Source: an uncultured Clostridia bacterium
Lineage (GTDB): Bacteria > Bacillota > Clostridia > UBA1212 > UBA1255
Direction: 5' to 3'
Assembly (NCBI GenBank): GCA_947625435.1
Contig: CANQOI010000012.1
Location: forward strand, 1-44,857
DNA: 44,857 nucleotides
Numbering within the stretch: the stretch's first letter is position 1; each line of letters begins with the position of its first letter. The notes beneath the pieces are model-generated. The model saw only the letters and a list, made by a program, of their open reading frames with translations, was not told where the DNA came from and searched no databases. Of this stretch, positions 1-44,857 are shown piece by piece. Position numbers and translations under genes: made by a program.

Positions 1-9
1 AAAGAAACC

Positions 10-43
10 GATGGCCATTTGCTAATAAACAGTATAGGCCATC
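10..43 (+). terminator. Weak hairpin at the left edge, possible tail of an upstream transcript
   Basis: GATGGCC (10-16) can pair with GGCCATC (37-43) around a 20-base loop, followed by TGTATTTTAATT. This may be the terminator of a gene left of the window. The stem is short and the loop large, so the call is weak. I recognise no RNA gene in bases 1-138. Confidence 0.25.
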
Positions 44-138
44 TGTATTTTAATTCAAGCTACCTCTGAACAGTAACGATGTAGGCGGGCTCTGCTCCGT
101 GGTTTTATTTTACTCTTCTCTTTTATGTTTTTTTAAAG

Positions 139-165
139 TATAATATATCCGTTATCCAAAGGAGG
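139..165 (+). promoter_or_regulatory. Extended promoter -10 and ribosome binding site of mecA
   Basis: A perfect TATAAT lies at 139-144, and the ribosome binding site AAAGGAGG at 158-165 sits 8 bases before the ATG at 174. No good -35 element is seen 17 bases upstream (TTCTCT). The site fixes the mecA start and suggests that transcription of the mecA-larC operon begins here. Confidence 0.5.
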
Positions 166-173
166 CATGCTAT

Positions 174-1142
174 ATGAGGATCGTCAGGATAGCCGAAAAT
201 GCGATAAACATATATTTAAGCGAGAAGGATCTCGCCTCAAGAAATCTTGCGGCGGACACTCTTAAAGAAGATTCACATGAATTTGACAAGCTCGTGTGGG
301 ATGCGATAGATCATGCAAATATAGAGTTCGGACATGAATTCGAAGACCGCCAACTCAGCATAGTAAATAAATATGACGGCAACGGCGGCCTGGTGCTCAC
401 CATATCGCACGATGCGGAATCGTCATACGGCGACGAAGATTATATCAAAGACCCGAACAATAACGCCAACAAAAAAATAGACAGATATTTCAGAAATATA
501 CTGAGGAGCAGTAACAGCATATATCCCGATAAATATGCCGACAACGGCGCATACGATGCATATGAGGAGTTCGATGAGGACGGCGCCGAATTCGAAGACA
601 ATAATCAGCAGAGCGATGATATGAGAGGCAATGACCGGCATATTTCGGCCGTGCTCAACGTATCTCCCGATGAACTTAAAGAGCTTCTCAGGCGGATAAA
701 TATGATCGTACAGGATTCGCAGCTTCCCGGTCAGCAGGCCGCATCCGGCGGTAAGCGTGCCGACGTAAGCCGCACTGCCACGCCCGATCAGAAATCGCTG
801 TCACCCGTTAAATTCACAAATGTAACGGGCAGGCATACCGCCGCATCCGATTGGGATGTGCTCATATTCCCCGAGATGAACGATATGCTTGAATTTTTCT
901 CGCGCAACAAATCCTTCAAGAGCATAGCATCTTCTCTTTATTCATACAGGGGCGCTTATTATCTCGTACTCAAGCCTAACAGCAGGAACCTCAATATGCT
1001 GAACAGGCTCGAGTCTCTCGTGATCGACTATAATGCCACATATCTGCCCGCCGAAACATTCCTGCCTCTTCTGAAAGAGCGCGGTACGTTGATAATGGAA
1101 ACAGGCGCGATATCCAAGCTTATTTCCTATTTTGAACTGTAA
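174..1142 (+). CDS. mecA: MecA-type adaptor protein (negative regulator of competence family)
   Basis: Proteins of the MecA family deliver substrates such as ComK to the ClpC/ClpP protease in Firmicutes. The 322-residue product has the two-part layout of the family. The N-terminal part (about 1-110) opens with MRIVRIAENAINIYL and is rich in acidic residues. A low-complexity acidic and Gln-rich linker follows (about 125-215). The C-terminal domain (about 225-322) contains WDVLIFPEMNDMLEFFSR and SSLYSYRGAYYLVLK, like the MecA C-terminal ClpC-binding domain. It is longer than the roughly 220 residues of B. subtilis MecA, mainly through the linker. The start is set by AAAGGAGG 8 bases upstream. 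It is the first gene of an apparent operon whose next start codon touches its stop. The substrate in this organism cannot be read from sequence. Confidence 0.8.
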   Translation: MRIVRIAENAINIYLSEKDLASRNLAADTLKEDSHEFDKLVWDAIDHANIEFGHEFEDRQLSIVNKYDGNGGLVLTISHDAESSYGDEDYIKDPNNNANKKIDRYFRNILRSSNSIYPDKYADNGAYDAYEEFDEDGAEFEDNNQQSDDMRGNDRHISAVLNVSPDELKELLRRINMIVQDSQLPGQQAASGGKRADVSRTATPDQKSLSPVKFTNVTGRHTAASDWDVLIFPEMNDMLEFFSRNKSFKSIASSLYSYRGAYYLVLKPNSRNLNMLNRLESLVIDYNATYLPAETFLPLLKERGTLIMETGAISKLISYFEL

Positions 1143-1143
1143 G

Positions 1144-2115
1144 ATGCGATATATAAGAATGAAAGATACCGATCTTGATCTTAGCTGTGTATGCCTCGGC
1201 GGAGCAGGCTTCGGTAATACTTTGAGCGAAAAGGATACGTTCTCACTTCTCGACGCTTTTGTGGGCGGCGGCGGAAATTTTATAGACACGGCCAACGTAT
1301 ACTGCAGGTGGGTGCCCGGACTTGAAAACTGCAGCGAGAGGATAATAGGTCGTTGGCTCAGATCAAGGAAAATGTACGGCAAGGTAACGGTTGCCACAAA
1401 GGGAGCCCATTATACGATAGACGACGCTTACAGAACGCCGCGTCTTTCAAAAAGTGAGATACGCAGCGACCTTGAAGACAGTCTGAAAGCGCTCGGCACC
1501 GACGTTATAGATTTTTACTGGCTCCACAGAGATGACACGCAAAGGCCTGTCGAAGAGATCACGGACTCACTCGAGGAATTCAGGAAAGACGGAATGATAA
1601 GATATTACGGCTTCTCGAATTTCACGACAGAGCGCGTCATGAGAGCACGCGCATATCTCAATTCGGCCGGTCTTAACGGGCCTTATGCGGTATCGAATCA
1701 ATGGAGCATGGCGTCCGTCAACAGAGACAGAAATATAAACAGGGATCCGACTCTCGTGCTTTTCGACGAAAATGAATATAAAATGCATGAAGCCACCGGT
1801 CTGCCCGCTGTCCCCTACTCTTCCACCGCACTCGGCTTTTTCGATAAGCTTAACAGATACGGCGAAGATATGCCGCGCCACATATACGATGCATATTACA
1901 ATGAAGACAATGTCAGAAAATACAAAATGCTCATCAGGCTGTCGGAGGAAACGGGTCATTCCGTGCACGCGCTGTCGATAGCGTGGCTTCTGTCCAAAAG
2001 ATTTCAGGTATTCCCCGTATGCGGCGCATCGAACACCGCGCAGCTTAATGATATAATGACAGCGGCAGACATTGATGTGAATTTATTTCAAGAAGGAGGA
2101 TTTCCCGAATTATGA
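1144..2115 (+). CDS. Aldo/keto reductase
   Basis: An NAD(P)H-dependent oxidoreductase of the aldo/keto reductase superfamily ((beta/alpha)8 barrel, cytoplasmic). The catalytic tetrad can be placed: Asp and Tyr in IDTANVY, Lys in VATKGAHYT and His in FYWLHRDD. The C-terminal cofactor region (VFPVCGASNTAQL) is also present. The length of about 323 residues is normal for the family. The ATG at 1144 follows the mecA stop directly. An in-frame ATG at 1132 overlaps mecA and is the alternative; neither has a strong ribosome binding site, so translational coupling is likely. The end overlaps the larB start by four bases (ATGA). The substrate is unknown. A role tied to the larBC cofactor genes is only inferred from position. 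Confidence 0.85.
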   Translation: MRYIRMKDTDLDLSCVCLGGAGFGNTLSEKDTFSLLDAFVGGGGNFIDTANVYCRWVPGLENCSERIIGRWLRSRKMYGKVTVATKGAHYTIDDAYRTPRLSKSEIRSDLEDSLKALGTDVIDFYWLHRDDTQRPVEEITDSLEEFRKDGMIRYYGFSNFTTERVMRARAYLNSAGLNGPYAVSNQWSMASVNRDRNINRDPTLVLFDENEYKMHEATGLPAVPYSSTALGFFDKLNRYGEDMPRHIYDAYYNEDNVRKYKMLIRLSEETGHSVHALSIAWLLSKRFQVFPVCGASNTAQLNDIMTAADIDVNLFQEGGFPEL

Positions 2116-2885
2116 ACAGTGAGATAAGAAGACTTCTCGAGGGCGTGCGATCCGGAGACGTTTCAGTGGACGAAGCGCTTGTCAGGCTTAAATCTGCCCC
2201 GTTTGAAGACATAGGATACGCAAAAGTGGATCTTCACAGAAATATACGTCAGGGAGCCTCCGAGATCATATACGGAAGCGGCAAAACGCCCTCTCAGATA
2301 TCCGGCATAATAAGCACTATGAAGAAAAACTCACAGGAGCGCATACTGATCACCCGCATAACAAAAGAAAGCGCATACGAGATAGGCAGATCTCATGAGC
2401 TGAAATATTACGAAGACGCGAGGTGCGGCATCATTGGTGAAATGCCTGTTCCCGACGGCATAGGAAGCATTGTTGTGGCAACGGGAGGCACGAGCGACAT
2501 TCCGGTCGCGGAAGAGGCGGCCGTGACTGCCGAATTTCTCGGAAACAATGTGGTCCGCTTATACGATGTGGGTGTTTCGGGGCTTCACAGGCTCCTCGCT
2601 CATAAAGAGCATATTATGAGTGCAAGTGTCATAGTCGCAGTCGCCGGAATGGAAGGAGCTCTTGCCAGCGTGATTGGGGGCCTTGCGGACTGCCCCGTGA
2701 TAGCAGTGCCTACGAGCGTGGGCTACGGCGCGTCCTTCGGAGGCGTTGCGGCTCTTCTTTCTATGCTCAATTCATGTGCCAGCGGTGTGTCTGTCGTAAA
2801 TATCGACAATGGCTTCGGCGGAGGATATATCGCCGGCATGATAAATCACATGGAGGTTAAAAACAATGAGAATTCTGTACATTGA
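2112..2885 (+). CDS. larB: LarB, nickel-pincer cofactor synthesis (P2CMN synthase)
   Basis: LarB carboxylates and hydrolyses nicotinic acid adenine dinucleotide to pyridinium-3,5-biscarboxylic acid mononucleotide, the first step towards the nickel-pincer nucleotide cofactor. The protein (257 residues) belongs to the PurE-like AIR carboxylase superfamily. An N-terminal helical part (RRLLEGVRSGDVSVDEAL, DIGYAKVDLHR) precedes a PurE-like core with VVATGGTSDIPVAEEAA and a Gly-rich end (VPTSVGYGASFGGVAALL, NGFGGGY) typical of LarB. Its start overlaps the previous gene by four bases and its end overlaps larC by 20 bases, so the three are one transcriptional unit. AAGGAGGATTTCCCGAATT precedes the ATG. 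No larA or larE is in the window. Confidence 0.88.
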   Translation: MNSEIRRLLEGVRSGDVSVDEALVRLKSAPFEDIGYAKVDLHRNIRQGASEIIYGSGKTPSQISGIISTMKKNSQERILITRITKESAYEIGRSHELKYYEDARCGIIGEMPVPDGIGSIVVATGGTSDIPVAEEAAVTAEFLGNNVVRLYDVGVSGLHRLLAHKEHIMSASVIVAVAGMEGALASVIGGLADCPVIAVPTSVGYGASFGGVAALLSMLNSCASGVSVVNIDNGFGGGYIAGMINHMEVKNNENSVH

Positions 2886-4089
2886 CTGTTCAATGGGCGC
2901 ATCCGGAGATATGCTCACAGGCGCTCTTTCGGAGCTGATTGCGGACCAGGAGGGCTTTATACGTGAAATGAATGAAGCCGGTATCCCCGGAGTACATATT
3001 TCAAAAGAGCCTTCGGTAAAATGCGGTATTACCGGCACTCATATCTCTGTCAGCATAAACGGCACCGATGAGATATCGCACATGCATGCTCATGAACATG
3101 CGCACGAGCACGAGCATACACATACACATACACATACGCATGCACATGCTCATGCGTCAATGCACGAGATCGGGCACATAATATCCCATTTGAATCTGCC
3201 GGATGCCGTTAAAAATGATATCACTGCCGTTTATACGCTTATAGCCGAAGCCGAAAGCCGCGCCCACGGCGTGCCTGTATGTGATATACATTTTCACGAA
3301 GTCGGCACTGCCGACGCGATAGCGGATATCGCCGGAGTATGCGTTCTGATAAACAGGCTCGATCCGGATAAGATCATCGTATCTCCGGTATGTACGGGAT
3401 ACGGCCATGTAAAATGCGCCCACGGCATACTTCCCGTCCCCGCGCCGGCTACAGCGGATATTTTACGGGGAGTCCCGATATACGCCGGTAAAACAGAGCA
3501 TGAGCTCTGCACTCCTACCGGAGCCGCTCTCATTAAGCATTTCGCGTCCGGATTCGGTGAAATGCCCCTTATGACTCCCGAAGCTGTCGGATACGGTATG
3601 GGCAATATGGATTTTGATACGGCAAACTGCGTGCGCGCGATAATAGGAGAAACCGCGGGAAGTACGGATTCTGTGACCGAGCTTTCATGCAACGTGGACG
3701 ATATGACTGCCGAAGCAATAGGCTTTGCATGCGACAGGCTCATGGAAGCCGGCGCGCTCGATGTGTTCACGGTGCCTGCAGGCATGAAAAAATCGCGTCC
3801 CGGCACTCTCATCTGCGTTTTATGCAAGGAATCCGATAAACACGATATAGTGCGCATGATGTTCAGTCTTACGAGCACGATAGGCATACGCGAATCGAAA
3901 AAGGAAAGATATATACTTGACAGAAAGGCCGAGACACTGGATACGCCGTTCGGGACCGTAAGGGGTAAGATCTCTTACGGATACGGAGTGAAACGTTCAA
4001 AATATGAATATGACGACCTGTCGCGCATAGCAAGATCCAATAATATAAGTCTTGCCGACGCGGCCGCTTTATTGGACTCCGATCGATAA
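2866..4089 (+). CDS. larC: LarC, nickel insertion protein for the pincer cofactor
   Basis: LarC is the CTP-dependent cyclometallase that inserts nickel into the bisthiocarboxylated nucleotide. The N-terminus MRILYIDCSMGASGDMLTGA is characteristic. A His-rich run (residues 72-100, alternating His with Ala, Glu or Thr) is followed by the conserved stretch HFHEVGTADAIADIAGV. The C-terminal half carries LSCNVDDMTAEAIG and PAGMKKSRPGTLICVLC. At 407 residues it is a complete single frame, unlike Lactobacillus plantarum where larC1/larC2 are joined by programmed frameshifting. GGAGG at 2852-2856 sets the ATG. Part of the His run is coded by a CATACA microsatellite (3115-3132), whose unit length keeps the frame. 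An XRE or LarR regulator is not seen nearby. Confidence 0.9.
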   Translation: MRILYIDCSMGASGDMLTGALSELIADQEGFIREMNEAGIPGVHISKEPSVKCGITGTHISVSINGTDEISHMHAHEHAHEHEHTHTHTHTHAHAHASMHEIGHIISHLNLPDAVKNDITAVYTLIAEAESRAHGVPVCDIHFHEVGTADAIADIAGVCVLINRLDPDKIIVSPVCTGYGHVKCAHGILPVPAPATADILRGVPIYAGKTEHELCTPTGAALIKHFASGFGEMPLMTPEAVGYGMGNMDFDTANCVRAIIGETAGSTDSVTELSCNVDDMTAEAIGFACDRLMEAGALDVFTVPAGMKKSRPGTLICVLCKESDKHDIVRMMFSLTSTIGIRESKKERYILDRKAETLDTPFGTVRGKISYGYGVKRSKYEYDDLSRIARSNNISLADAAALLDSDR

Positions 4090-4091
4090 AC

Positions 4092-4109
4092 GTGCGCCGC
4101 CGGGCGCAC
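4092..4109. terminator. Short GC-rich hairpin after larC
   Basis: GTGCGCC (4092-4098) pairs with GGCGCAC (4103-4109) around GCCG, three bases past the larC stop. There is no U-run directly after it on the plus strand, so it may act with the larger hairpin at 4119-4165 or as an mRNA 3'-end stabiliser. Confidence 0.45.
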
Positions 4110-4111
4110 CA

Positions 4112-4165
4112 CATAAAAATGCGGCCCGGGCACGAGCCTTCTCAAGGCCGGATGCCGGGCCGCAT
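4112..4165 (-). terminator. Long two-part hairpin between converging genes, terminator for the minus strand
   Basis: ATGCGGCCCGG (4119-4129) pairs perfectly with CCGGGCCGCAT (4155-4165). The apex holds a second stem, GCCTT (4136-4140) with AAGGC (4144-4148). Read on the minus strand the stem is followed by a U-rich run, so it fits as intrinsic terminator of the zinc-ribbon gene; read on the plus strand it would also close the larC transcript. Confidence 0.65.
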
Positions 4166-4194
4166 ATGTTTCCGTCTACATGACCGCCGTTTTT

Positions 4195-4671
4195 TTATTC
4201 CTCATCATCGTGATGATCGTGATCGTGACCGTGATCATGATCATGATGCTTGTGATGTTCATGTCCGCAGCAGCAGCCGTCGTCATCGCAGTCGTCAACC
4301 CACTCTATCTGTATTTCTTCTTTACAGTTAGGGCAAATTATGACGCCTTTATCGTCATCGATCACAGCTTCGTCAAGCTCTATCTCAGCGCCGCAATTGG
4401 GGCACTCTACCTCTGCATATTCCGTTTCGTCGTCACAGCAGTCGCAGTCCCCGTCCAGGCATTCCTCTACATCGGAAAGACGCTCGTCAATTTCGTCCAC
4501 ACTATCGAGGATCTCATTTTGTGTGTCTTCATTCTCTTCAACGGAAATAGCGATATCGTCAATGACATCGATGATGAGATTGAGGAGCTTACCCATATCC
4601 GTATCCTTGTCGATCTTAAGTCCGTCGGCAAATCCTCTTAAATAATTAACCCTCTCAGATAAATAACCCAT
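4195..4671 (-). CDS. Zinc-ribbon protein with His/Asp-rich tail (CD1247-type N-terminal domain)
   Basis: A conserved Clostridia protein of unknown function, 158 residues. The N-terminus MGYLSERVNYLRGFADGL matches what I know as the CD1247 N-terminal domain, often found alone or with a zinc ribbon and sometimes wrongly named an AraC regulator. Residues about 20-75 are acidic and predicted helical or coiled coil. A four-cysteine ribbon follows (CPNCGAEIEL and CPNCKEEIQ), preceded by a CDCC cluster and followed by CCCG. The C-terminus is a His/Asp tail (HEHHKHHDHDHGHDHD) able to bind divalent metals. The start at 4671 is set by AAGGAGG seven bases upstream; a GTG at 4692 overlaps that site and is rejected. 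It lies directly downstream of efp in the same direction and converges with larC. Confidence 0.75.
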   Translation of the reverse strand: MGYLSERVNYLRGFADGLKIDKDTDMGKLLNLIIDVIDDIAISVEENEDTQNEILDSVDEIDERLSDVEECLDGDCDCCDDETEYAEVECPNCGAEIELDEAVIDDDKGVIICPNCKEEIQIEWVDDCDDDGCCCGHEHHKHHDHDHGHDHDHHDDEE

Positions 4672-4709
4672 ACCGAAAACCTCCTTATTCACTGTATTGA
4701 GCGTACCTG

Positions 4710-5267
4710 TCAGGCGCGCTCCATGTACTCTTCGGTCCTTGTATCAATACGTATCCTCTCGCCTTTGTTCACAAACAGAGGTACCTTAACGCTGGCTCCC
4801 GTCTCAACCACAGCGGGCTTTGTGGCGCCTGTCGCCGTATCGCCTTTGAATCCGGGCTCTGTATCTATGACTTCGAGCTCAACAAATATAGGCGGCTCGA
4901 TCCCGAAAACGCTTCCCTTGTATGAAAGTATCTTGCATATGTCATTTTCCTTTACGAATTTGAGCGAATCTCCCACGGTAGCCGCATTGACAGGTACGAG
5001 CTCAAATGATTCCATATCCATAAAGTAATAAAGATCGTCGTCTTTATAGCTGTACTGCATGTCCTTTCTTTCGATATGCGCCTTCGGAAGCTTGTCCGAT
5101 GGGTTGAAGGAACGCTCTACCGTAGCTCCCGTTATCACATTTTTGATCTTTGTCCTTACAAAAGCCGCTCCCTTGCCCGGCTTCACGTGCTGAAATTCTA
5201 TTACCTGATAGACATTGCCGTCCATTTCAAAAGTAATTCCGTTTCTGAAATCTCCTGCAGAAATCAT
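4710..5267 (-). CDS. efp: Translation elongation factor P
   Basis: EF-P binds between the P and E sites of ribosomes stalled at polyproline and stimulates peptide bond formation. The 185-residue length is standard. Domain I begins [17 protein letters not shown] and carries the conserved loop [14 protein letters not shown], whose tip residue is Lys, the position modified in many bacteria. The OB-fold domains follow, ending with the signature [30 protein letters not shown] directly precedes the ATG. A promoter TTGTGT-17-TAAAAT (5308-5336) lies 40 bases upstream. The gene shares its upstream region with the divergent solute-binding protein gene, and a 26-bp tandem repeat lies between them. This organism encodes proline-rich surface proteins (see the PQQ lipoprotein at 41961), plausible EF-P clients. 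Confidence 0.97.
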
Positions 5268-5307
5268 GTGTTAACCTCCAATAAAATTAAAAACAAGTTT
5301 TCGATAT

Positions 5308-5336
5308 ATTTTACATCATGTGAGGTGAAAACACAA
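5308..5336 (-). promoter_or_regulatory. Promoter of efp
   Basis: On the minus strand TTGTGT (5331-5336) and TAAAAT (5308-5313) are separated by 17 bases. The -35 abuts the 26-bp tandem repeat that starts at 5337. Confidence 0.55.
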
Positions 5337-5388
5337 CTGTTATTTTGAAAGGGCCGCGGCCGCTGTTATTTTGAAAGGGCCGCGGCCG
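5337..5388. repeat. Two perfect tandem copies of a 26-bp GC-rich unit
   Basis: Bases 5337-5362 and 5363-5388 are identical 26-mers. Each joins an AT-rich half (CTGTTATTTTGAAA) to GGGCCGCGGCCG, which contains the self-complementary GGCCGCGGCC and, with the next base, a GCGGCCGC octamer. The unit lies between divergent genes, directly upstream of the efp -35. Each copy can fold into a short hairpin. It may be a recent slippage duplication or a regulatory element; nothing in the sequence decides this. Confidence 0.9.
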
Positions 5389-5413
5389 CATACCGAAAAT
5401 GCATATTCGTATA

Positions 5414-5442
5414 TTGCATACTTTACCTTTTTGTGTTAACAT
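5414..5442 (+). promoter_or_regulatory. Probable promoter of the solute-binding protein gene
   Basis: TTGCAT (5414-5419) and TAACAT (5437-5442) are 17 bases apart, about 38 bases before the ATG at 5480. The -10 is imperfect. Confidence 0.4.
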
Positions 5443-5479
5443 AACGCTATCAATCATAAGTTGCTGAGGTGAATATTTT

Positions 5480-6859
5480 ATGTTCAGAGACAAAAAGCAC
5501 ATTCTGAAATATCTGAAATCGGCCGCTGTTATAGTCATCATATCAGCGATTCTTTTCAGCGTATCGGCATATAAGAAACTTGCTCCCATACAGAGCGGAA
5601 TACTCGAAGATGATGACGAGCTCGACATAGGCGGTGAGATCACATTCACCATATCCAACGAGAGCGGCACACGTTCGGAGGCTGCCGCACCGATAGCCTT
5701 CGCGAATGCTTTCATGAAGAAATACCCCAACGTTACCGTTCACGTAGACGAAGATAACCGCGGAAATTATCCTACACGTATATCCTCCGGTGAGATAGGT
5801 GACGTTTTCTGGTGCGACGGAAACGACGCGCGCAATTACAAGGAGAATCATAATGCTCTCATGATGCTCGACTATTACAGGGATCGCCTCGGCATAGACA
5901 TAGACAATGTATTTTCCGGAGCGCTCATGAGCGGAATGATAGACGGACGTCTTTACATGGTTCCCAGAAACATAGGACAGCAGATACTGATATACAACAG
6001 CGATGCGCTGAGGCAGGCAAATATCTCGATCCCTTCCGGCGGAGAAGCGATAAAGTGGGACGATTTCAAGGATATATGCAGACAACTGACTCTTGAGGAG
6101 AACGGTACATACACGCAGGTAGGCGCGAGCTTCAAGGTATGGTGGTCACCCGTTTGGGCCGCTTTTGCAGAAGGCTGGGGCGGAACATGGATCGATACCG
6201 AGAGCAAGAAGATATCATTTGTATCAGACGATAAAGTCATGAACGGTATAAACGAGCTTGTAAACGCTCTTACGGAAGGCTGGATGAAGGCAGACGTCAC
6301 TCCTTACTCGGGAGCTGCGGCTGACAAATATAAGGGACTTTCCGATCTTGATTATGTATTCCGTACATTCGGAGATCTTCAGTGGATAACGGCTTACGGC
6401 GAGGCATACGATAATGCCAATATTGCCTGGGACTTCTGTTCATTCCCCGAGTTCCCGACACATAAAGTCGTAGCGGGAGCGACAGGTTATGTTGTTTACG
6501 CCAGAACAAGGAATGCAGACACTGCAGCGACATTCGCTCTGTATTTCCTTTCGGAGGACGGACAGAGAGCATACCACGGAACGAGCGGAGGAAATGTACC
6601 GCTTCTTAAATCTATCGCGGGCGAATCTTTCTGGAGAATGCCCGACAGCAAGTGGAGCGACAAGAATTTCGAAGCATTTGTTTCATATCCGGATGCGACA
6701 TTCTCGAGAAGCATGCCGAGTGAAATATCTGCGATACTTTCCAACGAGGCAATGACTACTGCTTTTGCGAGCATCATAAACGGCTCGCGGGATGTGCAGA
6801 CTGTGTTCGCCGAGCTTGAGACAAAGTGCAACGAGACATGGGCTAAGCTGTATAAATAA
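5480..6859 (+). CDS. Extracellular solute-binding protein (family 1, sugar-type)
   Basis: The 459-residue product resembles the substrate-binding components of carbohydrate ABC importers. A basic start and hydrophobic segment (about residues 12-30, SAAVIVIISAILFSVSAY) act as signal or anchor; there is no lipobox cysteine, which is unusual for a Gram-positive binding protein. The mature part has the family hallmarks: a beta-strand after the signal (GGEITFTISN), AFMKKYPNVTVHV, GDVFWCDG, a hinge region with GRLYMVPRNIGQQILIYNSDAL, WDDFKDICRQLT and a Trp-rich ligand-site region. GAGGTGAA precedes the ATG. It stands alone: a terminator follows at 6889 and no permease or ATPase gene of this family is adjacent. 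The ligand cannot be assigned. Confidence 0.8.
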   Translation: MFRDKKHILKYLKSAAVIVIISAILFSVSAYKKLAPIQSGILEDDDELDIGGEITFTISNESGTRSEAAAPIAFANAFMKKYPNVTVHVDEDNRGNYPTRISSGEIGDVFWCDGNDARNYKENHNALMMLDYYRDRLGIDIDNVFSGALMSGMIDGRLYMVPRNIGQQILIYNSDALRQANISIPSGGEAIKWDDFKDICRQLTLEENGTYTQVGASFKVWWSPVWAAFAEGWGGTWIDTESKKISFVSDDKVMNGINELVNALTEGWMKADVTPYSGAAADKYKGLSDLDYVFRTFGDLQWITAYGEAYDNANIAWDFCSFPEFPTHKVVAGATGYVVYARTRNADTAATFALYFLSEDGQRAYHGTSGGNVPLLKSIAGESFWRMPDSKWSDKNFEAFVSYPDATFSRSMPSEISAILSNEAMTTAFASIINGSRDVQTVFAELETKCNETWAKLYK

Positions 6860-6888
6860 CAACATATCATCACATTATCATCGTGCAA

Positions 6889-6927
6889 GAACAGGCTGCC
6901 GCATTAAGAGGCAGCCTGTTCTTTATT
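6889..6927 (+). terminator. Intrinsic terminator of the solute-binding protein gene
   Basis: GAACAGGCTGCC (6889-6900) pairs perfectly with GGCAGCCTGTTC (6910-6921) around a nine-base loop, followed by TTTATT. It also lies beyond the stop of the converging hydrolase gene and could serve both strands. Confidence 0.88.
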
Positions 6928-6959
6928 CAGTAATTAATATATCGTTCTGTCGCCGATCG

Positions 6960-7799
6960 TCAGTCTGCGAAATGTTTCCAAAGCCACCTGCAGCTCATTC
7001 CTATCCATGCGCTTGCATCCGGATTGTCAAAATCCGCACCTTTCAGGTTTGTGGTATGGTTGCACATTGCAAGCCCGTGTGTCCCCTGTTCGAATATATG
7101 CATCTCAAAATCAATACCGCAGCTTTCGAGAGCCGATGCAAATGCAAGTGAATTATATACAGGCACTACGGGATCGGCGCATGTGTGAAATAAAAATGTC
7201 GGCGGTGTGTGCTTTCCCACATTTTTCTCCGCGGAAACATAATCTTTCATGCGTGAGATCTCTTCGCTGTCACCTGATGCTAAGACCTTTCTCAGGACAG
7301 TGTTTATGGTATCCGCGTGAGTTTTACCGCCCGATGTTATAACGGGATATGCCAGTATGACAGCGTCGGGCCTGTTCTCTCCGTTTGCGGAATGTGAAAG
7401 CCTCATTACATCGGGATCGTTCCAGTGTACGCCCTGCATTGCCACAAGATGCCCTCCCGCCGAAAAACCGCATACGGCGATCTTGTGCGGGTCAGTATGC
7501 CATCTTAAAGCATTTTCACGTATCAATCTTATAGCAACAGACAGATCCGCATTTGCCGACGGCCAGAATGCGTCTTCACCTACCGAATAGCGGAGCACGC
7601 CGACATTAAATCCGTCCGCCATATACGCGAAAGCTATAGGATCCGCTTCCCTGTCAGATGTCATGGCATACCCTCCTCCGGGGCACACGAGTACGAAAGG
7701 ACGGTTGTGGGACAATGTTATTTCATTCGACTCATCCTGAATGTATACATCCAATCTGTATTTATCCGAATTGTTCACTTTGAATGTTTCTTTAGTCAT
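6960..7799 (-). CDS. Alpha/beta hydrolase (esterase/acetyl-esterase type)
   Basis: A cytoplasmic serine hydrolase of the alpha/beta fold, of the type often called acetyl esterase or BD-FAE-like. About 279 residues. The oxyanion-hole motif is PGGGYAM, the nucleophile elbow GFSAGGH (Ser), the acid is probably the Asp of HTCADPVVP, and the His lies in EQGTHGLA. The sequence between (YSVGEDAFWPSANADLSVAIRLIREN) also matches the family. No signal peptide is seen. The ATG at 7799 is preferred; a GTG three codons earlier (7808) is the alternative, and neither has a strong ribosome binding site. It converges with the solute-binding gene and lies downstream of rpsT, separated by a terminator. Natural substrate unknown, perhaps acetylated sugars. 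Confidence 0.8.
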   Translation of the reverse strand: MTKETFKVNNSDKYRLDVYIQDESNEITLSHNRPFVLVCPGGGYAMTSDREADPIAFAYMADGFNVGVLRYSVGEDAFWPSANADLSVAIRLIRENALRWHTDPHKIAVCGFSAGGHLVAMQGVHWNDPDVMRLSHSANGENRPDAVILAYPVITSGGKTHADTINTVLRKVLASGDSEEISRMKDYVSAEKNVGKHTPPTFLFHTCADPVVPVYNSLAFASALESCGIDFEMHIFEQGTHGLAMCNHTTNLKGADFDNPDASAWIGMSCRWLWKHFAD

Positions 7800-7840
7800 A
7801 ATAAGCACCGATTTCCGATAATAAAATTAAAATAAATAAC

Positions 7841-7881
7841 AAAAATCCGTAGCAGATATTCAAAAAATAACTGCCACGGAT
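7841..7881 (-). terminator. Intrinsic terminator of rpsT
   Basis: On the minus strand ATCCGTGGCAG pairs with CTGCTACGGAT (plus positions 7871-7881 and 7845-7855, one G-U pair), followed by a U-run. It lies 19 bases past the rpsT stop. Confidence 0.85.
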
Positions 7882-7899
7882 AAAATCCGGAATGTTAAA

Positions 7900-8166
7900 T
7901 TACTGAGCATTGGCTGCGTTCAGAGCCTTCGTCATTCTTGACTTCGTGCGTGCAGCTTTATTCTTGTGTATAAGACCCTTAGCCGCCGCCTTATCTAATT
8001 TAATACATGCAGCTTTAAGTGCCTCAGCTGATCCCGCATCACTGCCAGCAATAGCAAGCCTCGCTTTCTTTACTGATGTTCTCAGAGATGACTTAGCAGA
8101 AGCATTTCTGGCCGTCTTCTTCTCAGATATGATAACCCTTTTCTTTGCTGATTTAATATTCGGCAT
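7900..8166 (-). CDS. rpsT: 30S ribosomal protein S20
   Basis: S20 binds 16S rRNA early in 30S assembly. The 88-residue product starts with the canonical MPNIKSAKKRV and is rich in Lys, Arg and Ala (KSSLRTSVKKARL, GLIHKNKAARTKSRMTKAL). The start is set by GGAGGTGAATAGA; an upstream in-frame start at 8199 would add 11 residues before the conserved N-terminus and skip the ribosome binding site. It is monocistronic: a promoter at 8222-8250 and a terminator at 7841-7881 flank it. Confidence 0.97.
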   Translation of the reverse strand: MPNIKSAKKRVIISEKKTARNASAKSSLRTSVKKARLAIAGSDAGSAEALKAACIKLDKAAAKGLIHKNKAARTKSRMTKALNAANAQ

Positions 8167-8221
8167 TCTATTCACCTCCAAAAAACCAATTCTGTGCACA
8201 TCTTTCCGACGCGCTCTCGTG

Positions 8222-8250
8222 ATTTTATCACATTACAGATATAATTGCAA
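8222..8250 (-). promoter_or_regulatory. Promoter of rpsT
   Basis: On the minus strand TTGCAA (8245-8250) and TAAAAT (8222-8227) are 17 bases apart. The leader to the start codon is about 50 bases. Confidence 0.6.
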
Positions 8251-8293
8251 TACAAATTTGTCATTTTACACATGACGTGATACATAGCACATA

Positions 8294-8854
8294 CTACATT
8301 ATGACTGCAATGAATTTTGCCGGGAGTCCGTCAAGAGACTTCATACCGTGAGGCTGCCTTGAATCGAAATACAAAGAATCTCCGGGCTCCATTATTATTT
8401 CCTGACCGCCTATGAGTATCATGAGCCTGCCCTCAACGCAGTAATTGAATTCCTGACCCTCATGTATATTGAGATGTACTTCTTCGTCATCCGTGCTGTT
8501 TACCGTAACGAGAAAAGGCTCTGCCTTCTTGCCGGCAAAATTATATGCAAGATGCTGGTAAACATAATGTTCCATGCGCTCTATGCGTATACCTCTTCCC
8601 TTCTTGACAAAAGTGAAATTCTTGAGCATCGGCTGGCCGCCCGAGAGAATATCCGACATATCTACATTAAAGAGCTTTGCGATCTCAAATATAAAGCTCA
8701 TTGGTATATCGTATGTTCCGCTTTCATATCTGTTATATTCATCGGCAGGCACATTAAGCCTTCTCGCCGTTTCCTCAGGCGTCATGTCTGCAATTTCCCT
8801 TAAGTTTTTGATCCTCTCAGCGATCTCGGCGATCTGTTCGCTCAGCTCTTTCAT
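8294..8854 (-). CDS. XRE-family regulator with C-terminal cupin domain
   Basis: A probable DNA-binding transcription factor of 186 residues. Residues about 12-66 form a helix-turn-helix of the Cro/CI type (RIKNLREIADMTPEETARRLNVPADEYNRYESG). Residues about 110-182 form a small cupin barrel (HEGQEFNYCVEGRLMILIGGQEIIMEPGDSLYFDSRQPHGMKS) that probably senses a small ligand. This two-domain form (HTH plus cupin_2) is widespread; some members control amino-acid, polyamine or lipid genes. AAAGGGTG precedes the ATG and a promoter lies at 8878-8906. The gene downstream is rpsT, with its own promoter, so it looks monocistronic. No target operator could be identified. Confidence 0.88.
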   Translation of the reverse strand: MKELSEQIAEIAERIKNLREIADMTPEETARRLNVPADEYNRYESGTYDIPMSFIFEIAKLFNVDMSDILSGGQPMLKNFTFVKKGRGIRIERMEHYVYQHLAYNFAGKKAEPFLVTVNSTDDEEVHLNIHEGQEFNYCVEGRLMILIGGQEIIMEPGDSLYFDSRQPHGMKSLDGLPAKFIAVIM

Positions 8855-8877
8855 AATGTCAACACCCTTTCGTTTTT

Positions 8878-8906
8878 AATATATTTTGCTCGCTGCATCA
8901 CTGCAA
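8878..8906 (-). promoter_or_regulatory. Promoter of the XRE-cupin regulator gene
   Basis: On the minus strand TTGCAG (8901-8906) and TATATT (8878-8883) are 17 bases apart, 24 bases before the start codon. Confidence 0.5.
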
Positions 8907-8918
8907 ACTGCTGTATTG

Positions 8919-10469
8919 CTATTTTATATCTTTCCTGCAGAAGTTGTCCAGTGCGCTGTAGACCATACATATCAAGATCACGATAATGTATATTACAGAA
9001 AAAATGAGAGACGGGTTCTGTTCTCCCACTCCCGCAAGGAATGTAAGTCCCATATTCACCGTGCCGCCCGACATTCCGCTTCCGGTATAGAATATTCTGC
9101 CGGCTATATCTATGTTGCTGAAAGGCAGGAATTTAATTACGTACGGATATGAATTAAGGAGGCTTTCGAGCACCAGATGCACGATATTCCCTCCGAGGTA
9201 TACTCCCATTGCGATCGATACGGAAGCCGCCGTATTTTTAGTCAGGACAGACAGCATATATGCAAATGTCGCTATGACAAGGAGCGGGATGATTCCTGCC
9301 AGCGACAAGATGAACTGATACAGGAAATAATTTATCTGCAGCGCCGTTCCTCCGATGTACACGATCTTGTCCGAGAAGCCCGTGAATCCGTAGTAGATGA
9401 TACTTACCAAGAACGAAAATACATAGTTATAAATACACAGGAAAACGATCGTCGTCATAATGGACATATATTTCGCGGTAAATATCTTCCAACGTTTCAC
9501 AGGCGCTATTATAAGAGATTTAATGGTGCCCGTAGACATCTCATGAGACATTATGCTGCCTGACAGCAATATGATTATTATAACGGAGAACATATTTCCC
9601 ACCACAGCGGCCATTGAGAAAGACAGACCTCCGGGCGAGTCGTCGGGATCACGTTCAATATATCCGTTATCGATACGTTTTTCATATATCGCCAGATCCT
9701 TTTCAATATCCGCTCTTCTCTCCGGGGTCAGATTTCCTCCCTGAGCCAGATCAACGCCGCTCTCAAGAGATGACCGTATTTTTGCTACATTGTTAAGTAT
9801 CTCCGTCGCATCCGACTTTGCCGTATACGACTCAAATTCTCCGGTAGGATTGAGTGAGAGCATTGCATCATTATAATAGATCGCCGCCGCCTTCTCAGCA
9901 TCGCTGTAATCATCATTTTCGGCTATGCGTTTATTTTCGTTTTCAATATAAGTTTTGTAATCGTATTTCGTTATATAATCGTACAGCTCATCGTACCGCT
10001 CTTGATACCGTCTGTAGTCATCCGAATCCTGATATCCTCCTCTTTCGATCGAAAGCATACTGCTCCTGATCCGGAACATTTCACCGAGGATGTCGTACCT
10101 GTACGAAAGAGTGCGTATATTGTGATCCTTGACCATATACACAAATATATCGTACCATATCATTTCCTCCTTATAATTCATGAGCTCATCGTATATTACA
10201 GACTTATCCTCCTCGGTCTCGGCCTTATCATATCGTTCTTCGTATTCTTTTATCGTCTCTTTAAGTTTTTCGGCGTATTCAAGGTCGCCTTCCGACACGA
10301 TCGGATCGGTTTCTTCATTGGTATAGGACTCAACGAAGCTGTTGGCGATCTTCAGTATCGTGGAGCATCCCGCCATGCCCACTGTCATGACGATAACGAG
10401 CACGAGCACAGATATCTTCTTAAAGCTCTTCAGCATTTCATTTGTATATAAAGCACATATCCTACGCAA
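8919..10469 (-). CDS. ABC-2 type transporter permease with large extracytoplasmic insertion
   Basis: Membrane subunit for the ATPase encoded just upstream. About 516 residues. The first membrane helix is near residues 15-35 (ISVLVLVIVMTVGMAG). A long hydrophilic, charged segment of about 230 residues follows (YAEKLKETIKEYEERYDKAE and onward) and should lie outside the membrane. Five or six helices fill the C-terminal half (MAAVVGNMFSVIIIILLSGSIM, VFLCIYNYVFSFLVSIIYYG, FILSLAGIIPLLVIATFAYML, SVIYIIVILICMVYSAL). GTIKSLIIAPVKRWKIFTAKY is the usual ABC-2 cytoplasmic motif. A TTG at 10469 preceded by GGAGGGGGA with seven-base spacing is the best start; an ATG at 10436 lacks a ribosome binding site. 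It overlaps the ATPase gene by eight bases. Cargo unknown. Confidence 0.82.
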   Translation of the reverse strand: MRRICALYTNEMLKSFKKISVLVLVIVMTVGMAGCSTILKIANSFVESYTNEETDPIVSEGDLEYAEKLKETIKEYEERYDKAETEEDKSVIYDELMNYKEEMIWYDIFVYMVKDHNIRTLSYRYDILGEMFRIRSSMLSIERGGYQDSDDYRRYQERYDELYDYITKYDYKTYIENENKRIAENDDYSDAEKAAAIYYNDAMLSLNPTGEFESYTAKSDATEILNNVAKIRSSLESGVDLAQGGNLTPERRADIEKDLAIYEKRIDNGYIERDPDDSPGGLSFSMAAVVGNMFSVIIIILLSGSIMSHEMSTGTIKSLIIAPVKRWKIFTAKYMSIMTTIVFLCIYNYVFSFLVSIIYYGFTGFSDKIVYIGGTALQINYFLYQFILSLAGIIPLLVIATFAYMLSVLTKNTAASVSIAMGVYLGGNIVHLVLESLLNSYPYVIKFLPFSNIDIAGRIFYTGSGMSGGTVNMGLTFLAGVGEQNPSLIFSVIYIIVILICMVYSALDNFCRKDIK

Positions 10470-11409
10470 TTGTGAGTCCCCCTCCCGTGATGGCGATAAA
10501 CGCATCTTCCAGCGAATTTTCCATGCGCATGATGCCGTACACATTTATTCCGTTCTGTACAAGGAGCGCGTTGTACGACGGTATTTTATATTTTGATATG
10601 GCAAGCTGCACCGAATTTTCGTCGGTAAAATGTCCTCCCCCGTACAGCGCGTTCTCTCCGAACAATTTTACGGCAAGCGATACCGCCGCTTCTATTTTAT
10701 CGGCATCGATCTCAAATCTGTATGTCTCGCCGGATGATGCCATATGAAGGAGTTCGTCTATGGGCTTTACGTCTATCAAGGTGCCTCTGTCTATTATCGC
10801 GACTCTGTCGCACATGAGCTCCATCTCGGCAAGCATATGGCTCGACACGAGCACCGCTATTTTTTCTTCATGCGCCAACTTTTTTAAAATATCTCTGAGC
10901 TCTCTGATACCGGCCGGATCGAGTCCGTTTGTAGGTTCGTCAAGTATGAGGAGCTTAGGCCTGTGTACTATGGCCTGTGCGAGTCCTATTCTCTGTCTCA
11001 TTCCGAGCGAATATCTTTTGAGCTTTTCACCGGCTCTGTTTTCCATTCCCACGAGTCTGAGAACGTATGCGATGCGTTCCGGAGTCACTCCGTCATGTAG
11101 TCTGGCATACATGCGCAGGTTGTCATATCCGGACATATCCTTATACATTTCAGGATTTTCGACTATTCCTCCCACAAGATTCATGGCTTTTTCGTAATTT
11201 TGCTTTACATTCATGCCGCATATCGATATCTCACCGCTGTCAGGGAAAAGGAAGCCCATTATCATTTTGATAGTCGTCGTTTTGCCCGATCCGTTCGGTC
11301 CGAGGAACCCGAATATCTCACCCTCGGGCACATCGAACGATATATCGCGTATGACGTGCTTTGCGCCGAACGATTTATTGAGTTTATGAACACTTAATAC
11401 CGTTTCCAT
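10462..11409 (-). CDS. ABC transporter ATP-binding protein (BcrA/NatA type)
   Basis: Cytoplasmic ATPase of an ABC exporter, 315 residues. Walker A is GPNGSGKTT, the signature YSLGMRQR, Walker B LLILDEPTNGLDP, and the switch His lies in LVSSHMLAEME. The C-terminal 90 residues are the extension common in BcrA-type ATPases used with ABC-2 permeases, for antibiotic or peptide export and resistance, or sodium extrusion. The ATG at 11409 follows AAGGTGA; a GTG at 11418 is rejected because it overlaps the ribosome binding site. It is translated between the membrane-anchored unknown (17-base gap) and the permease (overlap), so the three act as one unit. Confidence 0.92.
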   Translation of the reverse strand: METVLSVHKLNKSFGAKHVIRDISFDVPEGEIFGFLGPNGSGKTTTIKMIMGFLFPDSGEISICGMNVKQNYEKAMNLVGGIVENPEMYKDMSGYDNLRMYARLHDGVTPERIAYVLRLVGMENRAGEKLKRYSLGMRQRIGLAQAIVHRPKLLILDEPTNGLDPAGIRELRDILKKLAHEEKIAVLVSSHMLAEMELMCDRVAIIDRGTLIDVKPIDELLHMASSGETYRFEIDADKIEAAVSLAVKLFGENALYGGGHFTDENSVQLAISKYKIPSYNALLVQNGINVYGIMRMENSLEDAFIAITGGGLTIA

Positions 11410-11426
11410 ATGTTTCACCTTCGATC

Positions 11427-11990
11427 TTAATAAACGATGCCGCTGAAATCATCAATGATCCCTATCGAGCCGTAATCGGTACTGAAGCCGTAATTGAGAT
11501 AATGTATCATGATATCACCGTCTTTGTATATGAAAGAAAATGTCCCGAAAACATAGTTGCTGTTGTCATAAGATGCGTTTCCGCTCCACGCCAGTGAGCT
11601 TTCAATATAATATTCGCATTTTAATATGCCGTTGTTATATGAGTAATCCGATTTTTCGATATTGACCACATTGCAGCGCTCACAGAAATTTCCCGTACGG
11701 TACTGAGATGATATATTATTGGCTATATAATAATCGTACGCACTGTCGTCTTCGAAGAACGGGCGCGCCTCGGAGGCTATTTTTGCTACATACTCCTCCT
11801 CGTTGTTACGGTATTCGCGCGGTATCTGCTTCAGACGGCTGTCCACTTCCAGGAATTCTTCGATCCTGCTGTCTGCGAGATCTTCCATATGCTTCACTTT
11901 TATGTTGACGGCCAATAAATATGCCGCGACCGCGATCACGAGCGGTACAATGACGAAAAGTCCCCTGTTTATGCTTTTCAGAAATTTCAT
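11427..11990 (-). CDS. Membrane-anchored protein of unknown function in the ABC exporter operon
   Basis: I do not recognise this 187-residue protein. A single N-terminal membrane helix (about residues 9-28, GLFVIVPLVIAVAAYLLAV) is followed by an acidic extracytoplasmic part. Residues about 30-90 look helical (VKHMEDLADSRIEEFLEVDSRLK). The second half is Tyr- and Asn-rich and probably beta (SDYSYNNGILKCEYYIESS, NYVFGTFSFIYKDGDIMIHY). It holds a CERC pair (about residue 118) that could bind metal or form a disulphide. AAAGGAGCAGATC precedes the ATG. It starts 28 bases after the flippase stop and ends 17 bases before the ATPase start, so it probably belongs to the exporter as an accessory or sensor. 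Confidence 0.6.
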   Translation of the reverse strand: MKFLKSINRGLFVIVPLVIAVAAYLLAVNIKVKHMEDLADSRIEEFLEVDSRLKQIPREYRNNEEEYVAKIASEARPFFEDDSAYDYYIANNISSQYRTGNFCERCNVVNIEKSDYSYNNGILKCEYYIESSLAWSGNASYDNSNYVFGTFSFIYKDGDIMIHYLNYGFSTDYGSIGIIDDFSGIVY

Positions 11991-12018
11991 GATCTGCTCC
12001 TTTCGTATCGTAAGTATA

Positions 12019-13632
12019 TCACAGTCTCAGTTTTTTCCTTAATCCGGCAGGCAATATCAGGTCGAAATCCTCATCCTCCATACCGCCGGTCTTCTTCATG
12101 GAATAAAGATAAGAAAGTACGCCGGCAATTGCCGCAAATATAAGGGATACGGACTCAGTGATATAATTTCCGGATATCTTACCGAGAATGAAATTCATTA
12201 TCATATACACCGGCATGCTGCCGGCCAGCATTATACCTCCGCATATGGCGGGAAGAGCCGCGGTCTCAAAAAGCTTTATGTGAAGTCCGCGTTTCTTTAC
12301 AAGGCAGTAGTGATTAAGCGCAAGAGGCACTATATACGATATATATGTCGCTATCACCGCTCCGTATATGTTAAGTGACGGTATGGCGATGAGTACGTAA
12401 TTCAGCGCCGCCTTTATGGCCACTCCTATACCCATGAATACCGTAGCGCTGTAAAGCTCGTTGACACTCTGCATCACTGAGCTCTGGAGATGAACGGCGC
12501 CCATAAAGAGCACGCTGAACGACATATAGCTCAGCAGCCTGCTTCCCGAGCCGAGTCCGAGCATTACATATATAGGCTCCGCGTACACGCACATGGCGAT
12601 CGATATGGGAACGGCCACAATATAGCAAAGTCTGAATGCATAGTTTGCCCTGTCGCGCGTCTCCGTATATTTTTTCTGTGCGTAAAGGCCGGCTATCACA
12701 GGGAGCAGACTCACGCAAAGAGACGTGATGAGCGCCGTAGGCACATTAAGAAGCTGCCTCGTTACCCCCATCATTCCGTGCAGCCTCCTGCTCTCGTACT
12801 CACTGAGGCCCGCGCTCATGAGCCTTCCCTTCATTATTGAAACGTCGATCATATTCCCGCCGTACTGTATGCCTGAATTGATGGTAATGGGCAGACTGTA
12901 ATGTATGATGCGCCTCAGTATTTCCTTGTTCGTCAGCCTCGCGGCAGGGCGCTCCCCTTCGCCGGCGTGGAGTATGCGCATATCTTTTTTATATTCGTTG
13001 TTGTATTTTATGACTATCAAGAGCGCTGCGGCGGCGCCGACCGCCGTACCGGCAGAAGCACCCGCCACCGCCCATACTATTCCTTTGGATCTCAATCCGA
13101 GCACGAGCACTATAGATACAAATACGTGCACTATCTGCTCCGCGACCTGTGATACTGCCGTAGGCGTCATGTTCTTCATTCCCTGAAGATAGCCCCTGTA
13201 TGCGGAAAGGAGCGAGCATATCAGCACGGTAGGAGCGAGAGTGAGTATGCCCATCCAGCTCTCTTCATTGTTCATATAACGGGCTATCGGTTTTGCGAAG
13301 ACCGCCATTATGACTGAAAGTGCGATACCTATCGCCACCATGAGAGAGCGGGCCATATTGAATGCCTGTTGTGCCTGCTTACGTGTTCCGGTCGATGTCA
13401 GCTCCGTCACTATCTTCGAGATCGCCACGGGAAGTCCGGCAGTCGTGAGAACATAAACGAAAGCAAATACCTGATTGGCGGAATAATATATACTGTAGCC
13501 GGCCTCGCCGCCCAATATCTTATTCAAAAAAGGTATAAAAAGAAGAGAAATAAGCTTGACCGCTATGTTCGCGGCGGATAAAACAACAAATCCCTTCCCC
13601 ATTGATTGCTCTTTAGTATTAAGTGACGCCAA
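12019..13632 (-). CDS. Polysaccharide/lipid flippase of the MATE-like SpoVB/MurJ family
   Basis: An integral membrane protein of about 537 residues with around 14 predicted helices, of the MOP superfamily that includes SpoVB, MurJ and Wzx. Opening helices (VVLSAANIAVKLISLLFIPFLNKILG), the family motif VTTAGLPVAISKIVTE-like (VLTTAGLPVAISKIV) and AYRGYLQGMKNMTPTAVSQVAEQ match polysaccharide biosynthesis C-terminal family proteins. It probably flips an undecaprenyl-linked glycan or lipid II; in spore formers a role in cortex synthesis is possible but not shown. The best start is a TTG at 13632 after GGGGGTGA; the ATG at 13686 is far upstream and overlaps the promoter region. A promoter lies at 13658-13686. 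The exporter genes follow after 28 bases. Confidence 0.85.
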   Translation of the reverse strand: MASLNTKEQSMGKGFVVLSAANIAVKLISLLFIPFLNKILGGEAGYSIYYSANQVFAFVYVLTTAGLPVAISKIVTELTSTGTRKQAQQAFNMARSLMVAIGIALSVIMAVFAKPIARYMNNEESWMGILTLAPTVLICSLLSAYRGYLQGMKNMTPTAVSQVAEQIVHVFVSIVLVLGLRSKGIVWAVAGASAGTAVGAAAALLIVIKYNNEYKKDMRILHAGEGERPAARLTNKEILRRIIHYSLPITINSGIQYGGNMIDVSIMKGRLMSAGLSEYESRRLHGMMGVTRQLLNVPTALITSLCVSLLPVIAGLYAQKKYTETRDRANYAFRLCYIVAVPISIAMCVYAEPIYVMLGLGSGSRLLSYMSFSVLFMGAVHLQSSVMQSVNELYSATVFMGIGVAIKAALNYVLIAIPSLNIYGAVIATYISYIVPLALNHYCLVKKRGLHIKLFETAALPAICGGIMLAGSMPVYMIMNFILGKISGNYITESVSLIFAAIAGVLSYLYSMKKTGGMEDEDFDLILPAGLRKKLRL

Positions 13633-13657
13633 TATTTCACCCCCGAAATTCCCGTAT

Positions 13658-13686
13658 ATTTTATAACAATACTGTGAATTAAGCAA
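13658..13686 (-). promoter_or_regulatory. Promoter of the flippase operon
   Basis: On the minus strand TTGCTT (13681-13686) and TAAAAT (13658-13663) are 17 bases apart, 25 bases before the TTG start. It is divergent from the cinA promoter at 13708. Confidence 0.5.
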
Positions 13687-13707
13687 TAATGAATATATTC
13701 ATGCGGC

Positions 13708-13736
13708 TTGCCATACGGCTCTTACGGTTGTATAAT
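13708..13736 (+). promoter_or_regulatory. Promoter of cinA
   Basis: TTGCCA (13708-13713) and a perfect TATAAT (13731-13736) are 17 bases apart, 38 bases before the ATG at 13775. Confidence 0.7.
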
Positions 13737-13774
13737 TGACAGATCAAAATAAAAATAACGGAGTGATGCCTTAT

Positions 13775-15013
13775 ATGAGCAGAAAGGTTGAAATATTATC
13801 TGTCGGGACTGAGCTGCTTATGGGACAGATAGCAAATACAAATGCGCAGTACATTTCAAAAAGACTGCCCGAGATAGGACTCGGAGTATTTTACCACAGC
13901 GTGGTGGGAGACAATCCGGAAAGACTCAGAGAATGTCTGGCTACAGCGCTGTCGAGGAGCGATGTTGTCATAACAACGGGCGGACTCGGCCCCACGCAGG
14001 ATGACCTTACAAAGGAAGTCATTGCAGGTGCTCTGGGGCTCGGCATGGAGCTCAATAAAGAGAGCGAGCTCTCTATCAGAAGATATTTTGAAAAGTCCGG
14101 GAAAACGATGTCCGAAAACAATCTGAGACAGGCGTATTTTCCGTCGGGCTCCGTTATCATAGGAAACGATGAGGGTACCGCGCCCGGATGTATCATTGAA
14201 AAGGACGGCAAATGCATCATAATGCTCCCGGGGCCTCCCAAGGAACTCATACCCATGTTCAATCGGCACGTTTTAAAGTACCTTGAAAGCAGCAGCCTCA
14301 CGCCCCTTACTTCAAAATTTCTCCGTGTTGTGGGAGTAGGAGAATCCATGGTGGAGAAAAAGCTTTTTTCTCTCGTTGACGGCCAGATAAATCCCACGAT
14401 AGCCACGTACGCAAAGGACGGCATCGTAACGATAAGAGTCACGGCTCACGATGAAAAGGGCATACCCGCTTCGCTCCTCGTATCAGACATGTGCGGCAAG
14501 GTGCGCTCGATTCTCGGAGACGCCGTGTACACGGATGAAGACGAGGACCTCGAATATACAGTTTTAAGGCTCCTTTCCGAAAAGGGTCTCACATTTTCAT
14601 GCGCCGAATCTTGCACGGGCGGTATGCTCTCCCAGCTTATGACCGCGATACCCGGAGCATCGCGCGTTTTTAAATGCGGTATGGTGACGTATCAGACATC
14701 AGCCAAGACCGATATACTCGGAGTCGACGGCGATATAATAGAAAAATACGGCGTTGTGAGCAAGGAGACGGCACTCGAGATGGTAAAACGCATAGCGCAC
14801 ATGTCGGGCAGCGACACGGCAGTTTCCATTACCGGTTACGCGGGGCCCGCGGCGGGCGACGAACCCGTGGGCAGGGTCTGCATAGGCATGATATCTCCCG
14901 GATGCCAGAACGTGAAGGAATTCTCTTTCACCGGCAACAGAGACAGGATACGGGTGCTTTCCGTCGTGAACGCACTCGATATGCTCAGAAGATCGATACT
15001 CCATATAGACTGA
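13775..15013 (+). CDS. cinA: CinA family protein (nicotinamide-nucleotide amidase / competence-damage inducible)
   Basis: About 412 residues with both CinA domains. Residues 1-170 are the MoCF-type (COG1058) domain with VGTELLMGQIANTNAQYIS, ITTGGLGPTQDDLTKE and IIMLPGPPKEL. This part is linked to ADP-ribose pyrophosphatase activity in some members. Residues about 250-412 are the C-terminal amidase domain (COG1546) with FSCAESCTGGMLSQLMT (nucleophile Ser region), VTYQTSAKTDILGV, SKETALEMV and SITGYAGPAAGDEPVGRVCIG. It deamidates nicotinamide mononucleotide in pyridine nucleotide salvage. The ATG at 13775 is chosen because GGAGTGA is at suitable distance and the conserved KVEILSVGTE follows at once; upstream in-frame starts at 13736 and 13766 fit worse. 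In many Firmicutes it lies next to recA; here it does not. Confidence 0.92.
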   Translation: MSRKVEILSVGTELLMGQIANTNAQYISKRLPEIGLGVFYHSVVGDNPERLRECLATALSRSDVVITTGGLGPTQDDLTKEVIAGALGLGMELNKESELSIRRYFEKSGKTMSENNLRQAYFPSGSVIIGNDEGTAPGCIIEKDGKCIIMLPGPPKELIPMFNRHVLKYLESSSLTPLTSKFLRVVGVGESMVEKKLFSLVDGQINPTIATYAKDGIVTIRVTAHDEKGIPASLLVSDMCGKVRSILGDAVYTDEDEDLEYTVLRLLSEKGLTFSCAESCTGGMLSQLMTAIPGASRVFKCGMVTYQTSAKTDILGVDGDIIEKYGVVSKETALEMVKRIAHMSGSDTAVSITGYAGPAAGDEPVGRVCIGMISPGCQNVKEFSFTGNRDRIRVLSVVNALDMLRRSILHID

Positions 15014-15107
15014 CGATTTATCACACCGAGAGCCCATATTTTACCAAAGTATAAAAGCTTTCGTTTTTCAGAACAATATTTCCGAGCGAAAGGAAGTGTT
15101 CTTTAAA

Positions 15108-17207
15108 ATGAAAGCTATCATTATGGCCGGCGGCGAGGGCGCGAGGCTGAGGCCTGTCACATGCGGCATGCCCAAACCGGCCGTTCCCGTAAAAGACAGA
15201 CCCGTCATACTTCATATCATCGATCTGCTCGAGAAAAACGGCATATCCGACATTGCGGTCACTTTGAGATATATGCCCGGAGAAATAAAGAATATAATCG
15301 AAAATGCCGTTTCACGCGGTGAAATAAGCGCGGACGTGCGTTTCTGCACCGAAACCTCGCCTCTCGGCACTGCGGGCAGCGTGAGGAACTGCATAGAAGT
15401 GTGCTTCGACGGCGCGCGCGAGGACTTTCTGATAATAAGCGGCGATGCCGTGACGGATATAAACATACGTGAAATGGAGGATTTTCACAGATCCCGGGGT
15501 AAAATGGCGACTATTGCCGTAAAAGCCGTTGAGACTCCCACGGAATTCGGAGTCGTACTTGTCGGAAAAGACAGCACGGTGACAGGTTTTATTGAAAAAC
15601 CCGAATGGCGCGAGGCGGTCAGCAATATAGTGAACACGGGAATATATATCGTAACGCCTGAGCTCATGGAGCTGTGTCCGGGCGAGGGCGAGTGCGACTT
15701 TGCGAAAGATATTTTCTCTAAAGTGAGCGATCTCAGCGAAAATATAGCTGCTTACTGCACAGATGCCTTCTGGTGCGATATAGGCGACAGTGAGTCGTAT
15801 CTTTCGGTCAATATGCGCTATGCGCCTTTTACGGGAGAAAACTGCGCAGTGTCACCCGAAGCCGATGTAAAGGGCAGCGTTATATGTCACGGAGCCTGCA
15901 TAGGATCCGGAACGGCGGTCTCCGGAAGCGTGATAATGCAGAATGTGTCTGTAGGACAATGGTGTACGGTCAGGGATTGCATAATATGTCCCGGAGCCGT
16001 TATCGAAGACGGCACATATGCGGAAGGCTGCGTCATAGGCGAGAAAGCACATATCGGCCGCTCATGCAGAATAAACAAAGGCGCTAAAATATGGAACAAT
16101 GTGAATATTTTACAGGAGAGTACGGTAAACGGTATCATACGCGAATCCGGCTCATCGGCATCGAGCTACTCGCCCGAAAATATACTGCGCATAGGACGTG
16201 CTTTCGGGACGTTCCTCGGAAGGAACGCATCATGTCTCGTATGTGCGGACAGGAGCGGAAGCGGCTGCATGATATGCGCAGGCATGGAATCCGCTCTGGC
16301 TTCTACCGGCATTGCGGTCAAAACGGCAGAGCCCGTATCTCTGTCGGTCGTGCGCTGGATATGCAGGCAGGGAGTATGCGACGGTGCCGTCTATATATGC
16401 GATGACGGGGAGATCAAGATACATTTTCTGAATAGATTCGGTGACGATCTTTGTAAAAGCGAGCGCAGAAAGTTAAGATCGGTCTACAATATGGAGGATT
16501 TTGCGCCGGTGCGAAAGAGTTCGGTGCATCCGTTTGAAAATATCAGCAGCCCGGAGGATTACTATATTTCCTCCCTTCTCGATATATTCAGATGTCCCCA
16601 TAAGAATCTCAACTATATCGGGAGACATTTTACAAGGAGTCAGAGGATCGCTGCCGCGGCGTATCTGACTGTAAAAATGTTCCCGGACGCTCCTGTCTTT
16701 TTGCCTGCGTCGGATTCTATGGCGGCGGGAAAGATAGCGGAAAAGTATGACAGATACACTATAAGGTGCGGAGAAAAGGACGGAGACATAATGTCGGAAA
16801 TGGAGAAATTCATGCATATCAACGGAGTATACGCCGAATATCTCATGTTTTTCGACGATCTTGCTTTTGACCTCGGCCTTTGCTGTATCGACGGTTTTAT
16901 TTCAGACGAAGCGGACAGCGACGCGGAAGAGCTCATACGCATACCGTTATATACGTCTGAAACGAAGATAGACTGCGGAAAAGCCAATAAATCCGAGATA
17001 ATAAGAAAATTCATAAACACGGATATCGCGAAAAAGGGATTTGAGCTCAACGACGGAGTATGCATACGCAGCGGTTCCTGTTCGGCCCGCGTATGCGCGT
17101 GCGACGACAGCAGCGCATTTAAAATATATGTAGAAAGTATGAGCGAAGAATACGGGAAAGAAATAAGCGGAGAAATAGTCAGAACACTTCAAAATTTATT
17201 GACTTAA
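15108..17207 (+). CDS. Sugar nucleotidyltransferase / hexapeptide / phosphomannomutase-like fusion with degenerate mutase site
   Basis: A 699-residue fusion. Residues 1-235 are a nucleotidyltransferase of the mannose-1-phosphate guanylyltransferase or glucose-1-phosphate thymidylyltransferase type: MKAIIMAGGEGARLRP, Lys23 in MPKPAVP, metal-site Asp in SGDAVTD (111-117), FIEKP (161-165), NTGIY (176-180) and WCDIGD. Residues about 245-345 form a left-handed beta-helix of hexapeptide repeats. Residues about 360-699 resemble phosphohexomutase: the frame of SVVRWICRQGVCDGAVYI aligns with the strand before the phosphoserine loop. The usual TASHNP motif is replaced by YICDDG (429-434), so the mutase half has probably lost catalysis. 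The family's intact members are nearer 800 residues. ATG 15108 follows AAAGGAAG; a GTG at 15096 is too close. It probably makes NDP-mannose or glucose for surface glycans. Confidence 0.85.
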   Translation: MKAIIMAGGEGARLRPVTCGMPKPAVPVKDRPVILHIIDLLEKNGISDIAVTLRYMPGEIKNIIENAVSRGEISADVRFCTETSPLGTAGSVRNCIEVCFDGAREDFLIISGDAVTDINIREMEDFHRSRGKMATIAVKAVETPTEFGVVLVGKDSTVTGFIEKPEWREAVSNIVNTGIYIVTPELMELCPGEGECDFAKDIFSKVSDLSENIAAYCTDAFWCDIGDSESYLSVNMRYAPFTGENCAVSPEADVKGSVICHGACIGSGTAVSGSVIMQNVSVGQWCTVRDCIICPGAVIEDGTYAEGCVIGEKAHIGRSCRINKGAKIWNNVNILQESTVNGIIRESGSSASSYSPENILRIGRAFGTFLGRNASCLVCADRSGSGCMICAGMESALASTGIAVKTAEPVSLSVVRWICRQGVCDGAVYICDDGEIKIHFLNRFGDDLCKSERRKLRSVYNMEDFAPVRKSSVHPFENISSPEDYYISSLLDIFRCPHKNLNYIGRHFTRSQRIAAAAYLTVKMFPDAPVFLPASDSMAAGKIAEKYDRYTIRCGEKDGDIMSEMEKFMHINGVYAEYLMFFDDLAFDLGLCCIDGFISDEADSDAEELIRIPLYTSETKIDCGKANKSEIIRKFINTDIAKKGFELNDGVCIRSGSCSARVCACDDSSAFKIYVESMSEEYGKEISGEIVRTLQNLLT

Positions 17208-17227
17208 TCGTGCACAGGAATTATAAT
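17199..17227 (+). promoter_or_regulatory. Strong promoter of the LRR lipoprotein gene, starting inside the previous gene
   Basis: TTGACT (17199-17204) and TATAAT (17222-17227) are 17 bases apart. The -35 lies within the last codons of the preceding gene (stop ends at 17207). The leader to the ATG at 17294 is about 60 bases. Confidence 0.75.
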
Positions 17228-17293
17228 GAGAGCGCTAATGTATGTTTACTGATTTATCATCGGTCACTCATATAACCTGGAGGAATGACATCT

Positions 17294-19582
17294 ATGAAAA
17301 AGAACTTTTTATCGGTCATGAAGGTTTCAGCTGTGATATTCACAATCGCATTGCTTGCGGCGGCTCTTTCTTCATGCAGCGACGGTGAAGACACTGTATC
17401 CGTTCCGACGGCGCAGCCGTCCGAGGCTCCCATATACGATTTCAGACCGGTTGTCGAGATCGATTATGACGAGAACGAATTCTATATCGAAGATACGACG
17501 ATAATCGAATACACGGGTGCCGGCGGCGACGTAAAGATACCCGAGAAGGTGACCGCCATAGGCGATATGGCATTCAGCGGCCGCTCCGACGTAACATCCG
17601 TTGAGTTTACAAAGGATGTTGTTTCCATCGGTGAGAAAGCATTTGAGAACTGCAGCGGACTCAGCGGTGTGTTCACTCCCCCGTCCAACCTTACGAATAT
17701 CGGCGATTATGCATTTTCGGGATGTACCGGCATAACGGAAGTAACGCTTCAGAACAGGCCTATGACGGTAGGAACGCATATATTTGAAGGATGTACTTCT
17801 TTGGAGAAGGTAGTGATACCTAAGACAATGGTCACTGTTCCGGATTACGCGTTCTACGGGTGCACATCTCTTAAAGAAGTAAATCTTGACAATGAGATAA
17901 CCGGTATAGGAGAACATGCTTTTGAAGGCTGTACGAGTCTTGCCTCATTCAAGTTTCCTCCAAAGACAACGGCTATAGGCGATTACGCATTCAAAGACTG
18001 CGCCGCCCTTGCGGACATCACTTTCGAGAGAGCTCTTGATACCATAGGTTACATGTGCTTCAATGACACGGCATGGTTCAAGAATCAGCTTGAAACTCAA
18101 AGCTCCGCTTCGAAGGCAAGATCCTCATCGGATGCGGCGGCGGATGATTCGGATAAGTACATAATAGTGGGAAGAGATATAGTCATATATTACATAGATG
18201 ACGGCAGCGGAGTCCTCAACATTCCGGACAAGGTATACGGTATCGCATCGGGAGCTTTTGAGCATTGTATAAGTAAGATAAAAGAAGTAAACTTCGGGGC
18301 GAGCAGTAATCTTGTAAATATCGGAAACGGCACATTCAAAAATGCGGTGGGATTGAACGCGATCACTCTTCCGACTAAGGTGACAGTCATAAATGACGAG
18401 ATATTCAGCGGCTGTACCAATCTTAAAGAAATAGGCATCGTGAGCCGTCTTACATTCATAGGAGATAAGGCTTTTTACAATTGCCGTTCTCTCGCATCCG
18501 TATACCTGCCCGATGATATAACTTCTATAGGAGACTCGGCTTTTGAAGGATGCACTTCTCTTACGGCAGTGACTCTTCCCGACAGCATAACCGATCTGGG
18601 AGATTACGCATTCAGAGATTGTTCGAATGTAGAATCGGTAGTGATACCGCTCAAGCTCGCAAATATAGGAGTACAGGCATTTGACAATACAAAGTGGTAT
18701 GATGATCTGAGCAGATACGACAGTACTCCCACTGAGAATCAGTTCCATATTTACGGTGACGGAGTCCTCATCAAAGCCGATATCGTCGATAACAGCAATA
18801 TCGTCATCCCCGAAAATGTTAAATCAATAGCTGCTTTTACTTTCACAAACTGGGGACAGATAGGCGAAAGAGAATTCTACAATTCATCTCTCCCGAAGAG
18901 CATTACGATACCCGAAGGTGTCACGTCTATAGGAGACTATGCATTTTATTATTGCAGAAATCTCGAGACTGTATTTATAGCTGATTCTGTCACGAGCATA
19001 GGCGATAAGGCGTTCTACGGCTGTAAGAATCTTAAGGTCATAAACATTCCGGATCAGATCACCGCAATAGGAGATTATACCTTCTACGGATGCAGTTCTT
19101 TAACAGAGATAAAGCTTCCTTCCGCTCTTCAGTCGATAGGCAGTTATGCTTTTTATGACTGCTACGGACTCAGCGACATAGAGATACCTAGGTCCGTGAC
19201 TTATATCGGGGAGTTTGCGTTTACCAATACAGACTGGTTCTATTATAATACCGACAGTGAGCTCGTAGTGGGAGACGGCATACTGCTTAAAGTGACGGCC
19301 ACCGATGAGAACATAGCTGTTTCCGGTAATGTCAAGTCTATCGTGGGCGGAGCATTCGTGAGCAACATGATAGAATCCGTGACACTTCCCTCTTCTGTAT
19401 CGGTTATACCTGATTATGCTTTCTCCGGATGTGCGGAGCTTACAAAGCTTACTTTGTCCGGCAGCATTACTTCCGTGGGAAGCAGAGCCTTTAACGGATG
19501 CCTGAATATCAAGTCTGTATCAATACCTGCCGGTGCGGCGGTTGCGGACGACGCGTATGTGAACTCAGGTCTTGAAGGTTAA
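17294..19582 (+). CDS. BspA-like leucine-rich-repeat surface lipoprotein
   Basis: A 762-residue exported protein. Residues 1-28 are a lipoprotein signal with lipobox LSSC, so Cys28 should be lipidated. A short Pro/Ser/Thr linker (VPTAQPSEAP) follows. The rest is a run of LRR_5 (BspA/TpLRR) repeats of about 23 residues with the pattern IGDYAFxGCxxLxxVxLP; typical copies are ITAIGDYTFYGCSSLTEIKL and VTSIGDKAFYGCKNLK. Blocks are broken by spacer elements around WFKNQLETQSS, WYDDLSRYDS and WFYYNTDSEL, each followed by a DGVLI-like strand that restarts the repeats. GGAGG is 10 bases before ATG 17294; the ATG at 17285 is only one base from it. Such proteins mediate adhesion or binding on the cell surface in gut and oral bacteria. 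It has its own promoter (17199) and terminator (19609). Confidence 0.92.
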   Translation: MKKNFLSVMKVSAVIFTIALLAAALSSCSDGEDTVSVPTAQPSEAPIYDFRPVVEIDYDENEFYIEDTTIIEYTGAGGDVKIPEKVTAIGDMAFSGRSDVTSVEFTKDVVSIGEKAFENCSGLSGVFTPPSNLTNIGDYAFSGCTGITEVTLQNRPMTVGTHIFEGCTSLEKVVIPKTMVTVPDYAFYGCTSLKEVNLDNEITGIGEHAFEGCTSLASFKFPPKTTAIGDYAFKDCAALADITFERALDTIGYMCFNDTAWFKNQLETQSSASKARSSSDAAADDSDKYIIVGRDIVIYYIDDGSGVLNIPDKVYGIASGAFEHCISKIKEVNFGASSNLVNIGNGTFKNAVGLNAITLPTKVTVINDEIFSGCTNLKEIGIVSRLTFIGDKAFYNCRSLASVYLPDDITSIGDSAFEGCTSLTAVTLPDSITDLGDYAFRDCSNVESVVIPLKLANIGVQAFDNTKWYDDLSRYDSTPTENQFHIYGDGVLIKADIVDNSNIVIPENVKSIAAFTFTNWGQIGEREFYNSSLPKSITIPEGVTSIGDYAFYYCRNLETVFIADSVTSIGDKAFYGCKNLKVINIPDQITAIGDYTFYGCSSLTEIKLPSALQSIGSYAFYDCYGLSDIEIPRSVTYIGEFAFTNTDWFYYNTDSELVVGDGILLKVTATDENIAVSGNVKSIVGGAFVSNMIESVTLPSSVSVIPDYAFSGCAELTKLTLSGSITSVGSRAFNGCLNIKSVSIPAGAAVADDAYVNSGLEG

Positions 19583-19608
19583 ATCTTAAGGTCATATTTG
19601 AAATGTTG

Positions 19609-19657
19609 AACGGACTGCCGCAGGCTATGAGCATTGGCCTGCGGCAGTCCGTTTTTA
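19609..19657 (+). terminator. Strong intrinsic terminator between converging LRR gene and spoIVB
   Basis: CGGACTGCCGCAGGC (19611-19625) pairs perfectly with GCCTGCGGCAGTCCG (19637-19651) around an 11-base loop; AA and TT extend the stem. TTTTTAT follows on the plus strand. On the minus strand the U-run is weaker, but it could also end the spoIVB transcript. Confidence 0.93.
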
Positions 19658-19669
19658 TATCATATTGTT

Positions 19670-20776
19670 TCATGCGGCAGTCATACCCGCAAATGATAAT
19701 GCATCGCGGCAACGGAAGCAGTTGTACATTGTACTCAGCATCGACATTGCATATATTCCGTATCCTGTCTCCGGATCGTTTATCATTACATGAGTTACCG
19801 CACCGGCAAATTTTCCGTCCTGTATTATAGGGCTTCCTGACATTCCCTGCACTATGCCGCCTGTCAGTTCGAGCAGCCTTTTGTCTGTTATTTTTATATT
19901 GAAGCTTTTTGTTCCGTCACTGCATTCATTATTAATATGAGTTATTTCTATGCTGAATTCTTCCTGTTTTCCGTCGATCGCCGACGTGAGTATACTTGCT
20001 TTTCCTTTGTGTATTTCCGAGTTGTCTGCAACAGCAAGTCTGCGGAATTCTCCGAAAATTGTATCCTCTTCAGTTATATATCCGTATACGCCTGTTTCGC
20101 AGTTTTCGATAACAGTTCCTACACGGCCTTCAGCCTCGTTAAAATAACCTCTCAATTCTCCGGGCGTTCCCGGCACACCTTTTTTTATTCCCGTTATATC
20201 AGCCTTGAGCAGCGAGCCGCCTGATATTTCGTACTTTTTACCGCAGTCGGTTATGGCGTGTCCCAAAGCTGCGTACATTCCGTAATCTTCACTGTAGAAA
20301 GTAAGAGTGCCGATACCTGCGGCTGTATCTTTTGCCCATATTCCCATTCTGTACTTTCCTGTTTCGCTGTCACGGCACAGTTTCATTTTTCTTACGTGAA
20401 CACCGTCCGACCTCTCAACGGTTATATCTGCCATGGAAATATTTTTTGATTCCAAGCTGTCAAGTACTGCCTGCATTTCACAGACATTGTTGACCTGACT
20501 GCCGTTTACGGCGACTATTCTGTCGCCCTCCGATAGCCCGGCATCTTTTGCAGGAGAAGCATACAAACCCTCATCTGTCATAAAGCCCATGAATCCTGTA
20601 ACCGTGATACCGTATGACGACAGGCGTATGCCTACCGGCACACCGCATACCACAACATACATAGGCGTACATTTCTCACCGGTACAGCTGTTATTGGCCG
20701 TTACATCCGCATTGAACATAAAGCATACCGTGAGAAAGATCATTATAACAGCCCTGATCTTTTGAGGTGCTTTCAT
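19670..20776 (-). CDS. spoIVB: SpoIVB peptidase (sporulation signalling serine protease)
   Basis: SpoIVB is made in the forespore, secreted into the intermembrane space, and triggers processing of pro-sigma-K through SpoIVFA/SpoIVFB. The 368-residue protein has an N-terminal signal-anchor (about 8-26), a PDZ domain (about 75-140, LYASPAKDAGLSEGDRIVAVNG) and the S55 protease domain. The His is in AALGHAITD and the Ser in GIVQGMSGSPIIQDGK, both as in the family. The catalytic-domain opening GIWAKDTAAGIGTLTFY is characteristic. GGGAGGTTCAATC precedes the ATG. It follows recN after 103 bases, as is usual in Firmicutes, but the expected spo0A downstream is absent and a converging LRR gene is there instead. 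No convincing sigma-F or sigma-G promoter was found in the gap. Confidence 0.93.
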   Translation of the reverse strand: MKAPQKIRAVIMIFLTVCFMFNADVTANNSCTGEKCTPMYVVVCGVPVGIRLSSYGITVTGFMGFMTDEGLYASPAKDAGLSEGDRIVAVNGSQVNNVCEMQAVLDSLESKNISMADITVERSDGVHVRKMKLCRDSETGKYRMGIWAKDTAAGIGTLTFYSEDYGMYAALGHAITDCGKKYEISGGSLLKADITGIKKGVPGTPGELRGYFNEAEGRVGTVIENCETGVYGYITEEDTIFGEFRRLAVADNSEIHKGKASILTSAIDGKQEEFSIEITHINNECSDGTKSFNIKITDKRLLELTGGIVQGMSGSPIIQDGKFAGAVTHVMINDPETGYGIYAMSMLSTMYNCFRCRDALSFAGMTAA

Positions 20777-20879
20777 GATTGAACCTCCCTTACAAAAAAT
20801 TCAGAAAGACAAACCCCGAAAGAATGCTTTCTGTATCGTAAGTTGTCCTCAAAGCTGTTTTTATATACTGTTACATAAT

Positions 20880-22589
20880 TCAATTAGACCTTAATTTGGA
20901 AATCAATTCTTTTGCGTGTGTCGCAGTTATCTCGGATTCCGTATCACCGTCGAGCAGCCTCGATATTTCACGGACTTTTCCTTCATAATCAAGAGTTTTT
21001 ACGCTCGTGTCGGTGCCTGTACCGTTAAAGCTCTTGCTAATTAAAATATTATTGTCCGCCGCTGCGGCGATCTGAGCATGATGGGTCACGCATATGACCT
21101 GATGCTTTTCTGATATTGCTCTGAGCTTCTGAGCCACACTTTTAGCGGCTATTCCGCTGATGCCGGTATCTATCTCATCGAATATCAAAGTCGGTATCTC
21201 GTCCACGTCGGCAAGCACTGTCTTGACGGCGAGCATTATCCTTGAAAGCTCTCCGCCGGATGCGGTCCTGGAAAGAGGCTTAAGAGGTTCGCCGGGATTT
21301 GCGGATATCATAAATTCTACTTTATCCAATCCGTCATTCGTAAAAGCATAATATCCGTCGCTGTCCCTGTCGTCATTGAAAATGATATCGGCCTTAAATT
21401 TAGTTTTGCTCATTTCGAGACTTTCCAACTCATTTTCCACTTTATTTTCAAGAATTTTGGCTGTTTTAGCACGTGCAAAGCTTAAATCTTCACACACGGC
21501 CTTCATGTCTTCATTCATACGTTCGAGCTCTTTGAGTATCTTTTCAACATTTTCCTCTCCGGACAGGAGCTCTTCAAGGAGCCTGCGCGTGTTGTCCGCA
21601 TACTCAAGTATCTGTTCGATATCACTGCCGTATTTGCGCTTCAGCCTGTTTATATTATTGATGCGTTCCTCTGTTTCCTCCAGTTCGGATTTGTCAAATA
21701 CCACCTTATCTGCCGCGGAACGTATATCGGACGCTATATCTTCTATGACGTAAAATACTTCCTCAACACGAGACAATATGCCGGCATATTCCTCCGAATA
21801 AGGCGCTATGGATGACAAAAGCGATTTAACGGATGAGAGCATATCCGTAACAGAACTGTCCGAATAGTCATCTCCGCTTATTATGCTCCGCGATGCATTC
21901 AGCGATTCGGTGATCTTCTCGCTGTTGGCAAGTATCATACGTTTTTCATTCAATTCCGCATCCTCGCCTATGTAAATATCCGATGAATCTATTTCATTTA
22001 TCTGATACGAATACAGATCGGCAAGTCTTTGTCGTTCCTTCGGATCTCCCGAAAATTTATTCAAAGACGATCTTAAATCCTTAAATTTTCCGAGCATTTC
22101 AAGATATGAGGATTTCTGAGCGTCAAGCTCAGACCTGCCGAAAGCGTCGAGAAGCGCTATGTGCGATGAGGATTTCATGAGAGACTGATTGTCATTCTGG
22201 CCGTGGATATCGATAAGGAGCGACCCGAGCTGTCTCAGCATGGAAGCTGCCGTGAGGCGGCCGTTTATGCGGCATACATTTCTGCCGGAAACGGACAGTT
22301 CTCTCTGAAGTATCAGAGTATGATCCTCCTCCTCTTCTATACCCAATTCCTTAAGGAACTCGGATACCGCACGGTCCTCTGTATAAAAAACGCCTTCGGT
22401 GTAGGCAGATTCGCATCCTGTCTTGATAAGCTCCTTCGATGTCCTGAATCCGAGCATGCACTGTATTGAGTCTATGATAATGGATTTGCCTGCTCCCGTT
22501 TCGCCTGTCAGGCAATTCATTCCGTCTTCAAACTCGATCGTAAGCTCGTCTATAAGGGCTATATTGCGTATTTTCAGAAGCACCAGCAT
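20880..22589 (-). CDS. recN: DNA repair protein RecN
   Basis: RecN is an SMC-like ATPase that gathers DNA ends during double-strand break repair. The 569-residue length is typical. The N-terminal half has LKIRNIALIDELTIEFEDG and Walker A GETGAGKS (about 32-39). The middle is long coiled coil (about 155-370). The C-terminal half carries the ABC signature TASGGELSR, Walker B TLIFDEIDTGISG and the switch region ICVTHHAQIAAAAD. AAAGGCGG precedes the ATG and argR ends 16 bases upstream. Its place between argR and spoIVB is the conserved Firmicutes order. In many bacteria recN is LexA-controlled; no clear LexA box is visible here. Confidence 0.97.
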   Translation of the reverse strand: MLVLLKIRNIALIDELTIEFEDGMNCLTGETGAGKSIIIDSIQCMLGFRTSKELIKTGCESAYTEGVFYTEDRAVSEFLKELGIEEEEDHTLILQRELSVSGRNVCRINGRLTAASMLRQLGSLLIDIHGQNDNQSLMKSSSHIALLDAFGRSELDAQKSSYLEMLGKFKDLRSSLNKFSGDPKERQRLADLYSYQINEIDSSDIYIGEDAELNEKRMILANSEKITESLNASRSIISGDDYSDSSVTDMLSSVKSLLSSIAPYSEEYAGILSRVEEVFYVIEDIASDIRSAADKVVFDKSELEETEERINNINRLKRKYGSDIEQILEYADNTRRLLEELLSGEENVEKILKELERMNEDMKAVCEDLSFARAKTAKILENKVENELESLEMSKTKFKADIIFNDDRDSDGYYAFTNDGLDKVEFMISANPGEPLKPLSRTASGGELSRIMLAVKTVLADVDEIPTLIFDEIDTGISGIAAKSVAQKLRAISEKHQVICVTHHAQIAAAADNNILISKSFNGTGTDTSVKTLDYEGKVREISRLLDGDTESEITATHAKELISKLRSN

Positions 22590-22605
22590 AAGAAAGCGCC
22601 GCCTT

Positions 22606-23055
22606 TCATTTTACCAATTCCTCAAGCATTGAAACAACATTGAGTGCATATTCATCGGTCCGGCACACTGTAAGTATGGTATCGTCGCCGGCTATGGTGC
22701 CGAGGAGCTCTGAAAGTTTAAGAGAATCGACTGCGGATGCCACCGCCTGCGCCATTCCGGGAAGAGTCTTTATTATCACAAGATTGCCGGCACAGTCCGC
22801 AGATACGAAGCCGTGTGTGAAAACGGGCATGAGCTGCTGCGGTATAGTAAGATTCTGTCCAGAAAGTCTTGCATACTTGGTACCACCGCCGTGACTGCTT
22901 ATCTTGACAAGCCTCAGTTCCTTTATATCCCGCGACACTGTAGCCTGTGTGACACTGAAGCCCGCATCTGACAGCTTTTCGGTGAGCTCTTCCTGTGTTT
23001 CTATATCGTATTCGGATATTATATGCAGTAAAGCTTCCTGTCTCTTATTCTTCAT
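22606..23055 (-). CDS. argR: Arginine repressor ArgR
   Basis: ArgR is a hexameric, arginine-dependent repressor of arginine synthesis (and activator of catabolism in some Firmicutes). The 149-residue protein has the N-terminal winged helix (about 1-70, RQEALLHIISEYDIETQEELTEKL, SVTQATVSRDIKELRLVKI) and the C-terminal oligomerisation and arginine-binding domain (about 80-149) with the hallmark GTIAGDDTILTVCR. It overlaps nadK by 11 bases at its start and precedes recN by 16, so it is transcribed within the large housekeeping operon. Confidence 0.96.
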   Translation of the reverse strand: MKNKRQEALLHIISEYDIETQEELTEKLSDAGFSVTQATVSRDIKELRLVKISSHGGGTKYARLSGQNLTIPQQLMPVFTHGFVSADCAGNLVIIKTLPGMAQAVASAVDSLKLSELLGTIAGDDTILTVCRTDEYALNVVSMLEELVK

Positions 23056-23908
23056 TGCTTATCCTCTCCCGTCTCTCGGAGGCTTTTTTGCGGAGCGCCT
23101 CGTAAAAATTAGGCGGATCTATGCGTATTATACGGACCTTTTTGGGGCTTCGTTCACATTTTACGACCGTGTCATCTTCTATTTTAAAATTGTCGTATCC
23201 GTCCACAGAAATGAACATCTGCTTGTGGGGTCTGCGCATTTTCAATTCTATTTTACTCGAGCTGCCGGCTATTATTGAACGGCCGTCTGTATAATGGGCG
23301 CATATGGGGGTTATTACCACCACATCGTTTCCGGGCTCGACTATAGGACCTCCCGCCGAAAGCGAATAAGCCGTGGAGCCGGTCTGTGTAGAAACTATTA
23401 TGCCGTCGCACGGATAAGTGTCCGCAAGAGTGCCGTTTATGAAAAGATCTATATATGCGACCTTTGCCAGCGGCCCTCTTGAAAGTACGCAGTCATTAAG
23501 GGCAGTCCCCTCAAACAGTACATCTCCGTCAGAATTTAAGGCCCTTACCGAAAGCGTCATTCTTTCCTCGATAATGTAATCACCTTTAACAAGGCGGAGT
23601 ATCGTGCCCTCGAGATCGTTCTTGTCGAATTCCGTAAGAAGACCGAGTGTGCCGAGATTAAATCCTAAAACGGGCGTTTCATGTTCTATCGACGCTGCGG
23701 CAGCCTTCAGGAACGTTCCGTCTCCCCCGACGCTTATGAGCATATCCGGCATCTCTGCGGCAGCACTGTTATAATCCGCGCTTTCCTTCACGGTCCACGG
23801 TCTGCCTCCCTGCTCGCGCGCACTTATTTCCGTTATGGAATTTCTGAGCAGATTCACGTAATGCTCGCTCTCTTTTTTATTTTTGTTATATAAAATAACC
23901 ACCGTCAT
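23045..23908 (-). CDS. nadK: NAD kinase
   Basis: Phosphorylates NAD to NADP, the only route to NADP in most bacteria. 287 residues, the normal size. The diagnostic motifs are GGDGTFLKA (active-site Asp, about 58-66), NLGTLGLLTEF and the nucleotide-binding DGIIVSTQTGSTAYSLSAGGPIV. The C-terminal part ends with MFISVDGYDNFKIEDD, the usual NadK strand pair. The start codon at 23908 opens MTVVILYNKNK, matching family N-termini. The 3' end overlaps argR by 11 bases. tlyA ends 66 bases upstream; there is no terminator in the gap. Confidence 0.96.
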   Translation of the reverse strand: MTVVILYNKNKKESEHYVNLLRNSITEISAREQGGRPWTVKESADYNSAAAEMPDMLISVGGDGTFLKAAAASIEHETPVLGFNLGTLGLLTEFDKNDLEGTILRLVKGDYIIEERMTLSVRALNSDGDVLFEGTALNDCVLSRGPLAKVAYIDLFINGTLADTYPCDGIIVSTQTGSTAYSLSAGGPIVEPGNDVVVITPICAHYTDGRSIIAGSSSKIELKMRRPHKQMFISVDGYDNFKIEDDTVVKCERSPKKVRIIRIDPPNFYEALRKKASERRERISNEE

Positions 23909-23974
23909 AAAAACACCGCCGAAACACCTTTTATTCGTGCATTATACATCATTCCGCAAAATACGTCCATATTG

Positions 23975-24697
23975 TTATGACCGCCTGCAGACGCATAGAT
24001 ATTCGGTATTACCGTCTCCGCCTTTTACGGGAGATTCGTAATATCCGTACGGTTCAAAGCCGCATGAAGCCATGAATATCTGTATATCTTCGGCACATTT
24101 CAGAGCGAGAGCCTTGTCCTTTACTATGCCTTTTTTGTTCAGCGCCTTTCTGCCGAGTTCAAATTGAGGCTTTATAAGACAGACTGCGATCCCGTCCTTT
24201 TTAAGCAATCTGTGTATATGGGGTATTATAAGTCTTATTGATATAAAAGATACATCGGCGCAGGCAATATCGTATCCGCCTTCATTTTCTCTGAAATCGC
24301 GTATGTCAGTATCTTCATATACAGATGTGCGGCTGTCGTCTCTTAACCGGATCGCCAATTGACCGTGACCGACATCAACGCACGACACATGCGCGGCGCC
24401 TCTTTTCAAAAGCACATCAGTAAAACCGCCTGTGGAAGAGCCTATATCTACGGCATTCGCGTCTTTTACGCATATCGCATACCTGTCCAGAGCGGACTCC
24501 AGCTTCAGTGCGCCTCTTCCCACATACTGTAAGGGATCAGGCATGCATTCTATCATATCGCGATCTTCATCGATCTCTCTCGAAGGCTTTGTGCATGCTA
24601 TGCCGTTCACCTTGACGCATCCGTCTTTTATGGCGCGCACCGCTCTCGTTCTGCTGTCATAATGCACTTTCCCGGTCACATAAACATCAAGCCTCAT
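23975..24697 (-). CDS. tlyA: TlyA family rRNA 2'-O-methyltransferase (hemolysin-like)
   Basis: A 240-residue protein with an N-terminal S4 RNA-binding domain (about 1-60, MRLDVYVTGKVHYDSRTRAVRAIKDGCVKVNG) and a C-terminal FtsJ-like methyltransferase domain. SAM-binding motif I is AVDIGSSTGGFTDVLLKRGA; motif IV has DIACADVSFISI, and LIKPQFELG supplies the catalytic Lys. TlyA methylates 16S and/or 23S rRNA cytidines in mycobacteria; the Firmicutes copies lie, as here, between dxs and argR and are often called hemolysin A without proof. It overlaps the dxs stop by four bases (ATGA). Confidence 0.93.
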   Translation of the reverse strand: MRLDVYVTGKVHYDSRTRAVRAIKDGCVKVNGIACTKPSREIDEDRDMIECMPDPLQYVGRGALKLESALDRYAICVKDANAVDIGSSTGGFTDVLLKRGAAHVSCVDVGHGQLAIRLRDDSRTSVYEDTDIRDFRENEGGYDIACADVSFISIRLIIPHIHRLLKKDGIAVCLIKPQFELGRKALNKKGIVKDKALALKCAEDIQIFMASCGFEPYGYYESPVKGGDGNTEYLCVCRRS

Positions 24698-26619
24698 GAA
24701 AAGCCTCTTTCCATACAGCTGATTATTCTTTGCGCTATCCCTTCTCCGTCCATTCCGAGCATCTTATAAAGCTCGTCAACGCTTCCGTGCTCTACAGGCT
24801 CCTCCGGCACGCCCACGGCTGTAAAATGCGTAGTGTTTCCTTCGGTCTTCAAAAGCATAGCCACGGAATGTGAAAATCCTCCGCTCAATACGCCGTCCTC
24901 GGCCGTCAGTATCAGATCGGGTTTCATTGCATCTATTTCGCCCAATATTCCGTCACCGTCAAGAGGTTTTAAAAAACGCGCATTGAATATCGTTATATTT
25001 ACATTGACATTCCTGCTCCTGAGTATTTCAGCCGCCTTTATACAGCTGTCCGTGATCCGGCCTATCGAAAGAATAAGTACTCTCGCCCGATCTTTATGCG
25101 CCGTATCTTCTCCGCTCCTGTATATGACGGCACCTTTCCCGTATTTTACCGGATACCTTTCCGTGATGCTCCTGTCCCACGTGTAAGAGTCTATTGCGGG
25201 ATATCTTATCACAAACGGCCCCGGTATGCTGATGTCTGCAGACATGCTTATCATCTGTCTGAGCTCTTCGGCGCATGACGGCGCGCAAACGGATATTCCG
25301 GGTACGGTATTCAGGTATGCAAGGTCATATATTCCGTGATGTGTCCTTCCGTCGCGTCCCGATATCCCTGCCCTGTCAAGAGTTATCGTCACCTTCAGCT
25401 TCTGGAGCGCACAGTCATGAAGCAGTTGGTCATATGCCCTCTGCATGAACGTAGAATAAATGGCAACGTACGGCTTAAGTCCCGCTGCCGCCATGCCGGC
25501 AGCCATCGTAACGGCATGTTCCTCCGCTATGCCCACATCGAAAAATCTGTCGTGGAACCGCTTGTCAAATTTTGAAAGTCCTGTACCGGACGGCATCGCC
25601 GCCGTTATTGCCGTTATTTTATCGTCCTTTTCCGCCAAGGCGCAGAGCTCTTCCGCTAATACATCGGAATATTTCATTTCACATCTGTCACATTCCGTTT
25701 TGTTTGCGGATGCGCGGTCGGCATATGCCGTCACTCCGTGATACTTGCTGGGATCCTCCTCCGCCTCGGGATATCCCATGCCTTTTTTCGTTATGATATG
25801 GAGTACGACGGGTCTGTCCATGTAAAACGCTTTTTCTATCGCTTTTTCTGTTTCTTCTATATCGTGCCCGTTTACCGGTCCTATATACTTAAGTCCTATT
25901 TCTTCGAACCATTCCCCCGGTATTGTCAGGACCCTGAACGCAGTCTTCATTCTTTTGATCTTGCGTATAATAAAATTGCCTATGCGCGGTATCCTGCCAA
26001 GTACTTGTTTTACGCCCTTTTTCATCCTTATATATGACTTGCCTGTTCTTATTTTACCGAGATATCTTGACATGCCTCCTATATTTCTCGATATTGACAT
26101 GCCGTTGTCATTAAGTATGAATACAACGCTTCCGAACATCCTGCCGGCATCGTTCAGGGCCTCGTACACCATACCGTTTGTAAAAGAGCCGTCCCCTATC
26201 ACAGCGGCCACCTTGTATTTTTCTCCGCGTATATCGCGCGCCCTTGCCATACCTATGGCGGCGGATACTGATGTTGAACTGTGTCCCGTTTCAAAAGAAT
26301 CGGCCTTGCTCTCATCGCGCTTCGGGAAGCCGCTCATTCCTCCGAACATACGAAGTGTATCAAATTCGTCGTTCCTTCCGGTAAGTATCTTATGCACGTA
26401 CGACTGATGACCTACATCCCAGATTATCTTATCGGTGTAGGGGTCGAGCACGCTGTAAAGCGCGATAGTGAGCTCAACAACGCCCAGATTGGAGGCCAGG
26501 TGCCCGCCGTTCTTCATAACGACATTTATGAGTCTTTCTCTTATCTCATTTGCAAGGAGTTCTTTTTCTTTATATGACAGATTCTTAACATCAGCCGGTG
26601 TCTTGATATTTTCAAGCAT
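24694..26619 (-). CDS. dxs: 1-deoxy-D-xylulose-5-phosphate synthase
   Basis: Thiamine-diphosphate enzyme joining pyruvate and glyceraldehyde-3-phosphate, first step of the non-mevalonate isoprenoid pathway. 641 residues. The motifs are GHQSYVHKILTGR, the ThDP site GDGSFTNGMVYEALNDAG, the transketolase-type catalytic region DVGIAEEHAVTMAAGMA and TLDRAGISGRDGRTHHGIYDLAYL. The C-terminal domain (about 510-640) is the usual transketolase C domain. The ATG at 26619 overlaps the ispA stop (TGATG); a TTG codon just upstream is rejected. It is translationally coupled to ispA before and tlyA after. Confidence 0.97.
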   Translation of the reverse strand: MLENIKTPADVKNLSYKEKELLANEIRERLINVVMKNGGHLASNLGVVELTIALYSVLDPYTDKIIWDVGHQSYVHKILTGRNDEFDTLRMFGGMSGFPKRDESKADSFETGHSSTSVSAAIGMARARDIRGEKYKVAAVIGDGSFTNGMVYEALNDAGRMFGSVVFILNDNGMSISRNIGGMSRYLGKIRTGKSYIRMKKGVKQVLGRIPRIGNFIIRKIKRMKTAFRVLTIPGEWFEEIGLKYIGPVNGHDIEETEKAIEKAFYMDRPVVLHIITKKGMGYPEAEEDPSKYHGVTAYADRASANKTECDRCEMKYSDVLAEELCALAEKDDKITAITAAMPSGTGLSKFDKRFHDRFFDVGIAEEHAVTMAAGMAAAGLKPYVAIYSTFMQRAYDQLLHDCALQKLKVTITLDRAGISGRDGRTHHGIYDLAYLNTVPGISVCAPSCAEELRQMISMSADISIPGPFVIRYPAIDSYTWDRSITERYPVKYGKGAVIYRSGEDTAHKDRARVLILSIGRITDSCIKAAEILRSRNVNVNITIFNARFLKPLDGDGILGEIDAMKPDLILTAEDGVLSGGFSHSVAMLLKTEGNTTHFTAVGVPEEPVEHGSVDELYKMLGMDGEGIAQRIISCMERGFS

Positions 26620-27554
26620 CAATAATTTCTCTCCAGTAAAAATACAGCGAGCTCTTTAAGAAATGTACATGACTTAAGAGATTTATCGTATTCATCCGCA
26701 TCGCCTGTCAGCTTTGCGAGCATATCGCATACGGACAGAGCGTGTTCCGTAAGTGAATCGAGTATTCTTTTACTTTCTTCTATGCCGAGCAATGTGACAA
26801 AAGTGGTCTTGCCGTCTTTAACATCGCTCCCAACAGGCTTTCCGAGAAGATGCTCATCGCCTTCCACATCGAGAATATCGTCTTTGATCTGGAATGCAAG
26901 ACCTATCGTGTCGGCATATTCTATGAGCAGCTTTGCCTTCTCGGTATTCATTGTATCAGATACGGCGGCTGCCGCCAGTATCGGAGCACGCAGCAGCGCT
27001 CCCGTCTTGCATTTGCAAAGATATCGCAGCTCTTCCTCGGATATTTTACGTGTCTCGGCATCAAGGTCGACTATCTGCCCGCCTATCATACCTTCGGTGC
27101 CGGCGCAGACGGCTATTTCCTTTATGGCTTCTGCGCCGCAGCGCGGCTTGTTAAGCTGGGCGGCGCCGCGGGCGGCCACTTCAAATGCCATTGTAAGAAG
27201 AGCATCTCCCGCAAGTATCGCCGTCGCCTCATCGAACTGCTTGTGGCACGAATATCTTCCTCTCCTGTAATCGTCATCGTCCATTGCCGGCAGATCGTCG
27301 TGTATGAGCGAATAAGTATGTATCATTTCTATAGCGCATGCAAAAGGCATTATCGTTTCTTCGGAAACTCCCAAAACAGCCGCCGCAGTAACGGCGAGCA
27401 CCGGCCTTATTCTTTTGCCGCCGGCAAGAAGGCTGTATCTCATTGCCTCATAAACGATCTTCTGCGGATTATCATACACGCGCACTGTGTCGTCAAGATA
27501 CTTATTTACGCGTTCGGCCACACTGTTAAGCTCCTTTATAAATTCCTCATTCAT
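26619..27554 (-). CDS. ispA: Polyprenyl (farnesyl/geranylgeranyl) diphosphate synthase
   Basis: Condenses isopentenyl diphosphate with allylic diphosphates to feed undecaprenyl phosphate and quinone-type lipids. About 311 residues. The first aspartate-rich motif is HDDLPAMDDDDYRRG (the DDxxxxD form typical of bacterial type II FPPS) and the second is FQIKDDILDVEGD. LLAGGKRIRPVL and EMIHTYSLI are also conserved. The ATG at 27554 follows GGAGCTGATAATA; the upstream in-frame start at 27587 would add an unconserved segment. It overlaps xseB by eight bases and dxs by one. Confidence 0.94.
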   Translation of the reverse strand: MNEEFIKELNSVAERVNKYLDDTVRVYDNPQKIVYEAMRYSLLAGGKRIRPVLAVTAAAVLGVSEETIMPFACAIEMIHTYSLIHDDLPAMDDDDYRRGRYSCHKQFDEATAILAGDALLTMAFEVAARGAAQLNKPRCGAEAIKEIAVCAGTEGMIGGQIVDLDAETRKISEEELRYLCKCKTGALLRAPILAAAAVSDTMNTEKAKLLIEYADTIGLAFQIKDDILDVEGDEHLLGKPVGSDVKDGKTTFVTLLGIEESKRILDSLTEHALSVCDMLAKLTGDADEYDKSLKSCTFLKELAVFLLERNY

Positions 27555-27783
27555 TATTATCAGCTCCGTTCGGAATATTCCTGTCAATGTTCACAGTCTC
27601 AATTTTCTTATGGTAACCGTCCAGCTTGTCCTGACAGTATTTTATGAGCTGTGACGCCTTTTCAAATTGTGTTATCGATTCTTCAAGGGGCAGATTTCCG
27701 CCCTCAAGCTTCCTGATTATTTCTTCAATTTGCGATTTGGCCTCTTCAAATGTCATATTTTCCCGTAAAATGTCATCATTCAT
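27547..27783 (-). CDS. xseB: Exodeoxyribonuclease VII small subunit
   Basis: Small subunit of the ssDNA-specific exonuclease VII. The 78-residue protein has the single conserved helical hairpin MTFEEAKSQIEEIIRKLEGGNLPLEES followed by LIKYCQDKLDGYHKKIE. The size is typical. It lies 21 bases after xseA and overlaps ispA by eight bases, the standard order in Firmicutes. Confidence 0.95.
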   Translation of the reverse strand: MNDDILRENMTFEEAKSQIEEIIRKLEGGNLPLEESITQFEKASQLIKYCQDKLDGYHKKIETVNIDRNIPNGADNNE

Positions 27784-27804
27784 TCTTATCCATCCCCCAT
27801 ATTC

Positions 27805-29013
27805 TCAGTCCGTGCGAACGGCGGCAAAGCGTCCGTTTCCTGTCTGTATATCAATGGCTTCGCCGTTTTTTATCTCGCCTGCAGACAATACAGGCAAGCC
27901 CTTTATGTTATACACTATGCTGTATCCGCGCTTCAGTACCGCTTTGGGATCCAGTGCGGTCAGATGCGCGCTCAAAGCCTTTATATTCTCAACGCTGCGA
28001 TGTATGTTCATATCCGTAAGCTCTTGTATCCTGGCCGAGTATGAATCAATATTAATCATTTCATTTTCTGTTCTCTCAAACGGCTTTTGAATACATGCCG
28101 AGCTTATGAGCCTGTCCAGCTCCATCTGCTTGATACGGCAGTTCACCGTGGGGAGAGCCGAGACTTTACGCTTATATCCGTCAATGCGTTCTCTCATTTC
28201 GGCGAGCACCGGTACTGCGAGCTCTGCGGCAGCGGAAGGCGTAGGCGCGCGCAGATCTGCGGCAAAATCAGTGAGTGTAAAATCCGTTTCATGTCCCACT
28301 GCCGATATTACGGGTATCTTGCATGCAGCCACCGCTCTTACAGTGGCTTCTTCATTGAATGCCCACAGATCCTCTATGGACCCTCCGCCGCGTCCCACAA
28401 TGACGACATCGCAGCATTTTGTACTGTTTATATAGTCAAATGCCCTCACTATCTCCGGGGATGCTTTTTCTCCCTGGACCGAAACGTGTATATGCGTTAT
28501 GTTCATAGTGGGGAAACGTCTTTCTATCACGTTTTTTATGTCGCGTATAACGGCGCCCGTTTCTGAAGTTATTACTCCTACACACGACGGCAGCAGCGGC
28601 AGAGGTCTTTTTCGTGATGTATCAAAAAGGCCCTCGGCTTCAAGTTTTTTCTTAAGCTCCTCAAAAGCGGCATACAGAGAACCCGTTCCGTCAGGCAGCA
28701 ACGATTCCGCGTAAAGCTGGTAGACCCCGTCTCTTTCATATACCGATATATTCCCGAATGCTATAACGCGCATGCCGTCTCTCGGCATGAATCTCAGCTG
28801 ACGCACATAGCCTGAGAACATGACGCATTTAAGCAGTCCGCCCTGATCCTTCAGGCTGAAATACGCGTGTCCCGAATTATATATCTTAAAATTTGATATT
28901 TCACCGCTGACATATATGCCCGATAAATTCATATCAGACACTATCAGACTTTTTATATATTGATTTACACCCGATACGGACAACACCTTTTCGGGATCAC
29001 GTATCGGAATCAC
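27805..29013 (-). CDS. xseA: Exodeoxyribonuclease VII large subunit
   Basis: Catalytic subunit of exonuclease VII, which degrades single-stranded DNA from both ends. 402 residues. The N-terminal OB-fold (about 8-105: VNQYIKSLIVSDMNLSGIYV, GEISNFKIYNSGHAYFSLKD) is followed by the catalytic domain with GVITSETGAVIRDI, VIVGRGGGSIEDLWAFNEE and SAVGHETDFTLTDFAADLRA. A coiled-coil region (about 280-345) and C-terminal strand (DPKAVLKRGYSIV) complete it. The start is a GTG at 29013 inside the nusB end, with GGGGAGC upstream. The gene folD, often between nusB and xseA, is missing here. Confidence 0.95.
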   Translation of the reverse strand: MIPIRDPEKVLSVSGVNQYIKSLIVSDMNLSGIYVSGEISNFKIYNSGHAYFSLKDQGGLLKCVMFSGYVRQLRFMPRDGMRVIAFGNISVYERDGVYQLYAESLLPDGTGSLYAAFEELKKKLEAEGLFDTSRKRPLPLLPSCVGVITSETGAVIRDIKNVIERRFPTMNITHIHVSVQGEKASPEIVRAFDYINSTKCCDVVIVGRGGGSIEDLWAFNEEATVRAVAACKIPVISAVGHETDFTLTDFAADLRAPTPSAAAELAVPVLAEMRERIDGYKRKVSALPTVNCRIKQMELDRLISSACIQKPFERTENEMINIDSYSARIQELTDMNIHRSVENIKALSAHLTALDPKAVLKRGYSIVYNIKGLPVLSAGEIKNGEAIDIQTGNGRFAAVRTD

Positions 29014-29467
29014 TGTATACGCTCCCCAATATGCCGTTTATAAAGCTTCCGGCGTCCTTGTGGCTGTATTTTTTGGCAAGCTCAACAGCCTCGTTTATAG
29101 AAACGCTCACCGGTATATCGTCTCTGAAAAGTATCTCAAAAATAGCCACACGCATTATGGCAAGATCCATTTTGGACATCCTGTCTATCGTCCAGTCTTT
29201 TGAGTATTTCATAACATATCTGTCTATTTCCGAGACATGTTCTATTACGCCTTCAAGCACATTCTGTATATAAACTCTGTCAAGAGCCGCTTCCCTGTCT
29301 TCCGATATGCTGTCATAATACACATCTATCATTTCGCTGCAATCTTTTGCGTCGGACAGACTGCCGCCCCCCTGATCCTGAGAGTCAGAGATGCTGAGCC
29401 TACTGTCCGTGAACATATTCTGGAACACTATCTTAACTGCGGCTTCTCTTGAATCACGTCTGCTCAT
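28997..29467 (-). CDS. nusB: Transcription antitermination factor NusB
   Basis: NusB, with NusE/S10, binds boxA RNA and supports rRNA antitermination. About 156 residues. It starts MSRRDSREAAVKIVFQNMF, the canonical N-terminus, and ends with the conserved helices MDLAIMRVAIFEILFRDDIPVSVSINEAVELAKKY and the end GSFINGILGSV. The ATG at 29467 is preceded by AGGAGAAG; the TTG at 29488 would overlap that site. An insert of about 20 residues (DSQDQGGGSLSDAKDC) lies between the first helices and makes it longer than the usual 130-140. Confidence 0.93.
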   Translation of the reverse strand: MSRRDSREAAVKIVFQNMFTDSRLSISDSQDQGGGSLSDAKDCSEMIDVYYDSISEDREAALDRVYIQNVLEGVIEHVSEIDRYVMKYSKDWTIDRMSKMDLAIMRVAIFEILFRDDIPVSVSINEAVELAKKYSHKDAGSFINGILGSVYSDSDT

Positions 29468-29497
29468 ATATTGATCTTCTCCTGACAAATACTGTAT

Positions 29498-29725
29498 TTA
29501 TCTGTATGACCCCGGCGGAAGTATTTTATCGAGAAGATTCTTAAGAAACATCTTATCCTTCTGAAGCTGTCTGCCGAGGAGTATCCCCACTGCCGCACAG
29601 AACGCTACAAACAACGTCTGTATTATACCGAGCTTTACAAACGAAAAGCCTACGAGTATACCTATAACGGCGCCGTTTATGGCGTAATAATGCTGTCTGT
29701 AAAATTTATAGATCCTTCTTAGCAT
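29498..29725 (-). CDS. Small membrane protein of the DUF2273 family (Asp23 cluster)
   Basis: A 75-residue protein with two close membrane segments (about 15-50: AINGAVIGILVGFSFVKLGIIQTLFVAFCAAVGILLG) and basic ends. This matches the DUF2273 proteins that sit next to amaP and asp23 in Firmicutes. It probably belongs to the Asp23 membrane complex, but its role is unknown. The ATG at 29725 is preferred, with GGAGG at seven bases; the ATG at 29731 is too near that site. It begins two bases after the amaP stop. Confidence 0.82.
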   Translation of the reverse strand: MLRRIYKFYRQHYYAINGAVIGILVGFSFVKLGIIQTLFVAFCAAVGILLGRQLQKDKMFLKNLLDKILPPGSYR

Positions 29726-29727
29726 AT

Positions 29728-30276
29728 TCATTCCTCCGTCTTTGTGGCCGCAGAAACACCGTCCACATTTACATCAATAAGAGATACCGATATTTCCATT
29801 GTACTCTCCACGGATTCCTTTATCCTGTCCTGCACGCTCCTGCACAGATTAGGAACATGAACATCCGGATATACGGATAATTTTACATTTATCTCTACGC
29901 CGCGCTTTGTAAATCTCGCTTTTGACTTTGCATCCTTGACGCCGCTGAACCTTTTTGAGAGAGCGAGCGCTATGTTTTCTATAGAATTGGCAGAAATACG
30001 TATAACACCTGTTTCGTTATTTGTGCAATAATACGAATTTGAGCGTCTGCCCTTTATACCCGATGTCAGAACGGCGACATTTAAAGCTAAGAAAACAGCG
30101 CCGAAAACAAAAAGCATAGCATCGTATTGATTGGACCTGTTAAATGTGACATCAACGTAGTCAAGTACGGTAACAAGTATTTTTTTGTCTGAAAACGGGG
30201 CAAGCATTATTATTCCGCACAGTATTGTGGAAAAAAAAGCATACACCGCCACGAGTATCCTGTAAAACAGATTCAT
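29728..30276 (-). CDS. amaP: AmaP, alkaline shock response membrane anchor
   Basis: AmaP holds Asp23 at the membrane. The 182-residue protein has two N-terminal membrane helices (about 5-30 and 52-72: MLFVFGAVFLALNVAVLTSGIKG) and a C-terminal Asp23-like domain (about 85-175) with IRISANSIENIALALSKR and VEINVKLSVYPDVHVPNL. The layout is that of Staphylococcus and Clostridia AmaP. Its ATG overlaps the asp23 stop (ATGA), so the two proteins are made together. Confidence 0.88.
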   Translation of the reverse strand: MNLFYRILVAVYAFFSTILCGIIMLAPFSDKKILVTVLDYVDVTFNRSNQYDAMLFVFGAVFLALNVAVLTSGIKGRRSNSYYCTNNETGVIRISANSIENIALALSKRFSGVKDAKSKARFTKRGVEINVKLSVYPDVHVPNLCRSVQDRIKESVESTMEISVSLIDVNVDGVSAATKTEE

Positions 30277-30683
30277 TTGTCATCACTCTCACATTCTTTA
30301 TCAGCGTCATATTTGCTGTAATCAACACCCTGTATGTGTATATTAACTGCGTCTACAGATATTCCGGACAGAGATTCTATAGTGTTCTTTACATTTTCCT
30401 GTATTTCAAATGCGAGATCCGGTATACGGTATCCGTATTTTACAACCACATACAAGTCAACGGTCGTGACATTGTTCTTTGTTACGACTTTAACACCCTT
30501 TGACGGATTGCGTCTTCCGAATACTTCGGCAATACCTCCGGCGAATCCGCCGCTCATTCCCGAGACGCCTTTAACTTCGGAAGCCGCGACACCGGCCATT
30601 ACCGCTATCGCTTCGTCCGTCACCATCATTTCATCGGCATCATCAAACATAAACGGGTTATATTCTTCATTATTATCAGGCAT
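30273..30683 (-). CDS. Asp23/Gls24 family envelope stress protein
   Basis: Asp23-type proteins form a membrane-proximal network linked to envelope stress. 136 residues. The core (about 22-115) is characteristic: VTDEAIAVMAGVAASEVKGVSGM, FGRRNPSKGVKVVTKNNVTTVDLYVVVKYGYRIPDLAFEIQENVKNTIESLSG and VDAVNIHIQGVDY. CGGAGGTTTCAGC precedes the ATG. The gene heads the block that runs through nusB to spoIVB, 42 bases after gpmI and with no terminator in between, so read-through from gpmI is likely. Confidence 0.93.
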   Translation of the reverse strand: MPDNNEEYNPFMFDDADEMMVTDEAIAVMAGVAASEVKGVSGMSGGFAGGIAEVFGRRNPSKGVKVVTKNNVTTVDLYVVVKYGYRIPDLAFEIQENVKNTIESLSGISVDAVNIHIQGVDYSKYDADKECESDDK

Positions 30684-30725
30684 GCTGAAACCTCCGGATA
30701 CTGCTGAATATCATGCTCGAAGCGG

Positions 30726-32342
30726 TCACACACTTTCTATTATACTCTCATCCCATCCTTCCGGCTTATCTATGCCGAGGAGCTTTACAACGGAAGCAGC
30801 TATATTCGAAAGTCCGAAATTGCCGTCCTTAACGGTATATTTATCTTTATTCTCCGTGTTATCGTAGAATATACACGGAACGGGATTCAGAGTATGTGCG
30901 GTCTTCGCCTTAGGAGTTCCGTCTTTGCTCAGTACTACTTTACCCTTTTTGATCTCGTACATTTCATCCGCGTTTCCGTGATCGGCAGTGATTATGGCCA
31001 TTCCACCCAGAGCATCTATGACGGGAAGTATCCTTGAAAGACACAGGTCGACCGTCTCAACGGCAATTCTGGCAGCCGCGAGGTTCCCCGTATGTCCCAC
31101 CATATCGCCGTTTGCGAAATTCACTCTTACATATTTGTATTTACCGCTCTTTATCTCGGATATGAGCGCATCCGTGACCTCTGCCGCCTTCATCCACGGT
31201 CTCTGCTCAAACGGTACGACATCCGACTTGACTTCGATATATGTCTCAAGCTCCTCGCTGAATTTGCCGCTCCTGTTTCCGTTCCAGAAATATGTCACGT
31301 GTCCGAACTTTTGTGTTTCCGCAACGGCAAGCTGCGGTATTCCGTTCTTTGCCAGCAGCTCTCCCATCGTATTGCTTATAGAAGGCGGTTCTACGAGAAA
31401 TCTTGAAGGTATGCCCAGGTCTCCGTCATACTGGAGCATTCCGGCATAGCATACGTCCGGGAATCTTTTCCTTGAAAATGTATTCAGATCCTTATCTTCG
31501 AACGCTCTGCTTATCTCGAGCGCACGGTCTCCCCTGAAATTGAAGAATATGACTGAGTCTCCGTCCTCTACAGTACCTACAGGGCCGTTTTCGTCAGCTA
31601 TGACAAACGGCGGCAGATCCTGATCTATGCAGCCTGTCTCGTCTCTGTATGTTTCTATCGCATGCTGCGCTGTATCGAACTGCCTGCCTTCTCCCAATAC
31701 ATGTGTGTTCCATCCCCGCTCCACCATGGACCAATCCGCCTCGTAACGGTCCATAGTTATGTTCATACGTCCTCCGCCGCTCGCTATACGCACGTCGAAG
31801 CTGTCGGATCTTATACCGTTCAGGAATTCCTCAAACGGACATACATAATCAAGGGCAGACGTTTCTCCCACGTCTCTTCCGTCAAGTAAAATATGAATAC
31901 GCACCCTGCCGACTTTTTCTTCCTTGGCCTGCGATATCATTGCTTTAAGGTGATTTATGTGCGAATGTACATTGCCGTCGGAAAAGAGTCCTATAAAATG
32001 AAGTGTTGAATCGTTTTTTCTTACATTGGCGATTATCTCTGTCCAACCTTTGGCTCTGAACATATTGCCTGATTCAATGGATTCGTTTACCAGCTTCGCT
32101 CCCTGACTGTATACGGCGCCGGCCCCTATGGCATTATGTCCCACCTCTGAATTTCCCATATCATCATCTGTGGGAAGTCCTACGGCAGTACCGTGAGCCT
32201 TAAGCGATGTGTGCTTATAATTCTGAAAAAGTCTGTCAAGCACCGGAGTATACGCAAGCTTTACGGCATTACCTTCCTCGCTCTGTCTTATACCGACTCC
32301 GTCCATAACTACAGTAACTACAGGTCCTCTATATGAAAACAT
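30726..32342 (-). CDS. gpmI: 2,3-bisphosphoglycerate-independent phosphoglycerate mutase
   Basis: Interconverts 3- and 2-phosphoglycerate in glycolysis; a manganese enzyme of the alkaline phosphatase superfamily. About 538 residues, slightly above the usual 510. Metal and phosphoserine sites: VVMDGVGIR at the N-terminus, DDDMGNSEVGHNAIGAGAVY (nucleophile Ser), HSHINHL-type loop (NVHSHINHL), and the C-terminal ITADHGNADEM and KTAHTLNPVP. The ATG at 32342 follows CGGAGGC; the TTG at 32360 lies before that site. A promoter TTGATT-17-TAAAAT is at 32380-32408. Confidence 0.96.
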   Translation of the reverse strand: MFSYRGPVVTVVMDGVGIRQSEEGNAVKLAYTPVLDRLFQNYKHTSLKAHGTAVGLPTDDDMGNSEVGHNAIGAGAVYSQGAKLVNESIESGNMFRAKGWTEIIANVRKNDSTLHFIGLFSDGNVHSHINHLKAMISQAKEEKVGRVRIHILLDGRDVGETSALDYVCPFEEFLNGIRSDSFDVRIASGGGRMNITMDRYEADWSMVERGWNTHVLGEGRQFDTAQHAIETYRDETGCIDQDLPPFVIADENGPVGTVEDGDSVIFFNFRGDRALEISRAFEDKDLNTFSRKRFPDVCYAGMLQYDGDLGIPSRFLVEPPSISNTMGELLAKNGIPQLAVAETQKFGHVTYFWNGNRSGKFSEELETYIEVKSDVVPFEQRPWMKAAEVTDALISEIKSGKYKYVRVNFANGDMVGHTGNLAAARIAVETVDLCLSRILPVIDALGGMAIITADHGNADEMYEIKKGKVVLSKDGTPKAKTAHTLNPVPCIFYDNTENKDKYTVKDGNFGLSNIAASVVKLLGIDKPEGWDESIIESV

Positions 32343-32379
32343 TTCATTGCCTCCGAACAATTGATTTTATTACCTGTAT

Positions 32380-32408
32380 ATTTTACTAAAGACATGAGGA
32401 AAAATCAA
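32380..32408 (-). promoter_or_regulatory. Promoter of gpmI
   Basis: On the minus strand TTGATT (32403-32408) and TAAAAT (32380-32385) are 17 bases apart, about 38 bases before the ATG. Confidence 0.6.
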
Positions 32409-32428
32409 TCTAATAAATGCCTGAAGCA

Positions 32429-32455
32429 GGAGCCGGCACATTTCATACCGGCTCC
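32429..32455 (-). terminator. Hairpin after the PC4-like gene
   Basis: GGAGCCGG (32429-32436) pairs with CCGGCTCC (32448-32455) around an 11-base loop, 67 bases past the stop at 32522. No U-run follows on the minus strand, so termination may be weak and read-through into gpmI is possible. Confidence 0.5.
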
Positions 32456-32521
32456 GTATTGTGTTATGGTCGTGATCGAGATGATATTATCTTATTTTAT
32501 TTATGATTATAATGTTATATG

Positions 32522-32917
32522 TCATGATGCCTGTTCGCCTTCATCGGTTTCCATGTAATCGCATGCCGCATCACTCTCGGGAGACATAAAGGGTTCCTGA
32601 GCATCCTGTATATTTTCAGCCTCGTTCTCTTTTATGTCGCCTTCATACTCATGCTGATCACTGCCCTTTTTCATATCAATGAGCATCGGATTTATGTTGT
32701 TGAGAATATCCATAAAGAGTAAGAACTCTTCTCTGTCGAGAGTTATGCCCTTCTGCGGATATCGCCCGTCAACAGACCACATGCGTATATCAAGCTTTTT
32801 GGGTCCGTTGTTCCATCTGATTATGTTTATCTCGATATTGTTCTGATCCGTTTTGTTTATGATCCCGAACCTGCCTTCGATCGTACGTACCAGCGTATTT
32901 TTCCTCTGAGATTCCAT
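32522..32917 (-). CDS. PC4/YdbC-like single-stranded nucleic acid binding protein
   Basis: A 131-residue protein whose N-terminal 75 residues fit the bacterial YdbC branch of the PC4 (transcriptional coactivator p15) fold: IEINIIRWNNGPKKLDIRMWSVDG then KGITLDREEFLLFMDIL. Family members bind ssDNA or RNA as dimers. The C-terminal half (about 85-131) is an acidic, low-complexity tail (EYEGDIKENEAENIQDAQE), not part of the fold, perhaps regulatory like the acidic tail of SSB. GGAGGAGG gives an excellent start. A near-perfect promoter (32978-33006) and a 40-bp palindrome (33005-33044) lie upstream, so expression is probably strong and controlled. Function in this organism unknown. Confidence 0.75.
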   Translation of the reverse strand: MESQRKNTLVRTIEGRFGIINKTDQNNIEINIIRWNNGPKKLDIRMWSVDGRYPQKGITLDREEFLLFMDILNNINPMLIDMKKGSDQHEYEGDIKENEAENIQDAQEPFMSPESDAACDYMETDEGEQAS

Positions 32918-32977
32918 AATAACACCTCCTCCTTTTGTGAATTGTCATAACGGTCACCTCCTTTTGTTTTCAGCGGC

Positions 32978-33006
32978 ATTATACGTTTAAAAGTGAATTT
33001 TGTCAA
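32978..33006 (-). promoter_or_regulatory. Consensus sigma-A promoter of the PC4-like gene
   Basis: On the minus strand TTGACA (33001-33006) and TATAAT (32978-32983), both perfect, are exactly 17 bases apart. The leader of about 55 bases holds two Shine-Dalgarno sites, AAAGGAGGTGACC (before an ATG at 32948) and AAAAGGAGGAGG (before the gene's ATG at 32917). Confidence 0.88.
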
Positions 33007-33044
33007 ATTTCGATATTATTTCCCGGGAAATAATATCGAAATTT
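33005..33044. promoter_or_regulatory. Perfect 40-bp palindrome overlapping the -35 edge
   Basis: Left arm 33005-33024 (AAATTTCGATATTATTTCCC) is the exact reverse complement of the right arm 33025-33044, with no spacer; the centre is CCCGGG. Its end overlaps the -35 TTGACA by two bases. It is neither the terminator of the next gene (that lies at 33110-33154) nor followed by a proper U-run for the minus strand. An operator for a dimeric or tetrameric regulator, an UP-type element, or a cruciform or hairpin are possible. Confidence 0.8.
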
Positions 33045-33109
33045 TTGTTATTTTCTATATTTTTACATTTTTTCCGATATCATGCAAAACATGTAAAATG
33101 TGTATATAT

Positions 33110-33154
33110 AAAAAAAATCCGATGAGACACCAATCTTGCTGTGTCTCATCGGAT
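33110..33154 (-). terminator. Intrinsic terminator of the NAGPA-dockerin gene
   Basis: ATCCGATGAGACAC (33117-33130) pairs perfectly with GTGTCTCATCGGAT (33141-33154) around a 10-base loop. On the minus strand it is followed by seven T residues, 23 bases past the stop at 33178. Confidence 0.93.
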
Positions 33155-33177
33155 CCCGTTTTAATGTCAGACTGCCT

Positions 33178-35376
33178 TTATCCGTTCGGGAAAGTGTCAA
33201 ACCAACCTGCGATATATTGCAGTATGAGTGTCGCATCCTTGGTGTCCACGGTTCCGTCTCCGTTTACATCGGCGTAAGTAATATCCGCGTTCGCATCTAT
33301 CTGCCATCCGGCTATATGCTGGAGCGTGCAGCTGGCATCGTCAGTCATTACATTGCCGTCGAGAGTCACGTCGCCGAGCATGCCTTCGATCGCAGGTATG
33401 CTTTCCGTTCTCTTGGCTCCGCAATGGGTGCAGGTGTAAGTCTTGACGCCGTCGTGTCCGGGCGTAGCGGGAGTCGTTATGCTTCCCGAATCCCACATAT
33501 GGTATATTCCCTTGGCGAAGTTATCCTCTATCAGAGCGGCTTCATCCGCCGTTTTCGCAAATGACATATTGCTGATCTCGACATAATCGCCTGCCTTCGG
33601 AACTCCGTCAAAGAAATCCATTCTGAAGAAATTGAGATTACCCTTCCATCCCGAGGCATCGCTCAGATCCAATTTTATTATCTGGTATTCTCCGTCATTG
33701 TTCATGTCAAAGTGCACCGAATTGACCTCGCTCGGGCCGAGATTCGTGCCGGCACAGTGGAACAGCTGGAATTTTGACGCGCTTGCTCCGGGCGACGTCC
33801 TGAGTCTCATTATTATGTACTTGTATTCGCTCGCATTGAGCGGGAATTCCGCATTCGTGAAATTGAAGCTTATGTACGGATCCGTTGTTCCCGTGGCCGT
33901 AAGTCTTATGACATTGCCGTCCTGAACGGAAGCTGCGGCATTGTTGCCGTTTGTAAATGATGAATCCATTCCTTTGGGGAAATCAATGTCTATAGGATTG
34001 AATACTACGGGAACTTTTATGTGATCCATGGAGCCCTGTTCGCCCCTGGGCGTATCATTCCAGCATACAGCCATTGAGTTTGCGACGGCACGTTCGCTTC
34101 CGTCGGAAGGTCTGTTCCTTACGACACATGTATCATCCGTATCGTCGTATGTGACAAGTGTCGTCGATCCGCCTCCGTCGAACCAGAAGGCCGTATTGTA
34201 ACCGAGCTCTCTGCAGAAATCCACGAGCTTATTGGCCGGAACGCCGCGGCTGTAATCGCTCTGTCTTCCGTCATTTACGGTTATCATGACTGTTCCGTCG
34301 TCCTTATATCCTACAAGAGTATAGGGCCATCTCGTTCCGTCAAATCCGGTAGCAGGCGCTCCGTCTACGAGTATCGGCATATGGCCGCATATCGCGGAAA
34401 CGCAGTTCTGCCAAAGCTCCTCATTGGTATCTGATGTTATCTGTGTCGATATCGTAAGAACATCTCCTACCTTAAGGCCGCTTATCCTGCTGACTCTGTT
34501 GCCTCTTGCGCTGAGTACCAGATGATTCTTGCTTATAGCGGCCGTGCCGCCCTGTCCCTTCGGATACACGGCTACGACCTTGCCCGTCATTTCACTTCCG
34601 TGACGGAACGCATCGTCGTCAACCTCCACTACAACCTCGCAGGCATCCGAAAGAGCTCTGCTGCTGGCGACTCTCTGATTGTATACTATGAGAGCGTTCT
34701 TGGCCGGTAGTCTGTTGAGTCCGTCGGTCTTGATCGTCTTACCGGAAGTCTTGTTTTCTATTGTTATAGTCACCTTCGGTACGCCCACCACAGGCTGAAA
34801 GTCCTTCGTCATTCCGAGAGCCCACTTAGGCGAAGCGGGGTTGCCCTTTTCTGCGTTCGTAGCCTCGAGCCCCTCCTGATTGATCTCCTGCGACGACCAT
34901 ATCTCTCCGTCGATTATCTGAACGCCTCTCGGGATAGTGAACGTTCCGCCGGTATTAACCTTACCGTGGCTGTGAACGGCAGTCATGTAAAGGTCACCGT
35001 TTACGGCAGCCAGAACGGTCTTTCCGTCATTCTCCGCCGTAAAATCATTTGCGGCGACTCTCACCGTCTTGCGGGATTCGAGGTATTCGCCGTTATTGAT
35101 AGCTTCAAGAGTAAGATTTTTATTTTTGAGATCGAACTCTATCGTGTTGACTACATTAAGTCCGTAGTCACTCGTCGCAGGTATTTTGATCTCAGTGCGT
35201 ACAACGCCTGTCTTAATGCCGTTATATGTAAGCTCCTCGGTCGTACGGGAGCCCTCGCCGCTCAGCGTGCCGGAAGCAAGAGCAGGAGCCGCGGCTCCGA
35301 GCGAAGACACGGCAACTGCTATACATACCATGCACAGCAGAGCAGATGCACCTAAAGATAATATCCTTCTTTTCAT
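33178..35376 (-). CDS. Secreted phosphodiester glycosidase (NAGPA) family protein with dockerin
   Basis: A 732-residue exported protein. Residues 1-35 are a signal peptide ending near PALASG. The NAGPA-type domain (about 95-430) includes VLAAVNGDLYM, MPILVDGAP, RWPYTLVGYKDDGTVMITVNDGRQ and FWFDGGGSTTLV, as in N-acetylglucosamine-1-phosphodiester alpha-N-acetylglucosaminidase and phage/exopolysaccharide hydrolases. A beta-rich carbohydrate-binding-like region follows (about 460-610), then a short Cys pair (CTHCGAK). The last 68 residues are a type I dockerin: two Ca-binding repeats, DVTLDGNVMTDD and DVNGDGTVDTKD, each followed by LQ(H/Y)IAGW. ATG 35376 follows AAAGGGTG. It probably cleaves a glycan phosphodiester or teichoic-acid-like bond outside the cell and may dock onto a cohesin scaffold; none is in the window. 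Confidence 0.9.
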   Translation of the reverse strand: MKRRILSLGASALLCMVCIAVAVSSLGAAAPALASGTLSGEGSRTTEELTYNGIKTGVVRTEIKIPATSDYGLNVVNTIEFDLKNKNLTLEAINNGEYLESRKTVRVAANDFTAENDGKTVLAAVNGDLYMTAVHSHGKVNTGGTFTIPRGVQIIDGEIWSSQEINQEGLEATNAEKGNPASPKWALGMTKDFQPVVGVPKVTITIENKTSGKTIKTDGLNRLPAKNALIVYNQRVASSRALSDACEVVVEVDDDAFRHGSEMTGKVVAVYPKGQGGTAAISKNHLVLSARGNRVSRISGLKVGDVLTISTQITSDTNEELWQNCVSAICGHMPILVDGAPATGFDGTRWPYTLVGYKDDGTVMITVNDGRQSDYSRGVPANKLVDFCRELGYNTAFWFDGGGSTTLVTYDDTDDTCVVRNRPSDGSERAVANSMAVCWNDTPRGEQGSMDHIKVPVVFNPIDIDFPKGMDSSFTNGNNAAASVQDGNVIRLTATGTTDPYISFNFTNAEFPLNASEYKYIIMRLRTSPGASASKFQLFHCAGTNLGPSEVNSVHFDMNNDGEYQIIKLDLSDASGWKGNLNFFRMDFFDGVPKAGDYVEISNMSFAKTADEAALIEDNFAKGIYHMWDSGSITTPATPGHDGVKTYTCTHCGAKRTESIPAIEGMLGDVTLDGNVMTDDASCTLQHIAGWQIDANADITYADVNGDGTVDTKDATLILQYIAGWFDTFPNG

Positions 35377-35406
35377 ATGCCACACCCTTTCGTAAATGTT
35401 GAAAAT

Positions 35407-35435
35407 ATTATACAGCCTTGACCGTTTCTTTTCAA
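35407..35435 (-). promoter_or_regulatory. Promoter of the NAGPA-dockerin gene
   Basis: On the minus strand TTGAAA (35430-35435) and a perfect TATAAT (35407-35412) are 17 bases apart, 30 bases before the ATG at 35376. The gene is therefore transcribed on its own as well as possibly by read-through from the rhamnosidase gene. Confidence 0.7.
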
Positions 35436-35469
35436 GATATAAAATGAAATGTGATATTTCACCGGCGCA

Positions 35470-37431
35470 TCATCTGTGCATGACAGTAAATTCGTCCGTT
35501 TTACCGGCCAAAGCGTCAAGGAGCACCGCCGCCGGTGCCGCCGACCACGGGTGAAAAAGGCTTGTATTCCACTTTTTGTCCTTACCCCACGCTTCAAAGC
35601 ATGTGGTGGCGCCCTCTTTTATCATGTTATACCAGCTGTTTTCAGATGTTGAAACTATCGCATTCACGGCGTCGCCGTACCGACCTGCCGCGCAGAGCGC
35701 GCTCAGATAAAAGTAGGACATATATGTTCCGCACCGCATACCCCTGCGTACGAGGAAATCGGCTATACCGCTCTTATGCTGCTCGGGGCATATCCCGAAA
35801 GCCAAAGGCAGCATATTGGAGTGCACTGAGGAATGTGCGCTCACCGCACTGTCCGTATAAAGCCCTGTTTCTTTGTTTAAAAATGTCCCGTTATAGCTTT
35901 CTATAAGCTTTCTGATGAGCGCCTCCTTCTCCGGGTTTCTTCCTTCCCCCAGAGCGCTACGTATGCGTTCTTCCGACATGACACTGAATATGTAAAATGA
36001 ATTTATCACATTATGGCAGCCCTCTCCTATAGGATCTGTAAGCTCAAAATCATATCCGTCCCTGCATCCGTCGGGCCAGTCCACGAGGTTCCACTGCCCG
36101 TCGACCTTGCAAAGGAGCCCGTTTTCTCCGGCATATTTCGAAAAATATTCATTTATGTATACGCACACGGGAAGGAGCTTTGAAAGAGTCTCCGCATCCT
36201 TCGTGTAATTATAATAATCGTAAAGCATATCGGAATAAAGGAGCGCGTAATCCGCTATGCACTGTTTATGTGCGCAAGGCGCTACGGCGAGCAGCGTGCC
36301 GCCGTATACGATCGACTGAGCAAAGTTCTCCAGCGCCTTTTTCACCGTTCTTCCGTCGCCGGTGAGCAGCATATGAGCCCTGCCGGTCACGTAAGCGTCC
36401 CCCAGATACTGCCCCTTTTCTCTCGAAGGGCAGTCTATAAAGGTTTCCTGCACGCCGTATTTTACCGTATTTTTGCACAGATTAAAAACTTCTCGCAGTA
36501 CGGCGTTGTCGGTACTTATATCCGTGTATTTTTCGGGAAAAGGCCAGTGCCGCACAACAGCCTCCGTTTCAACGGCGAGCACCTCTCCTTCGGTCATTAT
36601 CTCCGCATACCTGAAGCATTTGTAATCATACTGCTCGATGATGTTCTCGCCCCCGTCGAGCAGGCAGGTCTCCTCATAATCGCAGCCGCAGCGCATCTTA
36701 TATTTCACACTTCCGTCATTTTCGAGCTCCTCCGCGCAGTGTATTATGATCTTACCGCCGCTGTTGCCGCACAGAACGCGTATTTTCAGATTTCCGGCAT
36801 ATTCCTGCCCGAAATCATAAAAATATCTGTTATCCTCCTTTTCGGGCTCCGTCCTGACCGTGTAGACGCTGAGCACGGGAACCGGTCCGTCCGCGAATAT
36901 ATGATCGTCATTTTCTGCCGCGACACATTTTACGTATCCGTCCGGCTTTATCCTCATGTCCCTGTCCTCAAGGAAAGCGGTATCGTAACCTACCACCTTG
37001 CCTGTTATGAAGCTCCTGTCAACTGTATATTCCCAGCTTTCGTCGCTTCCGAACGCATATGCGCCGTTAAAATACACGTCGGCGACCATACCCTGCCTTT
37101 CGTCCCCGCTCACATGCACGCGGTTTATAAGGCCCTGATAATAAACGGACACCTCCAATGTGTTTCGCCCTTCCGCAATAAAATCTGTTATGTCATATTC
37201 GTTGTAATTGTAGGCAAAATGATATCCGGGAGCGGGCCCCTGACAGACGTATCTCCCGTTTATGTACAGCTTGTAGTAATCGTCCGCGGTGATCCTTATC
37301 ATAGCGCGCGTATGATCTTCGGGCGAGTAAAATGTCTTGCGTACTCTCATGTGAAAATTTTTTATATCCGCGCCCTGTCTGCCGGCAAATTCGCGGGCAG
37401 TTATCCATTTGCTGTTAAAAACGCCTTTCAT
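35470..37431 (-). CDS. Alpha-L-rhamnosidase-like glycoside hydrolase (GH78 type)
   Basis: A 653-residue protein without signal peptide, so probably cytoplasmic. The N-terminal beta domains (about 1-300) carry RKTFYSPEDHTRAMIRITADDYYKLYINGRYVCQGPAPGY, the substrate-binding jelly-roll typical of GH78, and FYDFGQEYAGNLKIRV. The (alpha/alpha)6 barrel follows (about 310-590), with ETFIDCPSREKGQYLGDAYVTG supplying the probable general acid Glu and surrounding substrate residues, and GATTCFEAWG near the probable general base. It would release L-rhamnose from oligosaccharides or plant glycosides; related subfamilies act on other sugars. GGCGGAGATACAT sets the ATG at 37431. The ATG upstream at 37491 overlaps the promoter region. 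It is the first gene after the AT-rich patch. Confidence 0.86.
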   Translation of the reverse strand: MKGVFNSKWITAREFAGRQGADIKNFHMRVRKTFYSPEDHTRAMIRITADDYYKLYINGRYVCQGPAPGYHFAYNYNEYDITDFIAEGRNTLEVSVYYQGLINRVHVSGDERQGMVADVYFNGAYAFGSDESWEYTVDRSFITGKVVGYDTAFLEDRDMRIKPDGYVKCVAAENDDHIFADGPVPVLSVYTVRTEPEKEDNRYFYDFGQEYAGNLKIRVLCGNSGGKIIIHCAEELENDGSVKYKMRCGCDYEETCLLDGGENIIEQYDYKCFRYAEIMTEGEVLAVETEAVVRHWPFPEKYTDISTDNAVLREVFNLCKNTVKYGVQETFIDCPSREKGQYLGDAYVTGRAHMLLTGDGRTVKKALENFAQSIVYGGTLLAVAPCAHKQCIADYALLYSDMLYDYYNYTKDAETLSKLLPVCVYINEYFSKYAGENGLLCKVDGQWNLVDWPDGCRDGYDFELTDPIGEGCHNVINSFYIFSVMSEERIRSALGEGRNPEKEALIRKLIESYNGTFLNKETGLYTDSAVSAHSSVHSNMLPLAFGICPEQHKSGIADFLVRRGMRCGTYMSYFYLSALCAAGRYGDAVNAIVSTSENSWYNMIKEGATTCFEAWGKDKKWNTSLFHPWSAAPAAVLLDALAGKTDEFTVMHR

Positions 37432-37462
37432 ATGTATCTCCGCCTTGTACTTATCCTGCGGT

Positions 37463-37491
37463 AATATATCATAGCATGAAAGTACAGTCAA
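37463..37491 (-). promoter_or_regulatory. Promoter of the rhamnosidase gene
   Basis: On the minus strand TTGACT (37486-37491) and TATATT (37463-37468) are 17 bases apart, about 32 bases before the ATG at 37431. Position supports the later of the two possible start codons. Confidence 0.65.
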
Positions 37492-37513
37492 ATATGTAAA
37501 ATAACGATTTTAT

Positions 37514-38702
37514 TTAAGGATTAAGAACAATCCACATAGCCGGCCGTAAAGACCAATAGGAATTATCTTGGTTTGGCAGACTCCCACTGATGTTGCAAAT
37601 AAGACCGTCAAATGCTTCTACAAAGTTTAAAGAGTGATCAGACGAACTCAGTAACCAATTGCATGCTCCATTATTGAATACACTGGCTTCATGTGCTTTA
37701 GCATATGCTGTCGGAGTACATATTCTTGCTTTGTCACTGCTGAAATATCTTTGTGCCTCCGTCGTGGTCAGCAAAAAAACTTTGCCTGAAGAAGTCAGAG
37801 CAATCAATTCCTGCAATTCCCGAAACTTTTGCCCAAATGCATCATTTATAAATTTATTTTCCAACATAATTCGCATTTTCAAATACTTTTGCTGCTTCGG
37901 AATACATACCGGCATTATACAACTTCATGGCTTTGTCATACCGTATGCTCGGTATTATCACTTGTGTAAGAAGAATAATTGATGTAATAATAAGAAAAAT
38001 AATAAGTGCCCTGATTATTTTCTTTCTTCTTTTCTTTCTTGCTTTTATTATGGCTTCAGCGTTGATTTGCTCTATCTTATTTTTGCATATATCAATTGTC
38101 TCATCAGCATCTTTCCATCCCGATATGCTTTTTAACAGATGAATCGCCAATTCATAATCAGATATAAAATCACCTGTCATTTTGTTCTTTGCTTTTGCAA
38201 GAATGGCATCTTTTTTTGCATCGTCTGCCTTTCTAAGGCATTTCTCGGCAAGAGTGGGTGAATCCATATAATCGTCAATGCTTGCAAACAGCCTTGCGGC
38301 ATTATTATAATCATATTCTGTTCCTGATAGCATCGCACTCTGTGCTTTCTTGTAGACTTCATCTTTACGTGCGTTCTCATTACGTATATTTATTTGCTCT
38401 ATACAGCGGGCAAGCATCGATTTCATATCGTCGTCGGCAAAGCGGAGTAGCTTTTGGTAATTTTTGCTTGTATCAAAAGGGTCGGCACATGACTGTAAAT
38501 CTTCCTGCCGATGAACCTGAAATTCAGACATTAGTTTGCACAAATATGCTTGAGCATTTTCAGGATCCATGTCCAACACTCTTTCACAGTATTCATTTGC
38601 AGAATCCCAGTCGCCGTCCTCCAAGAAAATAATTGCACGTCTTAAAAGCGTTGCTGTGTTACAGTTACCGCTGTATTCAGCCGTTTCCTTTTTATCAAAC
38701 AT
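37514..38702 (-). pseudogene. Decayed TPR / membrane / DUF6273 protein, frameshifted and probably internally deleted
   Basis: Two overlapping frames look like parts of one gene. The upstream frame (38702 to 37854, 282 residues) has TPR-like helices (FLEDGDWDSANEYCERVLDMDPENAQAYLCKLM), a Lys/Arg-rich stretch, one membrane helix (about 233-253) and an outer repeat start (YDKAMKLYNAGMYSEAAKVFE), then stops after NYVGK. The next frame (to 37514) takes over with LENKFINDAF, VFLLTTTEAQRYF, ARICTPTAYAKAHEA, NWLLSS and LRPAMWIVL, the last two thirds of a DUF6273 domain. In the intact family these are one protein with about 100 more residues between them. The frame also stays open upstream of the ATG to a TGA at 38769 (peptide AKAKNSEARFYGYDVYNEELFD), where a zinc ribbon normally precedes. 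Hence 5' loss, deletion and frameshift. Confidence 0.65.
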
Positions 38703-38750
38703 ATCAAACAGTTCCTCATTATATACATCATATCCGTAAAAACGGGCTTC

Positions 38751-38768
38751 GCTGTTTTTAGCTTTTGC
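38751..38768. repeat. 18-bp direct repeat, copy 1 (inside the 3' end of the DUF2500-like gene)
   Basis: GCTGTTTTTAGCTTTTGC occurs here and again at 38839-38856, 88 bases apart. On the minus strand it codes AKAKNS in the frame of the downstream decayed gene; the DUF2500 gene itself ends inside it in another frame. Confidence 0.85.
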
Positions 38769-39096
38769 TCAGATTCCTTTCAAAATTCTGTAATTTGTTG
38801 CCTTGCCATGTCAACATCCCCTCATCACCAATGATAAGGCTGTTTTTAGCTTTTGCGAGAAGACGAAGCCGTTGCCCATTCTTCAATTCAAACATCACCC
38901 AAATTTCAAATATGATCGCATTCGGTGGTATCTGTTGCTTATCTACCACCTTTGCCCATTCTTTTCTGACCGGCTGTAATGCATTAGATGCGTTTTGTTG
39001 TCCGCGAATAATCGCCACAAAAATCCACACCACGGCACACACACCGAGCAAGATCATCAAGAACAAAAAAATATCGTTCAAAGAAATGTCGTCCAT
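38758..39096 (-). CDS. DUF2500-like membrane protein
   Basis: A 112-residue protein with one N-terminal membrane helix (about 8-28: IFLFLMILLGVCAVVWIFVAII) and a small beta domain that resembles DUF2500: VRKEWAKVVDKQ, WVMFELKNGQRLRLLAKA, LIIGDEGMLTWQGNKLQNFER. The pattern (a strand pair, then GD-G-LxxQG-xxxxF) is that of the family; function is unknown. CGGAGGTACTGTAT gives a good start. The C-terminus ends at a stop lying in the 18-bp repeat, so the last residues (LSKS) may not be original. It is in the AT-rich patch between the decayed gene and a small membrane protein. Confidence 0.65.
   Translation of the reverse strand: MDDISLNDIFLFLMILLGVCAVVWIFVAIIRGQQNASNALQPVRKEWAKVVDKQQIPPNAIIFEIWVMFELKNGQRLRLLAKAKNSLIIGDEGMLTWQGNKLQNFERNLSKS
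38839..38856. repeat. 18-bp direct repeat, copy 2 (coding AKAKNS in the DUF2500-like protein)
   Basis: Identical to 38751-38768. Here it is in frame with the DUF2500-like gene and codes AKAKNS in LLAKAKNSLIIGDEG. Confidence 0.85.
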
Positions 39097-39117
39097 ATAC
39101 AGTACCTCCGAATAATA

Positions 39118-39378
39118 CTAATAGTTTGCCTGATTTTGTTTAACTTTCAGTGATATTATGAATACAATTACACCTATTACAGATACAACAACTCCAATCC
39201 CCGTCAGTGCATTCATCTCAGAATCTGTTTTTTCGTTGCCACCTTGGTAACCTATAACTCTATCATTGATCCTTACTTCACGAGGAGCATTGTTCTCTTT
39301 AATTGAGTCTGCACAAAAAATCATAAAAATTCCGCCTAAAACCAAAAATAATGCAAGTACACGAAGAGCCATTTTCAT
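39118..39378 (-). CDS. Small two-helix membrane protein of unknown function
   Basis: I do not recognise this 86-residue protein. It has an N-terminal hydrophobic helix (MALRVLALFLVLGGIFMIFC), a hydrophilic middle of about 30 residues (DSIKENNAPREVRINDRVIGYQGGNEKTDS) and a C-terminal helix (LTGIGVVVSVIGVIVFIISL) with a basic end. AGGAGG lies 12 bases before the ATG at 39378, a long spacing. A closer ATG at 39386 opens only a three-codon frame that overlaps the start (ATG AAA TTA TGA). Its promoter is at 39477-39504. It probably heads the transcript of the AT-rich patch. Confidence 0.55.
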   Translation of the reverse strand: MKMALRVLALFLVLGGIFMIFCADSIKENNAPREVRINDRVIGYQGGNEKTDSEMNALTGIGVVVSVIGVIVFIISLKVKQNQANY

Positions 39379-39476
39379 AATTTCATAATACCTCCTAATA
39401 TAATCGAATAAATACACATTAACTTCAAATTGCCACCGTATATCTTAACTTATGATTACGGTAAACAGTTTTTAAT

Positions 39477-39504
39477 ATAATACAATCTTAAATTTCTTTG
39501 TCAA
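39477..39504 (-). promoter_or_regulatory. Promoter of the AT-rich patch operon
   Basis: On the minus strand TTGACA (39499-39504) and TATTAT (39477-39482) are 16 bases apart, about 100 bases before the small membrane protein gene. Confidence 0.65.
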
Positions 39505-39521
39505 AACTATACATTGTCTAG

Positions 39522-39547
39522 TTTGGATATTTTGATTTTGGATATTT
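39522..39547. repeat. Two direct copies of TTTGGATATTT upstream of that promoter
   Basis: The 11-mer occurs at 39522-39532 and 39537-39547 with a period of 15 bases, 18 bases upstream of the -35 on the minus strand. It may be a regulator site, or chance in AT-rich sequence. Confidence 0.5.
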
Positions 39548-39597
39548 AATTATATCTGCTCAGCATACAATATATTGATTTATAGACAATTAATTTT

Positions 39598-39645
39598 GCC
39601 CGAGGAAACACCTCGGGCACGCCCCGCGGCTCGTGCCGGCGGGGC
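39598..39645. terminator. Pair of GC-rich hairpins after cotJC
   Basis: GCCCGAGG (39598-39605) pairs with CCTCGGGC (39611-39618). GCCCCGC (39621-39627) pairs with GCGGGGC (39639-39645) with an inner GGC/GCC stem. On the minus strand the hairpins lie 19 bases past the cotJC stop and are followed by AAAATTAATTG rather than a U-run. They mark the border between the AT-rich patch and the cotJ operon. Confidence 0.6.
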
Positions 39646-39663
39646 GCATACATTTTACGGATC

Positions 39664-40236
39664 TCAGAAATATTTTTTGCCTGAGTTCAGACGTTTTACT
39701 ATTTCGAGAGCTTCGCCGAATCTCTGGAAATGGACTACCTCACGTTCTCTCAGGAAGCGCAGAGGTTCTATAACGTCGGGATCGTCGGCCATATTGATAA
39801 GGTATTCATAGGTCTGCTTCGCCTTCTGTTCGGCGGCGAGATCCTCGATAAGATCCGTTATGGGATCTCCCTTGGACTGAATATATGCCGCGGTAAAAGG
39901 CACTCCCGCCGAATTCTGAGGATAGACGCCGACTCCGTGTTCGACATAGTCCGTATCATATCCGCTCTTCCTGAGCAGTTCGCAGTCCGCGCCGTCTAAG
40001 AGCCGGTGGCACATGGTCCCTATCATCTCAAGATGCGCCAATTCCTCGCTGCCGATGTCATTGAGAGTGGCGCGAGTCTCACCGTTTGGCATCGTAAAAC
40101 GCTGGCTCAGATAGCGAAGCGAGGCGGCAAGCTCGCCGTCCGCACCGCCATACTGCGTTATTATGAGCTTAGCCATGCGCGGATCGGGTTTCTTTATATT
40201 TATGGGAAATTGCAGTTTCTTTTCGTAAAGCCACAT
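39664..40236 (-). CDS. cotJC: Spore coat protein CotJC (manganese catalase family)
   Basis: CotJC is an inner spore coat protein related to manganese catalase. 190 residues. It begins MWLYEKKLQFPINIKKPDPRMAKLIITQYGGADGELAASLRYL and has the ferritin-like metal ligands: Glu in GADGELAAS, the E and H of GSEELAHLEM, Glu in DLAAEQKAK and the E and H of REREVVHFQRF. It may protect the spore from peroxide; catalase activity has been shown for some members, not here. GGAGGTTAAAAT precedes the ATG. It is the last gene of cotJA-cotJB-cotJC, which are normally expressed under sigma-E in the mother cell. Confidence 0.96.
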   Translation of the reverse strand: MWLYEKKLQFPINIKKPDPRMAKLIITQYGGADGELAASLRYLSQRFTMPNGETRATLNDIGSEELAHLEMIGTMCHRLLDGADCELLRKSGYDTDYVEHGVGVYPQNSAGVPFTAAYIQSKGDPITDLIEDLAAEQKAKQTYEYLINMADDPDVIEPLRFLREREVVHFQRFGEALEIVKRLNSGKKYF

Positions 40237-40274
40237 ATTTTAACCTCCGTTTACTCAAAATCTTACAAGACATC

Positions 40275-40520
40275 TTACTTGTTCCACGGCCACGGATCAT
40301 CCACCCAATCCCACGAAGACTCTGAGCCTGAGTACGTTTCGGCTGTAAGCGGCCCGTAAAGGGACTGATAAGTGTCGAAAAGCACCTTTCGCTTGTCTGC
40401 AACGGAATTGTAAAGCCTGACCGAATCGCTGCAGTCCGGATGCGTATCAAGATAGAGCTTAAGATCCGCAAGCGCAAAATCGAGCGCGGTAAGCTCATAT
40501 TTTAATTTTTCTTTATCCAC
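40275..40520 (-). CDS. cotJB: Spore coat protein CotJB
   Basis: CotJB is a small protein of the spore coat. About 81 residues from a GTG start at 40520 (after AAGGAGG nine bases upstream), giving MDKEKLKYELTALDFALADLKLYLDTHPD, then LYNSVADKRKVLFDTYQSLYGPLT and a Trp-rich end (SSWDWVDDPWPWNK). All match the family. A longer in-frame reading to 40715 is antiparallel noise over cotJA. It overlaps cotJA by eight bases and precedes cotJC by 38. Confidence 0.94.
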   Translation of the reverse strand: MDKEKLKYELTALDFALADLKLYLDTHPDCSDSVRLYNSVADKRKVLFDTYQSLYGPLTAETYSGSESSWDWVDDPWPWNK

Positions 40521-40755
40521 AGTCACACGCCTCCTTAACAGGTTTTGCACATTTTCCGCATGCATAAGGCTGATCGAGATTTGCGAAAACAGTTCCGCTT
40601 CTGAGTCCTTCGCACGCAGAATACAGCTTTCCCGGCGTCTGCCACGGCACCGACAAAGTCGCATATGCTCTATTTTCATTTTCACAGTTCGATTTGAAAG
40701 TTGACGGGTCGTCAAGAGGCTTCGTCACGAAAGGAGAATTGCACAAGTCGTTCAT
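40513..40755 (-). CDS. cotJA: Spore coat associated protein CotJA
   Basis: CotJA, 80 residues, is needed with CotJC for coat assembly in Bacillus. The conserved core is YATLSVPWQTPGKLYSACEGLRSGTVFANLDQPY. The N-terminal 25 residues are variable. The C-terminal Cys-rich end (ACGKCAKPVKEACDCG) is unusual for CotJA and could be disulphide-linked in the coat. CGGAGGTAATCAT precedes the ATG. I could not place a confident sigma-E promoter in the 100 bases upstream. Confidence 0.9.
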   Translation of the reverse strand: MNDLCNSPFVTKPLDDPSTFKSNCENENRAYATLSVPWQTPGKLYSACEGLRSGTVFANLDQPYACGKCAKPVKEACDCG

Positions 40756-40829
40756 ATGATTACCTCCGTATAAAAAATTCCTTTCAATTTCATATTATTC
40801 TCATCGGTAAAATGATGACACAATTGCAT

Positions 40830-40858
40830 TTGTCTTTTGAAATGTTTTATGCTATATT
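40830..40858 (+). promoter_or_regulatory. Promoter of the GpsA-type gene
   Basis: TTGTCT (40830-40835) and TATATT (40853-40858) are 17 bases apart, 70 bases before the TTG start at 40929. It is divergent from the cotJ operon. Confidence 0.6.
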
Positions 40859-40928
40859 AGCGCCATGGGTAAATATAAATCCTGTATTTATATCCCACGT
40901 TCGACATTTAACACAGAGGTGCATCGCA

Positions 40929-41915
40929 TTGAATATAACCGTTGTAGGAATGGGACGGTGGGGCAGCTGCATCGCATGGTACTGCAGCAGCGTCAGAAAG
41001 CTGAATGTTACACTTTACGGTCTTGCCGGCTCTCCCGAATATATAAAATTCCGGAGTGAAAGGCGCAATGAATATCTGGTGCTGCCCGATGAGATACAGA
41101 TAACGGACGATCTGGCTCTCGCCGTAAAAAGATCGGATCACATAATAATCTCCGTGCCGGCTCAGCGTTTCAGAGGATTTCTCAGAGAGCTGAAGGATAA
41201 CAGAGAGATCGCCTCATCGGTCGACCTTAAGAAGAAAACGTTCATACTCTGCATGAAGGGCATAGAATGCGATACGGGCTCAAGGCTTACGGAGGTATTT
41301 CACAGTGAGATGGGAAGCACTTCCAATGTCGCCATATGGGTCGGCCCCGGACACGTTCAGGATTTCTACGCCGGACGTCCGAGCTGCATGGTAATATCTT
41401 CCGAAGACATAGAGCTCACAAAAGACCTGGTCGATATCTTCAACAGCAGCCTTATAAGATTCTATTACAGCGACGATCTCCTCGGCTGTGAGATAGGCGC
41501 GGCGGCCAAGAATGTCATGGGTATAGCCGCCGGTATGCTCGACGGCATAAACTGCCCCGGTCTTAAAGGAGCTCTTATGGCAAGAGGCGCAAGAGAGGTC
41601 TCGAGGCTCATCAGAGCGATGGGCGGCAATGAGCTCACGGCCTACGGTCTTTCGCATCTCGGCGATTATCAGGCGACACTTTTCTCGGAATACAGCCAGA
41701 ACAGACTCTACGGCGAGAATTTCATACGCGGCATAAGATCCGCAAAGCTTGCCGAGGGTGTCGATACATCCAAGGCAATGGTCAGGCTGTCCGGCATATA
41801 TAATGTGGAGCTGCCCATATCGAAAGCCGTATATTCCATGATATTCGAGCACGAGGATCCGGATCATGCTCTTACCGCTATGTTTGACAGAGCGAACAAA
41901 TTTGAATTCGAATGA
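40929..41915 (+). CDS. gpsA: Glycerol-3-phosphate dehydrogenase (NAD(P)) of the GpsA family
   Basis: Makes sn-glycerol-3-phosphate from dihydroxyacetone phosphate for phospholipid synthesis. 328 residues. The NAD(P) site is VVGMGRWGSCIA (residues 5-16). The catalytic region has CEIGAAAKNVMGIAAGM, with the conserved Lys, and RARE-type ALMARGAREVSRL; the substrate-binding loop LTAYGLSHLGDYQATLFSEYSQNRLYG is a little divergent from the GpsA consensus GLGDLxxT-like. The start is a TTG at 40929 after AGAGGTG, giving MNITVVGMG; no in-frame ATG fits. The frame extends 76 codons upstream over non-coding sequence. Stands apart from plsY, its common neighbour. The next gene follows after 45 bases. Confidence 0.82.
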   Translation: MNITVVGMGRWGSCIAWYCSSVRKLNVTLYGLAGSPEYIKFRSERRNEYLVLPDEIQITDDLALAVKRSDHIIISVPAQRFRGFLRELKDNREIASSVDLKKKTFILCMKGIECDTGSRLTEVFHSEMGSTSNVAIWVGPGHVQDFYAGRPSCMVISSEDIELTKDLVDIFNSSLIRFYYSDDLLGCEIGAAAKNVMGIAAGMLDGINCPGLKGALMARGAREVSRLIRAMGGNELTAYGLSHLGDYQATLFSEYSQNRLYGENFIRGIRSAKLAEGVDTSKAMVRLSGIYNVELPISKAVYSMIFEHEDPDHALTAMFDRANKFEFE

Positions 41916-41929
41916 TGAAACGATATAAT
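41902..41929 (+). promoter_or_regulatory. Possible promoter of the PQQ lipoprotein gene
   Basis: A perfect TATAAT (41924-41929) lies 31 bases before the ATG, with TTGAAT (41902-41907) 16 bases upstream, inside the end of gpsA. Read-through from gpsA is also possible. Confidence 0.45.
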
Positions 41930-41960
41930 GATGATATTATCATATACGGAGGGACATACC

Positions 41961-43754
41961 ATGAGATCAAAATATATCGCAAGGCAGATGATCATAATAC
42001 TGTGCGCTGCCGCATGCGCAGTCGTCTGCGCGGCGGCGCTCTGCATTTTAACATCGTGTGACGGAACTGATGATGTTCAGAAGCCCACGCCTTCTTTGAC
42101 AGGAGCCGTGACGCCTCCGACAGAGACGCCGTCACCGTCATTGCCGACCCCGTCCGAAGTGCCGCCCACACCCACCGAGGAGCCTACACCTACTCCCACA
42201 CCCGTTCCGACTCCATTTGAGCCGCATTCCGTATCGGGCACTGAGCCCGACAGTCTGGGCGTGCGCACCGATATAATAATAAACGACGAGATCGTATCGG
42301 GATATTCAAGAGACAGTAAGATAACATTCGGAGACGGCAGCGAGTACACGGATGTTAAAGGCGTCATCACATTCCGCGGCAACAATTACAGGAACACATC
42401 TGGCGTTTACGGAACGCAGAACATAACGAAGAAAGGCTTTGCGGACGAGCCTCTCTGGAAACAGAAGACGACATCCATAATGGCAGGCACCGGCTACTGG
42501 TCGGGGTGCGGCTGGACCGGACAGCCCCTCATAACCGAATGGCCCAAGAGCGTCCGCTCACACATGGCCATGTATGACTGGGCTAAGGAGCAGGAGACAC
42601 TTACGGAAGTCATTTATGCGACAGAAGACGGGTGCATATATTTCTTTGAGCTTGAAACGGGTAAGGTCACGAGAAATCCTATGGTATTTCCGTATACTTT
42701 TAAAGGCTCGGGCTCGCTCGACCCGCGCGGGATACCCATAATGTACGTCGGCGGAGGCGACAGAGACACATCGTATTCGTCGCCGAGATTTTACATAATA
42801 AATCTCTTAACGAACGAGATAATGTATCAGTTCGGAAATGACGATCCGTATGCGAGAAGGTCGTGGTGCGCTTTCGACAGCGGGACTCTCGTGGACGCGG
42901 AAACGGACACTCTCATATGCCCCGGTGAAAACGGACTCATATATTTTATGAAGCTCGGCACGCAGTACGATGAAGCGGCCGGCACTCTTTCTATAAATCC
43001 TTCAAATATAGTGAGATGGCGGTATTCCGGCAGCAGGAGCGCCGTAAACAATAAATTCTGGCTGGGCTTTGAAAGCAGCGTGATCGCCTATGACGGTTAC
43101 CTTTTCCTCCCCGATAACGGAGGGCACATGATGTGCATAGACATCAACACTCTGAAGCTCGTGTGGGTACAGGATGTGCTGGATGACACCAACTGTACGG
43201 GCGTGCTTGAAGTGGAGGACGGCAAGCCATACATATACATGTCAACATCATTTCACTCGGACTGGAGAGCCGACGCGGACGCAACGGCCCCTATACCCGT
43301 GTGGAAGATCAATGCCGAGACGGGTGAGATCGTATGGCGGACAGACTATGAATGTTATACCGTGAGCGGAAATTCCGGCGGAGCGCAGGGTTCTCTCGCC
43401 GCAGGCACAGGCTCGCTCAAGGATATAGTCTACATCCCCATGGGACGTACCCCCGGACGCTGGCAGGGCATACTCGTGGCTCTCAATAAGCACACGGGCG
43501 AAAAGGTATGGGAGTTGGAGCTGGAGCATTACATATGGAGCTCCCCTTCCCTTGTTTATGATGAAAAGACAGGAGCCGGATATGTGATACAGGGCGATTC
43601 CGAAGGCAATCTCTTCTTCATAGACGGCCTGACCGGTAAAATACTCGATACATTTGAAATGGATGCCAACATTGAGGCATCACCCGCTATATACAACAAC
43701 ATACTCGTACTCGGAACGAGGGGCTGCACTATATACGCGCTCAGGATAGAGTAA
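41961..43754 (+). CDS. PQQ-type beta-propeller lipoprotein with Pro/Thr stalk
   Basis: A 597-residue surface protein. Residues 1-33 are a lipoprotein signal (MRSKYIARQMIIILCAAACAVV...) with lipobox LTSC. The next 50 residues are a Pro/Thr/Ser-rich stalk (VTPPTETPSPSLPTPSEV, EEPTPTPTPVPTP) that should lift the domain off the membrane. The rest (about 120-597) is a PQQ-like propeller: repeats with GxxxxxxDxxTGKxxW or related forms are seen in YFFELETGKVTRN, CIDINTLKLVWVQDV, KINAETGEIVWRTD, LNKHTGEKVWELE and FIDGLTGKILDTFEM. GGAGGG precedes the ATG. Propellers of this type often bind proteins or glycans; a PQQ cofactor is unlikely. Start at 41928 is rejected for lack of a ribosome binding site. 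Confidence 0.9.
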   Translation: MRSKYIARQMIIILCAAACAVVCAAALCILTSCDGTDDVQKPTPSLTGAVTPPTETPSPSLPTPSEVPPTPTEEPTPTPTPVPTPFEPHSVSGTEPDSLGVRTDIIINDEIVSGYSRDSKITFGDGSEYTDVKGVITFRGNNYRNTSGVYGTQNITKKGFADEPLWKQKTTSIMAGTGYWSGCGWTGQPLITEWPKSVRSHMAMYDWAKEQETLTEVIYATEDGCIYFFELETGKVTRNPMVFPYTFKGSGSLDPRGIPIMYVGGGDRDTSYSSPRFYIINLLTNEIMYQFGNDDPYARRSWCAFDSGTLVDAETDTLICPGENGLIYFMKLGTQYDEAAGTLSINPSNIVRWRYSGSRSAVNNKFWLGFESSVIAYDGYLFLPDNGGHMMCIDINTLKLVWVQDVLDDTNCTGVLEVEDGKPYIYMSTSFHSDWRADADATAPIPVWKINAETGEIVWRTDYECYTVSGNSGGAQGSLAAGTGSLKDIVYIPMGRTPGRWQGILVALNKHTGEKVWELELEHYIWSSPSLVYDEKTGAGYVIQGDSEGNLFFIDGLTGKILDTFEMDANIEASPAIYNNILVLGTRGCTIYALRIE

Positions 43755-43776
43755 GTTGATTGACAGCAAGCACGCG

Positions 43777-43816
43777 GCCATACTCGGAGATCGATCCGGG
43801 TATGGCTCTTTTATTT
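43777..43816 (+). terminator. Intrinsic terminator of the PQQ lipoprotein gene
   Basis: GCCATACTCGG (43777-43787) pairs with CCGGGTATGGC (43796-43806; one U-G pair) around an eight-base loop, followed by TCTTTTATTT. It overlaps the end of the histidine kinase gene on the other strand. Confidence 0.85.
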
Positions 43817-44857
43817 GCTCGGGTCGAGATCTGTGTCGAATGTGGATTTTTCACTGTCAGGAAAGATGACGGTCATGATCGTGCCTTTACCCTCTGTGCT
43901 TTGTAATTCTATTTTTGCATTATGCAAGCGGGCGGCGTGTTTGACGATAGATAATCCTAAACCAGTACCGCCAAGCTCTTTTGACCGGCTCTTGTCTACT
44001 CGGTAGAAACGCTCAAAAATGCGCTCCCGATGCTCCGGCGGAATACCGATCCCCGTATCGGCTACCGAAAGGCGGACACCATCCGAAAGAGGCTCTACCG
44101 ATACTTTAACCGTTCCGCCCTGCCTGTTATACTTGATCGCATTGTCCGTAAGATTATAAACAATGCTTTCAAGAAGCTGCGGGATACCATATACAATGAC
44201 GCTTTGACCCTCAATGCTGACGGAAACATCGGCGCTTTCTGCCTCACGGGAAAGTGACTTCACTGTTTCGGCAGCCAGATCATAAAGATCGACGCACTCC
44301 CGCTTCATGTCCTCCGCTCCCTCGTCCAAATGGGAAAGACGGATAATATCTTCTACCAAAGCGATCATGCGACCGGCTTCGCCGCGAATCTGAGAATAGA
44401 ACCTTGCCGTATCTTCGGGGCGCACCATGCCGTTTTCCAAAAGCTCCGCACACCCCGCAATAGTATGCAGCGGCGTTTTGAGTTCATGGGATACATTCGC
44501 CGTAAATTCCCGACGCATCTGTTCCGCCTGTTCTTTTTCCGTAACATCAAGCATGAGAAGCACTGCGCCGGAAATTTTATCACTCTCTCTGACCGGGTTC
44601 AACGCAAGCTGATATTTTCCTCCGTTCAAGTCTATGATCTTCTCTGTCTGCACACCGCTTTCTATTCCCGAAAGAAGCTCCGATATTTCAAGATTGCGAT
44701 TAACCGATAAAATATATTTGCCGATGGAATTTCGGGTCGTTCCGAAAAGGGTACTTGCAGCTCGATTGATCCCTAAAATCACGCCTTTTGTGTTCAAGAG
44801 AACAATACCCTCGGCCATGTTCTCCGTAACAGCTTCAAATTCCTCCTGCTTTTGCCG
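43811..44857 (-). CDS. Sensor histidine kinase, PhoR-like (N-terminus beyond the window)
   Basis: C-terminal part of a two-component sensor kinase; the frame is open to the window edge, so the coordinates hold about 348 residues of a longer protein. A PAS-like domain covers the first 100 residues (MAEGIVLLNTKGVILGINRAASTLFG, GVQTEKIIDLNGGKYQLALNPV). HisKA follows with the phosphoacceptor His in NVSHELKTP. The ATPase domain has the N box NLTDNAIKYN, G1 DTGIGIP, F box ERFYRVDKSRS and G2 GGTGLGLSI. The order resembles PhoR/VicK-type sensors, which have membrane helices at the N-terminus. Its partner regulator is probably just to the right of the window. Signal unknown. Confidence 0.92.
   Translation of the reverse strand, partial: RQKQEEFEAVTENMAEGIVLLNTKGVILGINRAASTLFGTTRNSIGKYILSVNRNLEISELLSGIESGVQTEKIIDLNGGKYQLALNPVRESDKISGAVLLMLDVTEKEQAEQMRREFTANVSHELKTPLHTIAGCAELLENGMVRPEDTARFYSQIRGEAGRMIALVEDIIRLSHLDEGAEDMKRECVDLYDLAAETVKSLSREAESADVSVSIEGQSVIVYGIPQLLESIVYNLTDNAIKYNRQGGTVKVSVEPLSDGVRLSVADTGIGIPPEHRERIFERFYRVDKSRSKELGGTGLGLSIVKHAARLHNAKIELQSTEGKGTIMTVIFPDSEKSTFDTDLDPSK

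Follow-up and report, generated by a model that had tools for sequence, protein, structure and literature searches.

A Noc-binding-site sequence as a candidate operator of a PC4-like gene and of competence and sporulation genes in an order of Clostridia

The crystal structure of the nucleoid occlusion protein Noc of Bacillus subtilis contains a Noc-binding site (NBS) oligonucleotide of sequence ATTTCCCGGGAAAT, and specificity for the NBS is set by four residues, Q173, K179, K184 and R201 in Caulobacter ParB numbering (PMC7383237). According to the available text of PMC5540599, the NBS core of Staphylococcus aureus equals that of B. subtilis; the same text describes a small peak of S. aureus Noc at the promoter of dnaA, and one of its section headings speaks of evidence for post-translational action of Noc on replication. 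B. subtilis Noc carries an N-terminal amphipathic membrane helix, in which K2, S4, F5, R7, F8 and F9 were mutated (PMC4331003, as far as its accessible text goes). Among the matches listed in our literature search, none described Noc regulating transcription at specific promoters. SlmA of Vibrio cholerae, a nucleoid-occlusion DNA-binding protein, directly activates the chb operon promoter (PMC5519180, available in part), and the ParB-related proteins KorB and VirB control transcription from specific sites (PMC11790492, PMC10770331 and PMC10676424, each available in part). PC4/YdbC-type proteins carry a single-stranded-DNA-binding domain (PMC9600219, available in part), and the pneumococcal late competence regulon, in the accessible portion of PMC6560143, includes comEA, comEC, a type IV prepilin peptidase gene, recA and the unnamed gene SPV_0683.

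Here, we examined a 14-bp element identical to the published NBS oligonucleotide (PMC7383237), located at 33018–33031 (no strand assigned) of a 44,857-nucleotide stretch of DNA from an uncultured Clostridia bacterium, hereafter the window. A 16-bp form of this core, TATTTCCCGGGAAATA, occupies 33017–33032. The core sequence also appears in published work, including papers on ParB and Noc, and a search for TTTCCGGAAA together with "binding site" returned, among the matches listed, no title on a bacterial regulator. The core lies upstream of a minus-strand gene (32522–32917, stop codon included) encoding a PC4/YdbC-like protein of 131 aa, which was assigned by PF02229 (25.5 bits, above the gathering cut-off of 25) and by alignment with homologues from the same order; a profile of these homologues found the structures of YdbC and SP_0782. 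A promoter scan placed the –35 hexamer TTGACA at 33001–33006 and the –10 hexamer TATAAT at 32978–32983, both on the minus strand and 17 bp apart, matching the consensus at 12 of 12 positions. The first base of the –35 hexamer is 18.5 bp from the core centre and the –10 hexamer is 34 bases from the core end. A frame that overlaps the start of the PC4 gene, possibly a leader peptide, begins at an ATG at 32948 (minus strand) preceded by a Shine-Dalgarno sequence of its own, and a similar ATG precedes the PC4 start in another genome (G001, L003). Upstream, a phosphodiester glycosidase-like gene with a dockerin domain (33178–35385, minus strand) ends at 33178, and an inverted repeat with 14-nt arms and a T run at 33117–33154 (minus strand) is its probable terminator, which went unlisted by the consensus terminator scan because its loop of 10 exceeds the limit of 8 used by that scan.

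In this genome, the core is embedded in a perfect 40-bp palindrome, AAATTTCGATATTATTTCCCGGGAAATAATATCGAAATTT (33005–33044, no strand assigned), and this was the longest perfect repeat among the 8 inverted repeats listed for the window with arms of 14 nt or more and a separation of at most 60 nt. This palindrome is real and not a product of chance. The preliminary description had noted two 20-base arms without mismatch or spacer, an overlap of two bases with the –35 hexamer and a separate terminator for the neighbouring gene about 70 bases away, all of which were recovered here: the arms (33005–33024 and 33025–33044, 20 nt each) are 100% complementary with a spacer of 0, the bases shared with the –35 hexamer are 33005–33006, and the repeat at 33117–33154 is 72 bp away. 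Modelled as RNA, the region folded better than 200 of 200 shuffles (z = –4.22). The 40-mer was nevertheless a single copy in the 2.03-Mb draft genome (G000; 86 contigs) even with up to 3 mismatches allowed, and its inner 36 bp were absent from the 15 other family genomes searched (up to 3 mismatches), on which grounds conservation of the whole palindrome was rejected. The 13 extra pairs beyond the core were the extreme of 79 inspected sites, the next highest values being 9 and 7. Complementarity between the flanks over pairs 2–12 at these 79 sites was 0.34 versus 0.30 expected, and an extended dyad was thus rejected as a general trait of core sites. As judged by these comparisons, both the 40-bp form and the outer 12 bp on each side are peculiar to this genome, and the conserved part is the core only. 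A known RNA family was also rejected, with no Rfam match in the window at gathering scores.

We examined conservation of the core at PC4 loci of the genus, of the order and of public genomes. All four of the remaining genus genomes had ATTTCCCGGGAAAT intact at the PC4 locus, just above the –35 hexamer, while the flanks differed; the earlier expectation that the palindrome is kept near PC4 in relatives therefore failed for the 40-bp form and held for the 14-bp core. PC4 matches were found in 26 of 31 order genomes, giving 29 loci when one locus of G013 (L042) and the second PC4 paralogues (L045–L047) are included. Within 30–200 bp above the PC4 start, the core was exact at 13 of these 29 loci, present with up to two mismatches at 16 and with up to three at 21, whereas a reversed-pattern control never matched with fewer than four mismatches. 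The lack of a core site in G013 says little, because the PC4 start in this genome is uncertain. Several genomes without an exact site had shortened or split relatives of the core at nearly the same place above PC4, and in g11 these were shortened palindromes, 12–14-bp variants of the core. None of 77 public PC4 loci had the core at up to 3 mismatches; the best 80 of at least 578 loci were taken, regardless of kinship to the order, and in 77 of them the sequence upstream was long enough. A general PC4 operator in all bacteria was rejected on this result. The proposal that the element is an operator of the PC4-like gene was well supported by the difference between order and public loci and by the fixed distances to the –35 and –10 hexamers described below, and we consider it probable that the core controls PC4 transcription.

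Exact copies of the core numbered 7 in the genome of origin and 121 in the 31 order genomes, compared to 0 for the reversed control. A further 2 sites with one mismatch and 20 with two mismatches brought the total in the genome of origin to 29, whereas the reversed pattern, with as many as two mismatches allowed, gave 2; this genome thus has the many chromosomal copies that are a trait of the NBS. The seven exact sites were in front of yifB, a prepilin peptidase gene, a comEA-like gene (where the site also faces a divergent aldolase-like gene), a spoIIAA-like gene, a spo0A pair and PC4, with one inside a pepQ-like gene. One two-mismatch version of the core, ATTTCGCGGTAAAT, is found at 9470–9483 in the same window. 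Leaving this 9470 site out, 18 of the 21 near-sites examined (1–2 mismatches) were inside ORFs, or 16 if only ORFs longer than 100 aa are considered.

To describe placement, all 71 exact sites of nine genomes (G000–G008) were inspected, together with 8 from G010 (4 sites), G011, G012, G014 and G023, out of the 121, and 39 sites of a 12-bp core in G020, G022 and G023, for 118 sites in total in the spacing counts; a further G010 site (L214) was listed only and is outside the 118. Of the 71 sites in G000–G008, 46 were intergenic with a gene start no more than 200 bp downstream (6.1% of random positions have a gene start that close), 22 were inside ORFs and 3 were elsewhere, where gene starts came from a script combining ORFs with Shine-Dalgarno sequences rather than from annotation, and the ORFs include doubtful short ones. 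P values for the gene-start and spacing counts overstate independence, because orthologous sites were entered as separate rows.

The same genes recurred beside exact sites, namely spo0A in 8 genomes, the comEA-like gene in 7 (including G010), spoIIAA/whiA in 6, a gene designated X38 in 6, yifB in 5 (including G010) and the prepilin peptidase gene in 3. These neighbour families were linked by blastp and one or two members of each were named by HMM, in some cases below the curated cut-off (spoIIAA, TIGR02886, 109.7 vs 114.75; comEA, TIGR01259, 110.5 vs 152.35, with TIGR00426 above its own). The yifB genes are of the ComM family. The core was found at recA in four genomes, G020, G022 and G023 plus G010 of the same family as the genome of origin; in other families it also accompanied spo0A (G022 and G023) and a comEC-like gene (G020), while many other sites of G020, G022 and G023 were inside ORFs or beside genes without assigned identity. 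Six promoter clusters (PC4, spo0A, comEA, spoIIAA/whiA, yifB and X38) crossed genus boundaries. Five clusters of sites inside genes (pepQ, recF, trmK, mtaB-like and ligA) were, by contrast, confined to g1. The same element was therefore found at promoters of functionally linked genes and conserved across species, as is typical of a promoter operator.

Several features of individual loci were also observed. Next to spo0A, another gene of Spo0A_C type points away from it, with one Noc-type site between both starts (L083, L098, L111 and L123 in G000, G002, G003 and G004). G024–G030 (L387–L393) encode small Spo0A_C proteins whose open frames, at 135–167 aa, could hardly accommodate a receiver domain, and in G025, G029 and G030 these were the only Spo0A_C match. 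X38 is a conserved protein of 353–378 aa encoded beside spoIIIAH; in 6 genomes its promoter has a Noc-type site (L089, L099, L112, L115, L142 and L145), and the two members tested had no Pfam match. A gene family of ~260–280 aa had Noc-type sites at six places in G005 and G006 (L124, L130, L136, L137, L138 and L141), again with no Pfam match for the two members tested. At spoIIAA/whiA, 6 of 6 genomes had a second half-site whose distance did not vary (23, or –17 when mirrored) (L081, L087, L093, L109, L121 and L127). Half-sites around all inspected sites were mildly enriched (19 vs 9.8 expected; 7 vs 5.8 for a control half-site). At comEA in further genera, the core was found at up to two mismatches in 7 of 23 loci, with the reversed control never below 4, and comEA in other genera (g4, f5) had 10–11-bp direct repeats of the half-site or half-sites split around the –35 hexamer.

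Distances between the core and promoter elements were not evenly distributed. Across the 118 sites and both strands, promoters with at least 10 of 12 consensus matches had their –35 hexamers offset from the core centre by 8–10 (8 cases) or 17–19 (16 cases), compared to none at 12–15 and 3 at 21–40, with a background of 0.45 such promoters per 5 bp. Downstream of 74 oriented sites, –10-like hexamers were concentrated at 22 bases from the core end (15/74), at 25 bases (11/74) and at 33–34 bases (14 cases), where about 1.3 per position were expected; lesser groups of 6 were found at 5 bases (five of them spoIIAA) and at 17 bases. The register of 22 included comEA of g1, prepilin peptidase and comEC; that of 25 included PC4 of G005–G007, comEA of G006 and G010 and spo0A of G005 and G006; and that of 32–35 included PC4 of g1, yifB, X38, recA and spo0A of g10. 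Such fixed distances from an element to the promoter hexamers are a trait of promoter operators. Because unrelated genes have the main registers in common, the involvement of a protein acting on RNA polymerase is hard to avoid. Assuming the usual place of the –10 hexamer, arithmetic puts the core of register 22 at about –41.5, which, next to the –35 hexamer, is a classical activator position. Several core-associated promoters had poor –35 hexamers, which are common in activated promoters. The PC4 promoter of the genome of origin is an exception, with near-perfect –35 and –10 hexamers, and would need an activator less because it already matches the consensus at every position. If the core controls PC4, activation is the probable effect, rather than repression.

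The genome of origin encodes a Noc protein (G000:C20) that scored 314.8–315.3 bits with TIGR04285 (cut-off 315) and whose best PDB match, at 173.5 bits, was the nucleoid occlusion protein of 7ol9; a ParB (Spo0J) chain followed at 172.5 bits, a narrow margin that counts against a Noc-type operator, and KorB was also among the PDB relatives of this Noc. Its recognition region (segments GKSQSAIANKVRLLK and SERHARAL) has all four NBS specificity residues, Q, K, K and R, while in ParB of the same genome the first three of these positions are occupied by R, S and N. The helix residues mutated in B. subtilis Noc were absent from its N-terminus, MNRVLMHEAINDGPGRDYITEIP, as judged from sequence only and with another weak helix possible; Noc N-termini differed between genera. 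The membrane half of Noc function may consequently be missing. Four genomes (G016–G019) have a Noc with Q, K, K/R and R, yet no exact NBS. Exact sites are also absent from seven others (G009, G013, G024–G026, G028 and G029), whose Noc homologues are diverged but for the most part retain Q, K and R. This imperfect co-variation of Noc and exact sites counts against Noc as the binder. G006 and G020 have the NBS and no full-length Noc match; since ParB is missing there too, these assemblies probably have a gap near the origin. Noc is favoured as the binder because the exact NBS sequence, the NBS-type residues and the copy number coincide, and taken together these make it the probable, though not certain, protein at the core.

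Three other explanations of the core were weighed against a Noc-type operator. The core sites could be plain NBSs, on which Noc loads, spreads and blocks division over the nucleoid, with the adjacency to the PC4 promoter an accident kept by descent. The exact NBS together with a Noc bearing the right residues speaks for this, several sites are inside genes such as pepQ-like, recF-like, ligA and trmK genes, and B. subtilis has about 70 scattered sites (PMC4331003, accessible text); that 22 of 71 exact sites lie inside ORFs fits plain nucleation and counts against an operator. However, nucleation needs neither a preference for gene starts, nor a spacing to the –35 and –10 hexamers, nor a coherent gene set, and it sits poorly with promoter clusters that cross genera while in-gene clusters stay inside g1 and with a Noc from which the B. 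subtilis membrane-helix residues are absent, such that we consider it improbable. Alternatively, another activator of competence or sporulation might have a motif that coincides with the NBS and read half-sites, ATTTCC(C/G), singly or in phased arrays. The comEA loci of g4 and f5, with half-sites in arrays or split, the 12–14-bp palindrome variants at PC4 in g11 and the eleven genomes with Noc homologues but without exact sites all speak for such a protein, as the arrays and shortened palindromes fit a rigid Noc dimer poorly and are more like the work of a tandem-binding regulator. A second protein reading the same palindrome beside an NBS-type Noc would nevertheless be a coincidence, and the sole candidate family tested, Spo0A_C, is not favoured, since it had no match in 3 of 29 genomes (G013, G015 and G020) that keep exact or 1–2-mismatch sites; this explanation therefore appears doubtful to us.

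A terminator or RNA stem-loop, or a cruciform bound by PC4 itself, is suggested by the strong predicted hairpin and by a terminator-like match on the plus strand. Genes on both sides run on the minus strand, where no T run follows the palindrome, and a separate terminator serves the upstream gene. Beyond the core, the stem was not kept in the four genus relatives, and its length was exceptional among the inspected sites. The core would moreover be excluded from the PC4 transcript, because it is upstream of the predicted PC4 start site. A terminator or RNA stem-loop was rejected on the missing T run and the unconserved stem. The suggestion of the preliminary description that PC4 recognises a cruciform or stem-loop and so regulates itself was not supported either, as only the 14–16-bp core is kept, without the stem-forming flanks, and the core is also found at promoters of unrelated genes; we regard this whole group of structures as very unlikely.

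On balance we lean towards the core being a Noc-type operator, through which Noc would regulate a competence and sporulation regulon that includes PC4. The functional element would be the 14–16-bp core, a Noc-type binding site serving as operator, bound by a protein dimer that is most likely the resident Noc, a ParB-family CTPase. This dimer would sit directly above the –35 hexamer of sigma-A-type promoters, or one helical turn further up, and would probably help RNA polymerase to start transcription. The PC4-like single-stranded-DNA-binding protein would then be a member of a small regulon with spo0A, the spoIIAA-like and comEA-like genes, prepilin peptidase and yifB, to which recA and a comEC-like gene may be added in other genera, and would be made together with DNA-uptake and recombination genes. 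The common wiring of PC4 with comEA, comEC, recA and prepilin peptidase genes suggests that its product helps to handle incoming single-stranded DNA, from which we infer a possible part in transformation. More tentatively, Noc in this order may be a direct, promoter-phased activator of transcription, whether this function was acquired or original, with the PC4-like protein as a competence single-stranded-DNA-binding protein under its control. If this is true, Noc, known as a guard of cell division, would tie the state of the chromosome and cell cycle to entry into competence and sporulation.

Comparison with described systems shows both shared and distinct features. The pneumococcal late competence regulon has comEA, comEC, prepilin peptidase and recA in common with the core-site genes found here, as far as the available text of PMC6560143 goes; there, late competence promoters are activated by ComX, versus an NBS operator here, and that text does not name SP_0782. 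Our literature search found no link between SP0782 and competence. SP_0782 is a PC4-like protein with solved structures, which we take to be pneumococcal and to be the product of the same gene as SPV_0683. KorB and VirB, in the partly available sources, differ in that they are plasmid-borne, with KorB silencing at long range and VirB countering H-NS, and among the matches listed neither is described as a promoter-phased activator of chromosomal genes. SlmA resembles the role proposed for Noc in being a nucleoid-occlusion protein that activates a promoter, but belongs to the TetR family and is described for one operon in the accessible text of PMC5519180, compared to a conserved gene set here. 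The closest likeness in site and protein is to the NBS of B. subtilis and S. aureus, as far as the sources available in part describe it, with the same 14-bp core and a resident Noc carrying the four specificity residues. The 7 exact copies here compare with ~70 loci in B. subtilis and 41 in S. aureus, although these ChAP-chip/ChIP-seq loci are not directly comparable with sequence matches. Unlike B. subtilis Noc as described in that accessible text, the Noc found here is without the published membrane-helix residues, and unlike the NBS of B. subtilis and S. aureus, the sites described here are mostly in promoters, at preferred spacings and near competence and sporulation genes.
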